Under the pieces are notes generated by a model. The model ran no database searches. It saw only the letters and a list, made by a program, of their open reading frames with translations, and was not told the origin of the DNA. The translations under genes were made by a program, and so were the position numbers. Positions 1-56,806 of a stretch of DNA of 56,806 bases are shown in pieces (position 1 is the stretch's first letter; every line of letters begins with the position of its first letter). Origin of the DNA: Anaerolineales bacterium (GTDB taxonomy: Bacteria > Chloroflexota > Anaerolineae > CG2-30-64-16); assembly GCA_017882045.1 (NCBI GenBank), contig JADGQF010000003.1, positions 1 to 56,806 of the forward strand, in the 5' to 3' direction.

Positions 1-1283
1 TGAAGATTCTGCATCTCGTTCACCAATACCCGCCCGACTACGTTGGTGGCACAGAACACTATACGCAGACCGTGGCGCGTGCCCTGGCTGAACGCGGCCA
101 CGACGTCAGCGTGTTTTACAGGCGTAGCGCGCCCGGCCGCGGACGGACCCGCCGCCCGGCCGATGGTGTGGACGTGTGGGCAGCCTGGGATGGTGTGCAG
201 AACCCCACCCGTCGTTTCATGGCTACTTTCGGCGACCGGTTCCTCATGGACACCTTTAGCGAGGCCCTGGCAGAGACGCGGCCCGACCTCGTCCACATAG
301 AACACCTGATGGGCCTTCCTGCGCAGTTGGCCGGCGCGATCCGGCAGCGCGGCATCCCGCTGGTCGTTACTCTCCACGATTACTGGTGGATCTGCGCCAA
401 CGCCCAGTTGATCACAAATTACAGCCAGAAGCTGTGCAGTGGGCCGCACGCGTGGCTGAATTGCGCGCGTTGCGTGCTGGCACGCGGAGGCGCGGGCCGG
501 CTCTGGGCGGCTGCCCCAGGGCTGGTCCCCCTGCTGGCCGCGCGTGACCGTGCTCTGCGCCGGGTCTTGCTGGATGCAGCGCAGGTGATCGCCCCGTCTC
601 CATTTGTCAAAGAGTGGTATGGGGCCCATGGCTTGCCGGGCGAGCGAGTACTGGTGTTGCCGCACGGCGTCGAGCGCCCGGCGCTTGTCGCCGCTCGATC
701 TGACGGCGAGATACCTTCCCCGGGGATGGCACGCGATGGTGCGTTCCGGGTGGCCTACATTGGCGGGCTGGCTCCTCAAAAGGGGGTGCATGTTCTGGTC
801 AGGGCCTTCAACGAAGCCTTCGGGCAGGACGAGATGCATCAGCCCGAGCTGTGGATCGCCGGGAATGAAGGCTTCGACCCGGCCTATTCCCGGCATCTGC
901 GGTCTCTGGCTGGACCCGGTGTCCGGTTCCTGGGCCTACTGAACAGGCAGCAGGTGTGGCAATGCCTCGCGCAGGTCGACGTGCTTGGCGTGCCCTCACT
1001 CTGGCACGAGACCTTCTCGATCATCGCGCATGAGGCGTTCGTCGCGAGACTGCCCGTCATCGCGTCTCGGCTCGGTGCGTTGCCAGGGGCCATCTGTGAC
1101 GGCGTCAACGGGCTGCTGGTCAGTCCGGGCGATATCTCCGCCTGGAGCGCTGCTCTGCAGCATCTCGCCGGCGACCCGGCCTTCCGGGAGCGGCTGCGTG
1201 AAGGTATCCAACCGCCGATGACGATCAAGGAGCACGTCGATCGTCTCGAGGCGGTATACGCAAAGGCGGCAGGCCGAGCGTAG
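1..1283 (+). CDS. GT-B fold glycosyltransferase, family 4 type (5' end cut by one base)
   Basis: Retaining glycosyltransferase that would move a sugar from a nucleotide-sugar donor onto a glycan or lipid acceptor at the inner membrane. The frame is open from the first base: position 1 reads as the second base of a start codon, followed by Lys-Ile-Leu-His-Leu-Val, so only one base is missing and the protein would be 427 residues. The N-terminal glycine loop reads DYVGGTEHYT, as in GT4 enzymes. The C-terminal Rossmann domain has the donor-site pair of glutamates (HETFSIIAHEAF, an E-x7-E motif) and the family phrase CDGVNGLLV. A Cys-rich stretch near residues 130-160 (SGPHAWLNCARCVL) is typical of a GT4 subgroup. 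An MFS gene follows 35 bases downstream, so both may belong to a polysaccharide locus lying mostly outside the window. The acceptor is unknown. Confidence 0.88.
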   Translation, partial: KILHLVHQYPPDYVGGTEHYTQTVARALAERGHDVSVFYRRSAPGRGRTRRPADGVDVWAAWDGVQNPTRRFMATFGDRFLMDTFSEALAETRPDLVHIEHLMGLPAQLAGAIRQRGIPLVVTLHDYWWICANAQLITNYSQKLCSGPHAWLNCARCVLARGGAGRLWAAAPGLVPLLAARDRALRRVLLDAAQVIAPSPFVKEWYGAHGLPGERVLVLPHGVERPALVAARSDGEIPSPGMARDGAFRVAYIGGLAPQKGVHVLVRAFNEAFGQDEMHQPELWIAGNEGFDPAYSRHLRSLAGPGVRFLGLLNRQQVWQCLAQVDVLGVPSLWHETFSIIAHEAFVARLPVIASRLGALPGAICDGVNGLLVSPGDISAWSAALQHLAGDPAFRERLREGIQPPMTIKEHVDRLEAVYAKAAGRA

Positions 1284-1318
1284 GCCAATCCCAATCACAA
1301 ACGGAGCGTTCCTCCCTT

Positions 1319-2746
1319 ATGTCCTCGTCCAGGTTACCGCAACCGTTGCCCGATCGCGGCGCCGGCGCCACCGGTGTCGGTGCAGCGGCCCGGTTGGCGG
1401 TCTCTCGTTTCATCAACCATGCCATACTTAAGGCGGGCGGAGCGCAGCACAGCGGCGAGCACGACGCTCCTTTGGCGCAGGTGCTGTTGCATCCGGCTAC
1501 CCCGGCGGAGGCCAACCAACGTAACGTCCTGATCGACGCCGTTGGCGTGGGCCTGGTCGGCGGCGTCGCCACTTTCCTATCGGTCTTCCTCGTCAGGTTG
1601 GGCGCGTCGAATTTCATGGTCGGCCTGCTCACTTCCATGCCGGCCCTGACAGGCATGATCTTGGCCATGCCCATCGGCGAGTTCCTGGGCCGCCAACGCC
1701 AGATCGTCCCCTGGTTCTCCAAGGCACGCCTGTTTGTGCTCTCCTGTTATGCCCTGACCGGCCTGGTGCCCTTCTTCTTTATGCAGGACCGGCAGCCTGC
1801 GGCCATCATCGGCATCTGGGCGCTGGCTACCATCCCGCAGACGATCGTGTCGGTCAGTTTCACAGTCGTAATGGGCGGTGTGGCCGGAGAGCGAGGGCGT
1901 TTCTCACTGATGAGCCGGCGCTGGTCCATTTTGGGGATAACCAACTCGTTGACAGTGCTCATTGTCGGGCAGGCGTTGAATCTCTTCACCTTCCCACTGA
2001 ATTACCAGGTGGTGTTTATTGGGTCCGCGGCGGGCGGGCTGATCAGTTACATTTTCTCCAGCAGCATCAAACTGCCTCCTGCCGATGCGCCCGCCGCGCG
2101 CGAACCATTGAGGGAGACACTGCGCCAGTACAGCCGCAACCTGCGCGCCAACCGGCTCTTCGTCAACTTCTTGCTCAGCCAGTTCCTGTTCCGCTGGGGC
2201 ATGGCCCTACCGGCGCCGCTCTTTCCGATCTACTGGGTGCGCACGCTGCACGCCTCGGATGGCGCCATCAGCGCGATCAACGGCATCAACACGGCCGTGA
2301 CAATGGTCGCCTACTTCCTCTGGGCGCGCGCCACAAAACGCCGCGGTGTGCGTTGGGTGCTGCTCGCGACCAGCCTGGGGGTCAGCTTTTACCCCCTGCT
2401 GACGGCCCTGACCAACCGCTGGGAGCTGCTGGTCGTCTGGGCAGGCCTGGCGGGCGTCTTTTCGGCCGGGGTCGACCTGGTTTTCTTCGACATCGTGCTG
2501 AGTACTTGTCCGGGGGAAAATCCGGCCGTCTACGTGGCCATGTACCAGACGACCGTCTACATTGCAACTTTCCTGGCGCCGTTAGTGGGTACGGCCGTAG
2601 CCGGCGCTTTTGGCATCGGGCAATCCCTTATACTGGGCACGGTCCTCCGTCTGGCCGGCTTTGCCTTGATGGCCCTGTTGCGCGTCGGCGCGCCGGCCCA
2701 CGGGCAGGCGCAACCCGAGGCGGTGCCAAGCACTGTGACTGTCTAA
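1319..2746 (+). CDS. Major facilitator superfamily transporter
   Basis: Membrane transporter of 475 residues. The first ~65 residues are hydrophilic and probably cytoplasmic. The rest has about 12 hydrophobic segments (for example around LLTSMPALTGMILAMPIG and LLVVWAGLAGVFSAGVDLVF). The loop after the second or third helix (EFLGRQRQ) fits the MFS A-motif region. The ATG is preceded by GGAG about 12 bases upstream, slightly far but the best available. It lies 35 bases after the glycosyltransferase on the same strand and is followed, convergently, by metW only 3 bases away. The substrate cannot be told from sequence; export of a sugar-linked product is only a guess from the neighbour. Confidence 0.85.
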   Translation: MSSSRLPQPLPDRGAGATGVGAAARLAVSRFINHAILKAGGAQHSGEHDAPLAQVLLHPATPAEANQRNVLIDAVGVGLVGGVATFLSVFLVRLGASNFMVGLLTSMPALTGMILAMPIGEFLGRQRQIVPWFSKARLFVLSCYALTGLVPFFFMQDRQPAAIIGIWALATIPQTIVSVSFTVVMGGVAGERGRFSLMSRRWSILGITNSLTVLIVGQALNLFTFPLNYQVVFIGSAAGGLISYIFSSSIKLPPADAPAAREPLRETLRQYSRNLRANRLFVNFLLSQFLFRWGMALPAPLFPIYWVRTLHASDGAISAINGINTAVTMVAYFLWARATKRRGVRWVLLATSLGVSFYPLLTALTNRWELLVVWAGLAGVFSAGVDLVFFDIVLSTCPGENPAVYVAMYQTTVYIATFLAPLVGTAVAGAFGIGQSLILGTVLRLAGFALMALLRVGAPAHGQAQPEAVPSTVTV

Positions 2747-2749
2747 CGT

Positions 2750-3541
2750 CTAGCGTTCGAGCACAAACACTGCCGTGGTCGAGAAGAGGTTCTTGAACTT
2801 CGGGATGTTGACCGGCCTGCCTCCGCTCAAGTAAGCCTGGCGAGTGATGCGGATGCCGGCTCCACGGCAGAAAAGCGCAAAATCCGTGACCGTGAAAGCC
2901 TGCCAGCGCGGCTTCTCATGCCAGCTCTGTGGAAGATCGCGCGCCTGTGGAATGCGTCCGGTGAGCAAGAGTTCCAGCCGGCAGCCCCAGTAGCCCCAGT
3001 TGGGAAAACTCACGACCGCGCGGGACGCCACCCGCAGCATCTCGTGCAGGATCATTTCGGGATCGTCGAGAAAGGGCAGCGTCTGGCTGAGCACAACGTA
3101 GTCAAAACTGCGGTCAGGGTAGTCGGCCAGTCCTTCCTCCAAGTCGCCCTGGCGCACGCTCAGTCCGCGGCGCACGCAGGCCAACACCCCTTCCTCGCTG
3201 AGCTCAATCCCCCGCCCTTTTGCCTGCTTGGAGCGCGCCAGATGATCGAGCAGCGCGCCGTCGCCGCACCCCAGGTCGAGCACCTTGGTCGCCTCGGGGA
3301 TAAAGCCGGCAATGAGCTGGAGGTCAGGGCGCAGCTCGGCCCTGGCCGGCGTCGCGAGCGGCGAAGTCTGGCTGGCCAACGACTGGCAGTCCCGCTGCCC
3401 GCCCCTCAACTGGGCCAGACCCGCCAGCGCAGACCCCGCCAGCGCAGACCCCGGCAGTGCAGACGCCGCCACCCCGTCAGCGGCAACCTGCCCCGGCACC
3501 GCCGGCTCGACAGTCGTACGTCCAGACAAAGGACCGGTCAT
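2750..3541 (-). CDS. metW: MetW-type methyltransferase-fold protein of methionine biosynthesis
   Basis: MetW proteins partner with MetX to supply acylated homoserine for methionine synthesis. The SAM-binding glycine motif VLDLGCGDGALLDHL is at about residues 92-106, and the family signature SFPNWGYWGCRLELLLTGRIP is present in the middle (about residues 175-195). The C-terminus contains NLFSTTAVFVLE, also typical. Its ATG overlaps the metX stop as ATGA (3538-3541), showing translational coupling. MetW proteins are usually about 200 residues; this one is 263 because of a ~70-residue N-terminal extension rich in Ala, Gly and Ser with a repeated SALAG/SALPG unit. The extension could instead be a wrong start, because the conserved part begins at RPDLQLIAG, but no ATG or GTG lies just before it. 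Confidence 0.9.
   Translation of the reverse strand: MTGPLSGRTTVEPAVPGQVAADGVAASALPGSALAGSALAGLAQLRGGQRDCQSLASQTSPLATPARAELRPDLQLIAGFIPEATKVLDLGCGDGALLDHLARSKQAKGRGIELSEEGVLACVRRGLSVRQGDLEEGLADYPDRSFDYVVLSQTLPFLDDPEMILHEMLRVASRAVVSFPNWGYWGCRLELLLTGRIPQARDLPQSWHEKPRWQAFTVTDFALFCRGAGIRITRQAYLSGGRPVNIPKFKNLFSTTAVFVLER
3423..3467. repeat. Three tandem 15-bp units inside the metW 5' end
   Basis: Units at 3423-3437 and 3438-3452 are identical (gccagcgcagacccc) and the third at 3453-3467 differs at a few bases. On the minus strand they encode the pentapeptides SALPG, SALAG, SALAG in the N-terminal extension of MetW. The period is a multiple of three, so copy-number change would keep the frame. Confidence 0.85.
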
Positions 3542-4689
3542 ACACCCTCCTCACAGGCCACTCGATCCACAAAGCTGCCCAGCAGGCGAGTCATGGTATC
3601 AACTTCCAATAAGAAGGCGTCATGACCCCAGCTGCTCTGAATGTCCAGGTAGGTCACGTCGGCCCCCGCCGCGGTCAGGGCACTGACGATTTCCTTGCCG
3701 TGATACGAAGGATAGAGCCAATCGCTGGTGAAACTGACTACCAGGTATTTGACGTGAGTCGAATCGGCAAAAGCCGCCGCCAGTGCTCCCGTCGGCGTGC
3801 TGAGGTCAAAATAGTCCATGGCCTTGGTGATATAAAGGTACGAATTGGCGTCGAAGCGCCGGGAAAACGTCAGGCCCTGGTGGCGCAGGTAACTCTCCAC
3901 CTCGAACTCGGTCTGAAACTCGTAGCCAAAACGCTCCTTATTCTGCAGGCGCCGCCCGAATTTCTGATGCATGGACTGCTCGCTGAGGTAAGTGATGTGA
4001 CCGACCATGCGCGCGATGGCCAGCCCTGCATCGGGCCGGTGCCCGTTGGCATAGTAGTCGCCACCCTGCCAATTGGGATCGGCGTAGATCGCCTGCCGCC
4101 CGACCTCGCTAAAGGCGATCAGCATCGGACTGCTACGTCCCGTGGTGGCCAGGGGAATGGCGGACCGGATGCGCTGTGGGTGGCGCGCGGTCCATTCCAG
4201 CACCTGCATGCCACCCATCGAGCCGCCGACGGCGCACAGGAGCCGGTCGATCCCAAGATGATCGATCAACGCCACCTGCGCGCGGACCATGTCCCCGATC
4301 GTAACCACCGGAAAGCGCAGACCATAGGGCTGCCCGGTGGTGGGGTCGATGCTCGCGGGACCGGTCGATCCATAGCAACTGCCCAGCACATTGCTGCAGA
4401 TCACGAAAAAGCGGTCAGTGTCGAAGGGCTTGCCGGGACCGATGCAATCGTCCCACCAACCCAGTTTGCCGTTTTCCTCGCTCAGTCCCGCGGCGTGCGC
4501 CCCGCCACTGAGCGCGTGCAAAACCAGGATCGCGTTCGAGCGCGCCTCATTCAGCCGGCCATAGGTCTCATAGGCCAGAGTCACGGGATTGAGAGTCGCG
4601 CCGCTCTCCAGAACGAACGGTTCATCCTCTGCGAAGGTGAACGTCTGACCACTCACCAACCCGAGAGACGAAGAGATAGTAGGATCCAT
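3538..4689 (-). CDS. metX: Homoserine O-acetyltransferase (MetX family)
   Basis: Cytoplasmic alpha/beta-hydrolase-fold enzyme that acylates L-homoserine, the first committed step of methionine synthesis. The nucleophile elbow GGSMGGMQVLEW holds the catalytic Ser; the Asp is in TSDWLYP and the His in WGHDAFLLE near the C-terminus. Other hallmarks are HALSGGAHAAG and GSCYGSTGP. I start it at the ATG at 4689 (383 residues), with GAGGTG about 10 bases upstream. The frame stays open to 4836, but that part lies in the riboswitch terminator and cannot be coding. Acetyl versus succinyl specificity is not certain from sequence. It is followed by metW with a 4-base overlap. Confidence 0.95.
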   Translation of the reverse strand: MDPTISSSLGLVSGQTFTFAEDEPFVLESGATLNPVTLAYETYGRLNEARSNAILVLHALSGGAHAAGLSEENGKLGWWDDCIGPGKPFDTDRFFVICSNVLGSCYGSTGPASIDPTTGQPYGLRFPVVTIGDMVRAQVALIDHLGIDRLLCAVGGSMGGMQVLEWTARHPQRIRSAIPLATTGRSSPMLIAFSEVGRQAIYADPNWQGGDYYANGHRPDAGLAIARMVGHITYLSEQSMHQKFGRRLQNKERFGYEFQTEFEVESYLRHQGLTFSRRFDANSYLYITKAMDYFDLSTPTGALAAAFADSTHVKYLVVSFTSDWLYPSYHGKEIVSALTAAGADVTYLDIQSSWGHDAFLLEVDTMTRLLGSFVDRVACEEGV

Positions 4690-4740
4690 ATCAACTGCAC
4701 CTCGCACAAGAAACAACATGCCGCTGTCAAACACCTGCGA

Positions 4741-4778
4741 AACAAAAAGCGCCTTCTCAAAACTGACGAGAGGGCGCT
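4741..4778 (-). terminator. Rho-independent terminator of the metX SAM riboswitch
   Basis: Read on the minus strand this is AGCGCCCTCTC, a 9-nt loop, GAGAAGGCGCT and then TTTTTGTTT: an 11-bp stem with one G-U pair followed by a U-rich tail. It sits between the aptamer and the metX start and is the expression platform: with SAM bound, transcription should stop here. Confidence 0.9.
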
Positions 4779-4799
4779 GACGAATCCGGTTTCCAATTC

Positions 4800-4978
4800 C
4801 TCTCATCTTCCAGATCAAATCTGCCGGAATTGGCACCGTCTACGTTTGCTCGTCGAAACGCTGCACGTGGAGACGCTGAAGACTACGACGTTCCAACGTA
4901 CAACCTGCCAACGTTGCGACGACCGGAGCGGTTGCCGAGGCTTCACAGGGTCGGTCCCTCTGCCTCTCTGGATAAGAG
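4800..4978 (-). promoter_or_regulatory. SAM-I (S-box) riboswitch upstream of metX-metW
   Basis: On the minus strand the 5' part reads CTCTTATCCAGAGAGGCAG, then AGGGACCGACCC, GTGAAGCCTCGGCAACC, matching the conserved S-box core. The 3' part reads GGTGCCAATTCC, a stem, GGAAGATGAGAG. The P1 helix forms between CTCTTATC (forward 4971-4978) and GATGAGAG (forward 4800-4807), 8 pairs with one G-U. A stem of about 70 nt is inserted between the GCAACC segment and the GGTGCC segment, which is variable in this class. The terminator at 4741-4778 follows directly. SAM binding is expected to switch off metX-metW. Confidence 0.95.
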
Positions 4979-5004
4979 TTACGGGTCTATGCGATTGTTG
5001 CAGG

Positions 5005-5033
5005 ACTATAGCAGCAGATGGCGCGGCTGTCAA
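5005..5033 (-). promoter_or_regulatory. Consensus sigma-70 promoter of metX-metW
   Basis: On the minus strand TTGACA (forward 5028-5033), a 17-bp spacer, and TATAGT (forward 5005-5010). Transcription would begin near 4998, about 20 nt before the riboswitch P1 helix. It lies back to back with the promoter of the DUF1638 gene. Confidence 0.85.
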
Positions 5034-5066
5034 GTGGATTGGAAAGCTGCCATAAACGGCCGGGTG

Positions 5067-5075
5067 TGCTAGAAT
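5067..5075 (+). promoter_or_regulatory. Extended -10 element for the DUF1638 gene
   Basis: TGCTAGAAT, a TG-n-TATAAT-like extended -10, about 30 bases before the ATG at 5105. No good -35 is spaced correctly, which is usual for extended -10 promoters. The interval 4979-5104 otherwise holds only the two divergent promoters. Confidence 0.45.
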
Positions 5076-5104
5076 GCGGCTCATACCGACTTGAGGAGTA
5101 CCTC

Positions 5105-5863
5105 ATGCACCTGATGTGCCTTGCCTGCGAAGTTCTGGCGCGCCAGCTCTACCTGAGCGCCGCGCGCTCGCCCCATATCGTCGATATCCAACTGTTCCGG
5201 CGCGGGCTACACAACTCACCGGCGGACCTGCGCGCCCGCTTGCAGGCGCAAATCGACGCTGTCTCGGCCCCGCAGACTGCCGGCCTGGGCTATGACGCAA
5301 TTGTCATGGGCTACGGGCTGTGCGGTCAGGCGACGGCCGGCCTGGTTGCGCGCGAGTTGCCGCTGGTGATCCCACGTGCGCATGACTGCATCACCCTCTT
5401 CCTGGGAAGCCGCGCTCGCTATCAGGACCAGTTCGAGAATTACCCGGGCACCTACTGGTATGCCCTGGACTACATGGAGCGCGACGACGGGAGCGGAGGC
5501 GCCCTCGCCCTTGGTTCAGGTAGCGATACGAATCTCGAAGCCGTCCACGAGGAATACGTGCAAAAATACGGCCGGGAGAATGCCGACTACCTTATGGAGG
5601 TTATGGGCGCCTGGCAGCAACATTACAAGCGGGCAGCCCTGATCGAGATGGGCATTGGGGACATTTCAGCCGTCGAGGCGCGCGCCGCGACCGAAGCCGC
5701 ACGCCGGGGTTGGGTCCTCGACCGGGTCAGCGGGGACATGGTCCTCATCCGCCGTCTGCTGGAAGGAGACTGGGAGAAGGATTTTCTAGTCGTCCAGCCG
5801 GGTCAGCAGATCCAGATGACTTATGACGCCAATGTCATCGGTTGCGCCCTCGCCGGGGCATAA
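5105..5863 (+). CDS. DUF1638 family protein
   Basis: 252-residue protein of a family without a settled function, known from methanogens and anaerobic bacteria, often near corrinoid or methyl-transfer genes. Conserved cysteines stand in LACEVLARQLY (residue ~5-8), MGYGLCGQATAG and HDCITLFLGSR, followed by the motif YPGTYWYALDYMER. Three spaced Cys plus His could bind a metal, but that is inference. The ATG at 5105 follows GAGGAG by 7 bases; the frame is open further upstream (5018) but that stretch holds the promoter. No signal peptide or membrane segment. It is divergent from metX and sits 133 bases ahead of the nucleoside kinase. Confidence 0.85.
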   Translation: MHLMCLACEVLARQLYLSAARSPHIVDIQLFRRGLHNSPADLRARLQAQIDAVSAPQTAGLGYDAIVMGYGLCGQATAGLVARELPLVIPRAHDCITLFLGSRARYQDQFENYPGTYWYALDYMERDDGSGGALALGSGSDTNLEAVHEEYVQKYGRENADYLMEVMGAWQQHYKRAALIEMGIGDISAVEARAATEAARRGWVLDRVSGDMVLIRRLLEGDWEKDFLVVQPGQQIQMTYDANVIGCALAGA

Positions 5864-5996
5864 CGCTTCGGCAACTGCGCTTGGCCGGCGGCCAATCCGC
5901 GCCGAGTGGATAGTGGATAACTGAAAGCTAGTCCGGCTGTTGCTTAAGTGGCAGAGAATCGGCGGCACAACGCTGCCGTGTTGCGCGAGAAATCAG

Positions 5997-7757
5997 ATGG
6001 CTTTTCAATCTATCACCCAAGTGAACGGAACCCTCAATGCCGTCCGACCCGGCACACCCCGCACGACGGCCCAGGTCTGGTTCGATGACGGGCGCATATA
6101 CGAAGCCCCCGTCGGCACGCCCCTGGAAGCCTATATCAAGGCTGCCGAGCCGGCCTGGCCTTTGCCTGTGATGGCCGCATTGATCGATGACGAACTGCGC
6201 GAGCTGACCTATCATATCGAACGGGATGTGGAGGTGACGCCGCTCTCGATGGCCCATTGGGACGGCAGCCGCGTATACCGCCGCTCGCTGACCTTCCTGC
6301 TGCTGGTCGCCGTCCACGAGCTTTTCCCCGAAGCGCAGATCAACATCGACCACTCAGTGACTTTCGGCGGCTTCTTCTGTGAGGTGACGGGACGCCAGAA
6401 TTTCACGCCGGACGAGCTGGCCCAGATCGAAGCGCGGATGCGCCAGATCGTCGAGGCGGATGCGCCCATCAGCAAGGAGCGGGTGCCGCTGCGTGAGGCG
6501 ATCGAGATCTTCCGACGCCGCGGCGAGGACGACAAGGTGCGGCTGCTGAGCTACCGGCGCAAGGACTATCTTACGCTGTACCGGTTGCGCGGTCTGAGCG
6601 ACTATTTCCACGGCTACATGGTTCCGTCGGCCGGCTATCTGCGTTATTTCGCCCTCACCTACTACGCGCCCGGCTTCATCTTGCGCTTCCCGATTCGCAA
6701 CACGGCCGAGTTACAGCCGGTGGTCGAGTATCCCAAGCTGATTCATGTATTCCGCGAGTACGGCCAGACTCTGCGCCTGCTCGGCATTGAGGACGTCGGC
6801 TCGCTGGACCAGTCCATCGATGCCGGGCGCGCCAATGAGATCATCCTGGTAGCCGAGGCGTTGCACGAGCAGCGCATCGCGCAGATTGCCACCCAGATCG
6901 CAGGCCGGCGCGGCCAGGTCAAGCTGGTGTTGATGGCGGGTCCGTCCTCCTCGGGCAAAACTACCTTTGCCAAGCGATTGGCCGTGCAGTTGCTGGCAAA
7001 CGGCATGCGCCCGATTGCGATTGGCCTGGACGATTACTTCGTGGATCGGCAGTTCACGCCGCGCGACGAGCAAGGCAACTACAACTTCGAGATCCTGGAA
7101 GCGTTGGACCTCAAGCTGTTCAACCAGCAACTGTTACAGCTGATGGCCGGCGAGCAGGTCACACTGCCGCATTTCAACTTCGTCACCGGCAAGCGCGAAC
7201 CGGGCGTCACCATCCAGCTAGGGCCCGAGCATGTCCTGCTGGTGGAGGGGATCCATGGCCTGAATCCCGGCCTGGTGCCCGCCATCCCATCCGACCGTAT
7301 CTTCCGCATCTTCATCTCCGCCCTGACCCAGCTCAACATCGACCGCCACAACCGCGTGCCGACTACCGATACCCGGTTGATCCGGCGGATCGTGCGCGAT
7401 GCGCGCACGCGCGGCTATTCCGCCGCCGACACCATCTCCCGCTGGCAGAGCGTGCGGCGCGGCGAGCGTGAGTTCATCTTCCCTTATCAAGAAAATGCCG
7501 ACGTCATGTTCAATTCGGCCCTGGTCTACGAGTTGTCCGCCCTCAAGCCGCTGGTCGAGCCGCTTCTATTGCAGATCGAGCCCGGCAAGCCCGGCCATGT
7601 GGAAGCCAAGCGCCTGCTCGCGTTCCTGCAATGGTTCGCGCCCATGCCGACTGACCCGATCCCGGACAACTCGATTCTGCGCGAGTTTGTCGGGGGGTCC
7701 AACCTGGAGTCGTTGGAGCTGCAGATATTCGGGGCTACCCCAAAGAAGGGGGCCTGA
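5997..7757 (+). CDS. Nucleoside (uridine-like) kinase with TGS/ThrRS-like N-terminal domains
   Basis: Cytoplasmic P-loop kinase of the uridine kinase/phosphoribulokinase class, expected to phosphorylate a nucleoside. Residues ~25-65 form a TGS-like domain (AQVWFDDGRIYEAPVGTPLE). Residues ~75-200 resemble the second, editing-type domain of threonyl-tRNA synthetase, but the His pair of that domain is missing (RRSLTFLLL in place of HSxxH). The kinase domain carries the P-loop AGPSSSGKTTFAKRLA (about residue 315) and LDDYFVDR, then LLVEGIHGLNP. The ATG at 5997 gives 586 residues; a TTG at 5940 in the same frame is an alternative, and neither has a clear Shine-Dalgarno. The exact substrate is not known. 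Confidence 0.85.
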   Translation: MAFQSITQVNGTLNAVRPGTPRTTAQVWFDDGRIYEAPVGTPLEAYIKAAEPAWPLPVMAALIDDELRELTYHIERDVEVTPLSMAHWDGSRVYRRSLTFLLLVAVHELFPEAQINIDHSVTFGGFFCEVTGRQNFTPDELAQIEARMRQIVEADAPISKERVPLREAIEIFRRRGEDDKVRLLSYRRKDYLTLYRLRGLSDYFHGYMVPSAGYLRYFALTYYAPGFILRFPIRNTAELQPVVEYPKLIHVFREYGQTLRLLGIEDVGSLDQSIDAGRANEIILVAEALHEQRIAQIATQIAGRRGQVKLVLMAGPSSSGKTTFAKRLAVQLLANGMRPIAIGLDDYFVDRQFTPRDEQGNYNFEILEALDLKLFNQQLLQLMAGEQVTLPHFNFVTGKREPGVTIQLGPEHVLLVEGIHGLNPGLVPAIPSDRIFRIFISALTQLNIDRHNRVPTTDTRLIRRIVRDARTRGYSAADTISRWQSVRRGEREFIFPYQENADVMFNSALVYELSALKPLVEPLLLQIEPGKPGHVEAKRLLAFLQWFAPMPTDPIPDNSILREFVGGSNLESLELQIFGATPKKGA

Positions 7758-7775
7758 CAAAAAAGGCAGGCCCCC
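7748..7775 (-). terminator. Perfect 9-bp inverted repeat between convergent genes
   Basis: GGGGGCCTG, 10-nt loop, CAGGCCCCC. On the minus strand it is followed by TTCTTTG, so it best fits a terminator of the NrfD operon, which ends at 7828; on the plus strand it overlaps the kinase stop codon and lacks a U-tract. Confidence 0.55.
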
Positions 7776-7827
7776 TGAGTAGCAAGCGCTGCTCAGCGGG
7801 CCTGATCCTTCGGCTGCTCGCTTACGA

Positions 7828-9009
7828 TCAGTGATGCCCGTTCGGCTTCTCGAATACCGCCAGCAAGCGTGCACCCAGATACCAGGCCAGGGCCGCCGCG
7901 GCAACCACGCCGGCGGTAGTCATCCACTCGACAACATGCGGCACGTACGTCGCACCAGGGGGCGCCGTCTGAGCGAAGAGGGTGGCGTCGAAGCGGCTAA
8001 TCAACGTGCCCAGCACCACCAGGATCGCCCCGGCCCATTGGCCCTTCTCTGTCCGGCGCACGGAAGGCGCCAGAAAGATCGCCAGAGGCGCCAGCACGCC
8101 CACGATCAACTCGATCCACATCAAGAGGCTCATCCGGTCGAATGCCAGCAGCAGTGGCGCTTTGCCGGAGAGGATGATATCGCCCAGCTTCAGCACCAGG
8201 TAGAATACCAGCACCCCTGCCACCAGGCTGCCCAGACCGCGTGCGACCCGGGGCTGCGCCTGCTGGCCGGTGAAGCGCGTTGCCAGCTTGTAGGCGATGA
8301 TCGCCACGCTCAGGCCGGTGCTGACCGAAGAAGTAAAGAACAGCAACGGCAAGAGAGGCGTGTACCAGAGCGCATTGAGCCGGTAGGGCATGTTGAGGTA
8401 CAACGTGCCCAAGGTAGATTGATGCAGCGAGGACAGCGTCACGGCAACGATGGCCAGCGGGACAATGATCGCGTGCACGATGCGCACTGGCCCAGGCCTG
8501 TTCAACCGCTCGAAGACCTGTGGGCTGACCTCAATCAGCAGCACGGTGGTGTAGAGCAACACACACCAACTGATCTCAAACAGCGGCGAGTGCAGGTTCC
8601 AGTAAATCAGGAAGTGGTAAAAACGATCTGGGCGGCCCAGGTCGAGGATCAGCAGAGCGAGCACCGCCGTGTAGCCAAGCAGGCCGGTGAGCACGGCCGG
8701 TCGTAGCGCCGGGCGGAACTGCTCCTGGCGGAACACGTAAACCAGCCCGGCCATCGTGAAGCCGGCCCCCGAAATGGCAATCAAGCTGAAGTCGAAGCCA
8801 ATCCAGATGCCCCAGGGGATTCCGTCGGTGAGGTTGGTCGCGGCGCCCAGCCCGCTGAACAGCCGCCATATCCCGGCCAGCACGCCGATGACGGTGAGGT
8901 AGGCCAGGATCTGCACACCGGGATTGAGATAGCTGGGCAAGGCTTCCCTCAGGGCGGAGCGTGCTCCGTTCCAGCGGAGGCGCTTCTGATCCGCCGTCGA
9001 GGTGACCAT
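7828..9009 (-). CDS. NrfD/HybB-type quinone-interacting membrane protein
   Basis: Integral membrane subunit of 393 residues with ten predicted helices, of the NrfD/PsrC/HybB superfamily, which exchanges electrons between the quinone pool and an attached FeS subunit and may move protons. Helix-rich stretches include IPWGIWIGFDFSLIAISG and WCVLLYTTVLLIEV; LDLGRPDRFYHFLIYWNLHSP is a typical loop of the family. Start ATG at 9009 overlaps the ferredoxin stop (TGATG) with GGAGGAG five bases upstream; the GTG codon just before is too close to it. It is the last gene of the octaheme operon and makes a membrane anchor for the FeS protein. Confidence 0.9.
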   Translation of the reverse strand: MVTSTADQKRLRWNGARSALREALPSYLNPGVQILAYLTVIGVLAGIWRLFSGLGAATNLTDGIPWGIWIGFDFSLIAISGAGFTMAGLVYVFRQEQFRPALRPAVLTGLLGYTAVLALLILDLGRPDRFYHFLIYWNLHSPLFEISWCVLLYTTVLLIEVSPQVFERLNRPGPVRIVHAIIVPLAIVAVTLSSLHQSTLGTLYLNMPYRLNALWYTPLLPLLFFTSSVSTGLSVAIIAYKLATRFTGQQAQPRVARGLGSLVAGVLVFYLVLKLGDIILSGKAPLLLAFDRMSLLMWIELIVGVLAPLAIFLAPSVRRTEKGQWAGAILVVLGTLISRFDATLFAQTAPPGATYVPHVVEWMTTAGVVAAAALAWYLGARLLAVFEKPNGHH

Positions 9010-9911
9010 CACTTCTCCTCCCGCACGTCGATCTCGACATGCCCGTGGTCACTGCGCCAGCGCAACACCGAGTAGATGCCGGTGGCGACAGCGGCGACGC
9101 TGACGGCGATGGTGGGAGTGCGTTTCATCATGCTCTCGGCGTAGTGCGGCGCCGGGTCAGTTCCCAACTTGGGGAAGCCGAGTTGATCGAACGGCACGTC
9201 GGAGATATACAGGCAGCTGGTGCCACCTACTTCGGTCTCGCCGTAGATGAGGTCGACGTACACTTCAGGATGCGCAGCGATACGGCCGTGCGCTTCCTGC
9301 AACAGATCGCCACGCAGGCCATACTTCAACGCTCCCGACGGGCAATTGTCGGCACAAGCCGGACCCTGTCCCTGGGCAAGACGGCCCAGGCAGAACTGGC
9401 ACTTACGCACGAGGCCCAGTGCGCTGTCCCACTGGAATTTGGGCACGTTGAACGGGCAGGCGTACTGGCAGTAACGACAGCCGATGCACTTCCGCGCGTC
9501 CACCGCCACCACCCCATCCGCGGTTTGGTGCAGCGCGCCGACCGTGCACGCCGAGACGCACGCCGGGTACAGGCACTGCATGCACTGCCGCTTTACGAAG
9601 CGAGTCTTGCCTCCGGGCAGATCGTAACGCTGAACGTAGGTGTAAGTATCCGCGCTCAGGGTGCTCAGCTCCTCCTGGCTCGGGTGCAGATCGTTCGCTG
9701 CGATGCAGGACCGCTGGCAGTTGCCGCAGCCAACGCAGCGAGTGAGATCGATCAAGATGCCCGGCACTTTGGCCGGATCGATGCTCTCGCCAGACGCGGT
9801 GGCCGGTACGAACTGGCAGCCGACCAGAGCGGCGCCGCCGGCAGTCGCAGCCGAAAGCTTCAGAAACTGGCGCCGAGAAAAGCTCGCCGTCCCCTTCGTC
9901 CGCGCGCTCAT
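9009..9911 (-). CDS. Tat-exported ferredoxin subunit with four 4Fe-4S clusters
   Basis: 300-residue electron-transfer protein of the HybA/NrfC/PsrB type. It begins with a twin-arginine signal (SRRQFLKLSAATAG at about 11-25) followed by a Cys in VGCQF, so it may even be a lipoprotein. Four cysteine clusters follow: CVGCGNCQRSC, CMQCLYPACVSAC, CIGCRYCQYAC and CQFCLGRLAQGQGPACADNC. A C-terminal hydrophobic helix (TIAVSVAAVATGIYSVLRW) would anchor it outside the membrane. The ATG at 9911 overlaps the cytochrome stop as ATGA and has GAGGG upstream. It should pass electrons between the octaheme cytochrome and the NrfD protein. The Tat genes at the far end of the window could export it. Confidence 0.92.
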   Translation of the reverse strand: MSARTKGTASFSRRQFLKLSAATAGGAALVGCQFVPATASGESIDPAKVPGILIDLTRCVGCGNCQRSCIAANDLHPSQEELSTLSADTYTYVQRYDLPGGKTRFVKRQCMQCLYPACVSACTVGALHQTADGVVAVDARKCIGCRYCQYACPFNVPKFQWDSALGLVRKCQFCLGRLAQGQGPACADNCPSGALKYGLRGDLLQEAHGRIAAHPEVYVDLIYGETEVGGTSCLYISDVPFDQLGFPKLGTDPAPHYAESMMKRTPTIAVSVAAVATGIYSVLRWRSDHGHVEIDVREEK

Positions 9912-10900
9912 GACTTCCCTCTCTTCTGCCACAGTGTCATGCCGATGATACCCAGCACCAGGCCCGCAAACCCTCCGAATCCGAAAGCGAACCCGCTGGC
10001 TGCGACGCCCACGTTCCGCACCGCGGCTAGCCGCTGCTGCAAGGCAGTCAATTGCTGCTGCAGCACAGGTACTTCCTTAGCCTGCTCCAGCATTTGCGTG
10101 CTATTGGCGGTCCCTTGCCCGGCCGCCAGGTTGGCAGCCGCCACTTTATTGCTGGTATGGATGGTTGCCTGGTGGCAACCGGCGCAGACGTCGGACGAGA
10201 CTTTGAAGCTGTGGCTGGGCGCCATCACCTGCATCATGCCCGGAGCGTTGTTCACCGATTCCTTTGACATATGGCAACTGACGCAATCCACGCCGCTAAT
10301 GCCGTGGGTTGCGTGTGCAAGCTCGGTCTGCTTGTCAGAATGGCATGCTGCGCACAGCTTCTGCACGCTGCCCGTGCGCAAGCCCTGAGTGTGCGCCTGA
10401 TGGCAGTCGAAGCATTGGATGTTCTGGCCGCCGTGCTGGCTGGTTTGCCATTCGTTGAACGTTTGTTGGTGACACACGTGGCAGGTCTCGGAAGCCATCG
10501 GCAACTGCATCGTCGCCGCCTTCGGATGGCCCTCTTTGTATGGGCCATGGCAGGCCTCGCAGGTCACACCCTCCGACAAGAACTTGCCGCTGCCGGGGTC
10601 AAAACCGGTGGTGTGGCACGTCAGACAGGCGGCCTGATTGCCGGCTTTGGCCAATTGATCCTTGAACGCCGGGTTCAGAGTTGCCTTAGCATGTGGCGCT
10701 GCCTGCCAGTCCGCGTATTCTTTGGGATGGCAAGACTGGCATACGGGCGTCTGTTGCTGAAACAGGACGTTTGTCAGCAGGACGCGCGGTAAGGCTCCCG
10801 GCGCCGCATTGCTGGTTCCGGTCAAAAGAAGCATCAGACCGGCAATCAACAGTGTCGGCGCCACCACCCACCAACCGCCCAAGACGAACCGCTTTTTCAT
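9908..10900 (-). CDS. Octaheme c-type cytochrome, membrane anchored
   Basis: 330-residue exported protein with exactly eight CxxCH heme sites in order: CQSCH, CLTCH, CEACH, CHVCH, CFDCH, CAACH, CVSCH and CAGCH. Many extra His residues can serve as distal ligands. The N-terminus is a signal anchor (VVAPTLLIAGLMLLLTG). After the hemes comes a short coiled coil (VPVLQQQLTALQQRLAAVR) and a second, C-terminal transmembrane helix ending in WQKRGKS. The start has AAGGAGG 9 bases upstream. The arrangement resembles DmsE/NrfB-like periplasmic cytochromes, but the heme spacing and C-terminal anchor do not let me name a family. No catalytic oxidoreductase gene is nearby, so this may be the electron acceptor or donor for an unlinked enzyme or for extracellular transfer. 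Confidence 0.9.
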   Translation of the reverse strand: MKKRFVLGGWWVVAPTLLIAGLMLLLTGTSNAAPGALPRVLLTNVLFQQQTPVCQSCHPKEYADWQAAPHAKATLNPAFKDQLAKAGNQAACLTCHTTGFDPGSGKFLSEGVTCEACHGPYKEGHPKAATMQLPMASETCHVCHQQTFNEWQTSQHGGQNIQCFDCHQAHTQGLRTGSVQKLCAACHSDKQTELAHATHGISGVDCVSCHMSKESVNNAPGMMQVMAPSHSFKVSSDVCAGCHQATIHTSNKVAAANLAAGQGTANSTQMLEQAKEVPVLQQQLTALQQRLAAVRNVGVAASGFAFGFGGFAGLVLGIIGMTLWQKRGKS

Positions 10901-10920
10901 GATTGCATAGCCTCCTTTGG

Positions 10921-11388
10921 CTATATGTTGGGGTAGTTCTTGAAGACTTCACAGCCAAAGCAGGATTCGGGCATCTGGTGTTCCACCTTCGTCCGGGCCT
11001 GCCAACAGGGCACGTCAGGATGAGTGAAGGCCGGGCATTGCGCTACTTTCTCCGGCGAGCAGCCCTTCACGTCCCAGCAATGCCTGGTATCGGTCAAAGC
11101 CATTGCAGGCTGCGGCCCACGGATCAGACCTGGGTCGAACGGCAGCTGAGGTTCAGGCACGTCCACACTGGACCGGCGAGCCGGTCGGGCCGGGGCCGCA
11201 GGCGCAGGAAGCGCCTGTGGCCCCGGTTGCGCCGCCTGTCGTGCCGCCTGCTCGGCGCGAGCCTCGGCCTCCCAACGCCGGTCCAGCCACCTCAGGAGGT
11301 AGCCCAGGCCGGCCAGCACGGCCAGCGGCACGCCGATGCGCAGTACGAACATGCCTATTACGATCAGAAAATCCATTGAGCTAGCCAT
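10921..11388 (-). CDS. Membrane-anchored Cys-rich protein, two-CW-like domain
   Basis: 155 residues. One N-terminal membrane helix (FLIVIGMFVLRIGVPLAVLAG), an Ala/Pro/Gln linker of about 55 residues, and a C-terminal domain with six cysteines in the order CWDVKGC, QCPAF, PCWQARTK and CFGCEVF. Two Cys-Trp pairs and the CPA and CxxC motifs recall the two-CW domain seen in some signalling and redox proteins; metal or FeS binding is a fair inference, not shown. Start ATG at 11388 has GGAG 7 bases upstream. It sits 20 bases ahead of the octaheme gene and is clearly part of that operon. Confidence 0.8.
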   Translation of the reverse strand: MASSMDFLIVIGMFVLRIGVPLAVLAGLGYLLRWLDRRWEAEARAEQAARQAAQPGPQALPAPAAPARPARRSSVDVPEPQLPFDPGLIRGPQPAMALTDTRHCWDVKGCSPEKVAQCPAFTHPDVPCWQARTKVEHQMPESCFGCEVFKNYPNI

Positions 11389-11443
11389 GGGATATCTCCA
11401 CTAACCAGCAGGTGGGGCAACAACCCGGCTTACGCAAGCCGGA

Positions 11444-11557
11444 TCAGGCGTTACTACGCCGCAAATCCCACGCCTTGACGCGATCGGCCAGCCAGATGGT
11501 CACCACCACGGGGACCAGGACCCGAAGCAACACCAGAGCGAACATCCAGTACTCCAT
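11444..11557 (-). CDS. 37-residue single-helix membrane peptide
   Basis: Small protein starting at the ATG at 11557, with GGAGG five bases upstream; an in-frame ATG at 11569 is less well placed. It is almost entirely one transmembrane helix (MFALVLLRVLVPVVVTIWLA) followed by a basic tail (DRVKAWDLRRSNA). It is the first gene of the octaheme operon, 55 bases before the two-CW protein, whose N-terminal helix has a similar shape (xxFVLRIGVPL versus LVLLRVLVPV). Small helices like this often stabilise respiratory complexes. Function otherwise unknown. Confidence 0.65.
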   Translation of the reverse strand: MEYWMFALVLLRVLVPVVVTIWLADRVKAWDLRRSNA

Positions 11558-11603
11558 TGTGTCCTCCATGCGTTTGCTGTGCTTTGTCAGTCCCGGCTGT
11601 CCT

Positions 11604-11615
11604 GGCGCTAGCGCC
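11604..11615. repeat. 12-bp perfect palindrome in the octaheme operon leader
   Basis: GGCGCTAGCGCC, about 47 bases upstream of the 37-residue peptide start. It could be a dimeric regulator site or a short hairpin. The rest of 11558-11782 shows nothing else I can name. Confidence 0.4.
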
Positions 11616-11782
11616 TGCCGCAAGCACTGACTATCTGATTCATCCAGGTGAAGCTTAGCACGGAGCGACGGGCGAATCCATTGGGTGGAATCACCATCTT
11701 TCAATGGGGCGGATTACCCATGGGGGCAGAGGGAAGAGATAGGAGAGGGCGAAAAGCGATTAAACGAAGACCCTTTCTACTT

Positions 11783-12451
11783 TCATCCTTCATCCTTCAG
11801 GTCAATGAGTCCCTTCTCAATTGCGTAATGCACCAACTCGACCCGGCTATGAAGGTTGAGCTTGGCCATGATGTTCTCGCGGTGCCGGTTGACGGTCTTG
11901 ATACTGATCACCAGCTCATTGGCGATCTGCTGATTGCTCAGTCCCTGGGCAATGCGCACAAGCACCTCGCGCTCCCTGTCGGTCAGGGCATCGAAGGGGC
12001 GCCCGGCGCTACCTTCGTGTTCGCTCCGCTGGAGATAATCGCTGACCAGCAGGCGCGCCAACGAGGGGAACAAGAACATACCCCCATTCTTGACAGCCCG
12101 GATGGCCGAGATGAGGTCGTCCGGAGCCGCGCGCTTCGGCACATAGCCGGAAGCGCCGGCAGCCAGCATCTCGAAGAAGTACTGGTCGTCCTCGTGCATG
12201 GTCAGTGCGAGCACGGCCACTTCGGGGCAAAGCTCCTTGATGCGGCGCGTTGCTTCGATGCCGTTCATGTCGGGCATCGAGATGTCCATTAACACGACAT
12301 CCGGCGCCAGGTCGCGCGCCAGGCGCAGCGCCTGGGCGCCGTCTCCGGCCTCGCCGGCAATCTCGAGCTCCGGATCGGCGCTGAGCAGCATGCGCAATCC
12401 CGCCCGCACGACTGCATGATCGTCAACAATCAAAATACGTATCGGACTCAT
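11783..12451 (-). CDS. NarL/FixJ-type response regulator
   Basis: 222-residue transcription factor. The receiver domain has the acidic pair Asp10/Asp11, the phosphoacceptor Asp56 (VVLMDISMPDMNG), the Thr in LALTMHED and the Lys in YVPKRAA. The C-terminal LuxR helix-turn-helix reads LTDREREVLVRIAQGLSN followed by SIKTVNRHRENIMAKL. It is 27 bases after the kinase gene and its partner. The octaheme operon starts 225 bases downstream on the same strand and is the obvious candidate target. Confidence 0.95.
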   Translation of the reverse strand: MSPIRILIVDDHAVVRAGLRMLLSADPELEIAGEAGDGAQALRLARDLAPDVVLMDISMPDMNGIEATRRIKELCPEVAVLALTMHEDDQYFFEMLAAGASGYVPKRAAPDDLISAIRAVKNGGMFLFPSLARLLVSDYLQRSEHEGSAGRPFDALTDREREVLVRIAQGLSNQQIANELVISIKTVNRHRENIMAKLNLHSRVELVHYAIEKGLIDLKDEG

Positions 12452-12478
12452 TCTCGCTCCGTTTCAGTCAGATCGGCC

Positions 12479-14611
12479 CTACTTGAGCGGTAATTCCACG
12501 CGCACGCGGGCGCCACCCCCACGCTGCGACTCGATCGAGCACTTGCCCGCCACCAGCGCCACCCGCTCACGGATGCCGACCAGCCCCCAGCCGTGGCCAT
12601 CGGTCTGGCCGGCACGCGGCAGGGTCGAATCAAAGCCCACGCCGTTGTCAACCACCTCCAGCCGCACGAGGTCCGCCTCCTGGCACAGTTGCACGCTCAC
12701 CTGTGTCGCGCTCGCGTGTTTGGCCACATTCGACAGCGCCTCCTGGGCTACGCGGAAGAGCACCGTCTCGTACTGGGCGGGCAGACGGCGGGGCGGGCGC
12801 TCCGCGGTCAGGGTGACGGTCAGCTCAGGATGGCGTGCGTTGTAGCGCTGCACATACCAGCGCAAGGCGGGTACCAGCCCAAGGTCATCGAGCTGCGACG
12901 GACGCAGATCGGACATCACGTTGCGCAATTCGGTGATGGATTGGTCCGCCAGGTCGCGCAGCTCGCGCACCAGCCGGGCCGCGCGCTCCACATCTGACCC
13001 CAGCGAGGTCTCGACCGCGGCCAGGCCCATTGCCAGCGCCGTTAGTTTTTGGCCCGTCTCGTCGTGCAGCTCGCGCGCGATCCGTTGACGCTCATTCTCC
13101 TGCGCGTTCACGAGCTGGCGCACCAATTCTTTGAGCTGCGTCTCACGCAGCCGTAAGGTCTGGTAAAGCCCGGCGTTCTCCACGGAGGCCGCCAATTGCT
13201 GCCCAAACGCGATCAGCAGCCTCAGCTCGGCCGGGCCAAATGGCTCGTCCTCCTGTAAGGAAGTCAGCACCACGCCCCCGAGGAGCTGCTCCTTGGCGTG
13301 CAAAGGCACTGCCAGGGTGCGGTATCGGCGAAACTCGGGTGTTGCGGCGGCGATAGCCACGCCGGTGGCCGCCACCCCGCCGTCGTAGACGGCGGCTCCG
13401 TCGTTCGCGGGTGGGCGATCGTCCCTGGCAACATCAGCCGTCAAGATACGCACTTGATCGTCGAGCCCGGCGCCCGCCGGGTTATCGGCTTTGAACGCCA
13501 GCGCGGTTGTCCGGGTCAGAGGGGGCAGGATGGCAGGCTCGGCCATCTCCGGTCTTTGGTAACGGGCCGCGAGCTCAAGGCCCCCGTCCGGACGTTTCAG
13601 GAAAATGGCGCTGCAGCCAGCCGATTCGAAGCTGTGCACCATCTGGTAGAGCGCATCTTGCAGAAGGCGCTGCAGATCGACCGTCGAGGTCAGAATACTT
13701 GACATAGCGACCAGGGCGGACAGCTCGCGTGCTGACGTGCGGAGTTGTTGGTTGAGGGCCTCGGTCTCCTCCGCGCGCCGTCGCTGGGCCTCCAGCGCGG
13801 CCGCCTGCGCTTCGAGGCGCGCCTGGTTGGCCTGCGCCAGGCGCAAGCGGCTTTCAAGCTCGAAGGCACGCAGTGCTCGGCCAAGAGTGACCGCAATCGC
13901 GACCGCTGCAACGCTGCGCAGGAGCTGGACGGGGAAGCCGAAGACCCGTAAGAACAAGGTCGTATTCAGGACCTGGGAGGGGTAGAGCAAGCTGGCGCGG
14001 CTGAACAACTGGCTGAGGGCGCCGTAGACGAAGAAGGCCAGGGCAGCCCACAGCAGGTCCTGCCCATAACCGGACATGCCGCGCGCATGGAAGTCGCGCC
14101 GCTCGCGGAGCAAGGCCCAGCATGCCAGCAGCGCACTGGGGATGCCAAGGCTGTAGCGGGCCAGTACTTCGGCTGCCGCCAACCAGTCGGTGGGTGAGGG
14201 CCGCCAGCGCCAACCGATGAGCACGATCCCGGCCAGGTAAACGCCAGTTACCCCCGCCACACGCCAGGCGGTCAGGTTGGGGCGGCGGTCCGCGTCGGGG
14301 AGCAATCGGATGCCAAAAGCCATCAAGCTGAGAAAGGAAACGGCCAGGAGCGTGATGCGCACGACCTCTTCGGGTGTCCCAGCCGCGCGTCCACCTTCGT
14401 GCGCGGCGAAAATCTGGAACATCTCGTACCACTCGTGCGTCCCGTGCAGAAGTCCGAAAGCCGCCAGGGCCGGCAACCCGCGCGCAAAACGAAACTCGGA
14501 GGCGCGCGCCGACTCGAGGATGACAACCAGCCCCATGGCGAAGAAGGCCAGCCCGTATAAGAAATAGACGAAGACGATATTCTGCGTGAGGAACGTGGGT
14601 ACGGCGTTCAC
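12479..14611 (-). CDS. Seven-helix sensor histidine kinase with GAF domain (NarX/DesK-type)
   Basis: 710 residues. The first ~250 form seven hydrophobic helices, with HGTHEWYEMF in the second, so the input is membrane or extracytoplasmic. A coiled coil (about 255-300) leads to a GAF domain (about 305-480). The HisKA_3 dimerisation box is RIARELHDETGQKL with the phosphorylated His, and the ATPase domain has VVDNGVGFD and GWGLVGIRERV. The start is GTG at 14611 with AGGGGA upstream. It forms a pair with the response regulator downstream. Ligand unknown; location next to a respiratory module suggests redox or electron-acceptor sensing. Confidence 0.93.
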   Translation of the reverse strand: MNAVPTFLTQNIVFVYFLYGLAFFAMGLVVILESARASEFRFARGLPALAAFGLLHGTHEWYEMFQIFAAHEGGRAAGTPEEVVRITLLAVSFLSLMAFGIRLLPDADRRPNLTAWRVAGVTGVYLAGIVLIGWRWRPSPTDWLAAAEVLARYSLGIPSALLACWALLRERRDFHARGMSGYGQDLLWAALAFFVYGALSQLFSRASLLYPSQVLNTTLFLRVFGFPVQLLRSVAAVAIAVTLGRALRAFELESRLRLAQANQARLEAQAAALEAQRRRAEETEALNQQLRTSARELSALVAMSSILTSTVDLQRLLQDALYQMVHSFESAGCSAIFLKRPDGGLELAARYQRPEMAEPAILPPLTRTTALAFKADNPAGAGLDDQVRILTADVARDDRPPANDGAAVYDGGVAATGVAIAAATPEFRRYRTLAVPLHAKEQLLGGVVLTSLQEDEPFGPAELRLLIAFGQQLAASVENAGLYQTLRLRETQLKELVRQLVNAQENERQRIARELHDETGQKLTALAMGLAAVETSLGSDVERAARLVRELRDLADQSITELRNVMSDLRPSQLDDLGLVPALRWYVQRYNARHPELTVTLTAERPPRRLPAQYETVLFRVAQEALSNVAKHASATQVSVQLCQEADLVRLEVVDNGVGFDSTLPRAGQTDGHGWGLVGIRERVALVAGKCSIESQRGGGARVRVELPLK

Positions 14612-14705
14612 GGTGGTCCCCTGCGACCAAAGGCGAAAAGCGAAGGACGAAAGACGGAGGGCAAATGCGCTGACGAGGCCGGCGCTCTTCGTCTTCCCTC
14701 CCTCC

Positions 14706-15320
14706 CTAGCGCACGGTCAGCTCGATCTGTCCCTCCGACGTGTGCACCTGCTCCACGTACCAGCTAGAGGCGTACTGGCGCAACGCCTGATTGACAATCG
14801 TCGGCATCAACGCGCCGACCATCCCGCCGGGCGAAACAGATTCCGCTTCAACCTGCAGCGCGCCATCCTGGGCCACCAGATGTCCCACGTAGACCAGGTT
14901 GTTGGCCTGGATGATCCCATAACTGATGCGGTCCGCCGTGATGCGCACTTTGCCGCCGGTAAAATGGAGCTGCAGATTCGTCGCGTCAACGCCGCTGCTG
15001 GCCAACACTCCAGATCTGACGGCACTTTGCAGGTCTGCATCGGTGATCACGACCGATTGCGGACCGCTCGGTGCGACGGCTTGCTCGGTCGCCGGCGGGG
15101 CCGCCACGACGGTGGGCGCTTCAGTGACGACGGGGAGGAGCGGCGTCAGGGTAGGCGCTGGGACCTCAGTCGGGAGAGCAACTTCTCCCGCAGTGGCAAC
15201 CGGCGGTGGAGTCCAGGCCGCGGTCGGCGTGGGAAGGACGTTCAGAGCGCTGCAAGCCAGTGCGGCCAGACCCAGTGCGGCCAGAACCACAATCAAGGCC
15301 AAAAACCGATGACGCCTCAC
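14706..15320 (-). CDS. Putative lipoprotein with Pro/Thr-rich linker
   Basis: 204 residues. A signal peptide (FLALIVVLAALGLA) ends in the lipobox LAALAC, predicting a lipid-anchored surface protein. A Pro/Thr/Val-rich linker (about 30-85) follows. The remaining domain (ITDADLQSAVRSG through GQIELTV) looks like a small beta-rich lipid-binding or DUF2993-like fold: it contains a VRITADRISYG strand and ends in strands; this is a tentative impression. It lies 94 bases ahead of the sensor kinase gene on the same strand and could be a sensor accessory. I do not recognise the family firmly. Confidence 0.6.
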   Translation of the reverse strand: MRRHRFLALIVVLAALGLAALACSALNVLPTPTAAWTPPPVATAGEVALPTEVPAPTLTPLLPVVTEAPTVVAAPPATEQAVAPSGPQSVVITDADLQSAVRSGVLASSGVDATNLQLHFTGGKVRITADRISYGIIQANNLVYVGHLVAQDGALQVEAESVSPGGMVGALMPTIVNQALRQYASSWYVEQVHTSEGQIELTVR

Positions 15321-15463
15321 TTAGACAACCTCCTCGAAATGCTCCCGCACTTGTCATCCAGGCCAGTATAACATAACGTACACCGCCTGTCGAACCGGAG
15401 CGGGCCCCGCCGCAGCGCGAAAGCGATGCCCGCGATCGCCGATCGGTTGAGAAGGCGGCTAAG

Positions 15464-16642
15464 CTAAACCAACAAAACAAGCTCATCCTGCAAGGGCAGC
15501 GTGGTGACTTCCACGTCGGCTTGTGCCACGTAGCAATCGATCTCCAGGCGCACGCCGAAGCCCTCAGCGGGCAGGTAGATGCCTGGTTCCACTGAGAAGC
15601 CTACGCCGGGGATCAAGCGCCGCCGGTCCTGCGTTTCCAGGTTATCGATATTGACCCCATTGCCATGGTCGGAAGTGCCGATCGAGTGGCCGGTGCGATG
15701 GATGAAGTATGGCCCATAACCCGCTCCGGCAATGACCGCGCGGCAGGCATCGTCCACCTCGTACCCGTAGACCGGCCGGCCGCTCTGCACGCGCCCGCGC
15801 GCAAAAGCCACTGCCGCATCGCGCGCCTGGCGCACCAGGTCAAACACCGCCTGCATGCGCGCCGGCGCCTGGGCCGCGGCGTAGGCCACCCAGGTGATGT
15901 CGCCGTAGATGGCGTCTGGGCGCGGTTCGCGCCCCCACAGATCCAGCAAAAGGAAATCGCCAGGCCGCAAAGGCGTGTCGGCCTCCGGACGGGTGTAGAA
16001 ATGCGGATCGGCGGCATGAGCATTGATGCCGACTATCGGCGGGCTCTCGGTATCGAGGCCGTGTCGCGCAAACTGCTCCATCATGAAGCCCTGGATGCTC
16101 ATTTCGGTCAGCACCTGCCCTGCGGCCAGTCCCTGGCGCACATGCGCGAAGGTCGCCTGTTGCACCGCCATCAGCACCTCCGCCGCCCGGCGGTGGCTGG
16201 CCAGTTGCTCAGGGGTCCAGACTGCCACGGCCACCTGCACCAGGTCGGCCGACGTGAGCACCTCAACGCCCAGACTGCGGACCAGGTCGACCGTTCCGGC
16301 ATCCACGCGGCTGACGATGGGTACGGCTGCGCCGGGTGAAACCTCCATGGCCACGCGCTGCGCCCCCGCCAGGAGGGCGCGCAGGCCCTCGCGCCACTCG
16401 CCCCATGACACGTAAGACGCGGACACCGGCGCTACGTCGCGCAGCCCGCCCTGTTCGATCGCATGTACCAGCCAGCGCGGTTCGCCGTGCGCGGGGATAA
16501 AGCAAGCCCAGCGCCGGCTCACCACCCGCTGCAGACCCACCACCTCAAGCGCGATCGGGTTCAGTCCTCGAAACTCATAGAGCAACCACCCGTCAACGCC
16601 CTCGGCCTGGATGGCGGCCTGGATTTCGGACAGTCGTTTCAT
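15464..16642 (-). CDS. M24 family metallopeptidase (Xaa-Pro aminopeptidase-like)
   Basis: 392 residues. The N-terminal half is a creatinase-like domain, the C-terminal half the pita-bread fold. Metal ligands are visible: Asp in LLLDLWG, Asp in YGDITW, His in HRTGHSIG, Glu in SVEPGIYLP and Glu in VRLEIDC, so it should be an active two-metal peptidase that removes N-terminal residues before proline. I start at the ATG at 16642, which has AGGAGGG six bases upstream; the frame is open 33 bases further. Soluble, no signal. It is downstream of the etf terminator and so probably has its own promoter. Confidence 0.92.
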   Translation of the reverse strand: MKRLSEIQAAIQAEGVDGWLLYEFRGLNPIALEVVGLQRVVSRRWACFIPAHGEPRWLVHAIEQGGLRDVAPVSASYVSWGEWREGLRALLAGAQRVAMEVSPGAAVPIVSRVDAGTVDLVRSLGVEVLTSADLVQVAVAVWTPEQLASHRRAAEVLMAVQQATFAHVRQGLAAGQVLTEMSIQGFMMEQFARHGLDTESPPIVGINAHAADPHFYTRPEADTPLRPGDFLLLDLWGREPRPDAIYGDITWVAYAAAQAPARMQAVFDLVRQARDAAVAFARGRVQSGRPVYGYEVDDACRAVIAGAGYGPYFIHRTGHSIGTSDHGNGVNIDNLETQDRRRLIPGVGFSVEPGIYLPAEGFGVRLEIDCYVAQADVEVTTLPLQDELVLLV

Positions 16643-16744
16643 GAAGGTCCCTCCTTTGCGAGCAAGTCCCGACATTCTAACACGGACAACTATCTCGAAA
16701 CAAAGGGATCGTCTGTCCGTCTGTCCCTCGCTCAGCTGGGAGAG

Positions 16745-16791
16745 AAAAAAGCGAAGGCCACCGAGGGATCCGTCCCCTCAATAGCCTTCGC
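16745..16791 (-). terminator. Rho-independent terminator of the beta-oxidation operon
   Basis: On the minus strand: GCGAAGGC, inner hairpin with GAGGG/CCCTC, GCCTTCGC, then TTTTTTCTCTC. It sits 33 bases after the etfA stop and closes the long operon running from 27026. Confidence 0.9.
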
Positions 16792-16823
16792 ATGCCAGAA
16801 CCAGTTCAGACCAGGCGGAGAGT

Positions 16824-17822
16824 CTACGCCCCCAGCTTGTCGAGCAGGGCCTGGGCAAACTGCGCCGGATCGGCGAAGATGTTCCAATCCGCCACCTGCG
16901 CGATCGGCGCGGTGGGATCAGCCTGCACCGCAACGATCGTTCCGGCGCCCTGAATCGCCATGAAATGGGTCGTTTCGCCGCTGATGCCGAGGGCCAGGTA
17001 GAGCTTGGGAGCGATGCTCTGGCCTGTTATGTCGACCAGTTGCTCCTCGTCGATCCAGCCGGCATCCAGAGCGCTCACATCACCGGCCAGCGCGCCGCCC
17101 AGCCTTGCGGCAAGGCGTCTCGCCACCTCGAACCCGGCGTCCTTGAGAGCGCGGCCGGCGGCCACGACCAGCGGCGCAGTGGCGATCCGGGCCGGGAAGG
17201 CCGGCAGATCGGCTGCCAGGTATGCGGGCGCGGCGCCCCAGGTCAGCCCGGATTCCTCGACTTCGCCGCTGCGCCACGGCTCGCTGAAGGCGGCCGGGAG
17301 CGCCAGGGTGTCGACCACGACAACGGCCGGTTGCTCGAGGATGATGACGTTCTGCCGTGCCGCGTTATCCATGACCGGCACATGGGCAATGACACGCTGG
17401 GTGCTGGGATCGAGGGCCAAATCGGCCGCGCAGCCTACGACGCCGCCGCCCAGGCGCTGGCCCAACCCGGGGCCGAGGCTGCGGCCGAGGTATGTGTACG
17501 GGAGAAGGACGGCCTGGGGCGCGCGCGCGCTGAAGAAGTCAACCAGGTCAGCGAGAGCCGGCACTCCGCCGGCCAGCACCACCCGATCGGCGCCCGCGCG
17601 GATGGCCGTCTGCCCGGCATCCTGGCCGGCCCCGGCCGCGAGCAGCAGGTAGACGTAACCGCCCAGCGAGTCGGCGAGCACACGCGCCTTGCCGACCAGG
17701 CGCAGGATGCCGTCGTCAAGCGCGCCCTCGGGACTGACCACCCACACGCCGCCACTGCCGCCTTCCGGTCCTTGCGAACCGCCGCCCATCAAAGCTTCAA
17801 GGTATGAGAGGTCCATGCCCAT
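16824..17822 (-). CDS. etfA: Electron transfer flavoprotein alpha subunit
   Basis: 332 residues. ETF receives electrons from acyl-CoA dehydrogenases and passes them to a quinone reductase. The C-terminal FAD domain is clear: DITGQSIAPKLYLALGISG, then THFMAIQGAGTIVAV, DPTAPIAQVADWNIFAD. The His of the family GAIQH motif is kept (GETTH). The Arg normally found four residues before DAG in the SR..VDAG motif is replaced (DVSALDAGW), which is uncommon for this FAD contact. It lies 13 bases after etfB in the same operon and ends before the terminator. Start ATG has GGAG upstream. Confidence 0.95.
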   Translation of the reverse strand: MGMDLSYLEALMGGGSQGPEGGSGGVWVVSPEGALDDGILRLVGKARVLADSLGGYVYLLLAAGAGQDAGQTAIRAGADRVVLAGGVPALADLVDFFSARAPQAVLLPYTYLGRSLGPGLGQRLGGGVVGCAADLALDPSTQRVIAHVPVMDNAARQNVIILEQPAVVVVDTLALPAAFSEPWRSGEVEESGLTWGAAPAYLAADLPAFPARIATAPLVVAAGRALKDAGFEVARRLAARLGGALAGDVSALDAGWIDEEQLVDITGQSIAPKLYLALGISGETTHFMAIQGAGTIVAVQADPTAPIAQVADWNIFADPAQFAQALLDKLGA

Positions 17823-17835
17823 AAAACGCTCCTTC

Positions 17836-18618
17836 TCAGATCAGCCGCTGCTCGCGCAGCACCTCGAGGACGGCTCCGGCGGCATCCTCAACCCCGCCAC
17901 CGATCACCTGGCCGCGCGTGCGCTCCGGTCCGAGGACCAGGCCTCCGGCCTCGGTATCGCCGATCAGCAGGTCACCTTCAAGGCCCAGGTCGGCGGGAGA
18001 GCACGTTTCGACCAGGCCCGGCTGCCAGGCATTGGCGATGCGCGCCGCATGGGCGTAGCGTGGCCGTTCCGGGCCGGGACGGACTGACACCACCGCCGGC
18101 CCGCTCAGGCTGACCAGCCGGCCCTCGCCAGCATACGACACCAGCGCTTCCAGCCCGTCCGCGGCCGGGGCCAATTGCAGCGCATCCAGCACGACGGGCC
18201 AGCCCAACGCAGCCGCCAGCCGTCCGGCCAGGCCGCCCGTGCCATTGACGGCGCCGATGTCACCGGTCAGCACCAGGTCGACGGGGGCCAGGCGCTCGAC
18301 GGCGGCCGCGAGCGCGCGAGTGACCGTCCGGCCTGAGGCGGCGGCCAGTTCGCGCCCGCTGACCAGCATTGCGTGGTCAGCGCCCATGGCTATCGCCTCG
18401 TGGGCCGTGTCATCGGCCTGCGCATCGCCCACGGTCACGGCGATGACCTCGCCGCCCAGGGCGTCGCCGTCGCGCAGCCTCAACCCGGCTTCCAGCGCGT
18501 AGCGGTCCGCCGGATTGGTGATCCGGGTGGCACCGCGCAGATCAAATTCCTCCCGGCTGCGCGAAATTCGCACCGTGGCCGGATCGTATACCTGTTTGAC
18601 GCAAACTACGATTCGCAT
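17836..18618 (-). CDS. etfB: Electron transfer flavoprotein beta subunit
   Basis: 260 residues, begins IVVCVKQVYDP as in EtfB, with NPADRYALEAGLRL and DLVLTGDIGAVNGTGG, and the C-terminal part RPRYAHAARI. It binds AMP and pairs with EtfA. Order acd-acd-etfB-etfA with gaps of 13 bases points to one mRNA. The usual length is 250-265. Confidence 0.95.
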   Translation of the reverse strand: MRIVVCVKQVYDPATVRISRSREEFDLRGATRITNPADRYALEAGLRLRDGDALGGEVIAVTVGDAQADDTAHEAIAMGADHAMLVSGRELAAASGRTVTRALAAAVERLAPVDLVLTGDIGAVNGTGGLAGRLAAALGWPVVLDALQLAPAADGLEALVSYAGEGRLVSLSGPAVVSVRPGPERPRYAHAARIANAWQPGLVETCSPADLGLEGDLLIGDTEAGGLVLGPERTRGQVIGGGVEDAAGAVLEVLREQRLI

Positions 18619-18631
18619 GGCTCACTCCTTG

Positions 18632-19798
18632 TCACGGCCGCACGCGCACGCCGTAAGGCTTCAGCACTTCCTCGGCGATCACGTAATGCTGGACCTCATT
18701 GGTGCCCTCGAAGATCTCGCCGATGCGGGCGTCGCGCCACATGCGTTCGAGCGGGAAGTCCCGGCTATAGCCCAAGGCCCCATGGACCTGCAACGCCCGG
18801 TCGATGGCTCGCGACGCTGCGGTCGAGCCGAACAGCTTGCAGGCCGCCGCCTCGCGCGAGTAAGCCTGTCCCGTGTCCACCATCCAGGCCGTGCGGTAGA
18901 CCAGCGAGTAGAGCAAATCCAGGTCAGCCGCGGTCTCGGCGATCATCCATTGGATGCTCTGCTTCTCACCGATCGGCTTGCCGAACTGCTGGCGCCCGGC
19001 CGCGTACTGCGCCATGTATTCCAGCGCCGTGCGTATGCCTCCCAACGAGGCCGCGCCCAGGCCGAGACGCCCGCTATCCAGCGTCTGCATAAAGGTGACG
19101 AAGCCGGCCCCCACCTGGCCAATCACGTTCTCCGTCGGGACACAGACCTCGTCAAAAACGATCTCGGAGGTCGCACTGCCACGGATACCCATCTTGTGTT
19201 CGATCTTGCCCACCGACAGCCCGGGGGTCCCTTTTTCGACAATGAAAGCCGTGGCTCCCCCGCGCGCCCCCAGGGCGGGATCGGTCATCGCCATGACGCT
19301 GAAGGTGCTGGCGATAGGCCCGTTGGTGATGTAGATCTTCGAGCCGGTGATGATGTAGTTGTGCCCGTCGCGGATGGCACTGGTCCGGATGGCCGCCGCA
19401 TCCGAGCCGGCGCCCGGCTCCGTCAGGCAGAAGGAAGCGATCTTGCGCCCGGTGCACAGGTCGGGCATGTAACGCATCTTCTGCGCCTCGGTCCCGCCCA
19501 TGTAGATGGCCAGCGTGCCGATGCCGACGTGCGCGCCGATGAGGGTTGCCGTGCTGGTACAGACACGGCCGATCTCCTCCATCAGGATACAATAGCCGGT
19601 CTCGCCCAGGCCGGCGCCGCCGTACTTCTGCGGGAAAGGCACCCCCAGCAAGCCGGCATCGCCGAGCTTACGAATCGTCTCCGTGGCCAGGCTCTCGTCC
19701 TTGTCCACCTTCTGTGCGAGCGGCTTGATCTCCTGCTCCGCAAACTCATGCACCGTCTGGCGGAACAATTGATGCTCTTTGGAAAAAGTAAAATCCAT
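18632..19798 (-). CDS. Acyl-CoA dehydrogenase
   Basis: 388 residues, full family length, FAD-dependent alpha,beta-dehydrogenation of acyl-CoA. FAD/substrate motifs FCLTEPGAGSDAAAIRTSA and YITNGPIASTFSVMAMT. The catalytic Glu is at about 364 in EIFEGTNEVQ. Typical GYSRDFPLERMWRDARIGEI precedes it. Electrons should go to the EtfAB encoded next. Paralogue of the gene at 19808. Chain-length preference cannot be read from sequence. Confidence 0.95.
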   Translation of the reverse strand: MDFTFSKEHQLFRQTVHEFAEQEIKPLAQKVDKDESLATETIRKLGDAGLLGVPFPQKYGGAGLGETGYCILMEEIGRVCTSTATLIGAHVGIGTLAIYMGGTEAQKMRYMPDLCTGRKIASFCLTEPGAGSDAAAIRTSAIRDGHNYIITGSKIYITNGPIASTFSVMAMTDPALGARGGATAFIVEKGTPGLSVGKIEHKMGIRGSATSEIVFDEVCVPTENVIGQVGAGFVTFMQTLDSGRLGLGAASLGGIRTALEYMAQYAAGRQQFGKPIGEKQSIQWMIAETAADLDLLYSLVYRTAWMVDTGQAYSREAAACKLFGSTAASRAIDRALQVHGALGYSRDFPLERMWRDARIGEIFEGTNEVQHYVIAEEVLKPYGVRVRP

Positions 19799-19807
19799 AA
19801 GATCCCC

Positions 19808-20974
19808 CTACGGTTTGACCTTGATGCCGTAGCCGGCAAGCATGTCCTCGGCGATGATGACCTGCTGGATCTGGGTCGTGCCCTCGACCAGCTCCAGCGC
19901 ACGCGCGTCGCGATAGTAGCGTTCGACGGGGTAGTCTTGCATGAAGCCGATGCCGCCGTGGATCTGCACGGCCTGATCGGTCACGTCGGCGGCCATGCGG
20001 CTGCAGAACAGCTTGGCCATTGCCGCCTCGCGCGTGACCGGTTTGCCCTGGTCGACCAGCCAGGCCGCCCGGCGCATCAGGCATTCGGCCGCGGCGAGCT
20101 GGGTTGCCGCGTCGGCCAGGTAAGCCTGGATGGCCTGTTTTTGGGCGATCGGCGCCCCGAACTGGACGCGCTCGCTGGCATACCTGGCCGCCACTTCCAG
20201 CGCGTGCTCGGCGCCGCCCACGGCGATGGCCGAGACTCCGATGCGGCCGAAGTCGAGGGTTTCCAGGGCGATCCTGTAGCCCTGTCCCGGCGCGCCCAGC
20301 AGGTTCTCCGCCGGCACCCGGCAATCTTCCAGGTAAAGGCGGGTGATATTGGCCCCGCGCAGCCCCAGCGTCTTCTGGCGCCCGCCGACGGTCAGGCCGG
20401 GCGTCTCCGCCGGCACCGCGAAAGCCGTCATCCCGCGCGCGCCGGCAGGCGGGTCGGTCAGCGCGAACACGATGTAGACCCCTGCCAGGCCACCGTTGCT
20501 GACCCAGGTCTTGGCCCCGCTGATGGTCCAGCCGCCGTCCACCTGAGCCGCGACGGTGCGCAGCCGGGTTGGATCGCTGCCGGCCCCTGCCTCGGTGAGC
20601 GCGAAAGCCCCCAGCCGCTCGCCGGTCACCATCTCCGGCACCAACGCTTCCTTGAGCGCCGGGCTGCCCTGCCTGAGAATGGTGCGCAAGGCCAGGCTGT
20701 TGTGGACGTGGATGGTCAGGGCAGTGCTGGCGCACTCGCCGGCCAACGCCTGCAACAGCAAGGTGTAGCTGATGGTATCCAGCCCGGCGCCCCCGTAAGG
20801 TTCTTCGGGAGCTACGGCGCCCAGGAAGCCCTGTGCCGCAGCTCGTTTGAGAAGCTTGGGCGGCAGGGCCTCTTGCTTGTCCGCCTGGTCCGCAACTTTC
20901 GCCACTTCCTTGGCCGCAAAGTCGCGGAACATGTCGCGGAACATCTGCTGTTCGGGAGTGAGAGTAAAGTCCAT
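19808..20974 (-). CDS. Acyl-CoA dehydrogenase (second paralogue)
   Basis: 388 residues, same length as the next gene but quite different in sequence. It has FALTEAGAGSDPTRLRTVA, WVSNGGLAGVYIVFALT, GGIGFMQDYPVERYYRDARA and the catalytic Glu at about 364 (ELVEGTTQIQ). Ends 9 bases before the other dehydrogenase. Two paralogues in one operon probably cover different chain lengths or branched substrates. Confidence 0.95.
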   Translation of the reverse strand: MDFTLTPEQQMFRDMFRDFAAKEVAKVADQADKQEALPPKLLKRAAAQGFLGAVAPEEPYGGAGLDTISYTLLLQALAGECASTALTIHVHNSLALRTILRQGSPALKEALVPEMVTGERLGAFALTEAGAGSDPTRLRTVAAQVDGGWTISGAKTWVSNGGLAGVYIVFALTDPPAGARGMTAFAVPAETPGLTVGGRQKTLGLRGANITRLYLEDCRVPAENLLGAPGQGYRIALETLDFGRIGVSAIAVGGAEHALEVAARYASERVQFGAPIAQKQAIQAYLADAATQLAAAECLMRRAAWLVDQGKPVTREAAMAKLFCSRMAADVTDQAVQIHGGIGFMQDYPVERYYRDARALELVEGTTQIQQVIIAEDMLAGYGIKVKP

Positions 20975-20986
20975 ATCCTACTCCTG

Positions 20987-23002
20987 TTACGCCACTACTT
21001 CCTCAATCGCGACATCGCCTTCGCGTCGGCCGATCAAATCGGCCAGGAAGGCACGTGTTCGCTTGATGCGGGGCAGGTTATCTGTCGCCCCCTGGGCCAT
21101 TGAAACCGGTCCGATCAGGCTGACCGTGTCGTTGTAGAGCTGGCGCACAATCCCCAGGTTGACGTCCGCCAGGCGGCCGATCAACCGCTCCCAATTCTGG
21201 CCGACAGCCGGGTTGGTGTGGTTGTGAACGCGCAGCGCGACCTGGCAGGCCAGCGAACGCCCAAGGTTCGAGGGCACGACCACATCCAGTTGCTTGCCCG
21301 CGATCGCAAAAAAGTAACTGGACATCGGGCTGACCAGGCGCTGGATGCGCGGCCACACGCTATCCGCCTCTTGCGCCAGGCTGAAGAACGCCAGGTAATA
21401 CGGGATGGCATCGTCGTACGTTCCGTTGACAAAAGCGTGGCCGGCCTTGACCGAGCAGTAGCTGGCCAGGTACCACTTCAGGTCGTCGAACCCCGCCCGG
21501 GTCTGGCCGGCGCGCAGGGCCTCCAATTGCACCCGTGCGGCCTGCAGATAGCGTTGCGAGCTACCGGCAAAGTCTTTCTGGCGCAGCTCCGAACCCTCGC
21601 GGAACAGGTTCTCCGCGGTCAGCGGTGTCAAGGGCTCGCCCACCGGCATGGCCACGCGTGCCAGGTCGGCCGCAACCATGAGCAGTTCCTCGCGCTGGAT
21701 CAGCCTGGTGATCTGATCGGCCGCGACAACGTAGGCGTCGCCGACGGGCTGGATCATACCTCTGTCGACCAGCCCCTGGCACAGCGAGACGGCCCGGCTC
21801 ACGTCGATGCTGCCGTCGTAGAGCACCGGCACAAGTTGCGACGGCACCACCGGCACCGCGCCTTCCACCAAGCGCCAGACATAGACGGCTTCGCAGCCCC
21901 AGGCCAGGTCGTCGAGGCTGAGGCTCAGCGCGTTTCGCAACGGCGCATCGCTACAGGCCTGCCGCCCCGCAAATTCCAGGGCGCCGCTCATCACCAACAG
22001 ACGCATGACATCCGGCACGGCGATCTTCGGGGTCAGTGCGTTCTCAGCATCGTAGCGGTCCTTCAAGAGGTCCGCCGCAGCGTTTAGCGAGACAGGCTCC
22101 GGCTGCGCCTGCAGAGTGGCGATCAGGTCACGCAACACCTGCTGGCGCGTCGTCAGGTCGACCACTCGCAGGCTGGATTCACGCAGAAAGCTGCGGTAAC
22201 GCTGCACCAGGTCCGCAGTCGGCTTGATCGGCGGCGGAGGTGGGGTCGGCAGGCTGACCGCGGCCTCGACCTTGCGCAGGGTAACGTATAACTGCAGCCC
22301 GTGCTCCTCGATGTCGATCAGCTCCTTATGGGCCTCGAGAAAGGCGCGAAACTGCGGGAAGCCATAGTTGGCCTCATTGAAGGACGAATCCAGCCCCAGC
22401 ATGATTTGCTTGAGCCTCCCGGCGAAAACCGGCGTCTCCCCTTTCTGCTCGGCTGCGCAGACTGCCCGCCGCAGCAGATCGCGCGGGTCAGGCAATTGCA
22501 GCTGGTCGGCAATCTCGCTCAGTTCCTCGGTGACGAGGGTTTCGTAGAAAACAAACTCATCGCAGGCCCGGCGCAGCAGGTCGCTGGTTGCCGAGCGCAG
22601 ACCGATGCCTACGGTATACTTACCGTAGTCACGCAGTTTGTGGATCAATTCGGTAAAATCACTGTCGCCCGATAGTATGGCGTAGGTATCGATGTTTGGA
22701 CGGGTGAACACCGTTTCCATGGCATCGATCGCCAGGCGCACGTCGGCACGATTTTTCTGTTGGATCCCTACCGAATAAAGCTGAAAAAGATCGATGCCGT
22801 TCTCCATCATGGGGCGGCGGTAGCGGTGAAAACGCCCCCAGTCGCCGTATGCACGCTTGATCAGCAGGCGGCCCCGTGTCCGCAGCAAATCCATCACAGC
22901 GTTAACATCGAAATCGCCAAAATTCGCCTCGGCCGATGTGGCCACATTCTCGAAGTCAATAAACACCGCGATTTGCGGTCCTACGTTGGTTCGCGCGTCC
23001 AT
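20987..23002 (-). CDS. NYN-domain protein with OST-HTH (LOTUS-like) domain
   Basis: 671 residues. Residues ~10-160 are a NYN/LabA-like PIN-fold nuclease domain with the expected acidic residues (VFIDFENV with Asp16, DVRLAIDAM, LSGDSDFTELI). Residues ~170-265 match an OST-HTH/LOTUS RNA-binding domain (PVFAGRLKQIMLGLDSSFNE, NYGFPQFRAFLEAH). The remaining ~400 residues are helical, with probable winged-helix parts (~290-500) and an Ala-rich helical end; I do not recognise them. Probably binds and perhaps cleaves RNA. The ATG follows AAAAGGATTACC. It sits inside the beta-oxidation operon, 12 bases before an acyl-CoA dehydrogenase gene, an unusual place for such a protein. Confidence 0.85.
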   Translation of the reverse strand: MDARTNVGPQIAVFIDFENVATSAEANFGDFDVNAVMDLLRTRGRLLIKRAYGDWGRFHRYRRPMMENGIDLFQLYSVGIQQKNRADVRLAIDAMETVFTRPNIDTYAILSGDSDFTELIHKLRDYGKYTVGIGLRSATSDLLRRACDEFVFYETLVTEELSEIADQLQLPDPRDLLRRAVCAAEQKGETPVFAGRLKQIMLGLDSSFNEANYGFPQFRAFLEAHKELIDIEEHGLQLYVTLRKVEAAVSLPTPPPPPIKPTADLVQRYRSFLRESSLRVVDLTTRQQVLRDLIATLQAQPEPVSLNAAADLLKDRYDAENALTPKIAVPDVMRLLVMSGALEFAGRQACSDAPLRNALSLSLDDLAWGCEAVYVWRLVEGAVPVVPSQLVPVLYDGSIDVSRAVSLCQGLVDRGMIQPVGDAYVVAADQITRLIQREELLMVAADLARVAMPVGEPLTPLTAENLFREGSELRQKDFAGSSQRYLQAARVQLEALRAGQTRAGFDDLKWYLASYCSVKAGHAFVNGTYDDAIPYYLAFFSLAQEADSVWPRIQRLVSPMSSYFFAIAGKQLDVVVPSNLGRSLACQVALRVHNHTNPAVGQNWERLIGRLADVNLGIVRQLYNDTVSLIGPVSMAQGATDNLPRIKRTRAFLADLIGRREGDVAIEEVVA

Positions 23003-23034
23003 TTTTAAGGTAATCCTTTTGTGGGAGGAGGTAT

Positions 23035-23060
23035 CCTGCGGGGGGCCCCGCCGCCCGCAG
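23035..23060. repeat. 8-bp inverted repeat in the enoyl-CoA hydratase/NYN gap
   Basis: CCTGCGGG, 10-nt spacer, CCCGCAGG, in the 90-bp gap between the hydratase gene and the NYN gene. It could cut or partly stop the polycistronic mRNA or shield the downstream message. There is no U-tract on the minus strand. Confidence 0.6.
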
Positions 23061-23092
23061 GAAGAACGCTGTAGCGAAAAACACGGGACCTG

Positions 23093-23890
23093 TTAGCTAT
23101 CGGTAAACTTTGCCTGCCGTTTCTCGACAAAGGCAGTCAAGCCCTCGCGCGTATCATTGCTGTTCATCACCTCGCCGATGCGCTTGCGCTCGTAGAGCAC
23201 GCCTTCCTCCAGGGGCATGCGCATACCGTTGATCACCGTGTCCAGCGTGGCCTGGTTGGTGATCTTGCTCTTAGCTGCGATCTTCTTGGCCAGGCCCAGC
23301 GCCTCGTGCATTACCTGCCCGGCCGGCACGACCTTATTGGCCAGTCCCAACCGGAACGCTTCCTGGGCGTTGATCATATCGCCGGTCAGGATCAATTCGA
23401 TGGCCTTGCCCGTGCCCACGATGCGCGGCAGGCGTTGCGTGCCGCCCCAGCCCGGGATAATGCCCAGGTTGCTCTCCGACTGTCCGATGCGCGCCCGGTC
23501 GGCCAGGATGCGGATATGGCAGGCCATGGCCAACTCCATACCGCCGCCCAACGCCACGCCGTTGATCGCGGCGATGACCGGCTTAGGGCTGCATTCGATC
23601 TTGTTAAAAATGTCCTGGCCCTTCTTCATGAAGACCAGGCCCGTCTCGGCGCCGCCCTGTCCGCCCAGGGAGGCCATTTCCTTGATGTCGGCGCCCGCGG
23701 CGAACGCCATCTGCCCGCCACCGGTGATGACGATCACCTTGACTTGATCGTCGGCCACCATCTCATCGAAGGCCGCCTCCAGATCCTGGAGCATGGCAGT
23801 GCTGAACGCGTTGACCGGTGGATGGTCAAGCGTCAATACCGCGACGCGGTCCTCGATGCTCACCTTGACATTCGTGTACTCAGCCATCAT
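23093..23890 (-). CDS. Enoyl-CoA hydratase/isomerase family protein
   Basis: 265 residues, crotonase fold, hydrates trans-2-enoyl-CoA. AAGADIKEMASLGG (oxyanion hole region), NGVALGGGMELAMACHIR with the first catalytic Glu, and SESNLGIIPGWGGTQRLPR with the second Glu; both are kept, so the enzyme should be a true hydratase. Two tandem ATGs (23890 and 23887) follow AAGGGGG. Part of the beta-oxidation operon after the dehydrogenase gene. Confidence 0.94.
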   Translation of the reverse strand: MMAEYTNVKVSIEDRVAVLTLDHPPVNAFSTAMLQDLEAAFDEMVADDQVKVIVITGGGQMAFAAGADIKEMASLGGQGGAETGLVFMKKGQDIFNKIECSPKPVIAAINGVALGGGMELAMACHIRILADRARIGQSESNLGIIPGWGGTQRLPRIVGTGKAIELILTGDMINAQEAFRLGLANKVVPAGQVMHEALGLAKKIAAKSKITNQATLDTVINGMRMPLEEGVLYERKRIGEVMNSNDTREGLTAFVEKRQAKFTDS

Positions 23891-23910
23891 CTGTCCCCCT
23901 TGTTACGCGG

Positions 23911-25122
23911 TCACGCGTATTCCATAAAACCGCGATGCGTCTTCACCCCAAGGTGCCCGGCGCGCACCTTGGTCTTCAGTAACTGAGCTGGCCGGAAGCG
24001 CTCACCGTATTGCTTCTGCAGCTCCTGCAGGCCGTTCAGCACCACATCGAGGCCGATCTCATCGGCAATCGCCAGCGGACCCTTGCGGTCTCCGTGGTAG
24101 GTCATGCCCAGGCCGGCGATAGTGGCCATATCGATATCATTCGGGGAGGCAATGTGTTCCTGCAGCGCCAGCACAGCTTCGTTGATCATGGGGTAGAAGA
24201 CGCGCTCGACGCCAAATTTGCTGTTCGGGTCTTTCGGGAACGAGGCGAGGATGGCCTGCATGGCCTCGTCACCTTCATCGCCGTAACTGTAGAAGCCCTT
24301 ACCTGCCTTCTCGCCCAGCCGGCCCACCTCGACCATCTTGCCGTACAGGACGGGGAGCGTGGCGCGCGTGCCATACTCTTCGTTCAGATACTTACCTACA
24401 TAAGCGCACACGTCGATACCCGTCATGTCCATGAGTGTAAACGGTCCCATCGGCATGCCAAAATCGACGAGAGCTGCGTCGATGTCCGTCATCGAAGCGG
24501 CGCCTTCCTGCAAGCAATACGTGGCTTCCCCCAAATACGGCATCAGCAGCCGGTTGACCAGGAACCCCGGACACTCTTGCACCACGACTGCCACCTTACG
24601 CAGCGACTCGGTGAACATCACCACGTCGTCGACCGTCTCCTGGCTCGTGTCCAGGCCGGGGATGATCTCCACAAGCTTCATGACATGCGCCGGGTTGAAG
24701 TAATGCATGCCGATCACCTTGGCCGGCCGGTCGGTAGCCGCGGCCATCTCGCTGATCGACAGGGCCGAAGTGTTGCTGGCAAAGATGGTGGTCTCAGGCA
24801 CGCAGGCCTGCAGTTCCTTGAAGACAGCCTTCTTGATACCCATTTTTTCGGGCACGGCTTCGATGACGATATCCACGTCGCCGAAGCCATCGTAGGTCAG
24901 CGCCGCCTCTACCAGGGACAGCTTGCTTGCCATTTCCCCGGCGCTCATCTTACCCTTGTCCACCCGGCTCTGGTAGATCTCCCGGATGGTCTTCATGCCC
25001 TTGTCGAGCATGCCCTGGTCGACGTCCTTGAGAATCACCGGCAGACCGCTGAAGCTGATCACCTGCGCGATCTCCGCCCCCATCGTCCCCGCGCCGATTA
25101 CGGCGGCCTTAAAAATGTACAT
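23911..25122 (-). CDS. 3-hydroxyacyl-CoA dehydrogenase
   Basis: 403 residues. N-terminal NAD domain with GxGxxG in VIGAGTMGAEIAQVIS; catalytic His-Glu pair region MHYFNPAHVMKLVEII; then VVQECPGFLVNRLLMPY. A second copy of the C-terminal dimer domain follows (about 290-403: NSKFGVERVFYPMINEAV), so it has the bacterial long form. Oxidises L-3-hydroxyacyl-CoA. Start at 25122 (MYIFKAAVIG) has AAGGAG six bases upstream; the open frame to 25140 is not needed. Confidence 0.94.
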   Translation of the reverse strand: MYIFKAAVIGAGTMGAEIAQVISFSGLPVILKDVDQGMLDKGMKTIREIYQSRVDKGKMSAGEMASKLSLVEAALTYDGFGDVDIVIEAVPEKMGIKKAVFKELQACVPETTIFASNTSALSISEMAAATDRPAKVIGMHYFNPAHVMKLVEIIPGLDTSQETVDDVVMFTESLRKVAVVVQECPGFLVNRLLMPYLGEATYCLQEGAASMTDIDAALVDFGMPMGPFTLMDMTGIDVCAYVGKYLNEEYGTRATLPVLYGKMVEVGRLGEKAGKGFYSYGDEGDEAMQAILASFPKDPNSKFGVERVFYPMINEAVLALQEHIASPNDIDMATIAGLGMTYHGDRKGPLAIADEIGLDVVLNGLQELQKQYGERFRPAQLLKTKVRAGHLGVKTHRGFMEYA

Positions 25123-25164
25123 AACTTGCTCCTTTCGCACGTGCTAAACGCGCGGCGCATTTGG

Positions 25165-26370
25165 TTACACTCTCTCGACCACCAGCGCCGCCCCCTGCCC
25201 GCCACCGACGCACAGGGTTGCCAGGCCGTAGCGGCTGTTGCGGCGCTGCATCTCATGCAACAGGGTGACCACGATGCGCGAGCCCGAGGCGCCAACCGGG
25301 TGGCCCAGGGCGATGGCGCCGCCGTTGACGTTGGTCTTATCCCAATTCCAACCGTGGCCTTCGTCGGTCATGCGCTTAGCCACTGCCAACGACTGGGCCG
25401 CGAAAGCCTCGTTCAGCTCGACCAGGTCGAGCTTGTCGTACGTCAAGTCGGCGCGCTGCAACGCCTTGGGCATCGCCGTCGCCGGCCCGATGCCCATATA
25501 GGCCGGGTCGACGCCGGTGAAGGCGTAGGAGAGGATGCGTCCCATGGGCTTAAGTCCCAGCTCTGCGGCGCGTTCCACAGTGACCACCAACATAGCGGCT
25601 GCACCATCATTCATAGGACAGGCATTCGCCGGCGTAACCGTGCCATTCTTCTTGAATACCGTCGGATAGAGGGCCGCCTTTTGCACGGTGAGGCCCGGGT
25701 TGATGCCCTCGTCCTGCGTAATCGACTCCTTGGCGACCTCCTGGCCGGCGGCTTTCTTGATGACCTCGACCGGCTCGATCTCCTCCTTGAACTTGCCCAT
25801 GCGTGTGGCCATAAACGCCCGCTTGTGGCTTTGCACGGCGAACTGGTCCTGCTCCTCCCGGCTGATATGGTACTGCTCGGCCAGGTTCTCGGCGGTGCCG
25901 CCCATCAGCAGGTTGCAGGTAGGATCGGTGAGCCCTTCCCACAACGCGTCGGTCAGCTCGCTGTTGCGCAGTTTCAGGCCCCAGCGAGCGCCCTTGCTGA
26001 CGTACGGGATGTTGCTCATGCTCTCCGTTCCACCCACCAGGAACAGGTCGCCGTCGCCGCCCTGAATCGAGTTGTAGGCGCTGGCAATGGCCTGCATGGC
26101 CGAGGCGCAGTTGCGCTGGACGGTGTAAGCGGGCACGTGCTGAGGGATGCCGGCATAGAGGGCGCTGACGCGCGCGATGTTGGCCGCCTCGGAGGGCATG
26201 CCGGTGTTGCCGAACACCACCTCGCTGATCTGGCCGGGATCGATGGCGGTGTCACGCAGGATCCGCTTCATGACGAGACAGGCCAGGTCATAGGCGGGGA
26301 TGCTGCGCAGGGCGCCCCCGAAACTACCGATGGGGGTGCGCACCGGGTTAACGATGACGACTTCCTTCAC
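25165..26370 (-). CDS. Acetyl-CoA acetyltransferase / 3-ketoacyl-CoA thiolase
   Basis: 401 residues. Cleaves 3-ketoacyl-CoA (or makes acetoacetyl-CoA). Active-site Cys88 in QRNCASAMQAI, His357 in GHPVGASGSR and the second Cys387 in CVGGGQGA. Complete thiolase length. Eleven bases after the regulator gene. Direction of use is likely degradation given the other genes. Confidence 0.95.
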   Translation of the reverse strand: MKEVVIVNPVRTPIGSFGGALRSIPAYDLACLVMKRILRDTAIDPGQISEVVFGNTGMPSEAANIARVSALYAGIPQHVPAYTVQRNCASAMQAIASAYNSIQGGDGDLFLVGGTESMSNIPYVSKGARWGLKLRNSELTDALWEGLTDPTCNLLMGGTAENLAEQYHISREEQDQFAVQSHKRAFMATRMGKFKEEIEPVEVIKKAAGQEVAKESITQDEGINPGLTVQKAALYPTVFKKNGTVTPANACPMNDGAAAMLVVTVERAAELGLKPMGRILSYAFTGVDPAYMGIGPATAMPKALQRADLTYDKLDLVELNEAFAAQSLAVAKRMTDEGHGWNWDKTNVNGGAIALGHPVGASGSRIVVTLLHEMQRRNSRYGLATLCVGGGQGAALVVERV

Positions 26371-26381
26371 GTAGACCTCCT

Positions 26382-27026
26382 CTATTTTTGATCCATCAAG
26401 CCTTGCAACAGCAGGTCAACCGTCGCCAGGCAAAGCGCCTGGCCATCCGTCCCCGGCAGCATGTTGCGGCGGATGGGGTGAGCCAACAGGCTGAGAGCAC
26501 CGTTCATCGCGCCCCAAAGGACTGCCGCCATCTTCCGGGGATCGCCCTGACCGAACAACCCTGAAGCCATGCCATCGGCTATGGCTTGAGTGACGAGGTC
26601 CAGGGCGTTGTTGCTCGCTTCGAGCAGCCGCTCCTGCTGTTGCGTGGAGGTACCTTGCTCGAAGTCGCCGCGATCGTAGGCATTGAGCAAGCGGAAATAA
26701 TCGGGGATGTTCTGCGCAAAATCCAGGTAGGCGTCCGCCATCGCCCGCAGTTTCTGGTCGGGGCGCTGTGTGGCAGGATTGTCACCGGCGGCCTTCAGTT
26801 GCGCCTGCAGCTCGGCCAACGCCTGGAGCAATAATTCAGCCTGGATCGCGTCCTTACTCTCGAAGTAGAGGTAAATGGTGCCTTTGCCGATCTCAGCGCG
26901 TTCCGCCACCGCCTCGACGGTGGTCCGGCGATAGCCCGACTCGGCAAAAGCCGCGCGCGCAGCCTGCAGGATCCCCTCCTTGCGCTGCGCCCGTTCGCGT
27001 GCCCGGCGTTGTGAAGACATAACCAA
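26382..27026 (-). CDS. TetR/AcrR family regulator of the beta-oxidation operon
   Basis: 214 residues from a TTG at 27026, which has GGGAG 7 bases upstream; an ATG at 27020 is the alternative (212 residues). N-terminal HTH AAFAESGYRRTTVEAVAERAEIGKGTIYLYF is standard TetR (the tail of the recognition helix and the Tyr-Leu-Tyr-Phe mark). The C-terminal half is a ligand/dimer domain with no named ligand, probably an acyl-CoA. First gene of the operon, 11 bases before the thiolase; a three-half-site operator lies 77-100 bases upstream, so autoregulation of the whole operon is likely. Confidence 0.92.
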   Translation of the reverse strand: MVMSSQRRARERAQRKEGILQAARAAFAESGYRRTTVEAVAERAEIGKGTIYLYFESKDAIQAELLLQALAELQAQLKAAGDNPATQRPDQKLRAMADAYLDFAQNIPDYFRLLNAYDRGDFEQGTSTQQQERLLEASNNALDLVTQAIADGMASGLFGQGDPRKMAAVLWGAMNGALSLLAHPIRRNMLPGTDGQALCLATVDLLLQGLMDQK

Positions 27027-27102
27027 GGCTGAACTCCCGTAGGTGAGCTAGCAGAGGGTTCCCAAAAGACGAATTGGACTGACAATGGAATGGTAGAGCA
27101 AA

Positions 27103-27126
27103 ACTGACTGGCGGTCAGTAACTGAC
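27103..27126. promoter_or_regulatory. Candidate TetR operator of the beta-oxidation operon
   Basis: ACTGAC (27103-27108), 5-bp spacer, GTCAGT (27114-27119), one base, ACTGAC (27121-27126): two overlapping inverted repeats sharing the middle half-site. A minus-strand promoter candidate, TTGACG (forward 27146-27151) with TATGGT (forward 27125-27130, spacer 15), places the start inside it. A further ACTGAC is at 27078-27083. Confidence 0.7.
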
Positions 27127-27213
27127 CATACATCATGGCGCGCCGCGTCAAAGGCCTGCCCGCGCGCCCGGCCGGCCGGCAAGCTTCTCCGCCAGACGAC
27201 GTGCGCGTGTGCG

Positions 27214-27243
27214 TTGCGCCACAACTACGGCTGATGGTACAAT
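27214..27243 (+). promoter_or_regulatory. mutL promoter
   Basis: TTGCGC (27214-27219), 18-bp spacer, TACAAT (27238-27243). Expected start near 27250, giving a 60-nt leader that contains the tandem repeats. It is back to back with the TetR operon control region. Confidence 0.6.
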
Positions 27244-27246
27244 AGA

Positions 27247-27298
27247 CGTACGCATGGCGTACGCGTGCGCACGGCGTACGCGCACGCACGGCATACGG
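27247..27298. repeat. 17-bp tandem repeats and hairpin in the mutL leader
   Basis: Units cgtacgcgtgcgcacgg (27258-27274) and cgtacgcgcacgcacgg (27275-27291), with partial units on both sides (27247-27257, 27292-27298). Within them GCGTGCGC (27263-27270) and GCGCACGC (27280-27287) form a perfect 8-bp stem with a 9-nt loop in the 5' untranslated RNA. Confidence 0.75.
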
Positions 27299-27309
27299 AG
27301 CGCCAGTCT

Positions 27310-29208
27310 ATGTCGATCCAGATCCTTCCACCTGATGTCGCAAACCAGATCGCCGCCGGCGAGGTGGTCGAGCGTCCCGCGTCTGTGGTCAAAGAGCTGA
27401 TCGAGAACAGCATCGATGCCGGCGCAACCGACATCCGCGTCGAGGTGCGCGAGGGCGGACAGCGCCTGATCCGCGTACAGGACAACGGCTGCGGCATCCT
27501 GGCAGCCGATACCGGGGCGCTGTTTCACCGGCACGCCACAAGCAAGATCAGCCGCGCCGAAGACCTGAACCGGCTGACCACACTGGGATTTCGCGGCGAA
27601 GCCCTGGCAAGCATCGGCTCGGTCGCGCATGTCTCCCTGCTCACCCGCTCAGCCAGCGAGGACGCCGGCAGCGTGGTGCGCGTCGCAGCCGGATTGTCGA
27701 TCGCCAGCGAGCCGCGGGGCGCACCGCCGGGGACGACGGTGACTGTAGAGCACCTGTTCGCGAACGTTCCGGCCCGCCTCAAATTCCTCAAGTCAGCCAC
27801 AACCGAGGCCGGCCACATCCTGCAGATCGTCACCCGCTACGCCCTGGCCTATCCCGAGTTGCGCCTCAGCCTGCTCTCCGATGGTAAGCTCATCTTTCAA
27901 TCGACGGGCAGCGGCAAGCTTTACGACGTATTGGTGAAGGCTTACGGCCTGGAGATGGCCAGGCAGATGCTGCCGCTGGAGACCGGCCAGGCGGATGAGG
28001 GCGGCGACGCCGGGCCGGCCGAGCAATACCTCAATCAACTGCCCACCAGTGTGGTGGTGACGGGCTACATCGGCGCCCCGGCCCTCAACCGCTCCAACCG
28101 CAGCTACATCACGCTGTTCGTCAACCGGCGCTGGTTCCAGGACACTTCGCTGGCCTACGGCGTGATCCAGGCCTATCACACCATGCTGCCCGTCGGTCGT
28201 TACCCGGTCGCGCTCATTTTCATCGAGATGGACCCGGCTGACGTGGACGCCAACGTTCACCCGGCCAAGGCCGAGGTGCGTTTCCGAGAGGGCAACCGTG
28301 TCTTCGGCGCGCTGCAACGGACCGTCCGCCGCACGCTGACCGATCATGCCCCCATCCCACAAATGCCTGGCGGCGACTCGCCCGGCTCTCTCAATGTGCG
28401 GCAACCTAGCTGGGATGAGTTGGCCGCCTGGTCCGCCCGGCACGATGTCCTGCTGGCCGCCGGCAGCGGGCACAACCCGCTCAACCACCACTCCGATGGT
28501 GCGGATAACGGATTGCCTGGTTCTTCGCAATCGCCCGCCCTGGGAGCGCCTGCGCAGCCAGACCCGGAAGCAGCCGGTGCGGCCCCCTCGCCGGACCTGC
28601 CGCTATCTGCGCCGAATATGATAGGGCGCAAGGTTCCCCTGCTGCGCGTGGTCGGCCAACTGGGCGCGATGTATATTGTAGCCGAAGGTCCGGATGGCAT
28701 GTACATGATCGACCAGCACGCGGCGCACGAACGGATCCTCTATGAGATGCTGTTCACGGATCACGCCCGGCAGCGCCTGGTAATCCAACCACTGCTGGAA
28801 CCGCTAGTCCTCGATCTCAGCCCCGAACAGGCCAGCGTTGTCGGCGGCGCGCTGGCTACGCTGGCCGAGTGGGGGCTGGAGGTCGAGCCGTTTGGCGGCG
28901 GGAGCTACCTGTTGCGCAGCTTGCCGGCCGTGCTGAATACGCAAAATCCACACAGCGCGGCGGCTGAGATTATCGATGGGCTGGCCCAGGGCCTCGATGT
29001 GGTTGGCGGCACGCTGGAGGCGCGCCTGGTGACCCTGATCTGCAAGCGCGCTGCCATCAAGGGAGGCCAGGTTCTTAGCTTGCTGGAGATGCAGGCGATG
29101 GTCCGCCAACTGGAGGAGTGCGCGTCGCCACGCACCTGCCCGCATGGTCGTCCCACTATGATCCACGTTTCGGCCGGGGAGCTGGCGCGCCAGTTTGGCC
29201 GAATTTGA
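27310..29208 (+). CDS. mutL: DNA mismatch repair protein MutL, endonuclease type
   Basis: 632 residues, starts at the ATG at 27310 (SIQILPPDVANQIAAGEVVE) with GGAG 9 bases upstream; the frame runs open 45 bases further, through the repeats. GHKL ATPase motifs: ELIENSIDAGAT, DNGCGI, TLGFRGEALASIGS. The linker (about 350-445) is Pro/Ala/Ser rich. The C-terminal domain has the metal motif DQHAAHERILYE (DQHA-x2-E-x4-E), plus CKRAAIKGG and CPHGRPTM, so this MutL nicks DNA itself, as in bacteria without MutH. No mutS in the window. Confidence 0.97.
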   Translation: MSIQILPPDVANQIAAGEVVERPASVVKELIENSIDAGATDIRVEVREGGQRLIRVQDNGCGILAADTGALFHRHATSKISRAEDLNRLTTLGFRGEALASIGSVAHVSLLTRSASEDAGSVVRVAAGLSIASEPRGAPPGTTVTVEHLFANVPARLKFLKSATTEAGHILQIVTRYALAYPELRLSLLSDGKLIFQSTGSGKLYDVLVKAYGLEMARQMLPLETGQADEGGDAGPAEQYLNQLPTSVVVTGYIGAPALNRSNRSYITLFVNRRWFQDTSLAYGVIQAYHTMLPVGRYPVALIFIEMDPADVDANVHPAKAEVRFREGNRVFGALQRTVRRTLTDHAPIPQMPGGDSPGSLNVRQPSWDELAAWSARHDVLLAAGSGHNPLNHHSDGADNGLPGSSQSPALGAPAQPDPEAAGAAPSPDLPLSAPNMIGRKVPLLRVVGQLGAMYIVAEGPDGMYMIDQHAAHERILYEMLFTDHARQRLVIQPLLEPLVLDLSPEQASVVGGALATLAEWGLEVEPFGGGSYLLRSLPAVLNTQNPHSAAAEIIDGLAQGLDVVGGTLEARLVTLICKRAAIKGGQVLSLLEMQAMVRQLEECASPRTCPHGRPTMIHVSAGELARQFGRI

Positions 29209-29222
29209 CGCTCGACTTTCTT

Positions 29223-29253
29223 TTGCGTCCTTTTATCTTATGCGTGTTATAAT
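29223..29253 (+). promoter_or_regulatory. Trigger factor operon promoter (extended -10)
   Basis: TGTTATAAT at 29245-29253 is a full extended -10. A weak -35, TTGCGT, is at 29223-29228 (spacer 19). Expected start near 29260, 45 nt ahead of the TTG start. Confidence 0.7.
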
Positions 29254-29305
29254 AAACCACTGGTAAAAAGAGAGCCTTTTTAGACAGAAAGGAGTTCGGG
29301 GCACT

Positions 29306-30730
29306 TTGACCGAGCCATTGACGATTACGACATCTCCCCGCGACGACCATCAACTGGATCTCACGATCCAGCTCGGCCCCGAGCGGACTGAAACAGCGTT
29401 ACAGCGAGCTGCGAAGCAGGTCGCCAAACGCGCGAACGTGCCCGGTTTTCGCAAGGGACACGCGCCCTATTCAGCCGTGCTACGCGCTTACGGACGCGAA
29501 GCCCTGCTGAATGAAGTTTTGGACGATCTGGGCCGGGAAGTCTACAGCGAGGTACTCGAAACGGAGCAGATTGAGCCCTACGCTCAGGCTGCGCTGGTAG
29601 ACGTAGAGATGGACCCGCTGGCCTTCAAGCTGACCGTGCCTCTCGAGCCCACCGTGGACCTGGGCGACTACCACACTCTGCGCCTCGAGGAGCCTCAACT
29701 CAACGTGACCGAGGCCGACGTAGACAAGGTGATCGAAGGACGCCGCAATCAGCTGGCCACCTGGGTGGACATCGAACGGCCGGCCGAGATCGGTGATACG
29801 GCCGTGGTGGACATCAAGGGCGACGTCGGTGAAGACTCCATCATGGACAACCGTGATTGGGAGATCAACCTGAAAGACGAGAGTGGCTGGCTCCCGGGGT
29901 TTGACCAGGCATTCGTGGGCATGGCTGCCGGTGACGAGAAGGATTTCACCCTGACCTATCCCGAGGATTCGACCTCGCGCTACAAAGGCCAGGAAGCTAA
30001 CTTCCACGCCACGGTTAAGATTGTCAGGGCGCACGTGCAACCCGAAACGAACGACGAGTGGGCCAAAGGCCAGGGCGATTACCAGGATCTGGCCGATCTG
30101 CGCGCCAAGTTGCTGGTAAGCCTGACCGAACAAGCCAAGGCCGAAGCCCAGTCCAAGCTCAACGACGACGCGATCCGTGCCTTGATCGAGCACGCGCCTC
30201 AGATGGAATACCCGCCCGTGGTGGTGAATGAAGGCGTGGAAGAAATGCTGCACGATCTGGAGCACCGGCTGAGCGATATCGGGTACAAGCTGGACGATTA
30301 CTTGAAGCTCCAGGGAACCAACGCCGCCGAGTACCGGCAGCGCATCCGCAGTCAGGCAGAAGAGCGGGCTAAGGGCCGCCTGGTCCTCAGCGCATTGGCG
30401 CGCGATGAGAAGATCGAGGTCACGCCTGAGGAGATCAGCGCACATATCGAGCAAATGATACCATCGGGTGTCGATGATAATCCAGAGGCGAAGAACTTAC
30501 TTGAGATACTGGGCGGTGAGCCCGGGCGGGAGATGATCCGGCAGGAACTGCTGACTGAGAAGACGTTAGCCCGCTTGCGCGAGATCGTGACCGGCGAGGC
30601 GACTGCACCGGAAGGCGAAGTTGCCGAGCCAGCCACTACCGAGGCGCCGGCTGCCGAGCAAGGGACGGCGGCGCCAAACACTGATGCGGCAGGACAGGAA
30701 GAGGGGGAACCGTCTGTCGAGAAGCAATAG
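29306..30730 (+). CDS. tig: Trigger factor (ribosome-bound chaperone, peptidyl-prolyl isomerase)
   Basis: 474 residues, slightly long because of a Glu/Ala-rich tail of about 40 residues (TAPEGEVAEPATTEAPAAEQ). The ribosome-binding signature is NVPGFRKGHAP near residue 45-55; the FKBP-type PPIase region lies about 150-245 (DTAVVDIKGD, WLPGFDQAFVGMAAGDEKDF). The start codon is TTG with AGGAG 11 bases upstream. It heads tig-clpP-clpX, a common arrangement linking folding and degradation. Confidence 0.95.
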   Translation: MTEPLTITTSPRDDHQLDLTIQLGPERTETALQRAAKQVAKRANVPGFRKGHAPYSAVLRAYGREALLNEVLDDLGREVYSEVLETEQIEPYAQAALVDVEMDPLAFKLTVPLEPTVDLGDYHTLRLEEPQLNVTEADVDKVIEGRRNQLATWVDIERPAEIGDTAVVDIKGDVGEDSIMDNRDWEINLKDESGWLPGFDQAFVGMAAGDEKDFTLTYPEDSTSRYKGQEANFHATVKIVRAHVQPETNDEWAKGQGDYQDLADLRAKLLVSLTEQAKAEAQSKLNDDAIRALIEHAPQMEYPPVVVNEGVEEMLHDLEHRLSDIGYKLDDYLKLQGTNAAEYRQRIRSQAEERAKGRLVLSALARDEKIEVTPEEISAHIEQMIPSGVDDNPEAKNLLEILGGEPGREMIRQELLTEKTLARLREIVTGEATAPEGEVAEPATTEAPAAEQGTAAPNTDAAGQEEGEPSVEKQ

Positions 30731-30766
30731 GTTCCCAAGATGGGAACCCGTTCCCAGCCTGGGAAC
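30730..30766. repeat. Two tandem hairpins between tig and clpP
   Basis: GGTTCCCA-aga-TGGGAACC (30730-30748) and GTTCCCA-gcc-TGGGAAC (30750-30766): two near-identical stem-loops, the first starting on the tig stop codon. There is no U-tract, so they are more likely an RNA processing or stability element than a terminator, and could set unequal tig and clpP levels. Confidence 0.75.
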
Positions 30767-30805
30767 CCCACGGGCCTGTGGCCCCCCCGCGAATGGAGTG
30801 AGAAC

Positions 30806-31436
30806 ATGAGTTCCCATCTAAGGATCCCGGAAGCGCTGATCCCGATGGTCATCGAAACGTCAGGTCGGGGTGAGCGAGCCTACGACATCTACTCGCTCTT
30901 GCTCAAGGAGCGTATCATCTTCCTGGGCACGGGCATCAACGATCAGGTCGCGAATCTGATCGTCGCCCAATTGCTGTTCCTGGACAACGAGAATCCCGAT
31001 AGGGACATCCAGATTTACATCAACTCGCCGGGCGGTGTCATTTACGCCGGCATGGCAATCTATGATACCATGCAGCTAGTGCGCGCCCCGGTCAGCACCA
31101 TCGCCGTGGGCGTAACGGCCAGCATGGGCACGGTCCTGCTGACGGCAGGCGCTAAGGGCAAACGTTATGCTCTGCCCCACGCCACAATCCACATGCACCA
31201 GCCCCTGGGCGGGGCGCAGGGCCAGGCCACCGAGATCGAGATTCAGGCCCGGGAAATCCTGCGCTTGCGCGAGGAACTGAATATTATTCTATCGCACCAC
31301 ACCGGCCAGCCGACCGAGCGCATCCAGGACGATACCGAGCGCGATCGCTACTTTAGCGCCACACAGGCCAAGGAGTACGGGCTGATCGACGAGGTTCTCG
31401 GCCCCGCGGCCCTGGCGCCAGGACTAGGTAAAGGCA

Positions 31437-31447
<11 letters not shown>
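30806..31447 (+). CDS. clpP: ATP-dependent Clp protease proteolytic subunit
   Basis: 213 residues from the ATG at 30806, with GGAG 8 bases upstream. Serine protease with catalytic Ser106 ([10 protein letters not shown]), His131 (HMHQPLGG) and an Asp in the [15 protein letters not shown] segment. YINSPGG and [14 protein letters not shown] are typical. Forms the double-ring chamber used by ClpX. The [11 protein letters not shown] stretch differs a little from the usual ASMGAFLLAAG. Its last 11 bases overlap clpX. Confidence 0.97.
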
Positions 31448-32729
<1,282 letters not shown>

Positions 32730-32757
32730 CGCGAGGACTGCTATCCGCACCTAAAGG

Positions 32758-32795
32758 GGCCGGGTTTCTGACGAAAACCCGGCCTCTTCTTTTTC
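32758..32795 (+). terminator. Rho-independent terminator after clpX
   Basis: GGCCGGGTTT, 7-nt loop, AAACCCGGCC, then TCTTCTTTTTC. Closes the tig-clpP-clpX unit. Confidence 0.9.
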
Positions 32796-32844
32796 TCTCG
32801 GGCAGATCGTTGCTGTCCAATCGGCAATCCGGCAGCCCGCTTCA

Positions 32845-32873
32845 TTGCATTCAGGGTGCGCATACGATACAAT
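32845..32873 (+). promoter_or_regulatory. moaC promoter, predicting a leaderless mRNA
   Basis: TTGCAT (32845-32850), 17-bp spacer, TACAAT (32868-32873). The start codon ATG begins only 8 bases after the -10, so transcription should start at or within 1-2 nt of it. There is no Shine-Dalgarno before the ATG. Confidence 0.65.
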
Positions 32874-32881
32874 GTCGAATT

Positions 32882-33364
32882 ATGAGCGAACTGACCCACC
32901 TTGACGATCAAGGCCAGGCCCGCATGGTAGATGTGGGGGCCAAGGCCGAGACTGAGCGGGAGGCGGTGGCGGCAGGGCGGGTGATGATGCGCCCGGAGAC
33001 GTTGCGCTTGTTGAAAGCCGGCAACCTGCCGAAAGGCGATGTGCTGGGCACGGCGCGCGTGGCCGGCATCCTGGCCGCCAAACGCACGTCCGAGCTGATC
33101 CCCCTCTGCCACCCATTGCTATTGACCCACGTCGCCGTCGATTTTGCTTTTGACGAGCAGTCGTCCGCGGTCGACATTCGGGCCACCGTCCGCTGCCACG
33201 GCCAGACCGGGGTCGAGATGGAAGCGCTGACCGCGGTCAGCGTGGCGGCGCTGACCATCTACGATATGGCCAAGGCAGTGGAGCGCGGGATGGTCATTGG
33301 CAGCGTGCGCCTGCTGGAAAAGCGCGGCGGCAGAAGCGGCGAGTGGCACAAGGATAGATCTTGA
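32882..33364 (+). CDS. moaC: Cyclic pyranopterin monophosphate synthase MoaC
   Basis: 160 residues, makes cyclic pyranopterin monophosphate in molybdenum cofactor synthesis, with MoaA (not in the window). Family stretches: [75 protein letters not shown]. Its stop TGA overlaps the ATG of the next gene (TGATG), so the two are translated together. Confidence 0.97.
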
Positions 33365-34089
33365 TGGCTGAGGCGATGAAAATACGGGTACGCGCTTTCG
33401 CCGGGCTGCGCGAGGCGTTGGGTTTTGGCGACACGACACTGACGATCGAGCCGGGCCTGGACGTAGCCAGCCTGCTCGCCCGCCTGGAAGCCGCTCATCC
33501 CGACGCCCACCTGTCTGAGCGGCGTTTCGCGATTGCAGTCAACCGGTCCTATGCCGGTCCCGGCACGCGGCTGGCGGATGGTGACGAGATCGCACTGATT
33601 CCTCCGGTCAGCGGCGGCGCCGGCCCGGCGCCCACGGCCAAGCTTTTCGAGGTCACGAAGCGCTCGCTGTCGCTGGATGAGGTTGCCGGGCGGCTGCTCG
33701 GTCCGGAGCGGGGCGGAATCACCGTCTTCGCCGGCACCGTGCGCGGCCTCACGCCGGCCAGCGCGGGCCAACGTGGAGAGTTTGCTACCGACTACCTCGA
33801 GTACGAAGCGTATCCTGAGATGGCTGAGTCGGTGTTGGCTGAGATCGGGGCGGAAGTGCAGGCACGCTGGCCGGACGTCAGCGCCCTGGCCATCGTTCAC
33901 CGGATCGGCCGGCTGGCGGTCGGCGAAACCGCGGTGGTCGTGGCGGTGGCCGCCGCCCACCGGCAGAACACTTTTGCCGCGTGCCAGTACGCGATCGATC
34001 GGGTCAAGCGGATCGCGCCCATCTGGAAACGCGAAGTAGGCGCGGACGGCGCCCTTTGGGTCGAAGGTCCAGAGTCAAACGTGGCATAA
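33364..34089 (+). CDS. moaX: MoaD-MoaE fusion, molybdopterin synthase
   Basis: 241 residues. Residues 1-~82 are the ubiquitin-like MoaD (IRVRAFAGLREALG; DEIALIPPVSGG) and ~90-241 are MoaE (GGITVFAGTVRG, LEYEAYPEMAES, HRIGRLAVGET, IAPIWKRE with the active-site Lys, WVEGPES). Normally MoaD ends in Gly-Gly so it can be turned into a thiocarboxylate; here the Gly-Gly of PPVSGGAG is internal, so cleavage after it is needed, as reported for mycobacterial MoaX. Start at the ATG at 33364 has AAGGAT upstream. A later in-frame ATG (33376) is less well placed. Confidence 0.95.
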   Translation: MAEAMKIRVRAFAGLREALGFGDTTLTIEPGLDVASLLARLEAAHPDAHLSERRFAIAVNRSYAGPGTRLADGDEIALIPPVSGGAGPAPTAKLFEVTKRSLSLDEVAGRLLGPERGGITVFAGTVRGLTPASAGQRGEFATDYLEYEAYPEMAESVLAEIGAEVQARWPDVSALAIVHRIGRLAVGETAVVVAVAAAHRQNTFAACQYAIDRVKRIAPIWKREVGADGALWVEGPESNVA

Positions 34090-34156
34090 GCTCCGGTCCC
34101 CGCTGAATGACAGACGGCCCGGCGCTGGCTTTTTCACAGCTGAAACGGGGTACGCG

Positions 34157-35167
34157 TTGCCGGCCGTATTACCGCCCCTATCCATCATCGTCCTGGTCGT
34201 TCTCGGATTGCTGTTCAGCTTTCTCAACGGCGCCAAAGACGGCGCAAACGCCCTGGCGACCATGGTCACTTCACGCGCCACGTCGCCTATCTGGGCGCTG
34301 GTGATCGGCGGCGCGGCGGAGTTCAGCGGCCCGTTCATCTTTGGCGTAGCAGTCGCGCGCACCATCGGCTCGGGAGTTGTTGATCCGGCGAACGTCACCA
34401 TCACTGTGGTGATCGCCGCGATATTGGCAGCCTGCGCCTGGAATCTCGGCATGTGGTGGTTGAGCTTGCCTACCAGTTCGTCGCACGCGCTTGTCGGCGC
34501 ATTGGTGGGGGCGGTCCTGTTTCACAGCCGGCTCGACCTGGCAGTCTTGCACGTTGCAGGCCTGATCAAGATTGCAATCGGGCTCTTCGCGGCGCCGCTG
34601 ATCGGCATTGCCCTGGCCTTTGTCGTCACACGCGCGGCAATGCTCCTGCTGCGCGGCGCCACACGGCACGTTAACTGGTTTTTCAAGCGCTGCCAGCTAT
34701 TGACCACATTCGGCCTGGCGCTCAGCTTCGGCGCCAATGACGCGCCCAAATCAATGGGCATCATCACGCTTGGGTTGGTCGCGGCTCGCTCGCTGCCCGC
34801 CTTTCAGGTGCCGCTCTGGGTCATCGTTGCGGCCGCTGTGGCGGTTACCCTCGGCACTGTCCTGGGCAGCCGGCGGATGATCCGCACGATCGGCACTCGT
34901 TTCTACCGGGTCCGGCCTTTTCACGCCTTTAACAGCCAGTTGGCTTCCGGGTTGATCGTCGTCTTTGCTTCGCTAAGCGGCAGCCCGGTCAGCACCAGCC
35001 AGGTGGTGAGTTCCGCGGTGGCGGGGGCCGGCGCGGCCGAGCGGCTGACGAAAGTACGCTGGGGCGTTCTGGGTGAGATGGCCTGGGGCTGGTTGCTCAC
35101 CATCCCCGCGACGATGCTGGCCGGGGGACTGGTTTGCTGGCTGCTCAGCGCGGCGTTCGGCCGCTAG
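34157..35167 (+). CDS. Inorganic phosphate transporter, PiT family
   Basis: 336 residues of membrane helices, low-affinity phosphate:cation symporter. Both halves of the inverted repeat are visible: FLNGAKDGANALATMVTSRA and SFGANDAPKSMGIITLG, plus SSHALVGALVGAVLF and SPVSTSQVVSSAVAG. TTG start with no clear ribosome site, so the N-terminus could differ by a few codons. It is 9 bases ahead of its DUF47 partner, the usual pair for PiT function. Confidence 0.9.
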   Translation: MPAVLPPLSIIVLVVLGLLFSFLNGAKDGANALATMVTSRATSPIWALVIGGAAEFSGPFIFGVAVARTIGSGVVDPANVTITVVIAAILAACAWNLGMWWLSLPTSSSHALVGALVGAVLFHSRLDLAVLHVAGLIKIAIGLFAAPLIGIALAFVVTRAAMLLLRGATRHVNWFFKRCQLLTTFGLALSFGANDAPKSMGIITLGLVAARSLPAFQVPLWVIVAAAVAVTLGTVLGSRRMIRTIGTRFYRVRPFHAFNSQLASGLIVVFASLSGSPVSTSQVVSSAVAGAGAAERLTKVRWGVLGEMAWGWLLTIPATMLAGGLVCWLLSAAFGR

Positions 35168-35176
35168 GATTTCAAG

Positions 35177-35803
35177 ATGGGCATCCGAGACCTCTTCAAA
35201 TCACGCGATGCGCTCTTCCTGCAGATGCTGGTCGACCAGTCGGCCAAGACGCTGGAAGCCATCGAGGAACTGCAGCGCTACCTCGATAGCGCCGATCGCT
35301 CGTTAGCACGGCGAGTCAAGGAAATTGAGACTGAGGCGGATGAGCTACGCCGGGCCGTCAACCGGGAGCTGAACCGCACCTTCATCACCCCCTTCGACCC
35401 GGAAGACATCTACGCTCTCTCGCGCACCATTGACGAGGTGATCGATTATACGGCCACCACCGCCGAAGAGATGGAGATCCTGGGGATCCGAGCGGATGAT
35501 TATCTGAAACAGATGATCACGCTGGAGCTAGAGGGTGCCCGAGAGGTTCACTTGGCGATCGTCAGGCTCAAAGATCACCCAAACGCTGCCGGCGACCATG
35601 CTCTGCGGGCCCGCTCGCTCGAGAACCGCGTCGAGCAGCTATACCGGCTTGCCGTGGCGGACACCCTATCAAGCGCGCAGAACGTGGCGGACGTGGTGAA
35701 GGCGCTCAAGTATCGGGAGGTCTATCGTCATGTCAGCAACGCCGCCGACCGCTTTGCCGAAGCGGCGGACGTCGTCAACCATATAGTAGTGAAGGTGACT
35801 TGA
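35177..35803 (+). CDS. DUF47 family PhoU-like regulator of PiT transporter
   Basis: 208-residue all-helical protein, PhoU-like. Contains RRVKEIETEADELRRAVNRE, FITPFDPEDIYALSRTIDEVIDYT and ALKYREVYRHVSNAADRF, typical metal-binding positions of this family. Adjacent to the PiT gene; it likely adjusts transport activity. Confidence 0.93.
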   Translation: MGIRDLFKSRDALFLQMLVDQSAKTLEAIEELQRYLDSADRSLARRVKEIETEADELRRAVNRELNRTFITPFDPEDIYALSRTIDEVIDYTATTAEEMEILGIRADDYLKQMITLELEGAREVHLAIVRLKDHPNAAGDHALRARSLENRVEQLYRLAVADTLSSAQNVADVVKALKYREVYRHVSNAADRFAEAADVVNHIVVKVT

Positions 35804-35804
35804 G

Positions 35805-36758
35805 ATGGCAAGCGAAAGCGGTCACATCAAAATCGCGATCATTGGCGTCGGGGCAGTCGGCGCCACGGCAGCCTACGCGCTGATGATCAGCGGCATCGGC
35901 GAGGAAATTGTCCTGGTAGACGTGAACGAGCACAAAGCCGAAGGCGAAGCCATGGACCTGGCCCAGGGAGCGCCCTTCGTGCGGCCCGTCAACATCCGCG
36001 CCGGCAAGTACGCCGATTGCGCCGGGGCGCAGGTGGTTGTCATTACGGCGGGCGCGGCCCAGCGGCCGGGCGAGAGCCGGCTGGACCTGGTAAAGCGCAA
36101 CGCGCAGATCTTTCGCGACATGGTGCCGCAGATCGCACAGGCCGCCCCGGACGCGGTCCTGCTGATCGTCGCCAATCCGGTGGACATCCTCACCTACGCC
36201 AGCCTCGAGTTCTCCGGCTTCCCGCCCTCGCGCGTGATCGGTTCCGGCACGGTGCTGGATACGGCCCGGCTGCGCTCGCTCATCAGCCAAAAGCTGCAGG
36301 TCGACCCGCGCAGCGTGCACGCCAATGTGATCGGCGAACACGGAGACAGCGAGGTCGTCGCCTGGAGCCGGGCGACCGTGGCCGGTATGCCGATCAACGA
36401 GTTTTGTAGCCAGCGTGGCAGACCATGCGACGCGGAGATGCAGGCCGAGATCAGCGCGCAGGTGCGCCGCGCCGCTTACGAGATCATCGAGCGCAAGGGA
36501 GCCACCTTCTACGCGATCGGCCTCAGCATCCGTCAGATTGTCGAGGCGATCCTGCGCAATCAGAACACCGTGTTGAGCGTTTCCACCTTGCTGACAGGAC
36601 AGTTGGGCGTCTCGGGCGTCTGCCTGAGTCTACCCGCCATTGTTTGCCGTGACGGCGTTGAAGCCGTGCTCGTGCCGGGCATCAACGACGAGGAAGCCGA
36701 GGCTTTCCGCCGCTCGGGCCAGGTCGTGCGTGATACGGCAACCGCGGCCGGGCTCTAG
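35805..36758 (+). CDS. ldh: L-lactate dehydrogenase
   Basis: 317 residues, NAD-dependent. Rossmann start [17 protein letters not shown]. Substrate loop [13 protein letters not shown] has Gln at the specificity position, which selects pyruvate rather than oxaloacetate. Catalytic His in [13 protein letters not shown] and [19 protein letters not shown]. Starts two bases after the DUF47 stop. Suggests fermentation to lactate or lactate use. Confidence 0.94.
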
Positions 36759-36769
36759 AGGAGGATATC

Positions 36770-37267
36770 GTGCGGGCGGTGGTCCAACGCGTCAGCCGGG
36801 CGTCGGTGCGGGTGGCCGGACAGACTGTGAGGGCGATCGAACGGGGCTTTCTCGTCCTGTTAGGTGTGACCCACGCCGACGGCCGGACGGAGGCAGATTG
36901 GCTGGCGCGCAAGATCGCAGGTCTGCGCGTCTTTGAGGATGGGGAGGGCAAAATGAACCTGGGGCTGGCGGAGGTGTGCGGGGCCGTGCTCGTCGTCTCG
37001 CAGTTCACCCTTTACGGCGATGCCCGCAGGGGGCGCCGCCCCAGTTTCATCGCGGCGGCCCGCCCCGAGCAGGCTGAACCACTGGTGGACTATTTCGCAG
37101 CCCAACTGCGCGCGCTGGGATTGCCCGTCGAGACCGGCCGTTTCGGCGCGGCGATGGAAGTCGAGCTGGTCAACGATGGGCCGGTGACTTTGTGGTTAGA
37201 TACCTCGTCTACGTCTACGTCGGCGGAACCTCCATCTGGCCCACTTTCTCGGGATGCCGGGCGGTGA
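36770..37267 (+). CDS. dtd: D-aminoacyl-tRNA deacylase
   Basis: 165 residues; removes D-amino acids from mischarged tRNA. GTG start after GAGGAGG (four bases of spacing). Signature [17 protein letters not shown] and [14 protein letters not shown] with the cis Gly-Pro. Typical length is about 150, so the last 15 residues ([13 protein letters not shown]...) are an addition; they lie over the end of the acyltransferase gene on the other strand. Confidence 0.93.
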
Positions 37268-37829
37268 TGGTCTCGTAGAACGCGCGGATGGCGGCCATAT
37301 CGGCCTGAATATCGCCGCTGGGCCTGATCAGCGGTCCGGTTCCGAGCACCTTGCGCTTATAATCCACGTAAGCGAGCACTATAGGCGCCTGTGCACCCAG
37401 CGCGATGTAATAAAAGCCGGTCTTCCAATAGCGGCTTTTATTGCGCATGCCTTCCGGGGTGATCCCCAATGTGATGTGCTCTCGCTCGTTGAAGGCCTGC
37501 ACCGCCTGATCTACGAACGCGTGGCGCGCGCGCCGGTCGACCGCGATTCCGCCCAGCCAGCGCATCAGATAACCGAACGGCCCACGGAAAAGGGTGTGCT
37601 TGCCCAACCACGAGATTTTGATGGTGTGGAAGCCGCAGGTGAGGATGGCTTCACCGGTGAACGAAACAAAGCCGTCGAGGTTGGAGGTGTGCGGCGCGAG
37701 GATGATCACGTACTTGGGCAGGTCTGGCAGAACCGCTTCGACGCGCCAGCCGATTAGCCAATAGATCAGCCTGGCAATCGAGTAGGCCAGGCGACTGCCC
37801 AACGGCGCCTGTGAGCAAGATCTGGCCAT
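37215..37829 (-). CDS. 1-acyl-glycerol-3-phosphate acyltransferase-like protein
   Basis: 204 residues with the acyltransferase motifs HTSNLDG (H-x4-D) and [10 protein letters not shown] (EGTR-like), and an N-terminal hydrophobic helix ([14 protein letters not shown]). Likely a phospholipid acyltransferase at the membrane. Start ATG at 37829 lies two bases after the EamA stop; the frame extending to 38114 lies inside the EamA gene and is not real. Its 3' end overlaps dtd by 53 bp on the opposite strand. Confidence 0.85.
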
Positions 37830-37831
37830 GT

Positions 37832-38749
37832 CTACTTCAGTTCCTTCAGCTCCGCCACAACCATCCCGCCGAGAATCATCCCGCAGCCCAGCAATTGCCG
37901 CGGCCCCAACACTTCGCCGATAAGCAGGAAACTCGTCAGTGCGGCAAACACGGATTCTCCGGCGAAGATCAGCGCGGTGTGAGTGGATGTGGTGAAGCGC
38001 TGCGCAGCGACCTGAATGCCAAAGGCGGCCGACGTCGCCAACAAACCCGTGAACGCGGCCGCGAAAAGAACCTCGCGGTTCGCAGCCACGCGCGGTTCCA
38101 GCGCCAGGGCGCACGCCCCGCTCAGCCCAGCCACAACCACGATCTGTCCCAAAGTCAGCAACATTGGATCATAGCGCGGCGCAAAGCGACCTGTCAGCAG
38201 GATGTGAGCGGCGAAGGCCACGGCGCAAGCAAAGACCAGCGCGTCGCCCAGGCTGACGGACAGGCCGGCCCGCAGGCTCAACAAGGCCAGACCGGTCATT
38301 GCCAACGCGACTCCCAGCGCGGCGTTGCGCCCTGGCCTCTGGCGCAAAACCAGGGCGGTAACAAGGGGCACAATCACGACATAGGTGCCGGTGATGAATC
38401 CCGCTTTGGCGGGTGTGGTGAGCTGCAGCCCCAAGGTCTGACAGGCGAAGCCGGCGAACAAAGCGAGGCCGATCAGCAGAGGAGCGATCGGCCGCCGGAG
38501 CAAGACTGCCCGGCAGCGCGGTTCGCCGGCTTCTCTGCGCCTGCGCTGCTCCATTCTTGCCCGCCGCTGTTCGAACAAGACGAACGGCAGCAGCGCCAAC
38601 GCCGCCAACGTGAACCGAATAGCCAGGAAACTGAAGGGCGGGTAATTCGCGACAACATTCTTGACCATCACAAAGGTGCTGCCCCAGATGACCGTCACGA
38701 ACACTAACGCCAAGTCCGCCAGGAGGCGCCTGGGTGCGGCCTCACCCAT
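37832..38749 (-). CDS. EamA/DMT family transporter
   Basis: 305 residues, ten hydrophobic helices in two EamA repeats (LALVFVTVIWGSTFVMVKN at the start; FTGLLATSAAFGIQVAAQR and FAALTSFLLIGEVLGPRQLLGC in the second). ATG overlaps the VWA stop (TGATG). Substrate unknown. Last but one in the chelatase-like operon. Confidence 0.88.
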   Translation of the reverse strand: MGEAAPRRLLADLALVFVTVIWGSTFVMVKNVVANYPPFSFLAIRFTLAALALLPFVLFEQRRARMEQRRRREAGEPRCRAVLLRRPIAPLLIGLALFAGFACQTLGLQLTTPAKAGFITGTYVVIVPLVTALVLRQRPGRNAALGVALAMTGLALLSLRAGLSVSLGDALVFACAVAFAAHILLTGRFAPRYDPMLLTLGQIVVVAGLSGACALALEPRVAANREVLFAAAFTGLLATSAAFGIQVAAQRFTTSTHTALIFAGESVFAALTSFLLIGEVLGPRQLLGCGMILGGMVVAELKELK

Positions 38750-39672
38750 CAGGCCTCATGCTCGACCGCTGCCCCGCGTATCTGCTCCTTCACCGTCTGG
38801 ACAAGCGTCTCGGCTTTGAGCTCGGGCAGACTATAGCAGGTCCCGCCCAGTTCGACCGCTAACTGGCGCGCCAGGCCGCGGTCAAAGGCGGGATGCTCCA
38901 TGTTGATGACGATTGTGCGCAGGTGCTTCTGGTGGATCAGGTCCGCCACCCGCCCGGCTTCCTCCTGCGGGGGCAAGCCGGTTACAGACACATTACCGGC
39001 CCCATCCGTGAGAATGATGATCAGTGGCATGACTTCCGGGTCGCGCCGCTGCGCGCCCAGGCAGACCCGATAGGCCGCCAGCAACCCCGCCGATAGGGGG
39101 GTCTTCCCGCCGACGGGGATGTCGCGCAGGGCGTATTGGGCCAATTCAACGCTCGACGTGGGCGGCAGGACGACCCGTGCTTCCTCGCGTTGAAACACCA
39201 CCAGCCCCACCTGGTCGCGCCGTTGATAGGCATCGTGCAACAAGGATACGATCGCGCCCTTGGTTGCCTCCATGCGTTCTGAGGCTGCCATGCTCCAGGA
39301 GGCATCGACCACAAACAGGATCAGGTTGGCGGTGCGCCGCACGCGTATTTTGCGCTGCAGATCGGCGCGCTTGACCACAAAGGCAAGTTGTTTGCCCTCG
39401 CCGGCGCGCTTGCGGCGCAACTGAAAGGGCGCGGCAGCGCGTATGGTGGCATCGAAGGCCACATCCTGGGGCCGGCCGAGCATCGGGCGCGCGCTGATAT
39501 ACCGCCCGCGCTTGCGCGCGGTATGCGTGAAACTGCGCTTGCCCGCCGTATTGCGCGTCAGGCGGTCCAGGGGCGTATACAGGCGCTTCGGACGGAAGTC
39601 TGCGCCAATCTTAACCGGACGGACCGGCTGTGGTCCGCTGCCCGGCGCGTCCGAGCGAGGTGTGTCATCCAT
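38749..39672 (-). CDS. VWA-domain protein, chelatase subunit D-like
   Basis: 307 residues. The C-terminal 180 form a von Willebrand A domain with the MIDAS motif D123-A-S-W-S (FVVDASWSMAASERM), then GGKTPLSAGLLAAYR and LTDGAGNVS. The N-terminus (Arg/Pro rich, about 110 residues) fits the linker of BchD/ChlD, but the AAA+ half of BchD is missing. Downstream of a ChlI-type ATPase by 38 bases. Probably a two-part metal-insertion or remodelling machine. Confidence 0.85.
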   Translation of the reverse strand: MDDTPRSDAPGSGPQPVRPVKIGADFRPKRLYTPLDRLTRNTAGKRSFTHTARKRGRYISARPMLGRPQDVAFDATIRAAAPFQLRRKRAGEGKQLAFVVKRADLQRKIRVRRTANLILFVVDASWSMAASERMEATKGAIVSLLHDAYQRRDQVGLVVFQREEARVVLPPTSSVELAQYALRDIPVGGKTPLSAGLLAAYRVCLGAQRRDPEVMPLIIILTDGAGNVSVTGLPPQEEAGRVADLIHQKHLRTIVINMEHPAFDRGLARQLAVELGGTCYSLPELKAETLVQTVKEQIRGAAVEHEA

Positions 39673-39710
39673 CGGCGAGGCGCCGCTAGTTGCGCTTTCG
39701 GCGTTATCAA

Positions 39711-40820
39711 CTAGCGGCCGGTCACTTTTTTTACGCCCGCTGCGGGCTGGGCGCCGTCCTGTTGGGGAACTGTCTCGGGTGGCGCGTCGGCACGCGCTTT
39801 GCGCAGGCGGTCCTCGAGCTGGCCGACGTCCATCACGGCCTCCTCGAAGGGCTGTCGCTTCAAGCGATGGGGCAAAGCCAGCTCGGCCGCCAGCAATATG
39901 TCTTGTTCGCTGATCGCCAACCGGCCCGTCCAGGCGGCATGGGAACGCGCGGTCTTGAGGATGACAATATCCGCGCGGTGACCATCGACCTTGAACGAGG
40001 TCGTCAACTGGGCGATGGTGAACAGGTCACGCTGCGTGTGCGTCACCTGCGGGACACGCGCCCGCGCCTGGCCGATCTCCTGCGAGAGCTGCTCCTCTCT
40101 GGGCTCCCATTCCTGGTAAAAGCCCTCCGGGTCTTGCTCGTAGGCCACGCGCCGCTCGACGATCGCCACGCGTTGGCGCGGGTCGATGATGCCGTGCATG
40201 TCCACACAGAGCGCAAAACGGTCCAGGAGCTGCGGCCGGAGATCGCCTTCCTCCGGGTTCATGGTGCCCACCAGGATGAAGCGTGCCGGGTGGCTGAAGC
40301 TGATGCCCTCGCGTTCGACCACGTTTACACCCATCGCCGCCGAATCCAGCAGCAGGTCCACCACGTGATCGTCCAGCAGGTTGACCTCGTCTACATACAA
40401 CAGGCCGCGGTTCGCCGCCGCCAGCACGCCCGGCTCGAAATGGCGCTCACCCTGTTGGATGGCTCGCTCGATGTCCAGCGTACCGACGACCCGGTCTTCA
40501 GTCGCGCTGACCGGGAGGTCGACAAAGCGCGTGCGCCGATGCGCCCGGGGCAACTGTTCGCCGCGTGCCAGCCGGTCCCGGCAGTTGTCGCACAGCGTAT
40601 CAACCCCGTTGGGATCGCAAGAGAAGGGGCAGTCGGCTACCACTTCGATCTCGGGCAGGAGATCGGCCAGGGCGCGCGCCGCCGTCGATTTGGCCGTCCC
40701 GCGCTCGCCACGGATCAGCACGCCGCCGATGCCGCTGCTGATCGCGTTCAAGATCAGGGCCCGCTTCATTCGTTCCTGACCCACAATAGCCGTGAAAGGA
40801 AAAGGTCGCAAAATGGCCAC
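39711..40820 (-). CDS. Magnesium chelatase subunit I-like AAA+ ATPase
   Basis: 369 residues. ATPase with IRGERGTAKSTAARALA (Walker A) and LLYVDEVNLLDDHVVDLLL (Walker B), VGTMNPEEGDLRPQLLDRF (sensor/arginine finger region), all BchI/ChlI marks, plus ERAIQQGERHFEPGVLAAANR. A 4-Cys patch (CPFSCDPNG, CDNCRDRL) is present. GTG start at 40820 with GGAG six bases upstream. With the VWA protein it could help insert metal into a tetrapyrrole (Mg or Co). No H subunit is in the window, so the substrate is open. Confidence 0.88.
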   Translation of the reverse strand: MAILRPFPFTAIVGQERMKRALILNAISSGIGGVLIRGERGTAKSTAARALADLLPEIEVVADCPFSCDPNGVDTLCDNCRDRLARGEQLPRAHRRTRFVDLPVSATEDRVVGTLDIERAIQQGERHFEPGVLAAANRGLLYVDEVNLLDDHVVDLLLDSAAMGVNVVEREGISFSHPARFILVGTMNPEEGDLRPQLLDRFALCVDMHGIIDPRQRVAIVERRVAYEQDPEGFYQEWEPREEQLSQEIGQARARVPQVTHTQRDLFTIAQLTTSFKVDGHRADIVILKTARSHAAWTGRLAISEQDILLAAELALPHRLKRQPFEEAVMDVGQLEDRLRKARADAPPETVPQQDGAQPAAGVKKVTGR

Positions 40821-40856
40821 AGCTTGCTCCGTCAATGTGATTGCATGCGAACCGAT

Positions 40857-40865
40857 ATTATAACA
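40857..40865 (-). promoter_or_regulatory. chelatase operon promoter (extended -10)
   Basis: TGTTATAAT on the minus strand, about 37 bases before the GTG start of the ChlI-like gene. No good -35. It overlaps the upstream part of the rlmN promoter on the opposite strand. Confidence 0.6.
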
Positions 40866-40883
40866 CACGCTCTCTGAAAACCC

Positions 40884-40911
40884 TTGACATGACCTCATCT
40901 TGTGCTATGCT
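40884..40911 (+). promoter_or_regulatory. rlmN promoter, predicting a leaderless mRNA
   Basis: TTGACA (40884-40889), 16-bp spacer, TATGCT (40906-40911). The ATG at 40921 is 9 bases after the -10, so the transcript should start within a few nt of it. GAAGGG touches the ATG too closely to act as a ribosome site. Confidence 0.7.
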
Positions 40912-40920
40912 GAAGGGCCT

Positions 40921-41994
40921 ATGCAGGCACCAACTTCTGTGCTCGATCTGACTTACGACCAACTGGTCGACCTTCTGGGCGGCTGGGGCGAGCCGCGCTA
41001 CCGGGCCAAACAGGTCTGGGAATGGCTTTATCGGAAGTTCACCACCGATCCGGCTCAGATGACGAATCTGCCCAAGCCGTTGCGTGAGCGCCTGGGCAGC
41101 GAAATGCGCGTCGACCCACTGAGCGAGCACTATGCGCAGCGCTCGACCGATCGCCAGACGTACAAGTGGCTGTACGCGCTGCCCGACGGACAGGCGATCG
41201 AGACGGTGCTCATGCTCTATGACGAGCGGCGCACAGTCTGTATCAGCAGCCAGGCCGGCTGTGCGATGGGTTGCACTTTTTGTGCCACCGGCCAGGGCGG
41301 GCTGAGCCGCAACTTGCAGTCGGGTGAGATTGCCAGCCAGGTGCTGGCCGCTGCCCGCTGGCTGGCCTCGCCGCCGCCCGAAACCGGGCTGGTCCCCAGC
41401 ACGCTCACCAATATCGTCGTGATGGGGATGGGTGAGCCTCTGGCGAACTACGAGCGGGTGTGGCAGGCATTGCGCACCATAACGGATGCCGAAGGCTTCA
41501 ACCTGGGCGCCCGCCACATCACCCTGTCGACCGTCGGGCTGGTTCCCGGCATCCGGCGCATGGCCGAGGAGCCGCTGCAGATCAACCTGGCGGTCAGCCT
41601 GCACGCGCCCAACGACGAGTTACGCAGCCAATTGGTGCCGATCGACCGGCGCTACCCGCTGGCGGAGCTAATGGCAGCCGTGCGCGATTACGTAGCGCGC
41701 ACACACCGTCGGGTTACCTTCGAATATGCGCTGATGAACGGTATTAACGATACTGCCGCGCTGGCCCGAGAGATGGCCGGGCTGCTGCGTGGACTGTTGT
41801 GCCACGTGAACCTGATCCCGCTCAATCCCGTAGCCGGCTCACCATATCAGCCGTCCACCCCCGAGCAGGCGGCTACGTTCCAGGCCATCCTCGAGCAGAG
41901 CGGCATCCCGACGACGATGCGCCTGCGGCGGGGCATCGACATAGATGCCGGCTGCGGCCAACTGCGACAAAGAATAACATCAGTTAACGCTTAG
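40921..41994 (+). CDS. rlmN: 23S rRNA (A2503-C2) methyltransferase RlmN
   Basis: 357 residues. Radical SAM methylase: [17 protein letters not shown] carries the CxxxCxxC cluster ligands, and the catalytic Cys near the end is in [22 protein letters not shown] is typical. Modifies 23S rRNA A2503 and tRNA A37. Upstream frame to 40900 is not needed; I start at 40921. Followed by rpe. Confidence 0.96.
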
Positions 41995-41997
41995 CCT

Positions 41998-42026
41998 TTG
42001 CCTTTTTGTCTGTTCCAGTGTATGAT
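41998..42026 (+). promoter_or_regulatory. rpe promoter
   Basis: TTGCCT (41998-42003), 17-bp spacer, TATGAT (42021-42026). Start expected at about 42033, at the base of the hairpin at 42035-42065. Confidence 0.65.
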
Positions 42027-42034
42027 TGGCCTAA

Positions 42035-42065
42035 ATGGGAGCCGAACCGCGCGTTCGGCTCCCAT
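42035..42065. repeat. 13-bp perfect hairpin at the 5' end of the rpe transcript
   Basis: ATGGGAGCCGAAC (42035-42047), 5-nt loop CGCGC, GTTCGGCTCCCAT (42053-42065). No U-tract follows. It includes an in-frame ATG (42035) that would otherwise be a leaderless start 48 bases upstream of the chosen one. Confidence 0.85.
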
Positions 42066-42082
42066 ACTGTGGGGTGACAGCC

Positions 42083-42754
42083 TTGATCAAGATTGCCCCG
42101 TCCATACTCTCGGCGGATTTTGCCAGGCTTGGCGAGATGGTGCGCGAGGCTGAGGCCGGAGGCGCCGACTACATTCACGTCGACGTGATGGACGGTCATT
42201 TCGTGCCCAACATCACCATTGGGCCGCTGGTAGCCGGAGCCGTGCGCCAGGTCACCACGCTGCCGATGGACGTGCACCTGATGATCGAGGCGCCCGAGCG
42301 CTACCTGGAAGCATTTGCCAGGGCCGGCGCCAGCATCCTGACCGTTCACGTGGAAACATGCCCGCATCTGCACCGCACCGTAGAACAGATCAGGGAACTG
42401 GGCGTGAAACCGGGCGTGACTTTGAACCCGGCTACTTCCCTTGACACGCTCTTTGAGATCCTGCCTTACGTCGACCAGGTGCTGGTCATGACGGTCAATC
42501 CGGGCTTCGGCGGGCAGAGCTACATTCCGACGATGACCGCCAAGGTAGCGCGCCTGGCCTCGATGATCGCCGCGCGCGCGCCACATGTCGAAATCGAGGT
42601 GGACGGCGGCATCGATACGGATACGGTTCGCGCGGTGGTACGCGCCGGAGCGCGCGTGTTGGTGGCCGGGACCGCCGTCTTCCATCATGCGGAGGGCATT
42701 GCGGCCGGCATTGCCGCCCTGCGGTTGGCAGCGCAGCAGACGCTTTCGATCTGA
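42083..42754 (+). CDS. rpe: Ribulose-phosphate 3-epimerase
   Basis: 223 residues, TIM-barrel enzyme of the pentose phosphate pathway. KIAPSILSADFARLG, HVDVMDGHFVPN, VHLMIEAPERY, MTVNPGFGGQ and EVDGGI give the metal and substrate ligands. I take the TTG at 42083 as start because the homologous N-terminus begins IKIAPS and GGGGTGA lies just upstream; GTG at 42074 or ATG at 42035 are possible in the same frame. Confidence 0.95.
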   Translation: MIKIAPSILSADFARLGEMVREAEAGGADYIHVDVMDGHFVPNITIGPLVAGAVRQVTTLPMDVHLMIEAPERYLEAFARAGASILTVHVETCPHLHRTVEQIRELGVKPGVTLNPATSLDTLFEILPYVDQVLVMTVNPGFGGQSYIPTMTAKVARLASMIAARAPHVEIEVDGGIDTDTVRAVVRAGARVLVAGTAVFHHAEGIAAGIAALRLAAQQTLSI

Positions 42755-42756
42755 CC

Positions 42757-42834
42757 GGGGGTTTAAAAGAAACCCCTGGGTTAAAAAGAAACCGGGGTTC
42801 CAGCGGGAGGTTGTCCCGCAGAGACCCGGTCTCT
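42757..42834. repeat. Cluster of inverted repeats between convergent rpe and rpmB
   Basis: GGGGTTT-aaaag-AAACCCC (42758-42776), GCGGGA-5 nt-TCCCGC (42803-42819), and AGAGACC-c-GGTCTCT (42820-42834). Probably serves as a two-way transcription barrier, though U-tracts are weak. Confidence 0.7.
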
Positions 42835-42862
42835 AGTCCGGCCTACGTCGCCTTAAGAGCGC

Positions 42863-43045
42863 TCAGGCTGTCTTCTGCCTCGTTTTGAGGCATTTCGCGC
42901 AAAGGTAAAGGTGCTTTTGGACGCCATTCTCGACGACACGCACACGCTGCACATTTGTGTTCCAGCGGCGCTTGGTGTGGCGCATGGAATGGCTCACGTT
43001 ATTCCCAAATTGTGGCCCTTTACCGCAATTCTCACACTTGGCCAT
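42863..43045 (-). CDS. rpmB: Ribosomal protein L28, zinc-binding form
   Basis: 60 residues. CENCGKGPQFGNNVSHSMRH and LYLCAKCLKTRQ: two CxxC pairs give the zinc-ribbon (C+) form of L28. Start ATG at 43045 is preceded by AGGGGG. Single gene, convergent with rpe and divergent from asp23. A stem CCGAGCC-tgcct-GGCTCGG (forward 43087-43107) lies in its leader. Confidence 0.96.
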   Translation of the reverse strand: MAKCENCGKGPQFGNNVSHSMRHTKRRWNTNVQRVRVVENGVQKHLYLCAKCLKTRQKTA

Positions 43046-43184
43046 TGGTGTACCCCCTGGACGTTCTGAGTCATATACAAACTATGACCGAGCCAGGCAG
43101 GCTCGGCCACCACGGCATTGATGTTAGCATACGACAGAGATTCGTGCAAACTTGTTCCGAGCACTTCACACTGGGGATAGTCGC

Positions 43185-43553
43185 ATGACAGAAGAGAAAA
43201 GGCTGGGACGCATCGAGATTTCGCCTCACGCGATCGCGATCATTGCCGGGGACGCGGTTCTCAAGTGCTATGGCGTCGTCGGAATGGCGAGCAAAAACCT
43301 GATGGGCGGGATCGCCGACCTGCTGCAGCCCGATCGTTGGCAGAGAGGCGTCGACGTGCGCGTTCGTGACGGCAAGGTAGCCGTTGATCTCTATGTCATC
43401 ATCCAGTACGGAACGCGCATCTCAGAGGTGGCGCACGGTGTGATGAACGGCGTCAAGTACGCGTTGGAGCAGAGCCTCGGCGTACCGATCGCCGAGGTCA
43501 ACGTGCATGTCCAGGGGCTGCGTATACCCAGAGATACCAATGATCGAGGATAA
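43185..43553 (+). CDS. Asp23/Gls24 family protein (first copy)
   Basis: 122 residues. GRIEISPHAIAIIAGDAVLKCYGVVGMA and VAVDLYVIIQYGTRISEVAHGV mark the Asp23/YloU family, often membrane-anchored through a partner and linked to cell-envelope lipid enzymes. Four bases ahead of fakA, as yloU precedes yloV in Gram-positive bacteria. Start at 43185 with GGGGAT upstream. A related but divergent copy lies at 53393. Confidence 0.92.
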   Translation: MTEEKRLGRIEISPHAIAIIAGDAVLKCYGVVGMASKNLMGGIADLLQPDRWQRGVDVRVRDGKVAVDLYVIIQYGTRISEVAHGVMNGVKYALEQSLGVPIAEVNVHVQGLRIPRDTNDRG

Positions 43554-43556
43554 TAA

Positions 43557-45344
43557 GTGGTAGCATCAGACAGCCCCGCTGCTCGTGGGACATCCAGTCC
43601 CGACGATCGCGCGCAGGCCTCCAGTCAGGCGGTTAGCGTATTGAACGGCATTGCACTTCAGGAATTGCTGAACGCCGGCCTGGACTGGCTGGACCGGCAT
43701 CATGAGATCGTCAACGCGCTCAACGTCTTCCCCGTGCCGGACGGCGATACCGGCACCAATATGCTGCTGACGATGCGTTCGGCTTGCCAGGAGATAAAGG
43801 TCCAAGGCGCGCAAACGGTCAGCGATGTGGCGCGCGCAGCCGCGCACGGCGCCCTGATGGGCGCGCGTGGCAACTCGGGCGTGATCCTCTCCCAAATCCT
43901 GCGCGGCATCGCCCGGCGCCTGGATGGGGAGACCCTTCTGACCGGGCCGCGCTTTGCCGCCGCTTTGAGCGAGGGCAGCCGCATCGCCTACAAGGGCGTG
44001 AACAAGCCGGTGGAGGGTACCATCCTGACGGTGGTGCGGGAGGCTGCCGCGGCTGCCGAAAGCGCCTCGCATCTCAACCCCGATCTGCGCTTTGTACTCG
44101 AACGCACGTTGCGCGCGGCCGATGAATCCGTAGCCAACACTCCAAAGCTTTTGCCCATACTGGCTCAGACAGGCAAAGTGGATAGCGGCGGCAAAGGGCT
44201 CTACTTTATCCTAGAGGGCATGTGCCGGACCCTGTCGGGCGAGGCGGCGGTCAGCGTTGAGGCGCCGGCAAGCGTGGCCTCCGCCCCGCCGGTGACTACG
44301 GTGGCGCAGCCGGCAAAAGGGCGGCGTGAGCTGCCATCCCTCGCCTATGGTTTTGACGTGCAGTTCCTGCTCGAAGGACCTCAGTTGGACGTCAACGCGA
44401 TCCGAGAGCGTATCGTGTCGATGGGGGAATACGGCCTGGTAGAGGGCGACGGGAATCTGGTCAAGGTACACGTCCACGTTCCCGATCCCGGCGCGGTGCT
44501 CTCATACGCCGTCGGCCTGGGCTTCGTCACGGACGTGGTCGCCGAGAACATGGACGACATGTCCATCCCGGACATGCCCGCCGGCTATGACCCGGTGCCG
44601 CCGCGCTTCCAGGAAGCACAGGCGGCAGCCGAATCGATTCCTGCCGCGCCGCCGGCCGAGGAAATCGTCGAGGCAGTGGGTGTCGTTGTGGTGGCTCCGG
44701 GGCAGGGCCTGGGTCAGGTCTTTAAGAGCCTGGGCGCACAAGCTGTTATCTCCGGCGGCCAAACCATGAACCCGAGCACGCAGGAGTTGCTGCAGGCTAT
44801 CCACCGGGTCCCGAACCGGGAAATTATCATTCTGCCAAACAACAGTAACATCATCATGACTGCCCAACAGGCGCAATTGCTGGCGGCCGAGGCGGGCAGC
44901 GCCGCCAAGCAGGTAAGCGTCGTGCCAAGCAAGACCGTCCCGCAGGGCATCAGCGCGCTGCTGGCGCTCAACCCAAATGTTGACATGGCGCGCAATGTGC
45001 AGATCATGACGGCTGCCCTCGGCTACGTCCAGACGGGCGAGGTGACCATCGCCGTACACGATGCTCTCTTTGACGGTATTACGGTCCATTCCGGCGATAT
45101 CATCGGCCTGTTTAATGACGAGTTGACGGCCACCGGGCCGGACAGTGGCAGTGTCGTCAAGGTCCTGCTCGAACAGATGAACGCGGCAGACCTGGAAATC
45201 ATCACCCTGTACTACGGCCAACCGATCGCCGCCAGCCAGGCCGAAAGCCTGCGCACTGATTTGGGCGAGCTCTACCCCGATCAGGAGATCGAGGTCGTAG
45301 ACGGCGGACAACCGTTTTATCATTATATTATCTCAGCCGAGTAA
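43557..45344 (+). CDS. fakA: Fatty acid kinase catalytic subunit FakA (DAK/YloV family)
   Basis: 595 residues. N-terminal DhaL-type kinase domain with NVFPVPDGDTGTNMLLTM and GARGNSGVILSQILRG, a middle region, and the C-terminal domain (PQGISALLALNPNVDMA). Phosphorylates exogenous fatty acids bound to FakB (DegV). GTG start after GAGGA. FakB follows in the next gene. The central 280-330 segment has a CxCx-free linker with Pro/Ala runs. Confidence 0.95.
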   Translation: MVASDSPAARGTSSPDDRAQASSQAVSVLNGIALQELLNAGLDWLDRHHEIVNALNVFPVPDGDTGTNMLLTMRSACQEIKVQGAQTVSDVARAAAHGALMGARGNSGVILSQILRGIARRLDGETLLTGPRFAAALSEGSRIAYKGVNKPVEGTILTVVREAAAAAESASHLNPDLRFVLERTLRAADESVANTPKLLPILAQTGKVDSGGKGLYFILEGMCRTLSGEAAVSVEAPASVASAPPVTTVAQPAKGRRELPSLAYGFDVQFLLEGPQLDVNAIRERIVSMGEYGLVEGDGNLVKVHVHVPDPGAVLSYAVGLGFVTDVVAENMDDMSIPDMPAGYDPVPPRFQEAQAAAESIPAAPPAEEIVEAVGVVVVAPGQGLGQVFKSLGAQAVISGGQTMNPSTQELLQAIHRVPNREIIILPNNSNIIMTAQQAQLLAAEAGSAAKQVSVVPSKTVPQGISALLALNPNVDMARNVQIMTAALGYVQTGEVTIAVHDALFDGITVHSGDIIGLFNDELTATGPDSGSVVKVLLEQMNAADLEIITLYYGQPIAASQAESLRTDLGELYPDQEIEVVDGGQPFYHYIISAE

Positions 45345-45348
45345 TCAT

Positions 45349-46197
45349 GTGCCACCAGTTAAAATTGTAACCGATAGCAACGCCTATTTACCTGACGGCC
45401 GTGCCGTTGGCGATCTGGGCATCGAAGTGGTGCCGCTCACCATCCGCGTCGGCCAGCATACCTACCAGGAAGGGGTCAGCATCGCTCATGAGACCCTCCT
45501 GCGCAAGCTTGCCCAAGACCCGAAGTCCGTGTCGGTCGAGGCGCCCAGCGAGGGCGAGGTCGCGGCCATGTACAAGCGCCTGGGGCGGACCACGGATAAG
45601 ATCGTCGCGATCCATCTTTCCGGCGCATTGAACGACATTGTCGAGGTCTCGCATGCCGCCGCGCAGGGATTCTTGGGGCGGCAGCGCATCATCATCCTTG
45701 ACACAGCCACCACGTCCGTGGGCCTGGGCCTGATCGTCGAGGCGGCCGCCAGGGCCGCCGCCGAAGAGGCGCCACAGGCCGAGATCGTGCGCATCGTGCG
45801 GGGGATGATCCCGCACATGTATGCCCTCTTCTTTTCCGACACGCTCGATTACCTGGAATCGTGGGGCAGGTTGGGCTCGGCACAGGCGCTCCTTGGGACC
45901 ATGCTGGACCTGAAGCCCGTCTCCACCATGGAAGATGGCAACCTCCTGCCGATCGAAAAAGTGCGCAACTACACTCGCGCGGTGGACAAGCTCTACGACT
46001 TCATCATCGAGTTCTCGCACATCGAGCAACTATACATTCTTCAGCGCGGCTTTGAAACGGAAGCCGCCCAACTGCTCGAGCGACTGGAAATTGTCTTCCC
46101 CAACCGCGAGTTCCCGGTCATCGGTTACCCGCCGTCGTTGGCCGTGCACATCGGTCCTAAGGCTATGGGCATCATGGTCTACGAGGGGAATCGATAA
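45349..46197 (+). CDS. DegV family fatty-acid-binding protein (FakB-type)
   Basis: 282 residues. IVTDSNAYLP start, HLSGALNDIVEVSHAA and ILDTATTSVGLGLIVEAA in the lipid-binding core, typical DegV fold. With fakA it forms a fatty acid kinase that feeds phospholipid synthesis. GTG start, five bases after the fakA stop. Confidence 0.93.
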   Translation: MPPVKIVTDSNAYLPDGRAVGDLGIEVVPLTIRVGQHTYQEGVSIAHETLLRKLAQDPKSVSVEAPSEGEVAAMYKRLGRTTDKIVAIHLSGALNDIVEVSHAAAQGFLGRQRIIILDTATTSVGLGLIVEAAARAAAEEAPQAEIVRIVRGMIPHMYALFFSDTLDYLESWGRLGSAQALLGTMLDLKPVSTMEDGNLLPIEKVRNYTRAVDKLYDFIIEFSHIEQLYILQRGFETEAAQLLERLEIVFPNREFPVIGYPPSLAVHIGPKAMGIMVYEGNR

Positions 46198-46212
46198 AGG
46201 CTACTACTCACT

Positions 46213-49200
46213 ATGGATAATGCATTCTCTCGTCTCGCGAAAGTGATCGGCCTGGAGCGCAAGCAAGGCTACCGCAACAAGGCCGTGATCGGTGGCGTGG
46301 ACAAGTTCGCCAGCCGCTGGGAGGCTGATGCGCGTGCCGAAACGGCTGACCAGGCAGCAGTGACTGAGATCGTCGCTTTGCTCATCGGCTACTCGGCTAT
46401 GACTGATTCTGCCTCCAGGGAGCGCATCATCGAGCAAGTCGTACGCCGGCTGCACGACGTCTCGCCCGGCGCAGCGGCCGGCGCCGCGCCGGGCGCGGAA
46501 CAGGCGGGAGCGCCTGCGACGTCGGCCCGCCCCGCCCCGCGGGCGCGTGGCGCTGCAGTGGCGCCGTCTGAAGCCCCGGCTGAGGGCGCAGGCAAGCCGT
46601 TTGCGCGGCCCATGCCGCGGCAGCGTCCGGCCGAAAGCCGCCCGCTGCCCACTCGTCCGGCGCCCAACGTGCCGGCCCGACCGGGGCCGGCTGCCCCGGA
46701 AATAGCCGAGCCGGCGCCTTCGTCCGGCGGGCCGGCAGCGGCAGCAAGCTCGGCCGCGCCGGAACCGGACCTCAACCTCGAAGAATGGGGCCTGCCATCT
46801 GCTCCGACTCCCGCTCCGGCTCCTGCCGCCGGATCGGCCGGCCCGCTGGCTGAGCCGCGCGTTGGCGAGGCCGGCAAAACCGAATCTGCAGCCGAGCCGG
46901 CCCAGCGAGCAGAGCGACCGCCCATCAGCAAGCCGGCGCCTGCCCGCAGCAAGCCGGAGCGAACTCCCCTGGCCGGGCAAACGCCGCAGGCGCAGCCAAA
47001 GCCCCGGCCCGAGCAAGAGCCCGTTCTGACGCCCGACCCACCGCCTGCCCTCGCCCCGGATCAACTCGTGGCCCGCGATGCGGATGATCTCTCTGCTCCC
47101 GGGCAGGAGGGCCAGGAGGACCACCGGGACGACGAAGGTGGTCAGGGTGACTACGGCGGTCCAGGTAACCAGGGCTACCAGGATCACGAAGGCTATGTGG
47201 ACAACGGGGGCAACGAGGGATACGAGGGCAACGAAAGGGAATTGGCGTCCGCCCCGGACTGGGCTCCGAGCCGGCAGCTACGCGCGGCCGGGGGTGGAGC
47301 GGAGGGCGCGCCGCCGCAACCCGGCAGCCGCGGCCTCGACGCGCCCGTCACCCGCCTGCCCGGCGTCGGGCCCAGTTTTGCCGAGAAGCTGGCAAAAATC
47401 GGCGTGCAGTCAGTGCGCGATCTGCTCTACCTGCTGCCGCGTCGTTACGACGATTTCAGCGCCCTGCGTACCATCGACAAGCTGCGCTATGGCGAAGAAG
47501 TCACGGTGATCGGCACCATCTGGGATGTTAAGAGCCGCACGATCGGCGAAAATCGGAAACTAACCATGGCTGTGGTGGGCGACGGCACCGGTGAGTTGCA
47601 GGTCACCTGGTTCAACCCGTTTGTCGAACGGCAGTTGCACATCGGGCATGCCTTTGTCTTCAGCGGCACGATAGATAATTTCCGCGGCCGCCTGGTAATG
47701 AGCAATCCGGAATTTGAGACTCTCGATCGTGAGCAGGTAAGCACGGGGCGCTTGGTGCCCGTCTACCCACTCACGGCGGGGCTCAGCGGGCGCTGGCTGC
47801 GCAAGATCATGAACCTCGCGGTCAACCAATGGGCCGCAGCCATGCCCGATTTCCTGCCCGAACGCATCCGCAAGAGCGCCGACCTGCTCTCACGCTCGGC
47901 TGCCCTGGCGCAGATCCACTTTCCGGATAGCCACGATTCGCTGGCGGCGGCCCACCGGCGGCTGAGCTTCGACGAGTTCCTGGTGCTTCAACTCGGCGTG
48001 TTGAGCAACCGGCAGCGTTTCCGCGGCACACCGGCCCGGACCCTATGTGCCGATGAGAACGTGTTAGCGCCCTTCCTGAACTCGCTGCCTTTCAGTCTGA
48101 CGGGCGCCCAGCGCCAGGCCTTGGCGGAGATCGCGGCGGACCTCACGCAGACTCAGCCGATGGGCCGCTTGCTGCAAGGTGACGTGGGCTCGGGCAAGAC
48201 CGCGGTGGCAGCGGCTGCGCTGTGGGCCGCAGTGGCTGACGGCGCCCAGGGCGCGATCATGGCCCCGACTGAGATCCTGGCCGAGCAGCACGCGCGCTCC
48301 CTTGAGAAGATGTTCGCCGGGCTGGCCCGGCCAGGCACCGATCATCCGGTGCGTATCGGCCTACTGACCGGGCGCCAGCGCAAGGCGGAGCGAGACGAAA
48401 CCCTGGCTGCGCTGGCAGCCGGCGAGATCGACATTGCAGTCGGCACCCACGCGCTCATCCAGGACGAGGTGACCTTCCGTGACCTGGCGCTGGCCGTCGT
48501 CGATGAACAGCATCGATTCGGCGTCGAGCAGCGCGCCGCTCTGCGTCAGAAGGGCATCCAACCGCACATGCTTGTCATGAGCGCTACGCCGATCCCGCGC
48601 TCGTTGGCGCTGACCATCTACGGTGACCTGGATGTGTCGGTTATTAATGAGATGCCGGCCGGGCGCACTCCCATCCGCACCCGTTGGATGACTTCGACGC
48701 AACGCGAACGAGCCTACGATTTCATTCGCCGGCAGATAGCAACCGGCAGGCAAGCCTTCATCATCTATCCGCTGGTCGAAAGCTCCGAACAAAGCGAAGC
48801 CAAGGCCGCGGTGGACGAGCACGCGCGCCTGAAGAAGGACATTTTCCCCGACCTACGCCTCGGCTTGCTTCATGGCCGTCTGAGGGGTGAGGAAAAGGAC
48901 GCGGTCATGCGCGCCTTCGCCGCCGGCGAGCTGGATATTCTCGTGGCCACGTCTGTGGTGGAAGTCGGCATTGACGTGCCCAATGCCACGGTGATCATGA
49001 TCGAGGGCGCGGAGCGCTTCGGCCTGGCCCAGTTGCACCAGTTCCGCGGGCGGGTCGGGCGCGGCGAGTACCAGTCGTACTGTATCCTTATCTCGGACGC
49101 GGGCGCCGGCGATAGCGCCCAGCGCTTGCAAGCCCTGGAGACCAGCAACGACGGCTTCGCGCTGGCTCAGACCGACCTGGATATGCGCGGTCCTGGGGAC

Positions 49201-49392
49201 TTCTTCGGGACCCGGCAGAGCGGCTTGCCGCCTCTGCAAATGGCGCAGCTCAGCGATCTGCGCACCCTGGAAGCGGCACGCGCCGCCGCTCAAGAACTGT
49301 TCGCGGTTGATCCCCAGCTCTCACGTCCCGAGCACCGTGCCCTGGCTGCGCAGGTGGCGGAGTTCTGGCACGGCGCGGGAGACGCGAGTTAA
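46213..49392 (+). CDS. recG: ATP-dependent DNA helicase RecG with a long disordered N-terminal region
   Basis: 1059 residues, versus about 690-830 for usual RecG. Residues 1-85 form a small helical domain (KVIGLERKQGYRNKAVIGGVD). About 85-300 is Pro/Ala/Arg rich, 300-345 is a Gly/Asp/Glu/Tyr/Gln-rich patch (GQGDYGGPGNQGYQDHEGY), both likely disordered. The wedge domain begins about 380 (LPGVGPSFAEKLAKIGVQS). Helicase motifs: GDVGSGKTAVAAAALW (~656), DEQHRFG, MSATPIPRSLALT, VVEVGIDVPNATVI and QFRGRVGR. Rescues stalled forks and branches. The 16-base gap after the fakB gene suggests cotranscription. Confidence 0.95.
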   Translation: MDNAFSRLAKVIGLERKQGYRNKAVIGGVDKFASRWEADARAETADQAAVTEIVALLIGYSAMTDSASRERIIEQVVRRLHDVSPGAAAGAAPGAEQAGAPATSARPAPRARGAAVAPSEAPAEGAGKPFARPMPRQRPAESRPLPTRPAPNVPARPGPAAPEIAEPAPSSGGPAAAASSAAPEPDLNLEEWGLPSAPTPAPAPAAGSAGPLAEPRVGEAGKTESAAEPAQRAERPPISKPAPARSKPERTPLAGQTPQAQPKPRPEQEPVLTPDPPPALAPDQLVARDADDLSAPGQEGQEDHRDDEGGQGDYGGPGNQGYQDHEGYVDNGGNEGYEGNERELASAPDWAPSRQLRAAGGGAEGAPPQPGSRGLDAPVTRLPGVGPSFAEKLAKIGVQSVRDLLYLLPRRYDDFSALRTIDKLRYGEEVTVIGTIWDVKSRTIGENRKLTMAVVGDGTGELQVTWFNPFVERQLHIGHAFVFSGTIDNFRGRLVMSNPEFETLDREQVSTGRLVPVYPLTAGLSGRWLRKIMNLAVNQWAAAMPDFLPERIRKSADLLSRSAALAQIHFPDSHDSLAAAHRRLSFDEFLVLQLGVLSNRQRFRGTPARTLCADENVLAPFLNSLPFSLTGAQRQALAEIAADLTQTQPMGRLLQGDVGSGKTAVAAAALWAAVADGAQGAIMAPTEILAEQHARSLEKMFAGLARPGTDHPVRIGLLTGRQRKAERDETLAALAAGEIDIAVGTHALIQDEVTFRDLALAVVDEQHRFGVEQRAALRQKGIQPHMLVMSATPIPRSLALTIYGDLDVSVINEMPAGRTPIRTRWMTSTQRERAYDFIRRQIATGRQAFIIYPLVESSEQSEAKAAVDEHARLKKDIFPDLRLGLLHGRLRGEEKDAVMRAFAAGELDILVATSVVEVGIDVPNATVIMIEGAERFGLAQLHQFRGRVGRGEYQSYCILISDAGAGDSAQRLQALETSNDGFALAQTDLDMRGPGDFFGTRQSGLPPLQMAQLSDLRTLEAARAAAQELFAVDPQLSRPEHRALAAQVAEFWHGAGDAS

Positions 49393-49398
49393 GAGGTA

Positions 49399-49929
49399 AT
49401 GATGATTCGAGCGGTATACGCCGGCACCTTCGACCCGATCCACAACGGCCATATTGATATCGCCACGCGCACCAGCGCTCTTTTCGACGAGCTGGTCGTC
49501 GCGATCTACGACGCGTCGCCCAAGTCGTTGCTCTTCGAGACGCGGCAGCGCGTGGCGCTGGCCGAGCAAGCGCTGCGCCATCTGCCCAACGTCAACGTGG
49601 TCGCGTACCGCGGTCTGACCGTGAGTTTCGCCCGAGAAATCGGCGCCAAAGTCATGGTGCGCGGGCTGCGAGCCATTTCCGATTTTGAGTTCGAGTTCCA
49701 GATGGCCCTCACGAACAAGAAGCTGGCGCCCGAGATCGAATTCATCAGCCTGATGACCAGCCTGGAGCATGCCTATCTCAGCTCCTCGATCCTCAAAGAG
49801 GTCGCCATGTTGGGGGGCGACATCTCAGCCCTGGCGCCGTTGCCCGTTCAGGAAGCCCTACGTTCTCGCTTCGCCGAGCTGGGCCACAACGCCCGCAATG
49901 TCGTGCCAATGGTTACCTCCCGCGATTGA
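49399..49929 (+). CDS. coaD: Phosphopantetheine adenylyltransferase
   Basis: 176 residues. [13 protein letters not shown] nucleotide motif, [16 protein letters not shown] and [11 protein letters not shown]; next-to-last step of CoA synthesis. Two tandem ATGs after AAGAGGTA. It starts six bases after recG. Confidence 0.96.
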
Positions 49930-49945
49930 CAAAGACAGGTGCGCC

Positions 49946-50422
49946 GTGGATATCTCAAGTCTGATCAACCGACTGGACACATTGCTGCAGCACTCGGTGC
50001 GCGTGCCGGCGAGCGGCCGTTTACTGATTGAGGAAGCCGCGGTTCGGCAAATTCTGGCGGAGATGCGGGCCGCCGTGCCGGACGAAGTACGCATGGGCCA
50101 GCGGATCGCAGGCGAACGCGAGAAAATCCTTGCCGACGCGCGCGCCCAGGCCCATCGCATCCTGGAAGAGGCACATGCGCAGGCGATGAGCCGCGTCGAT
50201 GACCAGGGCATGGTGCAGGCAGCGCGCGAGCGTGCACGCTCCATCATCGCCGAGGCCGAGCAGCGCGCGAGCGCTCTGCAAGCGCAGGCTAACCAATACA
50301 TTCTCACTCAACTCAATAACCTCGAGCAACGTCTGCAGCGAGTCCTGCGCGAGCTACAAGCCGGGCAACGTGTCCTGACCCAAGAAGCGCCGGGGGGCGA
50401 TCAGCCAAAAACGGGCCGCTGA
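49946..50422 (+). CDS. Coiled-coil protein, ATP-synthase-b/DivIVA-like in shape
   Basis: 158 residues from the GTG at 49946 (AGG about 9 bases upstream), 16 bases after coaD. Composed mostly of charged heptad-type helices (EREKILADARAQAHRILEEAH; RARSIIAEAEQRASALQAQ). No signal or membrane helix. Resembles Actinobacteria/Chloroflexi genes that follow coaD and hold a DivIVA/SepF-like role, but I cannot assign one. It ends 26 bases before the strong promoter at 50425-50453. Confidence 0.75.
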   Translation: MDISSLINRLDTLLQHSVRVPASGRLLIEEAAVRQILAEMRAAVPDEVRMGQRIAGEREKILADARAQAHRILEEAHAQAMSRVDDQGMVQAARERARSIIAEAEQRASALQAQANQYILTQLNNLEQRLQRVLRELQAGQRVLTQEAPGGDQPKTGR

Positions 50423-50424
50423 AG

Positions 50425-50453
50425 TTGACAGTTGACCCGCTCTGGCCTATAAT
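50425..50453 (+). promoter_or_regulatory. Consensus sigma-70 promoter of yceD-rpmF
   Basis: TTGACA (50425-50430), 17-bp spacer, TATAAT (50448-50453): exact consensus at both boxes and spacing. The expected start is near 50460, giving a leader of about 66 nt. Confidence 0.9.
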
Positions 50454-50525
50454 TCTTTCTTGCTTTGCGTTGGGCAGCGACCAGGACCGTTCGGAGGATC
50501 GCTCCAGCGACCTTGAACTTTGAAA

Positions 50526-51110
50526 ATGGCGAATGTTACCGTGACCGAAAAAGTGATCTTTAATGTAGCCCAATTATTGAAGGAACCGGTCGGTGCGACG
50601 CGCAATCACCTCGTCGACGCCGATCTGCAGGACCTGGTGCCCGACACCGAGCTAAATCAAGGCCCGGACGAGCCCAGGGTTTCCTTGACCGGTCCGCTGC
50701 GGCTGATGCATGTGACTGACGGCGTGTTGGTCCAGGGTGACCTGAGCGCGCTGGTAACGATGCCCTGCGTGCGCTGTTTGGAACCGGTCAGAGTGCCGCT
50801 TAACGTGGCAGTAGAAGAGACATTCGAGCCGACGATCGATCTCATCACCGGTCAGTCGGTGCGGCCCGAGGAGGAAGAGCGGGCCCTCTGGATCGACGAA
50901 CATCACATTCTTGACCTCCAAGAAGTACTGCGCCAGGATGTTTTGGTAGCCATTCCCGTACACGTTGTGTGTCGCCCGGATTGCCGGGGCCTGTGCGCGA
51001 CTTGTGGGAAGAACCTGAACGAAGGGGATTGCGACTGCCAGTCAGAGCCGGATCCGCGCTGGGCAGCTTTGCAGGAACTACTGGAAGATACAAAAGACAA
51101 AGAGAAATGA
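50526..51110 (+). CDS. DUF177/YceD family protein
   Basis: 194 residues. C-terminal CRPDCRGLCATCGKNLNEGDCDC cysteine motif and MPCVRCLEPVRVPL in the middle, both YceD marks; needed for 23S rRNA accumulation in plants and bacteria, always next to rpmF. The ATG at 50526 has no good ribosome site; an in-frame TTG lies at 50520. Confidence 0.9.
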   Translation: MANVTVTEKVIFNVAQLLKEPVGATRNHLVDADLQDLVPDTELNQGPDEPRVSLTGPLRLMHVTDGVLVQGDLSALVTMPCVRCLEPVRVPLNVAVEETFEPTIDLITGQSVRPEEEERALWIDEHHILDLQEVLRQDVLVAIPVHVVCRPDCRGLCATCGKNLNEGDCDCQSEPDPRWAALQELLEDTKDKEK

Positions 51111-51124
51111 AGGAGTAACGTACC

Positions 51125-51322
51125 GTGCCACCTCTCCCAAAACGTAAGTTATCTAAGGCCCGCAAAGGCCGCCGCCGCGCGAACGACGCCCTGACCCCAA
51201 TGAACCTCGTGGCGTGCCCGCAATGCGGTGCTCTGCGTCCGCCGCATATCGTGTGCCCGGAATGCGGCACCTACCGCGGTGAGACTGTGATCGCCACCAA
51301 AGAGGAAAAGAAGAAAGAGTGA
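51125..51322 (+). CDS. rpmF: Ribosomal protein L32
   Basis: 65 residues, GTG start with AGGAG about 9 bases upstream. PKRKLSKARKGRRRAN at the N-terminus and zinc-ribbon pairs CPQCGALRPPHIVCPECG. 14 bases after yceD; the usual yceD-rpmF pair, followed here by the fatty acid genes fabD and fabG. Confidence 0.96.
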   Translation: MPPLPKRKLSKARKGRRRANDALTPMNLVACPQCGALRPPHIVCPECGTYRGETVIATKEEKKKE

Positions 51323-51351
51323 CAGGCTGCTGTGCCTGGTTGATTGTGACG

Positions 51352-51392
51352 GGCTGCGGACGGTCCCGCAGCCGGCGGTCCCGCAGCGGGAC
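51352..51392. repeat. Hairpins and a 15-bp direct repeat after rpmF
   Basis: GGCTGCGG-6 nt-CCGCAGCC (51352-51373) and GTCCCGC-a-GCGGGAC (51378-51392). CGGTCCCGCAGC also recurs directly at 51361-51372 and 51376-51387. These precede the stem-loop at 51456. Confidence 0.7.
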
Positions 51393-51455
51393 GTGCGCTC
51401 AGCCGGGCGCCAGAGCAGCGGTCAGCGGCCCGGCAATCCTCGCCCACGCAGAAAC

Positions 51456-51488
51456 GAAGGGGGAATTGGGGTAACCCATTCCCCCTTC
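51456..51488 (+). terminator. Strong stem-loop after rpmF, probable terminator
   Basis: GAAGGGGGAATTGGG, GTAA loop, CCCATTCCCCCTTC with one bulged T: a 14-bp stem. The tail TTCGCG is U-poor, so termination may be partial, with some read-through into fabD. Confidence 0.6.
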
Positions 51489-51559
51489 TTCGCGTTAAGA
51501 TCGCTTTCAGACTTCACCCTTGATCGTGCCAGGGTATCGATTTCCAGGTGGTGAACCCC

Positions 51560-52492
51560 ATGAGCAACGTTGCATATATCTTCCCTGGTCAGGGCTCCCA
51601 GCAGGCCGGCATGGGCCGCGCCCTGGCCGAAACCTACAGCGTGGCCCGCGAGACGTTTGCCGAGGCCGACGAGATCCTTGGTTTTGGACTTTCGGCGTTG
51701 TGCTTCGGCGGTCCTGCCGAGACGCTGACCGAAACCACCAACGCTCAACCGGCAATCCTGGTGACCAGCGTCGCCGCCCTGCGCGCGCTGCGCGCAACGC
51801 GCGCCGACCTGCCGGCGCCCTGCTGCACGGCAGGGCACAGCCTGGGAGAGTACAGCGCCCTCGTCGCGGCGGGCGCGCTGGCCTTTCCGGATGCCGTCCG
51901 CCTGACGCGCTTGCGCGGCGAGCTGATGGCGGGCGCCGGTAGCGCGCACCCCGGCAGCATGGCGGCCATCCTGCGCCTACCGGACGAGCAGGTGGCCAAC
52001 ATCTGCCGCCAGGCAGCCGAGCGCTCGGGTGATGCCGTGCAGGTTGCCAACTACAACTCGCCGGGCCAGGTTGTCATTTCCGGCGGGCCGGCCGGCGTGG
52101 CTACCGCGTTGGAGTTGGTCAAGAGCGCCGGTGGGCGGGCGATGCCCTTGGCAGTCAGTGTGGCTGCCCATTCGGTCCTTATGATCCCCGCTGCCGCCGA
52201 GTTTGCCGGGCACGTCGCCGGGATGAGCTTCAACGACCCGCAGTTGCCCGTCATCGGCAATGTCCGTGCCCTCCCGCTGACTTCCGCGGCGGAGATCCGG
52301 GCCGAGCTGGTAGCGCAGCTCACCTCGCCCGTCCAATGGACGGCGTCCATGGAGCATATGGCACAGGCCGGTGCGGCGACCTTTATCGAGATCGGGCCGG
52401 GCGGCGTCCTCACAGGGCTGGCGCGACGCATTAACCCTGCTTTCGTGACCGCCAATGTGGCTGAACCCGCGCACATCGAAGCGCTCGCCTAG
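51560..52492 (+). CDS. fabD: Malonyl-CoA:ACP transacylase
   Basis: 310 residues. FPGQGSQQAGMG near the N-terminus, nucleophile elbow AGHSLGEYSALVAAG with the catalytic Ser, catalytic His in SVAAHSVLMIPA. Transfers malonyl to acyl carrier protein. I start at the ATG at 51560 with AGGTGG about 7 bases upstream; a GTG at 51548 is in frame but overlaps the ribosome site. Confidence 0.95.
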   Translation: MSNVAYIFPGQGSQQAGMGRALAETYSVARETFAEADEILGFGLSALCFGGPAETLTETTNAQPAILVTSVAALRALRATRADLPAPCCTAGHSLGEYSALVAAGALAFPDAVRLTRLRGELMAGAGSAHPGSMAAILRLPDEQVANICRQAAERSGDAVQVANYNSPGQVVISGGPAGVATALELVKSAGGRAMPLAVSVAAHSVLMIPAAAEFAGHVAGMSFNDPQLPVIGNVRALPLTSAAEIRAELVAQLTSPVQWTASMEHMAQAGAATFIEIGPGGVLTGLARRINPAFVTANVAEPAHIEALA

Positions 52493-52498
52493 CCACGT

Positions 52499-52527
52499 TT
52501 TACGTTTTACGCCTTAGGGCTTATAAT
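52499..52527 (+). promoter_or_regulatory. fabG promoter
   Basis: TTTACG (52499-52504), 17-bp spacer, TATAAT (52522-52527). Starts transcription near 52534, leaving a leader of about 106 nt to the GTG start, which includes the repeats at 52535-52615. Confidence 0.65.
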
Positions 52528-52534
52528 TGCCGGA

Positions 52535-52615
52535 TGCGACTATGGCCGGTGCGACTATGGTCCGCATGACCGCGGCCGGCAGGACAATAGAGGCCGGCCG
52601 GCGGTAGAGGCCGGC
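52535..52615. repeat. Two pairs of direct repeats in the fabG leader
   Basis: TGCGACTATGG at 52535-52545 and 52550-52560 (period 15) and TAGAGGCCGGC at 52588-52598 and 52605-52615 (period 17). The leader between promoter and gene is unusually repetitive. Confidence 0.75.
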
Positions 52616-52639
52616 AGACCGGCGCGGGGGAGGAGAATC

Positions 52640-53383
52640 GTGCTGAACGACAAGGTAGCGATTATTACAGGGAGCTCGCGCGGGATCGGTGCAGCCATCG
52701 CCAAAGAACTGACCGCACAGGGCGCGACCGTGGTGGTCAACTATCGACAGCGCGCAGAAGAAGCCAAGGCCGTCGTAGCCGGCATTACAGCTTGTGGCGG
52801 GCAGGCGATCGCCATCCAGGCTGATGTCAGCGATCTGGCCGCCGCCCAGCGCTTGCTGAAGGAAACGCTCGACCACTTTGGGCGGGTGGACATCTTGGTT
52901 AACAATGCCGGCACCACCCGTGATACCCTGACGCTGATGATGAGCGAAAACGACTGGGACACGGTCATTCAGACCAACCTTAAAAGCGCTTTCAACTGCA
53001 GCAAAGCCGCCCTTAAGCCTATGGTCAAGCAACGCTCCGGCCGGATCATCAATATAAGTTCCGTCTCCGGGCTGGCAGGGCAGGGCGGGCAGGCCAATTA
53101 CTCGGCCTCAAAGGCAGGCATGATCGGGCTGACCAAGGCGCTGGCCAGAGAAGTAGGGGCACGCAGCATCACGGTTAACGCCGTGGCGCCGGGTTTTGTC
53201 CCCACTGCCCTGACTGACGTTCTGACGGAAGAGCAGAAGCAGAAGATCCTTGCCGCCACGCCGCTCGGCCGCTTTGCGCGTCCGGAGGAGATCGCCTACG
53301 CCGTAGCCTTTCTGGCAAGCGACCAGGCCGCCTTCATTACCGGCCAGGTCCTGAGCGTCGACGGCGGCCTGGTGATGATGTAG
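52640..53383 (+). CDS. fabG: 3-oxoacyl-ACP reductase
   Basis: 247 residues, short-chain dehydrogenase. TGSSRGIGAAIAKEL NADPH motif, NNAGTTRDTL, and catalytic Ser-Tyr-Lys in SSVSGLAGQGGQANYSASKAG. Reduces 3-ketoacyl-ACP in fatty acid synthesis. GTG start with GGGGGAGGAG upstream. Followed 9 bases later by asp23. Confidence 0.96.
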   Translation: MLNDKVAIITGSSRGIGAAIAKELTAQGATVVVNYRQRAEEAKAVVAGITACGGQAIAIQADVSDLAAAQRLLKETLDHFGRVDILVNNAGTTRDTLTLMMSENDWDTVIQTNLKSAFNCSKAALKPMVKQRSGRIINISSVSGLAGQGGQANYSASKAGMIGLTKALAREVGARSITVNAVAPGFVPTALTDVLTEEQKQKILAATPLGRFARPEEIAYAVAFLASDQAAFITGQVLSVDGGLVMM

Positions 53384-53392
53384 GAGGGCTTG

Positions 53393-53743
53393 GTGTACGA
53401 AGCGCCGGGTAAAGTGACGATCGCGCCCAATGTGTTGACAACTATCGTGCGTTCCACTACATTGGAACAGCGCGGTGTGCACCGGCTGGTGCCGGTACCG
53501 CCAAACGTGCGTGGCCTGCTGGCAGGTGGGGCAGCCGACGAAGGCATCTTTATCGAAGTGACAGACGAAGGCGTGCAGATAGAAGTCCATATCGTGGCGG
53601 AAGGTGACATCAACCTGCTCAAGCTGGGCGAGAACCTGCAAAGCAGCATCACCCGTGCGATCGAGGAAATGGTAGGCATGCCTGTGGCGGCAGTAAACGT
53701 GCACGTAGATGACGTCGTGCCGCCGTCAGCTAAGAGCGAATAA
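53393..53743 (+). CDS. Asp23/Gls24 family protein (second copy)
   Basis: 116 residues, starts [20 protein letters not shown], ends [11 protein letters not shown]; the first copy ends AEVNVHVQGL. GTG start at 53393 with GGAGG five bases upstream. Its presence next to nusB matches the amaP/yqhY-nusB position in Gram-positive bacteria, where yqhY (Asp23 type) is linked to fatty acid synthesis. Paralogue of 43185, about a quarter identical by eye. Confidence 0.9.
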
Positions 53744-53756
53744 AGGACCCAGCAGC

Positions 53757-54209
53757 GTGCAAATCCGGCGGCAAGCGCGTGTCAGCGCTCTCCAAGCACT
53801 TTACGAACTGGATACAACGAATCACCCCATCGGTGAGGTACTGAGCCACCGGTTGGAGGATCGGCCCTTACCCCCAGAGGGGGAGAGTTTCCTCCGCTTG
53901 CTGGTCAATGGTGTGGTTCAACACAAAGCTCAGCTCGATGACCTGATCCAAAAATTCGCTCCAGCCTGGCCTGTCTCGCAGATCGCCGTCGTTGACCGGA
54001 ACGTGTTGCGCATCGCGCTCCTGGAATTGAGCGGCGAGGTCGACACGCCGCCCAAGGTGGCAATCAACGAGGCCGTGGACCTGGCCAAAACGTTCGGCAG
54101 CGACAGTAGCTCGCGCTTTGTGAACGGTGTGCTCGGGTCGGCGGTCGCCGATCATGCCCGCATAGTTTTGCATGCACCGACTGTCAGCGAAATCCCGTCG
54201 AAGGACTGA
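53757..54209 (+). CDS. nusB: Transcription antitermination protein NusB
   Basis: 150 residues from GTG at 53757 with AAAGGA upstream. [16 protein letters not shown] and [38 protein letters not shown] are typical. Part of the rRNA antitermination complex. Two bases before tatA. Confidence 0.95.
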
Positions 54210-54211
54210 AA

Positions 54212-55060
54212 ATGGAAATCTTCGGCATCGGCCCTATGGAACTGATCTTGGTCTTGATCATTGCGCTGATGGTCTTCGGCCCAGACAAACTGCCCGAGAT
54301 CGGCGCAAAGTTGGGCAAGGCCATGCGCAGCATGCGCGAGGCCACGCACGAGTTCTCGCGCGAAATAGAAGAGACCCGCCAGGCGCTCGAAGCGCCAATG
54401 CAGGACATCAAAGCCCCGTTCCAGGAAGCCAGCGCCGCAGTTCAGGCTATTTCTCATCCTCAGGCAGCCCTGCGCGAGGCCCTGTTGGGCGAGGTGAACC
54501 GGGCTGACGACGCAGCCAGGCAACCCGCTCCTGCGCAAGAACAGGCCGGCGCCGCCGCCGTCGCAGCGACAGGCGCCGTGCTGGCCGGCGCGGCAGCAGC
54601 GACGCTGGAGGACGGCCAACCGGTTACGGAAAACCCCAGCGACGACGGCGCGATCCAAGCCGATCAGCCCGCTCTTGTTCCGGCCGCCGAGAATCCTGAG
54701 GTTGCCACGGTACCAGTCCCGCCATCCGCAGCCCCTGCCCCGGTCGAATTCAGTCAACCGGCGCCGGCAACGGCCACGAATTTCGATATGGACGAGTTCG
54801 TGGCAGTGATGGAGCGCGTCTCCCGCCGTCTCAGCTCACTTAACGGCGGGATAAGCGAGCCGGCGACCGAGCCGGCGGCGAGCGACGGGGCGGCGACCGA
54901 ACTAAGAACTGCCGAATTGAGCGCGGTTGAGCCGCCGGCGGCCGAACGGGCGGCGGACGAGCCGGTTGCTTCGGCTGAGCCGGCTGCTCCGGCTCCTGCG
55001 TCAGGCGCGCCAGAGCCAGAAGACCCCCAATCCCCAGCCAACCCGGCCATAGAGGAGTAA
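54212..55060 (+). CDS. tatA: Twin-arginine translocase TatA/TatB-like protein with long tail
   Basis: 282 residues; usual TatA is 60-100 and TatB 140-180. MEIFGIGPMELILVLIIAL then VFGPDKLPEIGAKLGKAM is the membrane helix plus amphipathic helix. A helical segment to about 80 is followed by an Ala/Pro/Glu-rich, probably disordered tail (PAPAQEQAGAAA, PLEPxx-type runs). It may act as TatA or TatB; length favours TatB. The first gene of a tat pair with tatC. Confidence 0.9.
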   Translation: MEIFGIGPMELILVLIIALMVFGPDKLPEIGAKLGKAMRSMREATHEFSREIEETRQALEAPMQDIKAPFQEASAAVQAISHPQAALREALLGEVNRADDAARQPAPAQEQAGAAAVAATGAVLAGAAAATLEDGQPVTENPSDDGAIQADQPALVPAAENPEVATVPVPPSAAPAPVEFSQPAPATATNFDMDEFVAVMERVSRRLSSLNGGISEPATEPAASDGAATELRTAELSAVEPPAAERAADEPVASAEPAAPAPASGAPEPEDPQSPANPAIEE

Positions 55061-55063
55061 GCA

Positions 55064-56020
55064 ATGTCTTTCACTGGAGTCTTTGGCCTGGTGCTGCTTG
55101 GCGTTGTTGCCATAGCCTTGCTCGGGCCCAGCAAACTCCCTGCGGGGGTCGAGCAAATCTGGCTGATGATTACGAATTTCCGCCGCTCTCAGAACCAACT
55201 GCCTCAATTGAACATGGAACAGGCGCGCGTGCTGTGGGCGCGCAGCGAGAGCCCGCTGTATGACCTGGTCCAGATTTTGTACGGCTCGGTCGAGCACCTT
55301 GTCGAGCTAAGGCATCGCATTTTCATGGTCATTGGCGCCATGGTGGTCGGGGCGGCCATCGCGCTCTTTTTTGCTAACACGATACTGGGCCTGTTAACGC
55401 GTCCGGCTGCCGGCGTCCAATTAATCGTCCTCCGTCCGACCGACATGATCTTTGTCTATATCGAGATCGTTTTGAGCGCCGGCGCCATCGCCGCGTTGCC
55501 CATGATCCTTTACCAGAGCCTGATGTTCATCCGTCCGGCGCTCGAGAGCCCACAGGAGCTCTCGATGTTTCGTGCGATCGCCATCCTGGGTATGCCGCTG
55601 GTGCTGGTTTTCTTCGCCCTCGGCCTGTCCTTCGCCTATTTCGTCATGCTGCCGTTCGCGATCAAATACCTGTCATCGTTCGGCACCGAGTTTGCCAAGC
55701 CCAGTTGGAACATCAAAGAATACTATTCCTTCATCTTCGCCATCCTCCTGTGGATCGGCGCCGCTTTCGAGACGCCCCTGGTAATGGCCTTGCTCGCCCG
55801 GCTGGGCCTTGTCTCGCCGGGCGCGATGGCCAAGCAGTGGCGCTATGCGATCGTCGGCATGGCCATTGTAGCTGCGGCGATCACCCCCACGGTAGATCCG
55901 TTCAACATGATGGTGGTGATGGTACCCCTGCTGGCCCTGTACTTCACGGGTATTCTCATGGCCCGGGCCGTCTACCGCAAGCGGACAAGTCCCAGCGCAG
56001 AGCTGGAAGCGAGCGCATAG
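55064..56020 (+). CDS. tatC: TatA/B-like segment fused to TatC
   Basis: 318 residues; ordinary TatC is about 240-260. Residues 1-~45 look like a TatA/TatB membrane helix and amphipathic helix (FGLVLLGVVAIALLGPSKLPAG, then ITNFRRSQ). TatC proper begins about 75: EHLVELRHRIFMVIGAMV, FFALGLSFAYFVMLPFA, FGTEFAKPSWNIKEYY and TPTVDPFNMMVVM. Six TatC helices remain. The Tat pathway exports folded proteins with twin-arginine signals, such as the ferredoxin at 9009. Confidence 0.92.
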   Translation: MSFTGVFGLVLLGVVAIALLGPSKLPAGVEQIWLMITNFRRSQNQLPQLNMEQARVLWARSESPLYDLVQILYGSVEHLVELRHRIFMVIGAMVVGAAIALFFANTILGLLTRPAAGVQLIVLRPTDMIFVYIEIVLSAGAIAALPMILYQSLMFIRPALESPQELSMFRAIAILGMPLVLVFFALGLSFAYFVMLPFAIKYLSSFGTEFAKPSWNIKEYYSFIFAILLWIGAAFETPLVMALLARLGLVSPGAMAKQWRYAIVGMAIVAAAITPTVDPFNMMVVMVPLLALYFTGILMARAVYRKRTSPSAELEASA

Positions 56021-56063
56021 CTCGAAGGACCATTCACAAGTCTTAGAGAGAGAGGAGTCTTCA

Positions 56064-56806
56064 ATGTCGAAGCAACGTGTGTTGATCATGGGCGCCGCCG
56101 GGCGCGACTTCCACAACTTCAACACGTACTTTCGTGGCAATGACGCGTACGAAGTAGTGGCCTTCACCGCCACCCAAATCCCCAATATCGAGGGCCGGCG
56201 CTACCCTGCCGAGCTGGCGGGCGGCCAATACCCGGATGGGATCCACATTCACGCCGAGAACGAGCTCGAGGAACTGATCGCGACCCACCGCGTCGATCAG
56301 GTCGTGTTCGCCTACTCCGATGTCAGCCACCAATACGTGATGGAACGGGCCAGCCGGGTGCTGGCTGCCGGCGCCGACTTCCGCCTGATGGGCGGCAACG
56401 AGACGATGATCAAGTCGATCAAGCCGGTGGTCGCGGTGTGCGCTGTGCGCACGGGCAGTGGCAAGTCGCAAACCACCCGTTACGTGGCCGGCCTGCTGCA
56501 AAAGATGGGCAAGAAGGTCGTCGCCATCCGCCACCCCATGCCGTACGGTGACCTGGTGAAGCAGCGCGTCCAGCGCTTTGCGACCTACGAAGACCTGGAC
56601 ATTCACGAATGCACCATCGAGGAACGCGAGGAATACGAGCCGCACATCGACCGCGGCATCGTGGTCTATGCGGGCGTCGATTATGAAGCCATCTTGCGCC
56701 AGGCGGAGCAAGAGGCCGACGTTGTGCTTTGGGATGGCGGCAACAATGACCTGCCCTTCTACCACCCTGACCTGCACATTGTCGTCGCCGACCCACACCG
56801 CCCCGG
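56064..56806 (+). CDS. Cyclic 2,3-diphosphoglycerate synthetase-like P-loop protein (3' end beyond window)
   Basis: Open from the ATG at 56064 to the window edge, 247 codons without a stop. GAGAGGAG lies 7 bases before the ATG. N-terminal Rossmann-like part (RVLIMGAAGRDFHNFNTYF), GGQYPDGIHIH, then P-loop AVRTGSGKSQTTRYV at about 130-145, followed by GKKVVAIRHPMPYGDL and VVLWDGGNNDLPFYHPD. This matches the family of predicted GTPases annotated as cyclic 2,3-diphosphoglycerate synthetase-like in many bacteria. The reaction in bacteria is not settled. A long antisense frame here is a shadow. Confidence 0.88.
   Translation, partial: MSKQRVLIMGAAGRDFHNFNTYFRGNDAYEVVAFTATQIPNIEGRRYPAELAGGQYPDGIHIHAENELEELIATHRVDQVVFAYSDVSHQYVMERASRVLAAGADFRLMGGNETMIKSIKPVVAVCAVRTGSGKSQTTRYVAGLLQKMGKKVVAIRHPMPYGDLVKQRVQRFATYEDLDIHECTIEEREEYEPHIDRGIVVYAGVDYEAILRQAEQEADVVLWDGGNNDLPFYHPDLHIVVADPHRP

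Follow-up and report, generated by a model that had tools for sequence, protein, structure and literature searches.

The operon and its setting

What does a set of electron-transfer genes do that comprises a multiheme cytochrome, an iron-sulfur (FeS) protein and an NrfD-type membrane protein without any catalytic subunit, and what is the role of the two small proteins encoded with them? This question is raised by five adjacent open reading frames on the minus strand of a 56,806-nt contig (positions 7828-11557); the whole contig is referred to here as the window. The source genome, from an uncultured member of the Chloroflexota, is a 4.85-Mb assembly of 462 contigs with 99% completeness and 6% contamination. 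It is rather likely that the products of these genes are a membrane oxidoreductase acting between quinones and multiheme cytochromes and two small accessory proteins, designated CW and sTM.

All open reading frames listed in an earlier note on this DNA are present (Table 1), and only the start of the FeS gene was slightly corrected: the ATG at 9911, which overlaps the stop codon of the octaheme gene by 4 bp (ATGA), is likelier than the GTG at 9932. The statement of that note that the operon lacks a catalytic subunit is also borne out; none is encoded in the operon, and the idea of a catalytic Mo subunit next door was rejected, as none was seen in the window neighbourhood. By sequence reading, the other NrfD contigs of the genome carry their own molybdopterin-type or alternative-complex-III-like reading frames.

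Table 1. Features of the operon and of the two-component system genes in the window
Feature	Position	Strand	Details
NrfD-type integral membrane subunit, HybB/HmcC-like	7828..9012	-	394 aa; PF03916 E 7e-23; ten hydrophobic segments
Tat-exported 4x[4Fe-4S] protein, HybA/HmcB-like	9009..9932	-	Fer4, Fer4_11, TAT_signal matches; C-terminal helix
c-type octaheme cytochrome; signal helix, and a coiled coil plus membrane anchor at the C-terminus	9908..10900	-	eight CXXCH; PF13435 E 2e-15
CW protein with N-terminal membrane helix with R-x3-P, linker and six-Cys domain	10921..11388	-	alignment A5, Cys invariant
sTM, 37-aa membrane peptide of the R-x3-P helix family	11444..11557	-	upstream GGAGG; homologs before CW in relatives
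NarL/LuxR-type response regulator, upstream of the operon	11783..12451	-	PF00072, PF00196
Membrane histidine kinase (multi-helix N-terminus, GAF, HisKA_3, HATPase)	12479..14611	-	PF07730, PF02518

The genes for the response regulator and the histidine kinase (11783-14611) are located upstream of the operon on the same strand, and both proteins score on NarL/NarX-type models. The regulator is encoded next to the module or next to CW in many relatives, and kinase homologs adjoin the module in other families. Fatty-acid oxidation genes neighbour the operon. A promoter and terminator scan of positions 7700-12500 yielded predictions that were no commoner than in shuffled sequences.

The FeS and NrfD subunits

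The NrfD-family membrane protein adjoins a four-cluster ferredoxin, which carries four Cys4 sets behind a Tat signal and has a helix at its C-terminus. The designation of the two as a quinone-linked pair is supported by these sets and by matches to PF03916, Fer4_11 and TAT_signal, and the NrfD protein is the presumed quinone site. Both resemble named subunits at scores below the equivalog cut-offs: the NrfD gene reaches 231 bits with the HybB-type model PRK10881 and 213 of 550 bits with HmcC, and the FeS protein 248 bits with HmcB (247.5 of 420 bits) and 214 bits with HybA. The models of the NrfABCD type give 17.6 of 347.6 bits for NrfD and 91 of 378 bits for NrfC, and NrfA is absent from the operon.

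The octaheme cytochrome and its anchor

The octaheme cytochrome consists of an N-terminal signal helix, eight CXXCH motifs and a predicted C-terminal helix (residues 266-329), which spans 64 residues in the AlphaFold model and includes a membrane segment (residues 305-323). Confidence in the fold is moderate (pLDDT 78, pTM 0.57), and the matches of the model in the PDB, among them MtrA, HAO-like proteins and MccA, are weak. Within the family, the octahemes are 43-57% identical.

A coiled coil and a C-terminal anchor had been claimed for this protein, in agreement with the predicted helix, and a comparison of 38 aligned octahemes revealed that both are kept in 25 of 25 homologs encoded next to FeS/NrfD genes. 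In 11 octahemes encoded beside CW without FeS/NrfD, the anchor is absent and the protein ends 2-11 residues past heme 8. The octaheme of L110 is anchored, and its contig stops before any FeS gene; the near relative L118 has FeS/NrfD. L120 encodes an anchored octaheme without an assigned partner. The anchor tracks FeS/NrfD adjacency and therefore goes with membership in the quinone complex; electrons might be relayed from the anchored to the soluble octahemes.

No catalytic octaheme model matched the window octaheme, which also lacks the special active-site heme motif expected of MccA/HAO/ONR/OTR enzymes; the tetrathionate-reductase model TIGR04315 is absent among the matches, and the HmcA model gave no match. 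A phmmer search revealed partial similarity to nine-heme cytochrome c (E 4e-5), and the similarity to MccA is weak (E 6e-4). Histidines outside the CXXCH motifs, seven of which are invariant or near-invariant, and Met131 provide a candidate second ligand for nearly every heme; heme 2 is variable and can be missing. As far as the sequence tells, electron transfer is a better reading than an enzymatic function, and one open heme, as in c554, is conceivable.

The small membrane proteins sTM and CW

CW possesses one membrane helix, predicted at residues 4-53, and six Cys residues in the pattern C-W-x4-C-x7-C-x9-C-W-x13-C-x2-C, which lie in a domain of low model confidence. The gene for sTM has a GGAGG ribosome site, and sTM homologs with ribosome sites are located upstream of CW at L031, L032, L033, L036, L038, L066, L169, L170, L176 and L177. 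sTM and the N-terminal helix of CW have in common an R-x3-P motif within the membrane, which is followed by Lys/Arg-rich residues. The motif is kept in 12 of 12 sTM-type sequences, and Arg17 and Pro21 are invariant in all 14 CW proteins of alignment A5. By this shared signature, sTM and CW are one membrane-helix family. The earlier note had described them as two small novel partners; for CW, Pfam, NCBIfam and the PDB gave no convincing match, but the two are not unrelated to each other. No paper on a "two-CW domain" was found among open-access papers.

According to the positive-inside rule, the Lys/Arg residues after the helix place the C-terminus in the cytoplasm, and the six-Cys domain is thus probably cytoplasmic, opposite the hemes. 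The same six-Cys pattern is fused to MerR DNA-binding domains in L019, L020 and L022 and, by eye, in L023, and it is found at the C-terminus of a GAF-PAS histidine kinase in L158; several octaheme-adjacent proteins of the CW family lack it. A domain that also occurs on MerR proteins and a kinase, and that some family members do without, suggests sensing/regulation or assembly rather than electron transport as the task of CW; as the main electron carrier, CW is disfavoured because its Cys domain can be missing. For sTM and CW together, a sensory or regulatory role is favoured by these features, with assembly as the chief rival. MgrB, a membrane protein of 47 amino acids that inhibits the kinase PhoQ (PMC8404706), provides an earlier example of a kinase being controlled by a membrane microprotein.

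Conservation and genomic neighbourhood

Among 396 genomes of the class, the octaheme profile was found in 96 genomes, CW in 97 and both in 72 (odds ratio 33; raw counts without correction for shared ancestry), and the two genes lie at most 6 kb apart in 57 of the 72 genomes having both. A nonaheme cytochrome is present in 75 of the 96 octaheme-containing genomes and missing from 21, again as raw counts that ignore kinship. Six of nine other genomes of the same family carry octaheme, FeS and NrfD genes together (G001, G002, G003, G006, G007 and G009), five of them with CW alongside; the contig of G001 starts at the octaheme. The gene order of L031, kinase-regulator-sTM-CW-octaheme-FeS-NrfD, is identical to that of the window. 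In G004 (L032), kinase, regulator, sTM and CW are kept, and the three electron-transfer genes are absent there. Because order and sequence recur in relatives and CW and the octaheme co-occur, the five-gene set is real and conserved and exceeds chance. The earlier note had regarded absence or displacement of the small genes in close relatives as an argument against its reading; they are mostly in place, with CW in 7 of 10 same-family genomes, source included, and sTM upstream of CW at 5 of the 7 same-family CW loci.

Four neighbourhood layouts recur (ARRANGEMENTS), the first of which is that of the window and L031. In the Anaerolineales type (e.g., L096), an eight-heme protein is followed by octaheme, FeS, NrfD, nonaheme, cytochrome b, a further nonaheme and cytochrome b, kinase and regulator. 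In the Caldilineales type (L094, L107, L114-L116), kinase-regulator-CW-octaheme faces NrfD-FeS-seven-heme cytochrome. In the family-f28 type (L066), kinase-regulator-sTM-CW-octaheme-FeS-NrfD faces an NrfH-like seven-heme protein, cytochrome b, a nonaheme and a decaheme; L175 has the same layout, in which sTM was not separately tested. An island of multiheme and cytochrome b genes thus adjoins the module in several families.

In the source genome, the operon has no such island next to it. At the end of contig C159 of this genome, however, a cytochrome b-octaheme fusion and a nonaheme are encoded, both of which are 46-54% identical to the best-matching island genes; the contig edge lies about 240 bases ahead of the nonaheme start. 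Contig C12 encodes a truncated multiheme protein, which is homologous (34%) to the nine-heme lipoprotein beside the module in L038. The nonaheme is found in 9 of 10 same-family genomes, source included. No decaheme homolog was found in the source genome by a search run without a positive control. Multihemes that may belong to an extracellular conduit thus adjoin the module in relatives, whereas their homologs in the source genome are unlinked to the operon.

Proposed function

The following account of the electron path, its direction, the acceptor and the part played by sTM and CW is inferred. NrfD would exchange electrons with (mena)quinone, and the Tat-exported FeS protein would act as their carrier at the outer side of the membrane. 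Anchored there through the coiled coil and helix at its C-terminus, the octaheme would form the outlet (or inlet) to further multihemes; in relatives, these would be the products of the adjoining genes (cytochrome b, nonaheme, decaheme), and here the homologs on another contig. sTM and CW would be small N-out/C-in membrane proteins that stand outside the main electron flow and most likely serve to adjust or assemble either the complex or the two-component regulator that goes with it. As partner multihemes are encoded next door in relatives and homologs exist here, the end partner is probably another heme chain, plausibly an extracellular one; the islands of the relatives and the homologs on C159 support a quinone:multiheme, possibly extracellular, role. 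The earlier suggestion of a quinol:extracellular-acceptor complex is thereby retained in part: the islands make multiheme transfer likely, whereas an extracellular acceptor, the partner and the direction can be put forward only tentatively.

Members of the Chloroflexota abound in sediments, aquifers and sludge, and a typical outer membrane is presumed to be missing in this phylum. Large multihemes are known from Anaerolineales, in which porin-cytochrome complexes went undetected (PMC7399161), and Ardenticatena carries out extracellular electron transfer (PMC5808234); together, these reports make the extracellular reading plausible, not proven. A more far-reaching idea, which we consider rather doubtful, is that the operon encodes an unrecognised quinone gate of Anaerolineae for multiheme (extracellular) transfer. 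A two-component pair of its own and a new family of R-x3-P membrane microproteins would control this gate, and one of the microproteins would position a six-Cys domain, sensing redox state or metal in the cytoplasm, at the membrane and thereby adjust electron export to cytoplasmic conditions.

Alternative explanations

The same complex could operate in reverse and pass external electrons, derived from reduced minerals, partner cells or periplasmic donors, to the quinone pool. HybB and the Nhc-type relatives have been described as quinone-reducing, Nhc for instance as a TpIc3:quinone oxidoreductase (PMC8076601), and reading frames of the genome resembling alternative complex III/oxidase and bd-oxidase could, by sequence reading, drain quinol; however, the sequence fixes no direction, and the neighbouring fatty-acid oxidation genes suggest a heterotroph rich in reductant; we regard reverse operation as rather unlikely. 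It is very improbable that octaheme, FeS and NrfD serve as NrfB, NrfC and NrfD for an NrfA encoded elsewhere, under a NarX/NarL-type pair. The genome does encode NrfA (PF02335, E 3e-151) and the regulator and kinase score on the corresponding models, but an NrfH-like gene for a four-heme quinol dehydrogenase lies directly upstream of NrfA, which thus has its own donor and was rejected as partner; furthermore, the octaheme is unmatched by pentaheme NrfB models, and the HybB/HmcC models give far higher scores for the NrfD gene than the NrfD models do. An octaheme that is itself catalytic, as a c554/HAO-like or MccA-like enzyme, would turn the complex into a complete reductase. This is improbable: the c554-type domain, the weak similarity in fold with MccA and HAO-like proteins and the variable heme 2, which looks as though it were special, would fit an enzyme, but all eight motifs are plain CXXCH, with neither CXXCK nor a long MccA-type motif, the candidate second His ligands are conserved for nearly all hemes, and the heme domain is short (~230 aa).

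The alternative that concerns the small proteins holds that sTM and CW are structural subunits and that the Cys domain in CW serves to bind a stabilising metal or to carry electrons rather than as a sensor; we regard this as a possibility of some weight, though not the favoured one. The small genes are located directly before the octaheme, which lies within 1.5 kb in 33 of 44 CW loci (about 5 Cys-less entries of the 44 being weak matches; the two-component pair is as close in 23), and the invariant Arg within the helix suggests packing on a membrane partner. On the other hand, CW persists without octaheme, FeS or NrfD genes nearby in G004/L032, L037 and L042, and its Cys domain is also borne by transcription factors and a kinase, while several octaheme-adjacent family members lack it.

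Comparison with known systems

The earlier note saw no matching assembly for the octaheme anchor and the Cys protein; the architecture as such is of a known kind, with precedents for cytochrome/FeS/NrfD sets that lack a catalytic subunit (Cbc4, PMC11434368; NhcABCD, PMC8076601). New are the Chloroflexota form, in which the octaheme is anchored, the genes surrounding it and the sTM/CW family, as well as the anchor rule, the helix shared by sTM and CW and the six-Cys fusions to MerR and a histidine kinase; no paper describing the module in Chloroflexota was found in the open-access literature. As a quinone:octaheme module present in about a quarter of the sampled class genomes and statistically linked to the nonaheme, it offers a testable way into the coupling of quinone to external partners, and sTM/CW represent a conserved small-protein family with a clear signature, which has so far not been described.

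By gene set, the operon can be likened to Geobacter Cbc4 (CbcSTU), a menaquinol:ferricytochrome c oxidoreductase linked to extracellular electron transfer, which likewise combines a c-type cytochrome, an FeS protein and an NrfD-type protein (PMC11434368); in contrast to Cbc4, the window operon has an anchored octaheme, sTM/CW and a two-component pair, and its host belongs to the Chloroflexota. Desulfovibrio NhcABCD/Hmc also consists of a multiheme cytochrome with HmcB-like FeS and HmcC-like NrfD proteins (PMC8076601); however, the window proteins score below the HmcB/HmcC cut-offs, the octaheme has a c554/MtrA-like domain instead of an HmcA match, and HmcE/HmcF-like genes are absent from the operon. 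The octaheme sulfite reductase MccACD shares the combination of octaheme, FeS and NrfD (PMC8076601), but the window octaheme has only plain CXXCH motifs and weak similarity to MccA. In CbcL-type quinol oxidases, cytochrome b and multiheme domains are joined, as are a cytochrome b domain and eight hemes in the C159 protein, in which the order is reversed (cytochrome b first) and whose gene is unlinked to the window operon. The nearest named models are HybA/HybB of E. coli hydrogenase-2, which are alike in Tat signal, C-terminal helix and ten helices; in the window operon, the octaheme cytochrome stands in place of the hydrogenase.

Genes flanking the CW operon

The gene for a uridine-kinase-type protein is located close to the CW operon in several genomes of the same family. 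On the other side of the operon, the lipoprotein-like gene is kept at loci L031 and L032, and its product gave no match to Pfam. The genes for electron transfer flavoprotein (ETF) and acyl-CoA dehydrogenases lie a few genes upstream of the histidine kinase gene and share its strand.

Window genes flanking the CW operon
Feature	Position	Strand
Uridine-kinase-type protein, N-terminal part threonyl-tRNA-synthetase-like	5940-7757	+
Lipoprotein-like gene adjoining the histidine kinase gene	14706-15320	-
Genes for ETF alpha/beta and for two acyl-CoA dehydrogenases	16824-20974	-

The CW domain and multiheme proteins in other settings

At five loci, the six-Cys CW domain is part of a larger protein: it is joined to MerR DNA-binding domains at L019, L020, L022 and, as judged by eye, L023, and to a GAF-PAS histidine kinase C-terminus at L158; it may represent an undescribed cytoplasmic sensor domain.

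Homologs of the octaheme cytochrome are contained in 16-17-heme proteins, which precede FeS/NrfD genes (L100:728-2761 and L102:1-2052). Outside the Chloroflexota, three large multihemes adjoin octaheme-FeS-NrfD in Candidatus Omnitrophota; this locus (L084) sits on a long branch of the tree. The genome under study also encodes a protein of 537 aa that carries 21 CXXCH motifs and numerous repeated heme segments (contig C299, L077:2218-3831). On its contig C295, a gene for an NrfH-like four-heme protein is followed by NrfA (L185:8989-10883); this is an ammonia-forming nitrite reductase pair, distinct from the window module.

What the first reader, a model, noticed from the sequence alone, without database searches (positions are those of the whole stretch)
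20987..23002. NYN-OST-HTH RNA-related protein inside a beta-oxidation operon
A 671-residue protein with intact NYN acidic residues and an OST-HTH domain sits between the enoyl-CoA hydratase and acyl-CoA dehydrogenase genes, 12 bases before the latter. The remaining ~400 residues are not a domain I recognise. Such proteins are usually tied to RNA control or anti-phage roles. Inference: post-transcriptional control of fatty acid breakdown, or simple hitchhiking.
Basis: partly seen in the sequence, partly recalled or inferred. Interest (0 to 1): 0.7.

Follow-up and report, generated by a model that had tools for sequence, protein, structure and literature searches.

The report
Bacterial NYN nuclease with Roquin-like domain
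The gene encodes a probable RNA-cutting enzyme that carries a domain so far described only in the animal immune regulator Roquin; it sits in a fatty-acid operon by local history, and probably does not act as that operon's regulator.

Summary
The gene is real: window 20987-23002, minus strand, 671 aa, all NYN acidic residues intact, OST-HTH above the Pfam cut-off, 12 bp before an acyl-CoA dehydrogenase. Residues ~262-412 form a complete ROQ domain. Family profiles hit Roquin-1/2 (best E=2e-12; the window's own clade hits Roquin alone, E=2.6e-7), and a template-free AlphaFold2 model aligns to 13 Roquin structures at Z 13.3-14.0 over ~145 residues. The papers I read treat ROQ as a eukaryotic fold without other examples. 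The architecture is NYN, LOTUS, ROQ, then a TPR-like helical tail; every catalytic Asp is invariant in 39 aligned homologues. The operon link is family-level only: ECH precedes the gene in 9/9 genomes of the order, none of about 33 loci outside it is beside beta-oxidation genes, and one genome kept ECH plus this gene after losing the other orthologues checked. Post-transcriptional control of fat breakdown is therefore not supported; local hitchhiking is. The bacterial ROQ is acidic and lacks most Roquin stem-loop contacts, so its role (RNA holding, or docking on NYN as Roquin docks Regnase-1) is open.

The parts
20987..23002 (-). 671-aa NYN / OST-HTH / ROQ-like / TPR-like protein gene
   Evidence: ORF, single copy in genome, conserved full length in 39 homologues
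22529..23002 (-). NYN nuclease domain, residues 1-158; D16, D87, D113, D115 invariant
   Evidence: Pfam 2e-31; 2qip Z 20.8, MARF1 NYN Z 19.5
22271..22501 (-). OST-HTH/LOTUS domain, residues 168-244
   Evidence: Pfam 5e-6; TDRD7 LOTUS 3rco Z 9.7
21767..22219 (-). ROQ domain, residues 262-412
   Evidence: Roquin-1 hits E=2e-12 (A3) and 2.6e-7 (A5); Roquin ROQ structures Z 13.3-14.0, rmsd 3.0-3.4
20990..21721 (-). C-terminal all-helical domain, residues 428-671, TPR-like at best
   Evidence: AF2 pLDDT 86; best Z 7.7, mostly TPR proteins, not significant
23003..23092 (-). ECH-NYN gap holding a GC hairpin without a T-run; a hairpin recurs here in the order with unrelated sequence
   Evidence: Folds and shuffles; no terminator called here
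23093..23890 (-). short-chain enoyl-CoA hydratase, immediately upstream
   Evidence: Pfam ECH_1 4e-69
19808..20974 (-). acyl-CoA dehydrogenase 1, immediately downstream
   Evidence: Pfam
18632..19798 (-). acyl-CoA dehydrogenase 2
   Evidence: Pfam
16824..18618 (-). etfB and etfA
   Evidence: Pfam ETF
23911..27026 (-). 3-hydroxyacyl-CoA dehydrogenase, thiolase, TetR regulator: start of the operon
   Evidence: Pfam
27265..29208 (+). mutL, divergent from the operon; in family f128 mutL lies directly beside the NYN gene
   Evidence: tblastn map

Best explanation
The protein is a stand-alone, vertically inherited RNA-processing or RNA-decay enzyme of Chloroflexota. Shown by computation: an N-terminal NYN domain with a complete acidic active site, a LOTUS (OST-HTH) domain, a complete ROQ-fold domain homologous to that of Roquin, and a helical tail. 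Inferred: the NYN domain cuts RNA with a divalent metal as MARF1 and Regnase do; the LOTUS and ROQ domains choose or position structured RNA, with ROQ possibly also packing on or gating the nuclease; the tail binds partners. Its seat in the beta-oxidation operon is a local event: the ancestral place was probably beside mutL, and a thl-hbd-ech / acad-etf module was built around it in one lineage. It is probably co-transcribed with that module but not devoted to it.
For: Pfam NYN and OST-HTH. Roquin-only PDB hits for the C-terminal region with three profiles: A1 6e-11, A3 2e-12, A5 2.6e-7; hhalign to a Roquin sequence 95%, E 3e-8. Template-free model: 13 Roquin structures at Z 13.3-14.0, unrelated rows at Z 8.7 or less. 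Sequence and structure give the same register, offset 86-87. Catalytic aspartates invariant 39/39, matching MARF1 D358/D426/D452. Neighbours random outside the order. Operon loss with NYN retention in G402. mutL-NYN adjacency in f128. Tree largely groups by host family.
Against: No biochemical data. The ROQ domain is acidic (pI 4.8; family mean 5.0; Roquin 8.6), and of the key Roquin contacts only K239 is kept as K/R (36/39); K220 is D/N in most, and R260 and Y250 are not conserved, so RNA binding by ROQ is doubtful. The most divergent profiles hit Roquin only weakly or not at all (A6 E 0.2; A8 none). In the order the gene keeps its place among operon genes, which leaves a lineage-specific link possible. 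The f1+f128 clade has low support in the tree (0.54).
Confidence: 0.66

Rival explanations
1. It is a dedicated post-transcriptional regulator of the beta-oxidation operon, cutting or binding its mRNA, perhaps at the hairpin in the ECH-NYN gap.
For: ECH directly upstream in 9/9 genomes of the order. A stable hairpin sits in that gap in the members tested, z -1.8 to -5.2 for the 110 nt upstream against a control mean of -0.85.
Against: No homologue outside the order is beside such genes. G402 kept ECH+NYN without orthologues of thiolase and ACAD1. Other operon gaps in these genomes hold hairpins too, and outside the order the upstream region is not clearly different from controls (-1.2 vs -0.7).
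Confidence: 0.12
2. It is an anti-phage RNase of the LabA/NYN kind.
For: NYN nucleases occur in defence loci. PADLOC gives only weak matches, E 0.03-0.04.
Against: Found in 9/10 genomes of the order and inherited largely along host families. No recurrent neighbours of any kind outside the order. The listed plasmid and phage hits cover at most the NYN and OST-HTH part.
Confidence: 0.07
3. The ROQ likeness is convergence: a winged-helix plus helical unit that merely resembles Roquin.
For: Winged helices are common; the RNA contacts are not kept; the A8 profile of the short forms fails to find Roquin.
Against: The match covers the whole ROQ domain (window 262-412 to Roquin about 175-326) with no other family near. 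Sequence profiles independently find Roquin alone. A Roquin structure paper reports no other example of the overall fold.
Confidence: 0.08

Closest known systems
Bacterial LK-nuclease + OST-HTH proteins (DUF88/NYN; VPA0982, PDB 2qip; Anantharaman 2010, PMC2848206)
   Same: NYN domain followed by OST-HTH; the same nuclease fold (Z 20.8)
   Different: Those are described with one or two OST-HTH domains or an OB fold; no ROQ domain and no TPR-like tail were reported in the passages read
MARF1/Limkain b1 (metazoa)
   Same: NYN plus LOTUS domains; three active-site Asp align (D358/D426/D452)
   Different: MARF1 has RRMs and many LOTUS domains, no ROQ
Roquin-1/2 (RC3H1/2)
   Same: Complete ROQ domain, Z 14, E 2e-12
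   Different: Roquin has RING, a HEPN split around ROQ, and a CCCH finger; the bacterial ROQ lacks K220, R260 and Y250, and is acidic
Regnase-1 (ZC3H12A), the PIN/NYN-type nuclease partner of Roquin
   Same: A PIN/NYN-fold RNase that works with a ROQ domain, there in trans (KD 417 nM through the ROQ surface with M199; PMC8894612)
   Different: Here nuclease and ROQ are one chain; no CCCH finger

Membership tests
NYN/LK-nuclease family (PF01936) | NYN fold with conserved acidic metal-binding residues | tested here: met
   Pfam 2e-31; D16, D87, D113, D115 invariant 39/39; 2qip Z 20.8
NYN/LK-nuclease family (PF01936) | RNase activity | not testable with these tools
   No assay; inferred from MARF1 (PMC6294520)
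OST-HTH/LOTUS domain (PF12872) | winged-helix LOTUS domain after the nuclease | tested here: met
   26.7 bits over cut-off 23.8; 3rco Z 9.7; 23/39 members match
ROQ domain (Roquin) | complete ROQ fold, winged HTH plus second helical part | tested here: met
   Z 13.3-14.0 over 142-148 residues to 13 Roquin structures; profile E 2e-12
ROQ domain (Roquin) | Pfam ROQ_II model above its curated cut-off | tested here: not met
   6/39 members at E<=1, best 0.011; nothing in the own genome, with controls also silent
ROQ domain (Roquin) | stem-loop contact residues K220, K239, Y250, K259, R260 | tested here: not met
   Only the K239 position is basic (36/39); others not conserved (residues from PMC5603727)
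Roquin protein family | RING and CCCH zinc finger around HEPN-ROQ | tested here: not met
   No such Pfam match; NYN and OST-HTH precede ROQ
Roquin protein family | HEPN bundle split around ROQ | tested here: inconclusive
   OST-HTH occupies the N-side; the C-terminal helices gave no significant fold match
TPR proteins | TPR repeats in the tail | tested here: inconclusive
   TPR proteins lead the list but only at Z<=7.7; Pfam TPR_2 in 2/39 at best E 0.086
Known anti-phage systems (PADLOC) | strong match to a defence model, or defence neighbours | tested here: not met
   Best E 0.03; no recurrent neighbours

The most novel reading that the evidence does not exclude
The ROQ domain arose in bacteria as a partner of NYN nucleases. 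The Roquin-Regnase-1 pair of animals, where the ROQ surface with M199 binds a PIN/NYN nuclease, is a split version of an older single-chain machine preserved in Chloroflexota. The bacterial ROQ would then mainly gate or position the nuclease rather than read stem-loops the Roquin way.
Probability: 0.28. Interest if true: 0.87.

Novelty: new variant of a known kind. Interest (0 to 1): 0.72.

Why it matters
The Roquin papers read here treat ROQ as a eukaryotic fold with no other example; searches of the held library found no bacterial one. A bacterial ROQ on the same chain as a NYN nuclease gives an outgroup for Roquin, makes the origin of the Roquin-Regnase partnership testable, and gives uncultured Chloroflexota a candidate RNA decay factor. 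It also corrects the operon-regulator reading, which rested on gene position in one lineage.

Tried and rejected
Operon-specific regulator: rejected on neighbourhoods and on G402. Defence system: PADLOC weak, no mobile-element homologue with ROQ seen. RNA family in the region: none in Rfam. Promoter or terminator in the ECH-NYN gap: none called. Hairpin as autoregulatory target: hairpins recur in the gap within the order, but other gaps hold them too and outside the order there is no clear excess, so it is kept only as a lead. HEPN in the tail: no HEPN among the rows, which excludes nothing. Pfam ROQ_II in the own genome: silent, and silent in controls. Profile of the short NYN-ROQ forms (A8) does not reach Roquin alone, but aligns to the long-form ROQ over 148 columns at E 8e-15. 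For AlphaFold2 only the window and loci from the search for related loci were used, so the alignments were shallow (11 and 7 rows). The original report on the Roquin-Regnase interaction (PMC8996344) is not held; a review was used instead. ROQ outside Chloroflexota was not searched systematically.

Full report
Observation. The ORF at 20987-23002 (minus strand) is 671 aa with an ATG and an AAAGGA ribosome-binding-like site. Pfam gives NYN (2e-31, residues 11-153) and OST-HTH (5e-6, above its cut-off, residues 173-235) and nothing for the rest. It is single copy in its genome. It lies between a short-chain enoyl-CoA hydratase and an acyl-CoA dehydrogenase in a run TetR-thiolase-HBD-ECH-NYN-ACAD-ACAD-EtfB-EtfA; the gap to ACAD1 is 12 bp. 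No terminator or promoter was called in the ECH-NYN gap.

A conserved full-length family. Its close relatives are named Chloroflexi and Anaerolineae MAGs. In the order, 9 of 10 genomes have it; 66-75% identity over the C-terminal or full-length matches. The C-terminal 377 residues match in 67 of 396 genomes of the class. An alignment of 39 homologues (31-72% identical to the window protein) keeps NYN, C-terminal region and tail; one member (L123) lacks OST-HTH. D16, D87, D113 and D115 are invariant. In the structural register D16/D87/D113 match MARF1 D358/D426/D452. A tree groups members largely by host family, which argues for vertical inheritance.

The unrecognised region is a ROQ domain. 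A profile of the whole family against all PDB sequences hits, in this region, Roquin-1/2 at E 6e-11. The sub-profile of residues 264-480 gives 2e-12. A profile from the window's own family plus f128 and G073 hits only Roquin, 2.6e-7. A profile of the most divergent members is weak (0.2). An AlphaFold2 model without templates (mean pLDDT 81) was searched against the PDB: Foldseek returns Roquin chains with probability 1.00, and VIA-align gives Z 13.3-14.0 for 13 Roquin structures over model residues 262-412, against Z 8.7 or less for unrelated rows. Window 264-412 matches Roquin 178-325, offset 86-87, the same register as the sequence alignment (offset 87). Shorter relatives with ROQ-like C-termini and no tail exist in other Chloroflexota families; their profile aligns to the long-form ROQ at E 8e-15 though it does not reach Roquin itself.

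Limits of the ROQ reading. Alanine mutants of K220, K239, K259 and R260 strongly reduce or abolish RNA binding by Roquin, and Y250A almost abolishes hexaloop binding (PMC5603727). Only the K239 position is basic here (36/39). The domain is acidic (pI 4.8; family mean 5.0; Roquin 8.6). So the fold is met and the stem-loop site is not. Roquin ROQ also has a second job: its surface with M199 binds Regnase-1, a PIN/NYN-type nuclease (PMC8894612). In the sequence alignment the invariant R286 falls next to the M199 position. That the bacterial ROQ is fused to a NYN nuclease suggests, as inference, that this second role may be the older one.

The operon. In the order ECH is directly upstream in 9/9 genomes and ACAD1 downstream in 6 of 7 where sequence remains. 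About 33 loci from other families show no beta-oxidation gene next to the NYN gene and no recurrent neighbour. In family f128, whose NYN proteins are the nearest outside the order, the gene sits divergently beside mutL; in several order members mutL flanks the start of the operon, so the module appears to have been inserted between mutL and the NYN gene (inference). G402 (97% complete) has ECH-NYN at 65-75% identity, but its best thiolase is 41% and its best ACAD1 match 42%, i.e. paralogues. The gene outlived its operon there. This favours hitchhiking.

Other tests. No mobile element was seen to carry the ROQ form. PADLOC matches are weak. The C-terminal tail folds as a helical array (pLDDT 86) whose best relatives are TPR proteins below the significance line. 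Literature searches for ROQ in bacteria found none in the held library; subscription papers and preprints are not covered, so absence of a report is not proven.

Noticed in passing
23003-23092 and the same gap in L033, L084-L089: A strong hairpin with unrelated sequence sits between ECH and the NYN gene in every order member inspected; in L085, L087 and L088 it is built from GGTAGATTGG-like repeats in inverted orientation.
   Followed up: partly
16824-26370: Gene order thl-hbd-ech-[NYN]-acad-acad-etfB-etfA resembles the butyryl-CoA modules of clostridia (own knowledge); whether it runs in the breakdown or synthesis direction is unknown. Both ACADs have acryloyl-CoA reductase AcrC as their best but sub-threshold NCBIfam match.
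   Followed up: no
18515-21103 (+): An 862-aa ORF antisense to the ACAD genes and the end of the NYN gene; most likely an artefact of high GC.
   Followed up: no
L012:850-2541: A relative in which the ROQ-like part appears to be followed by a second OST-HTH-like segment.
   Followed up: no
16676-16823: A 19-pair hairpin in the gap between etfA and the M24 peptidase gene, a possible end of the operon.
   Followed up: partly
L085: HGW-Chloroflexi-1 has ECH-NYN next to AbiEii-like and RCC1-like genes; the ECH-NYN gap holds a run of N, so assembly may matter.
   Followed up: partly
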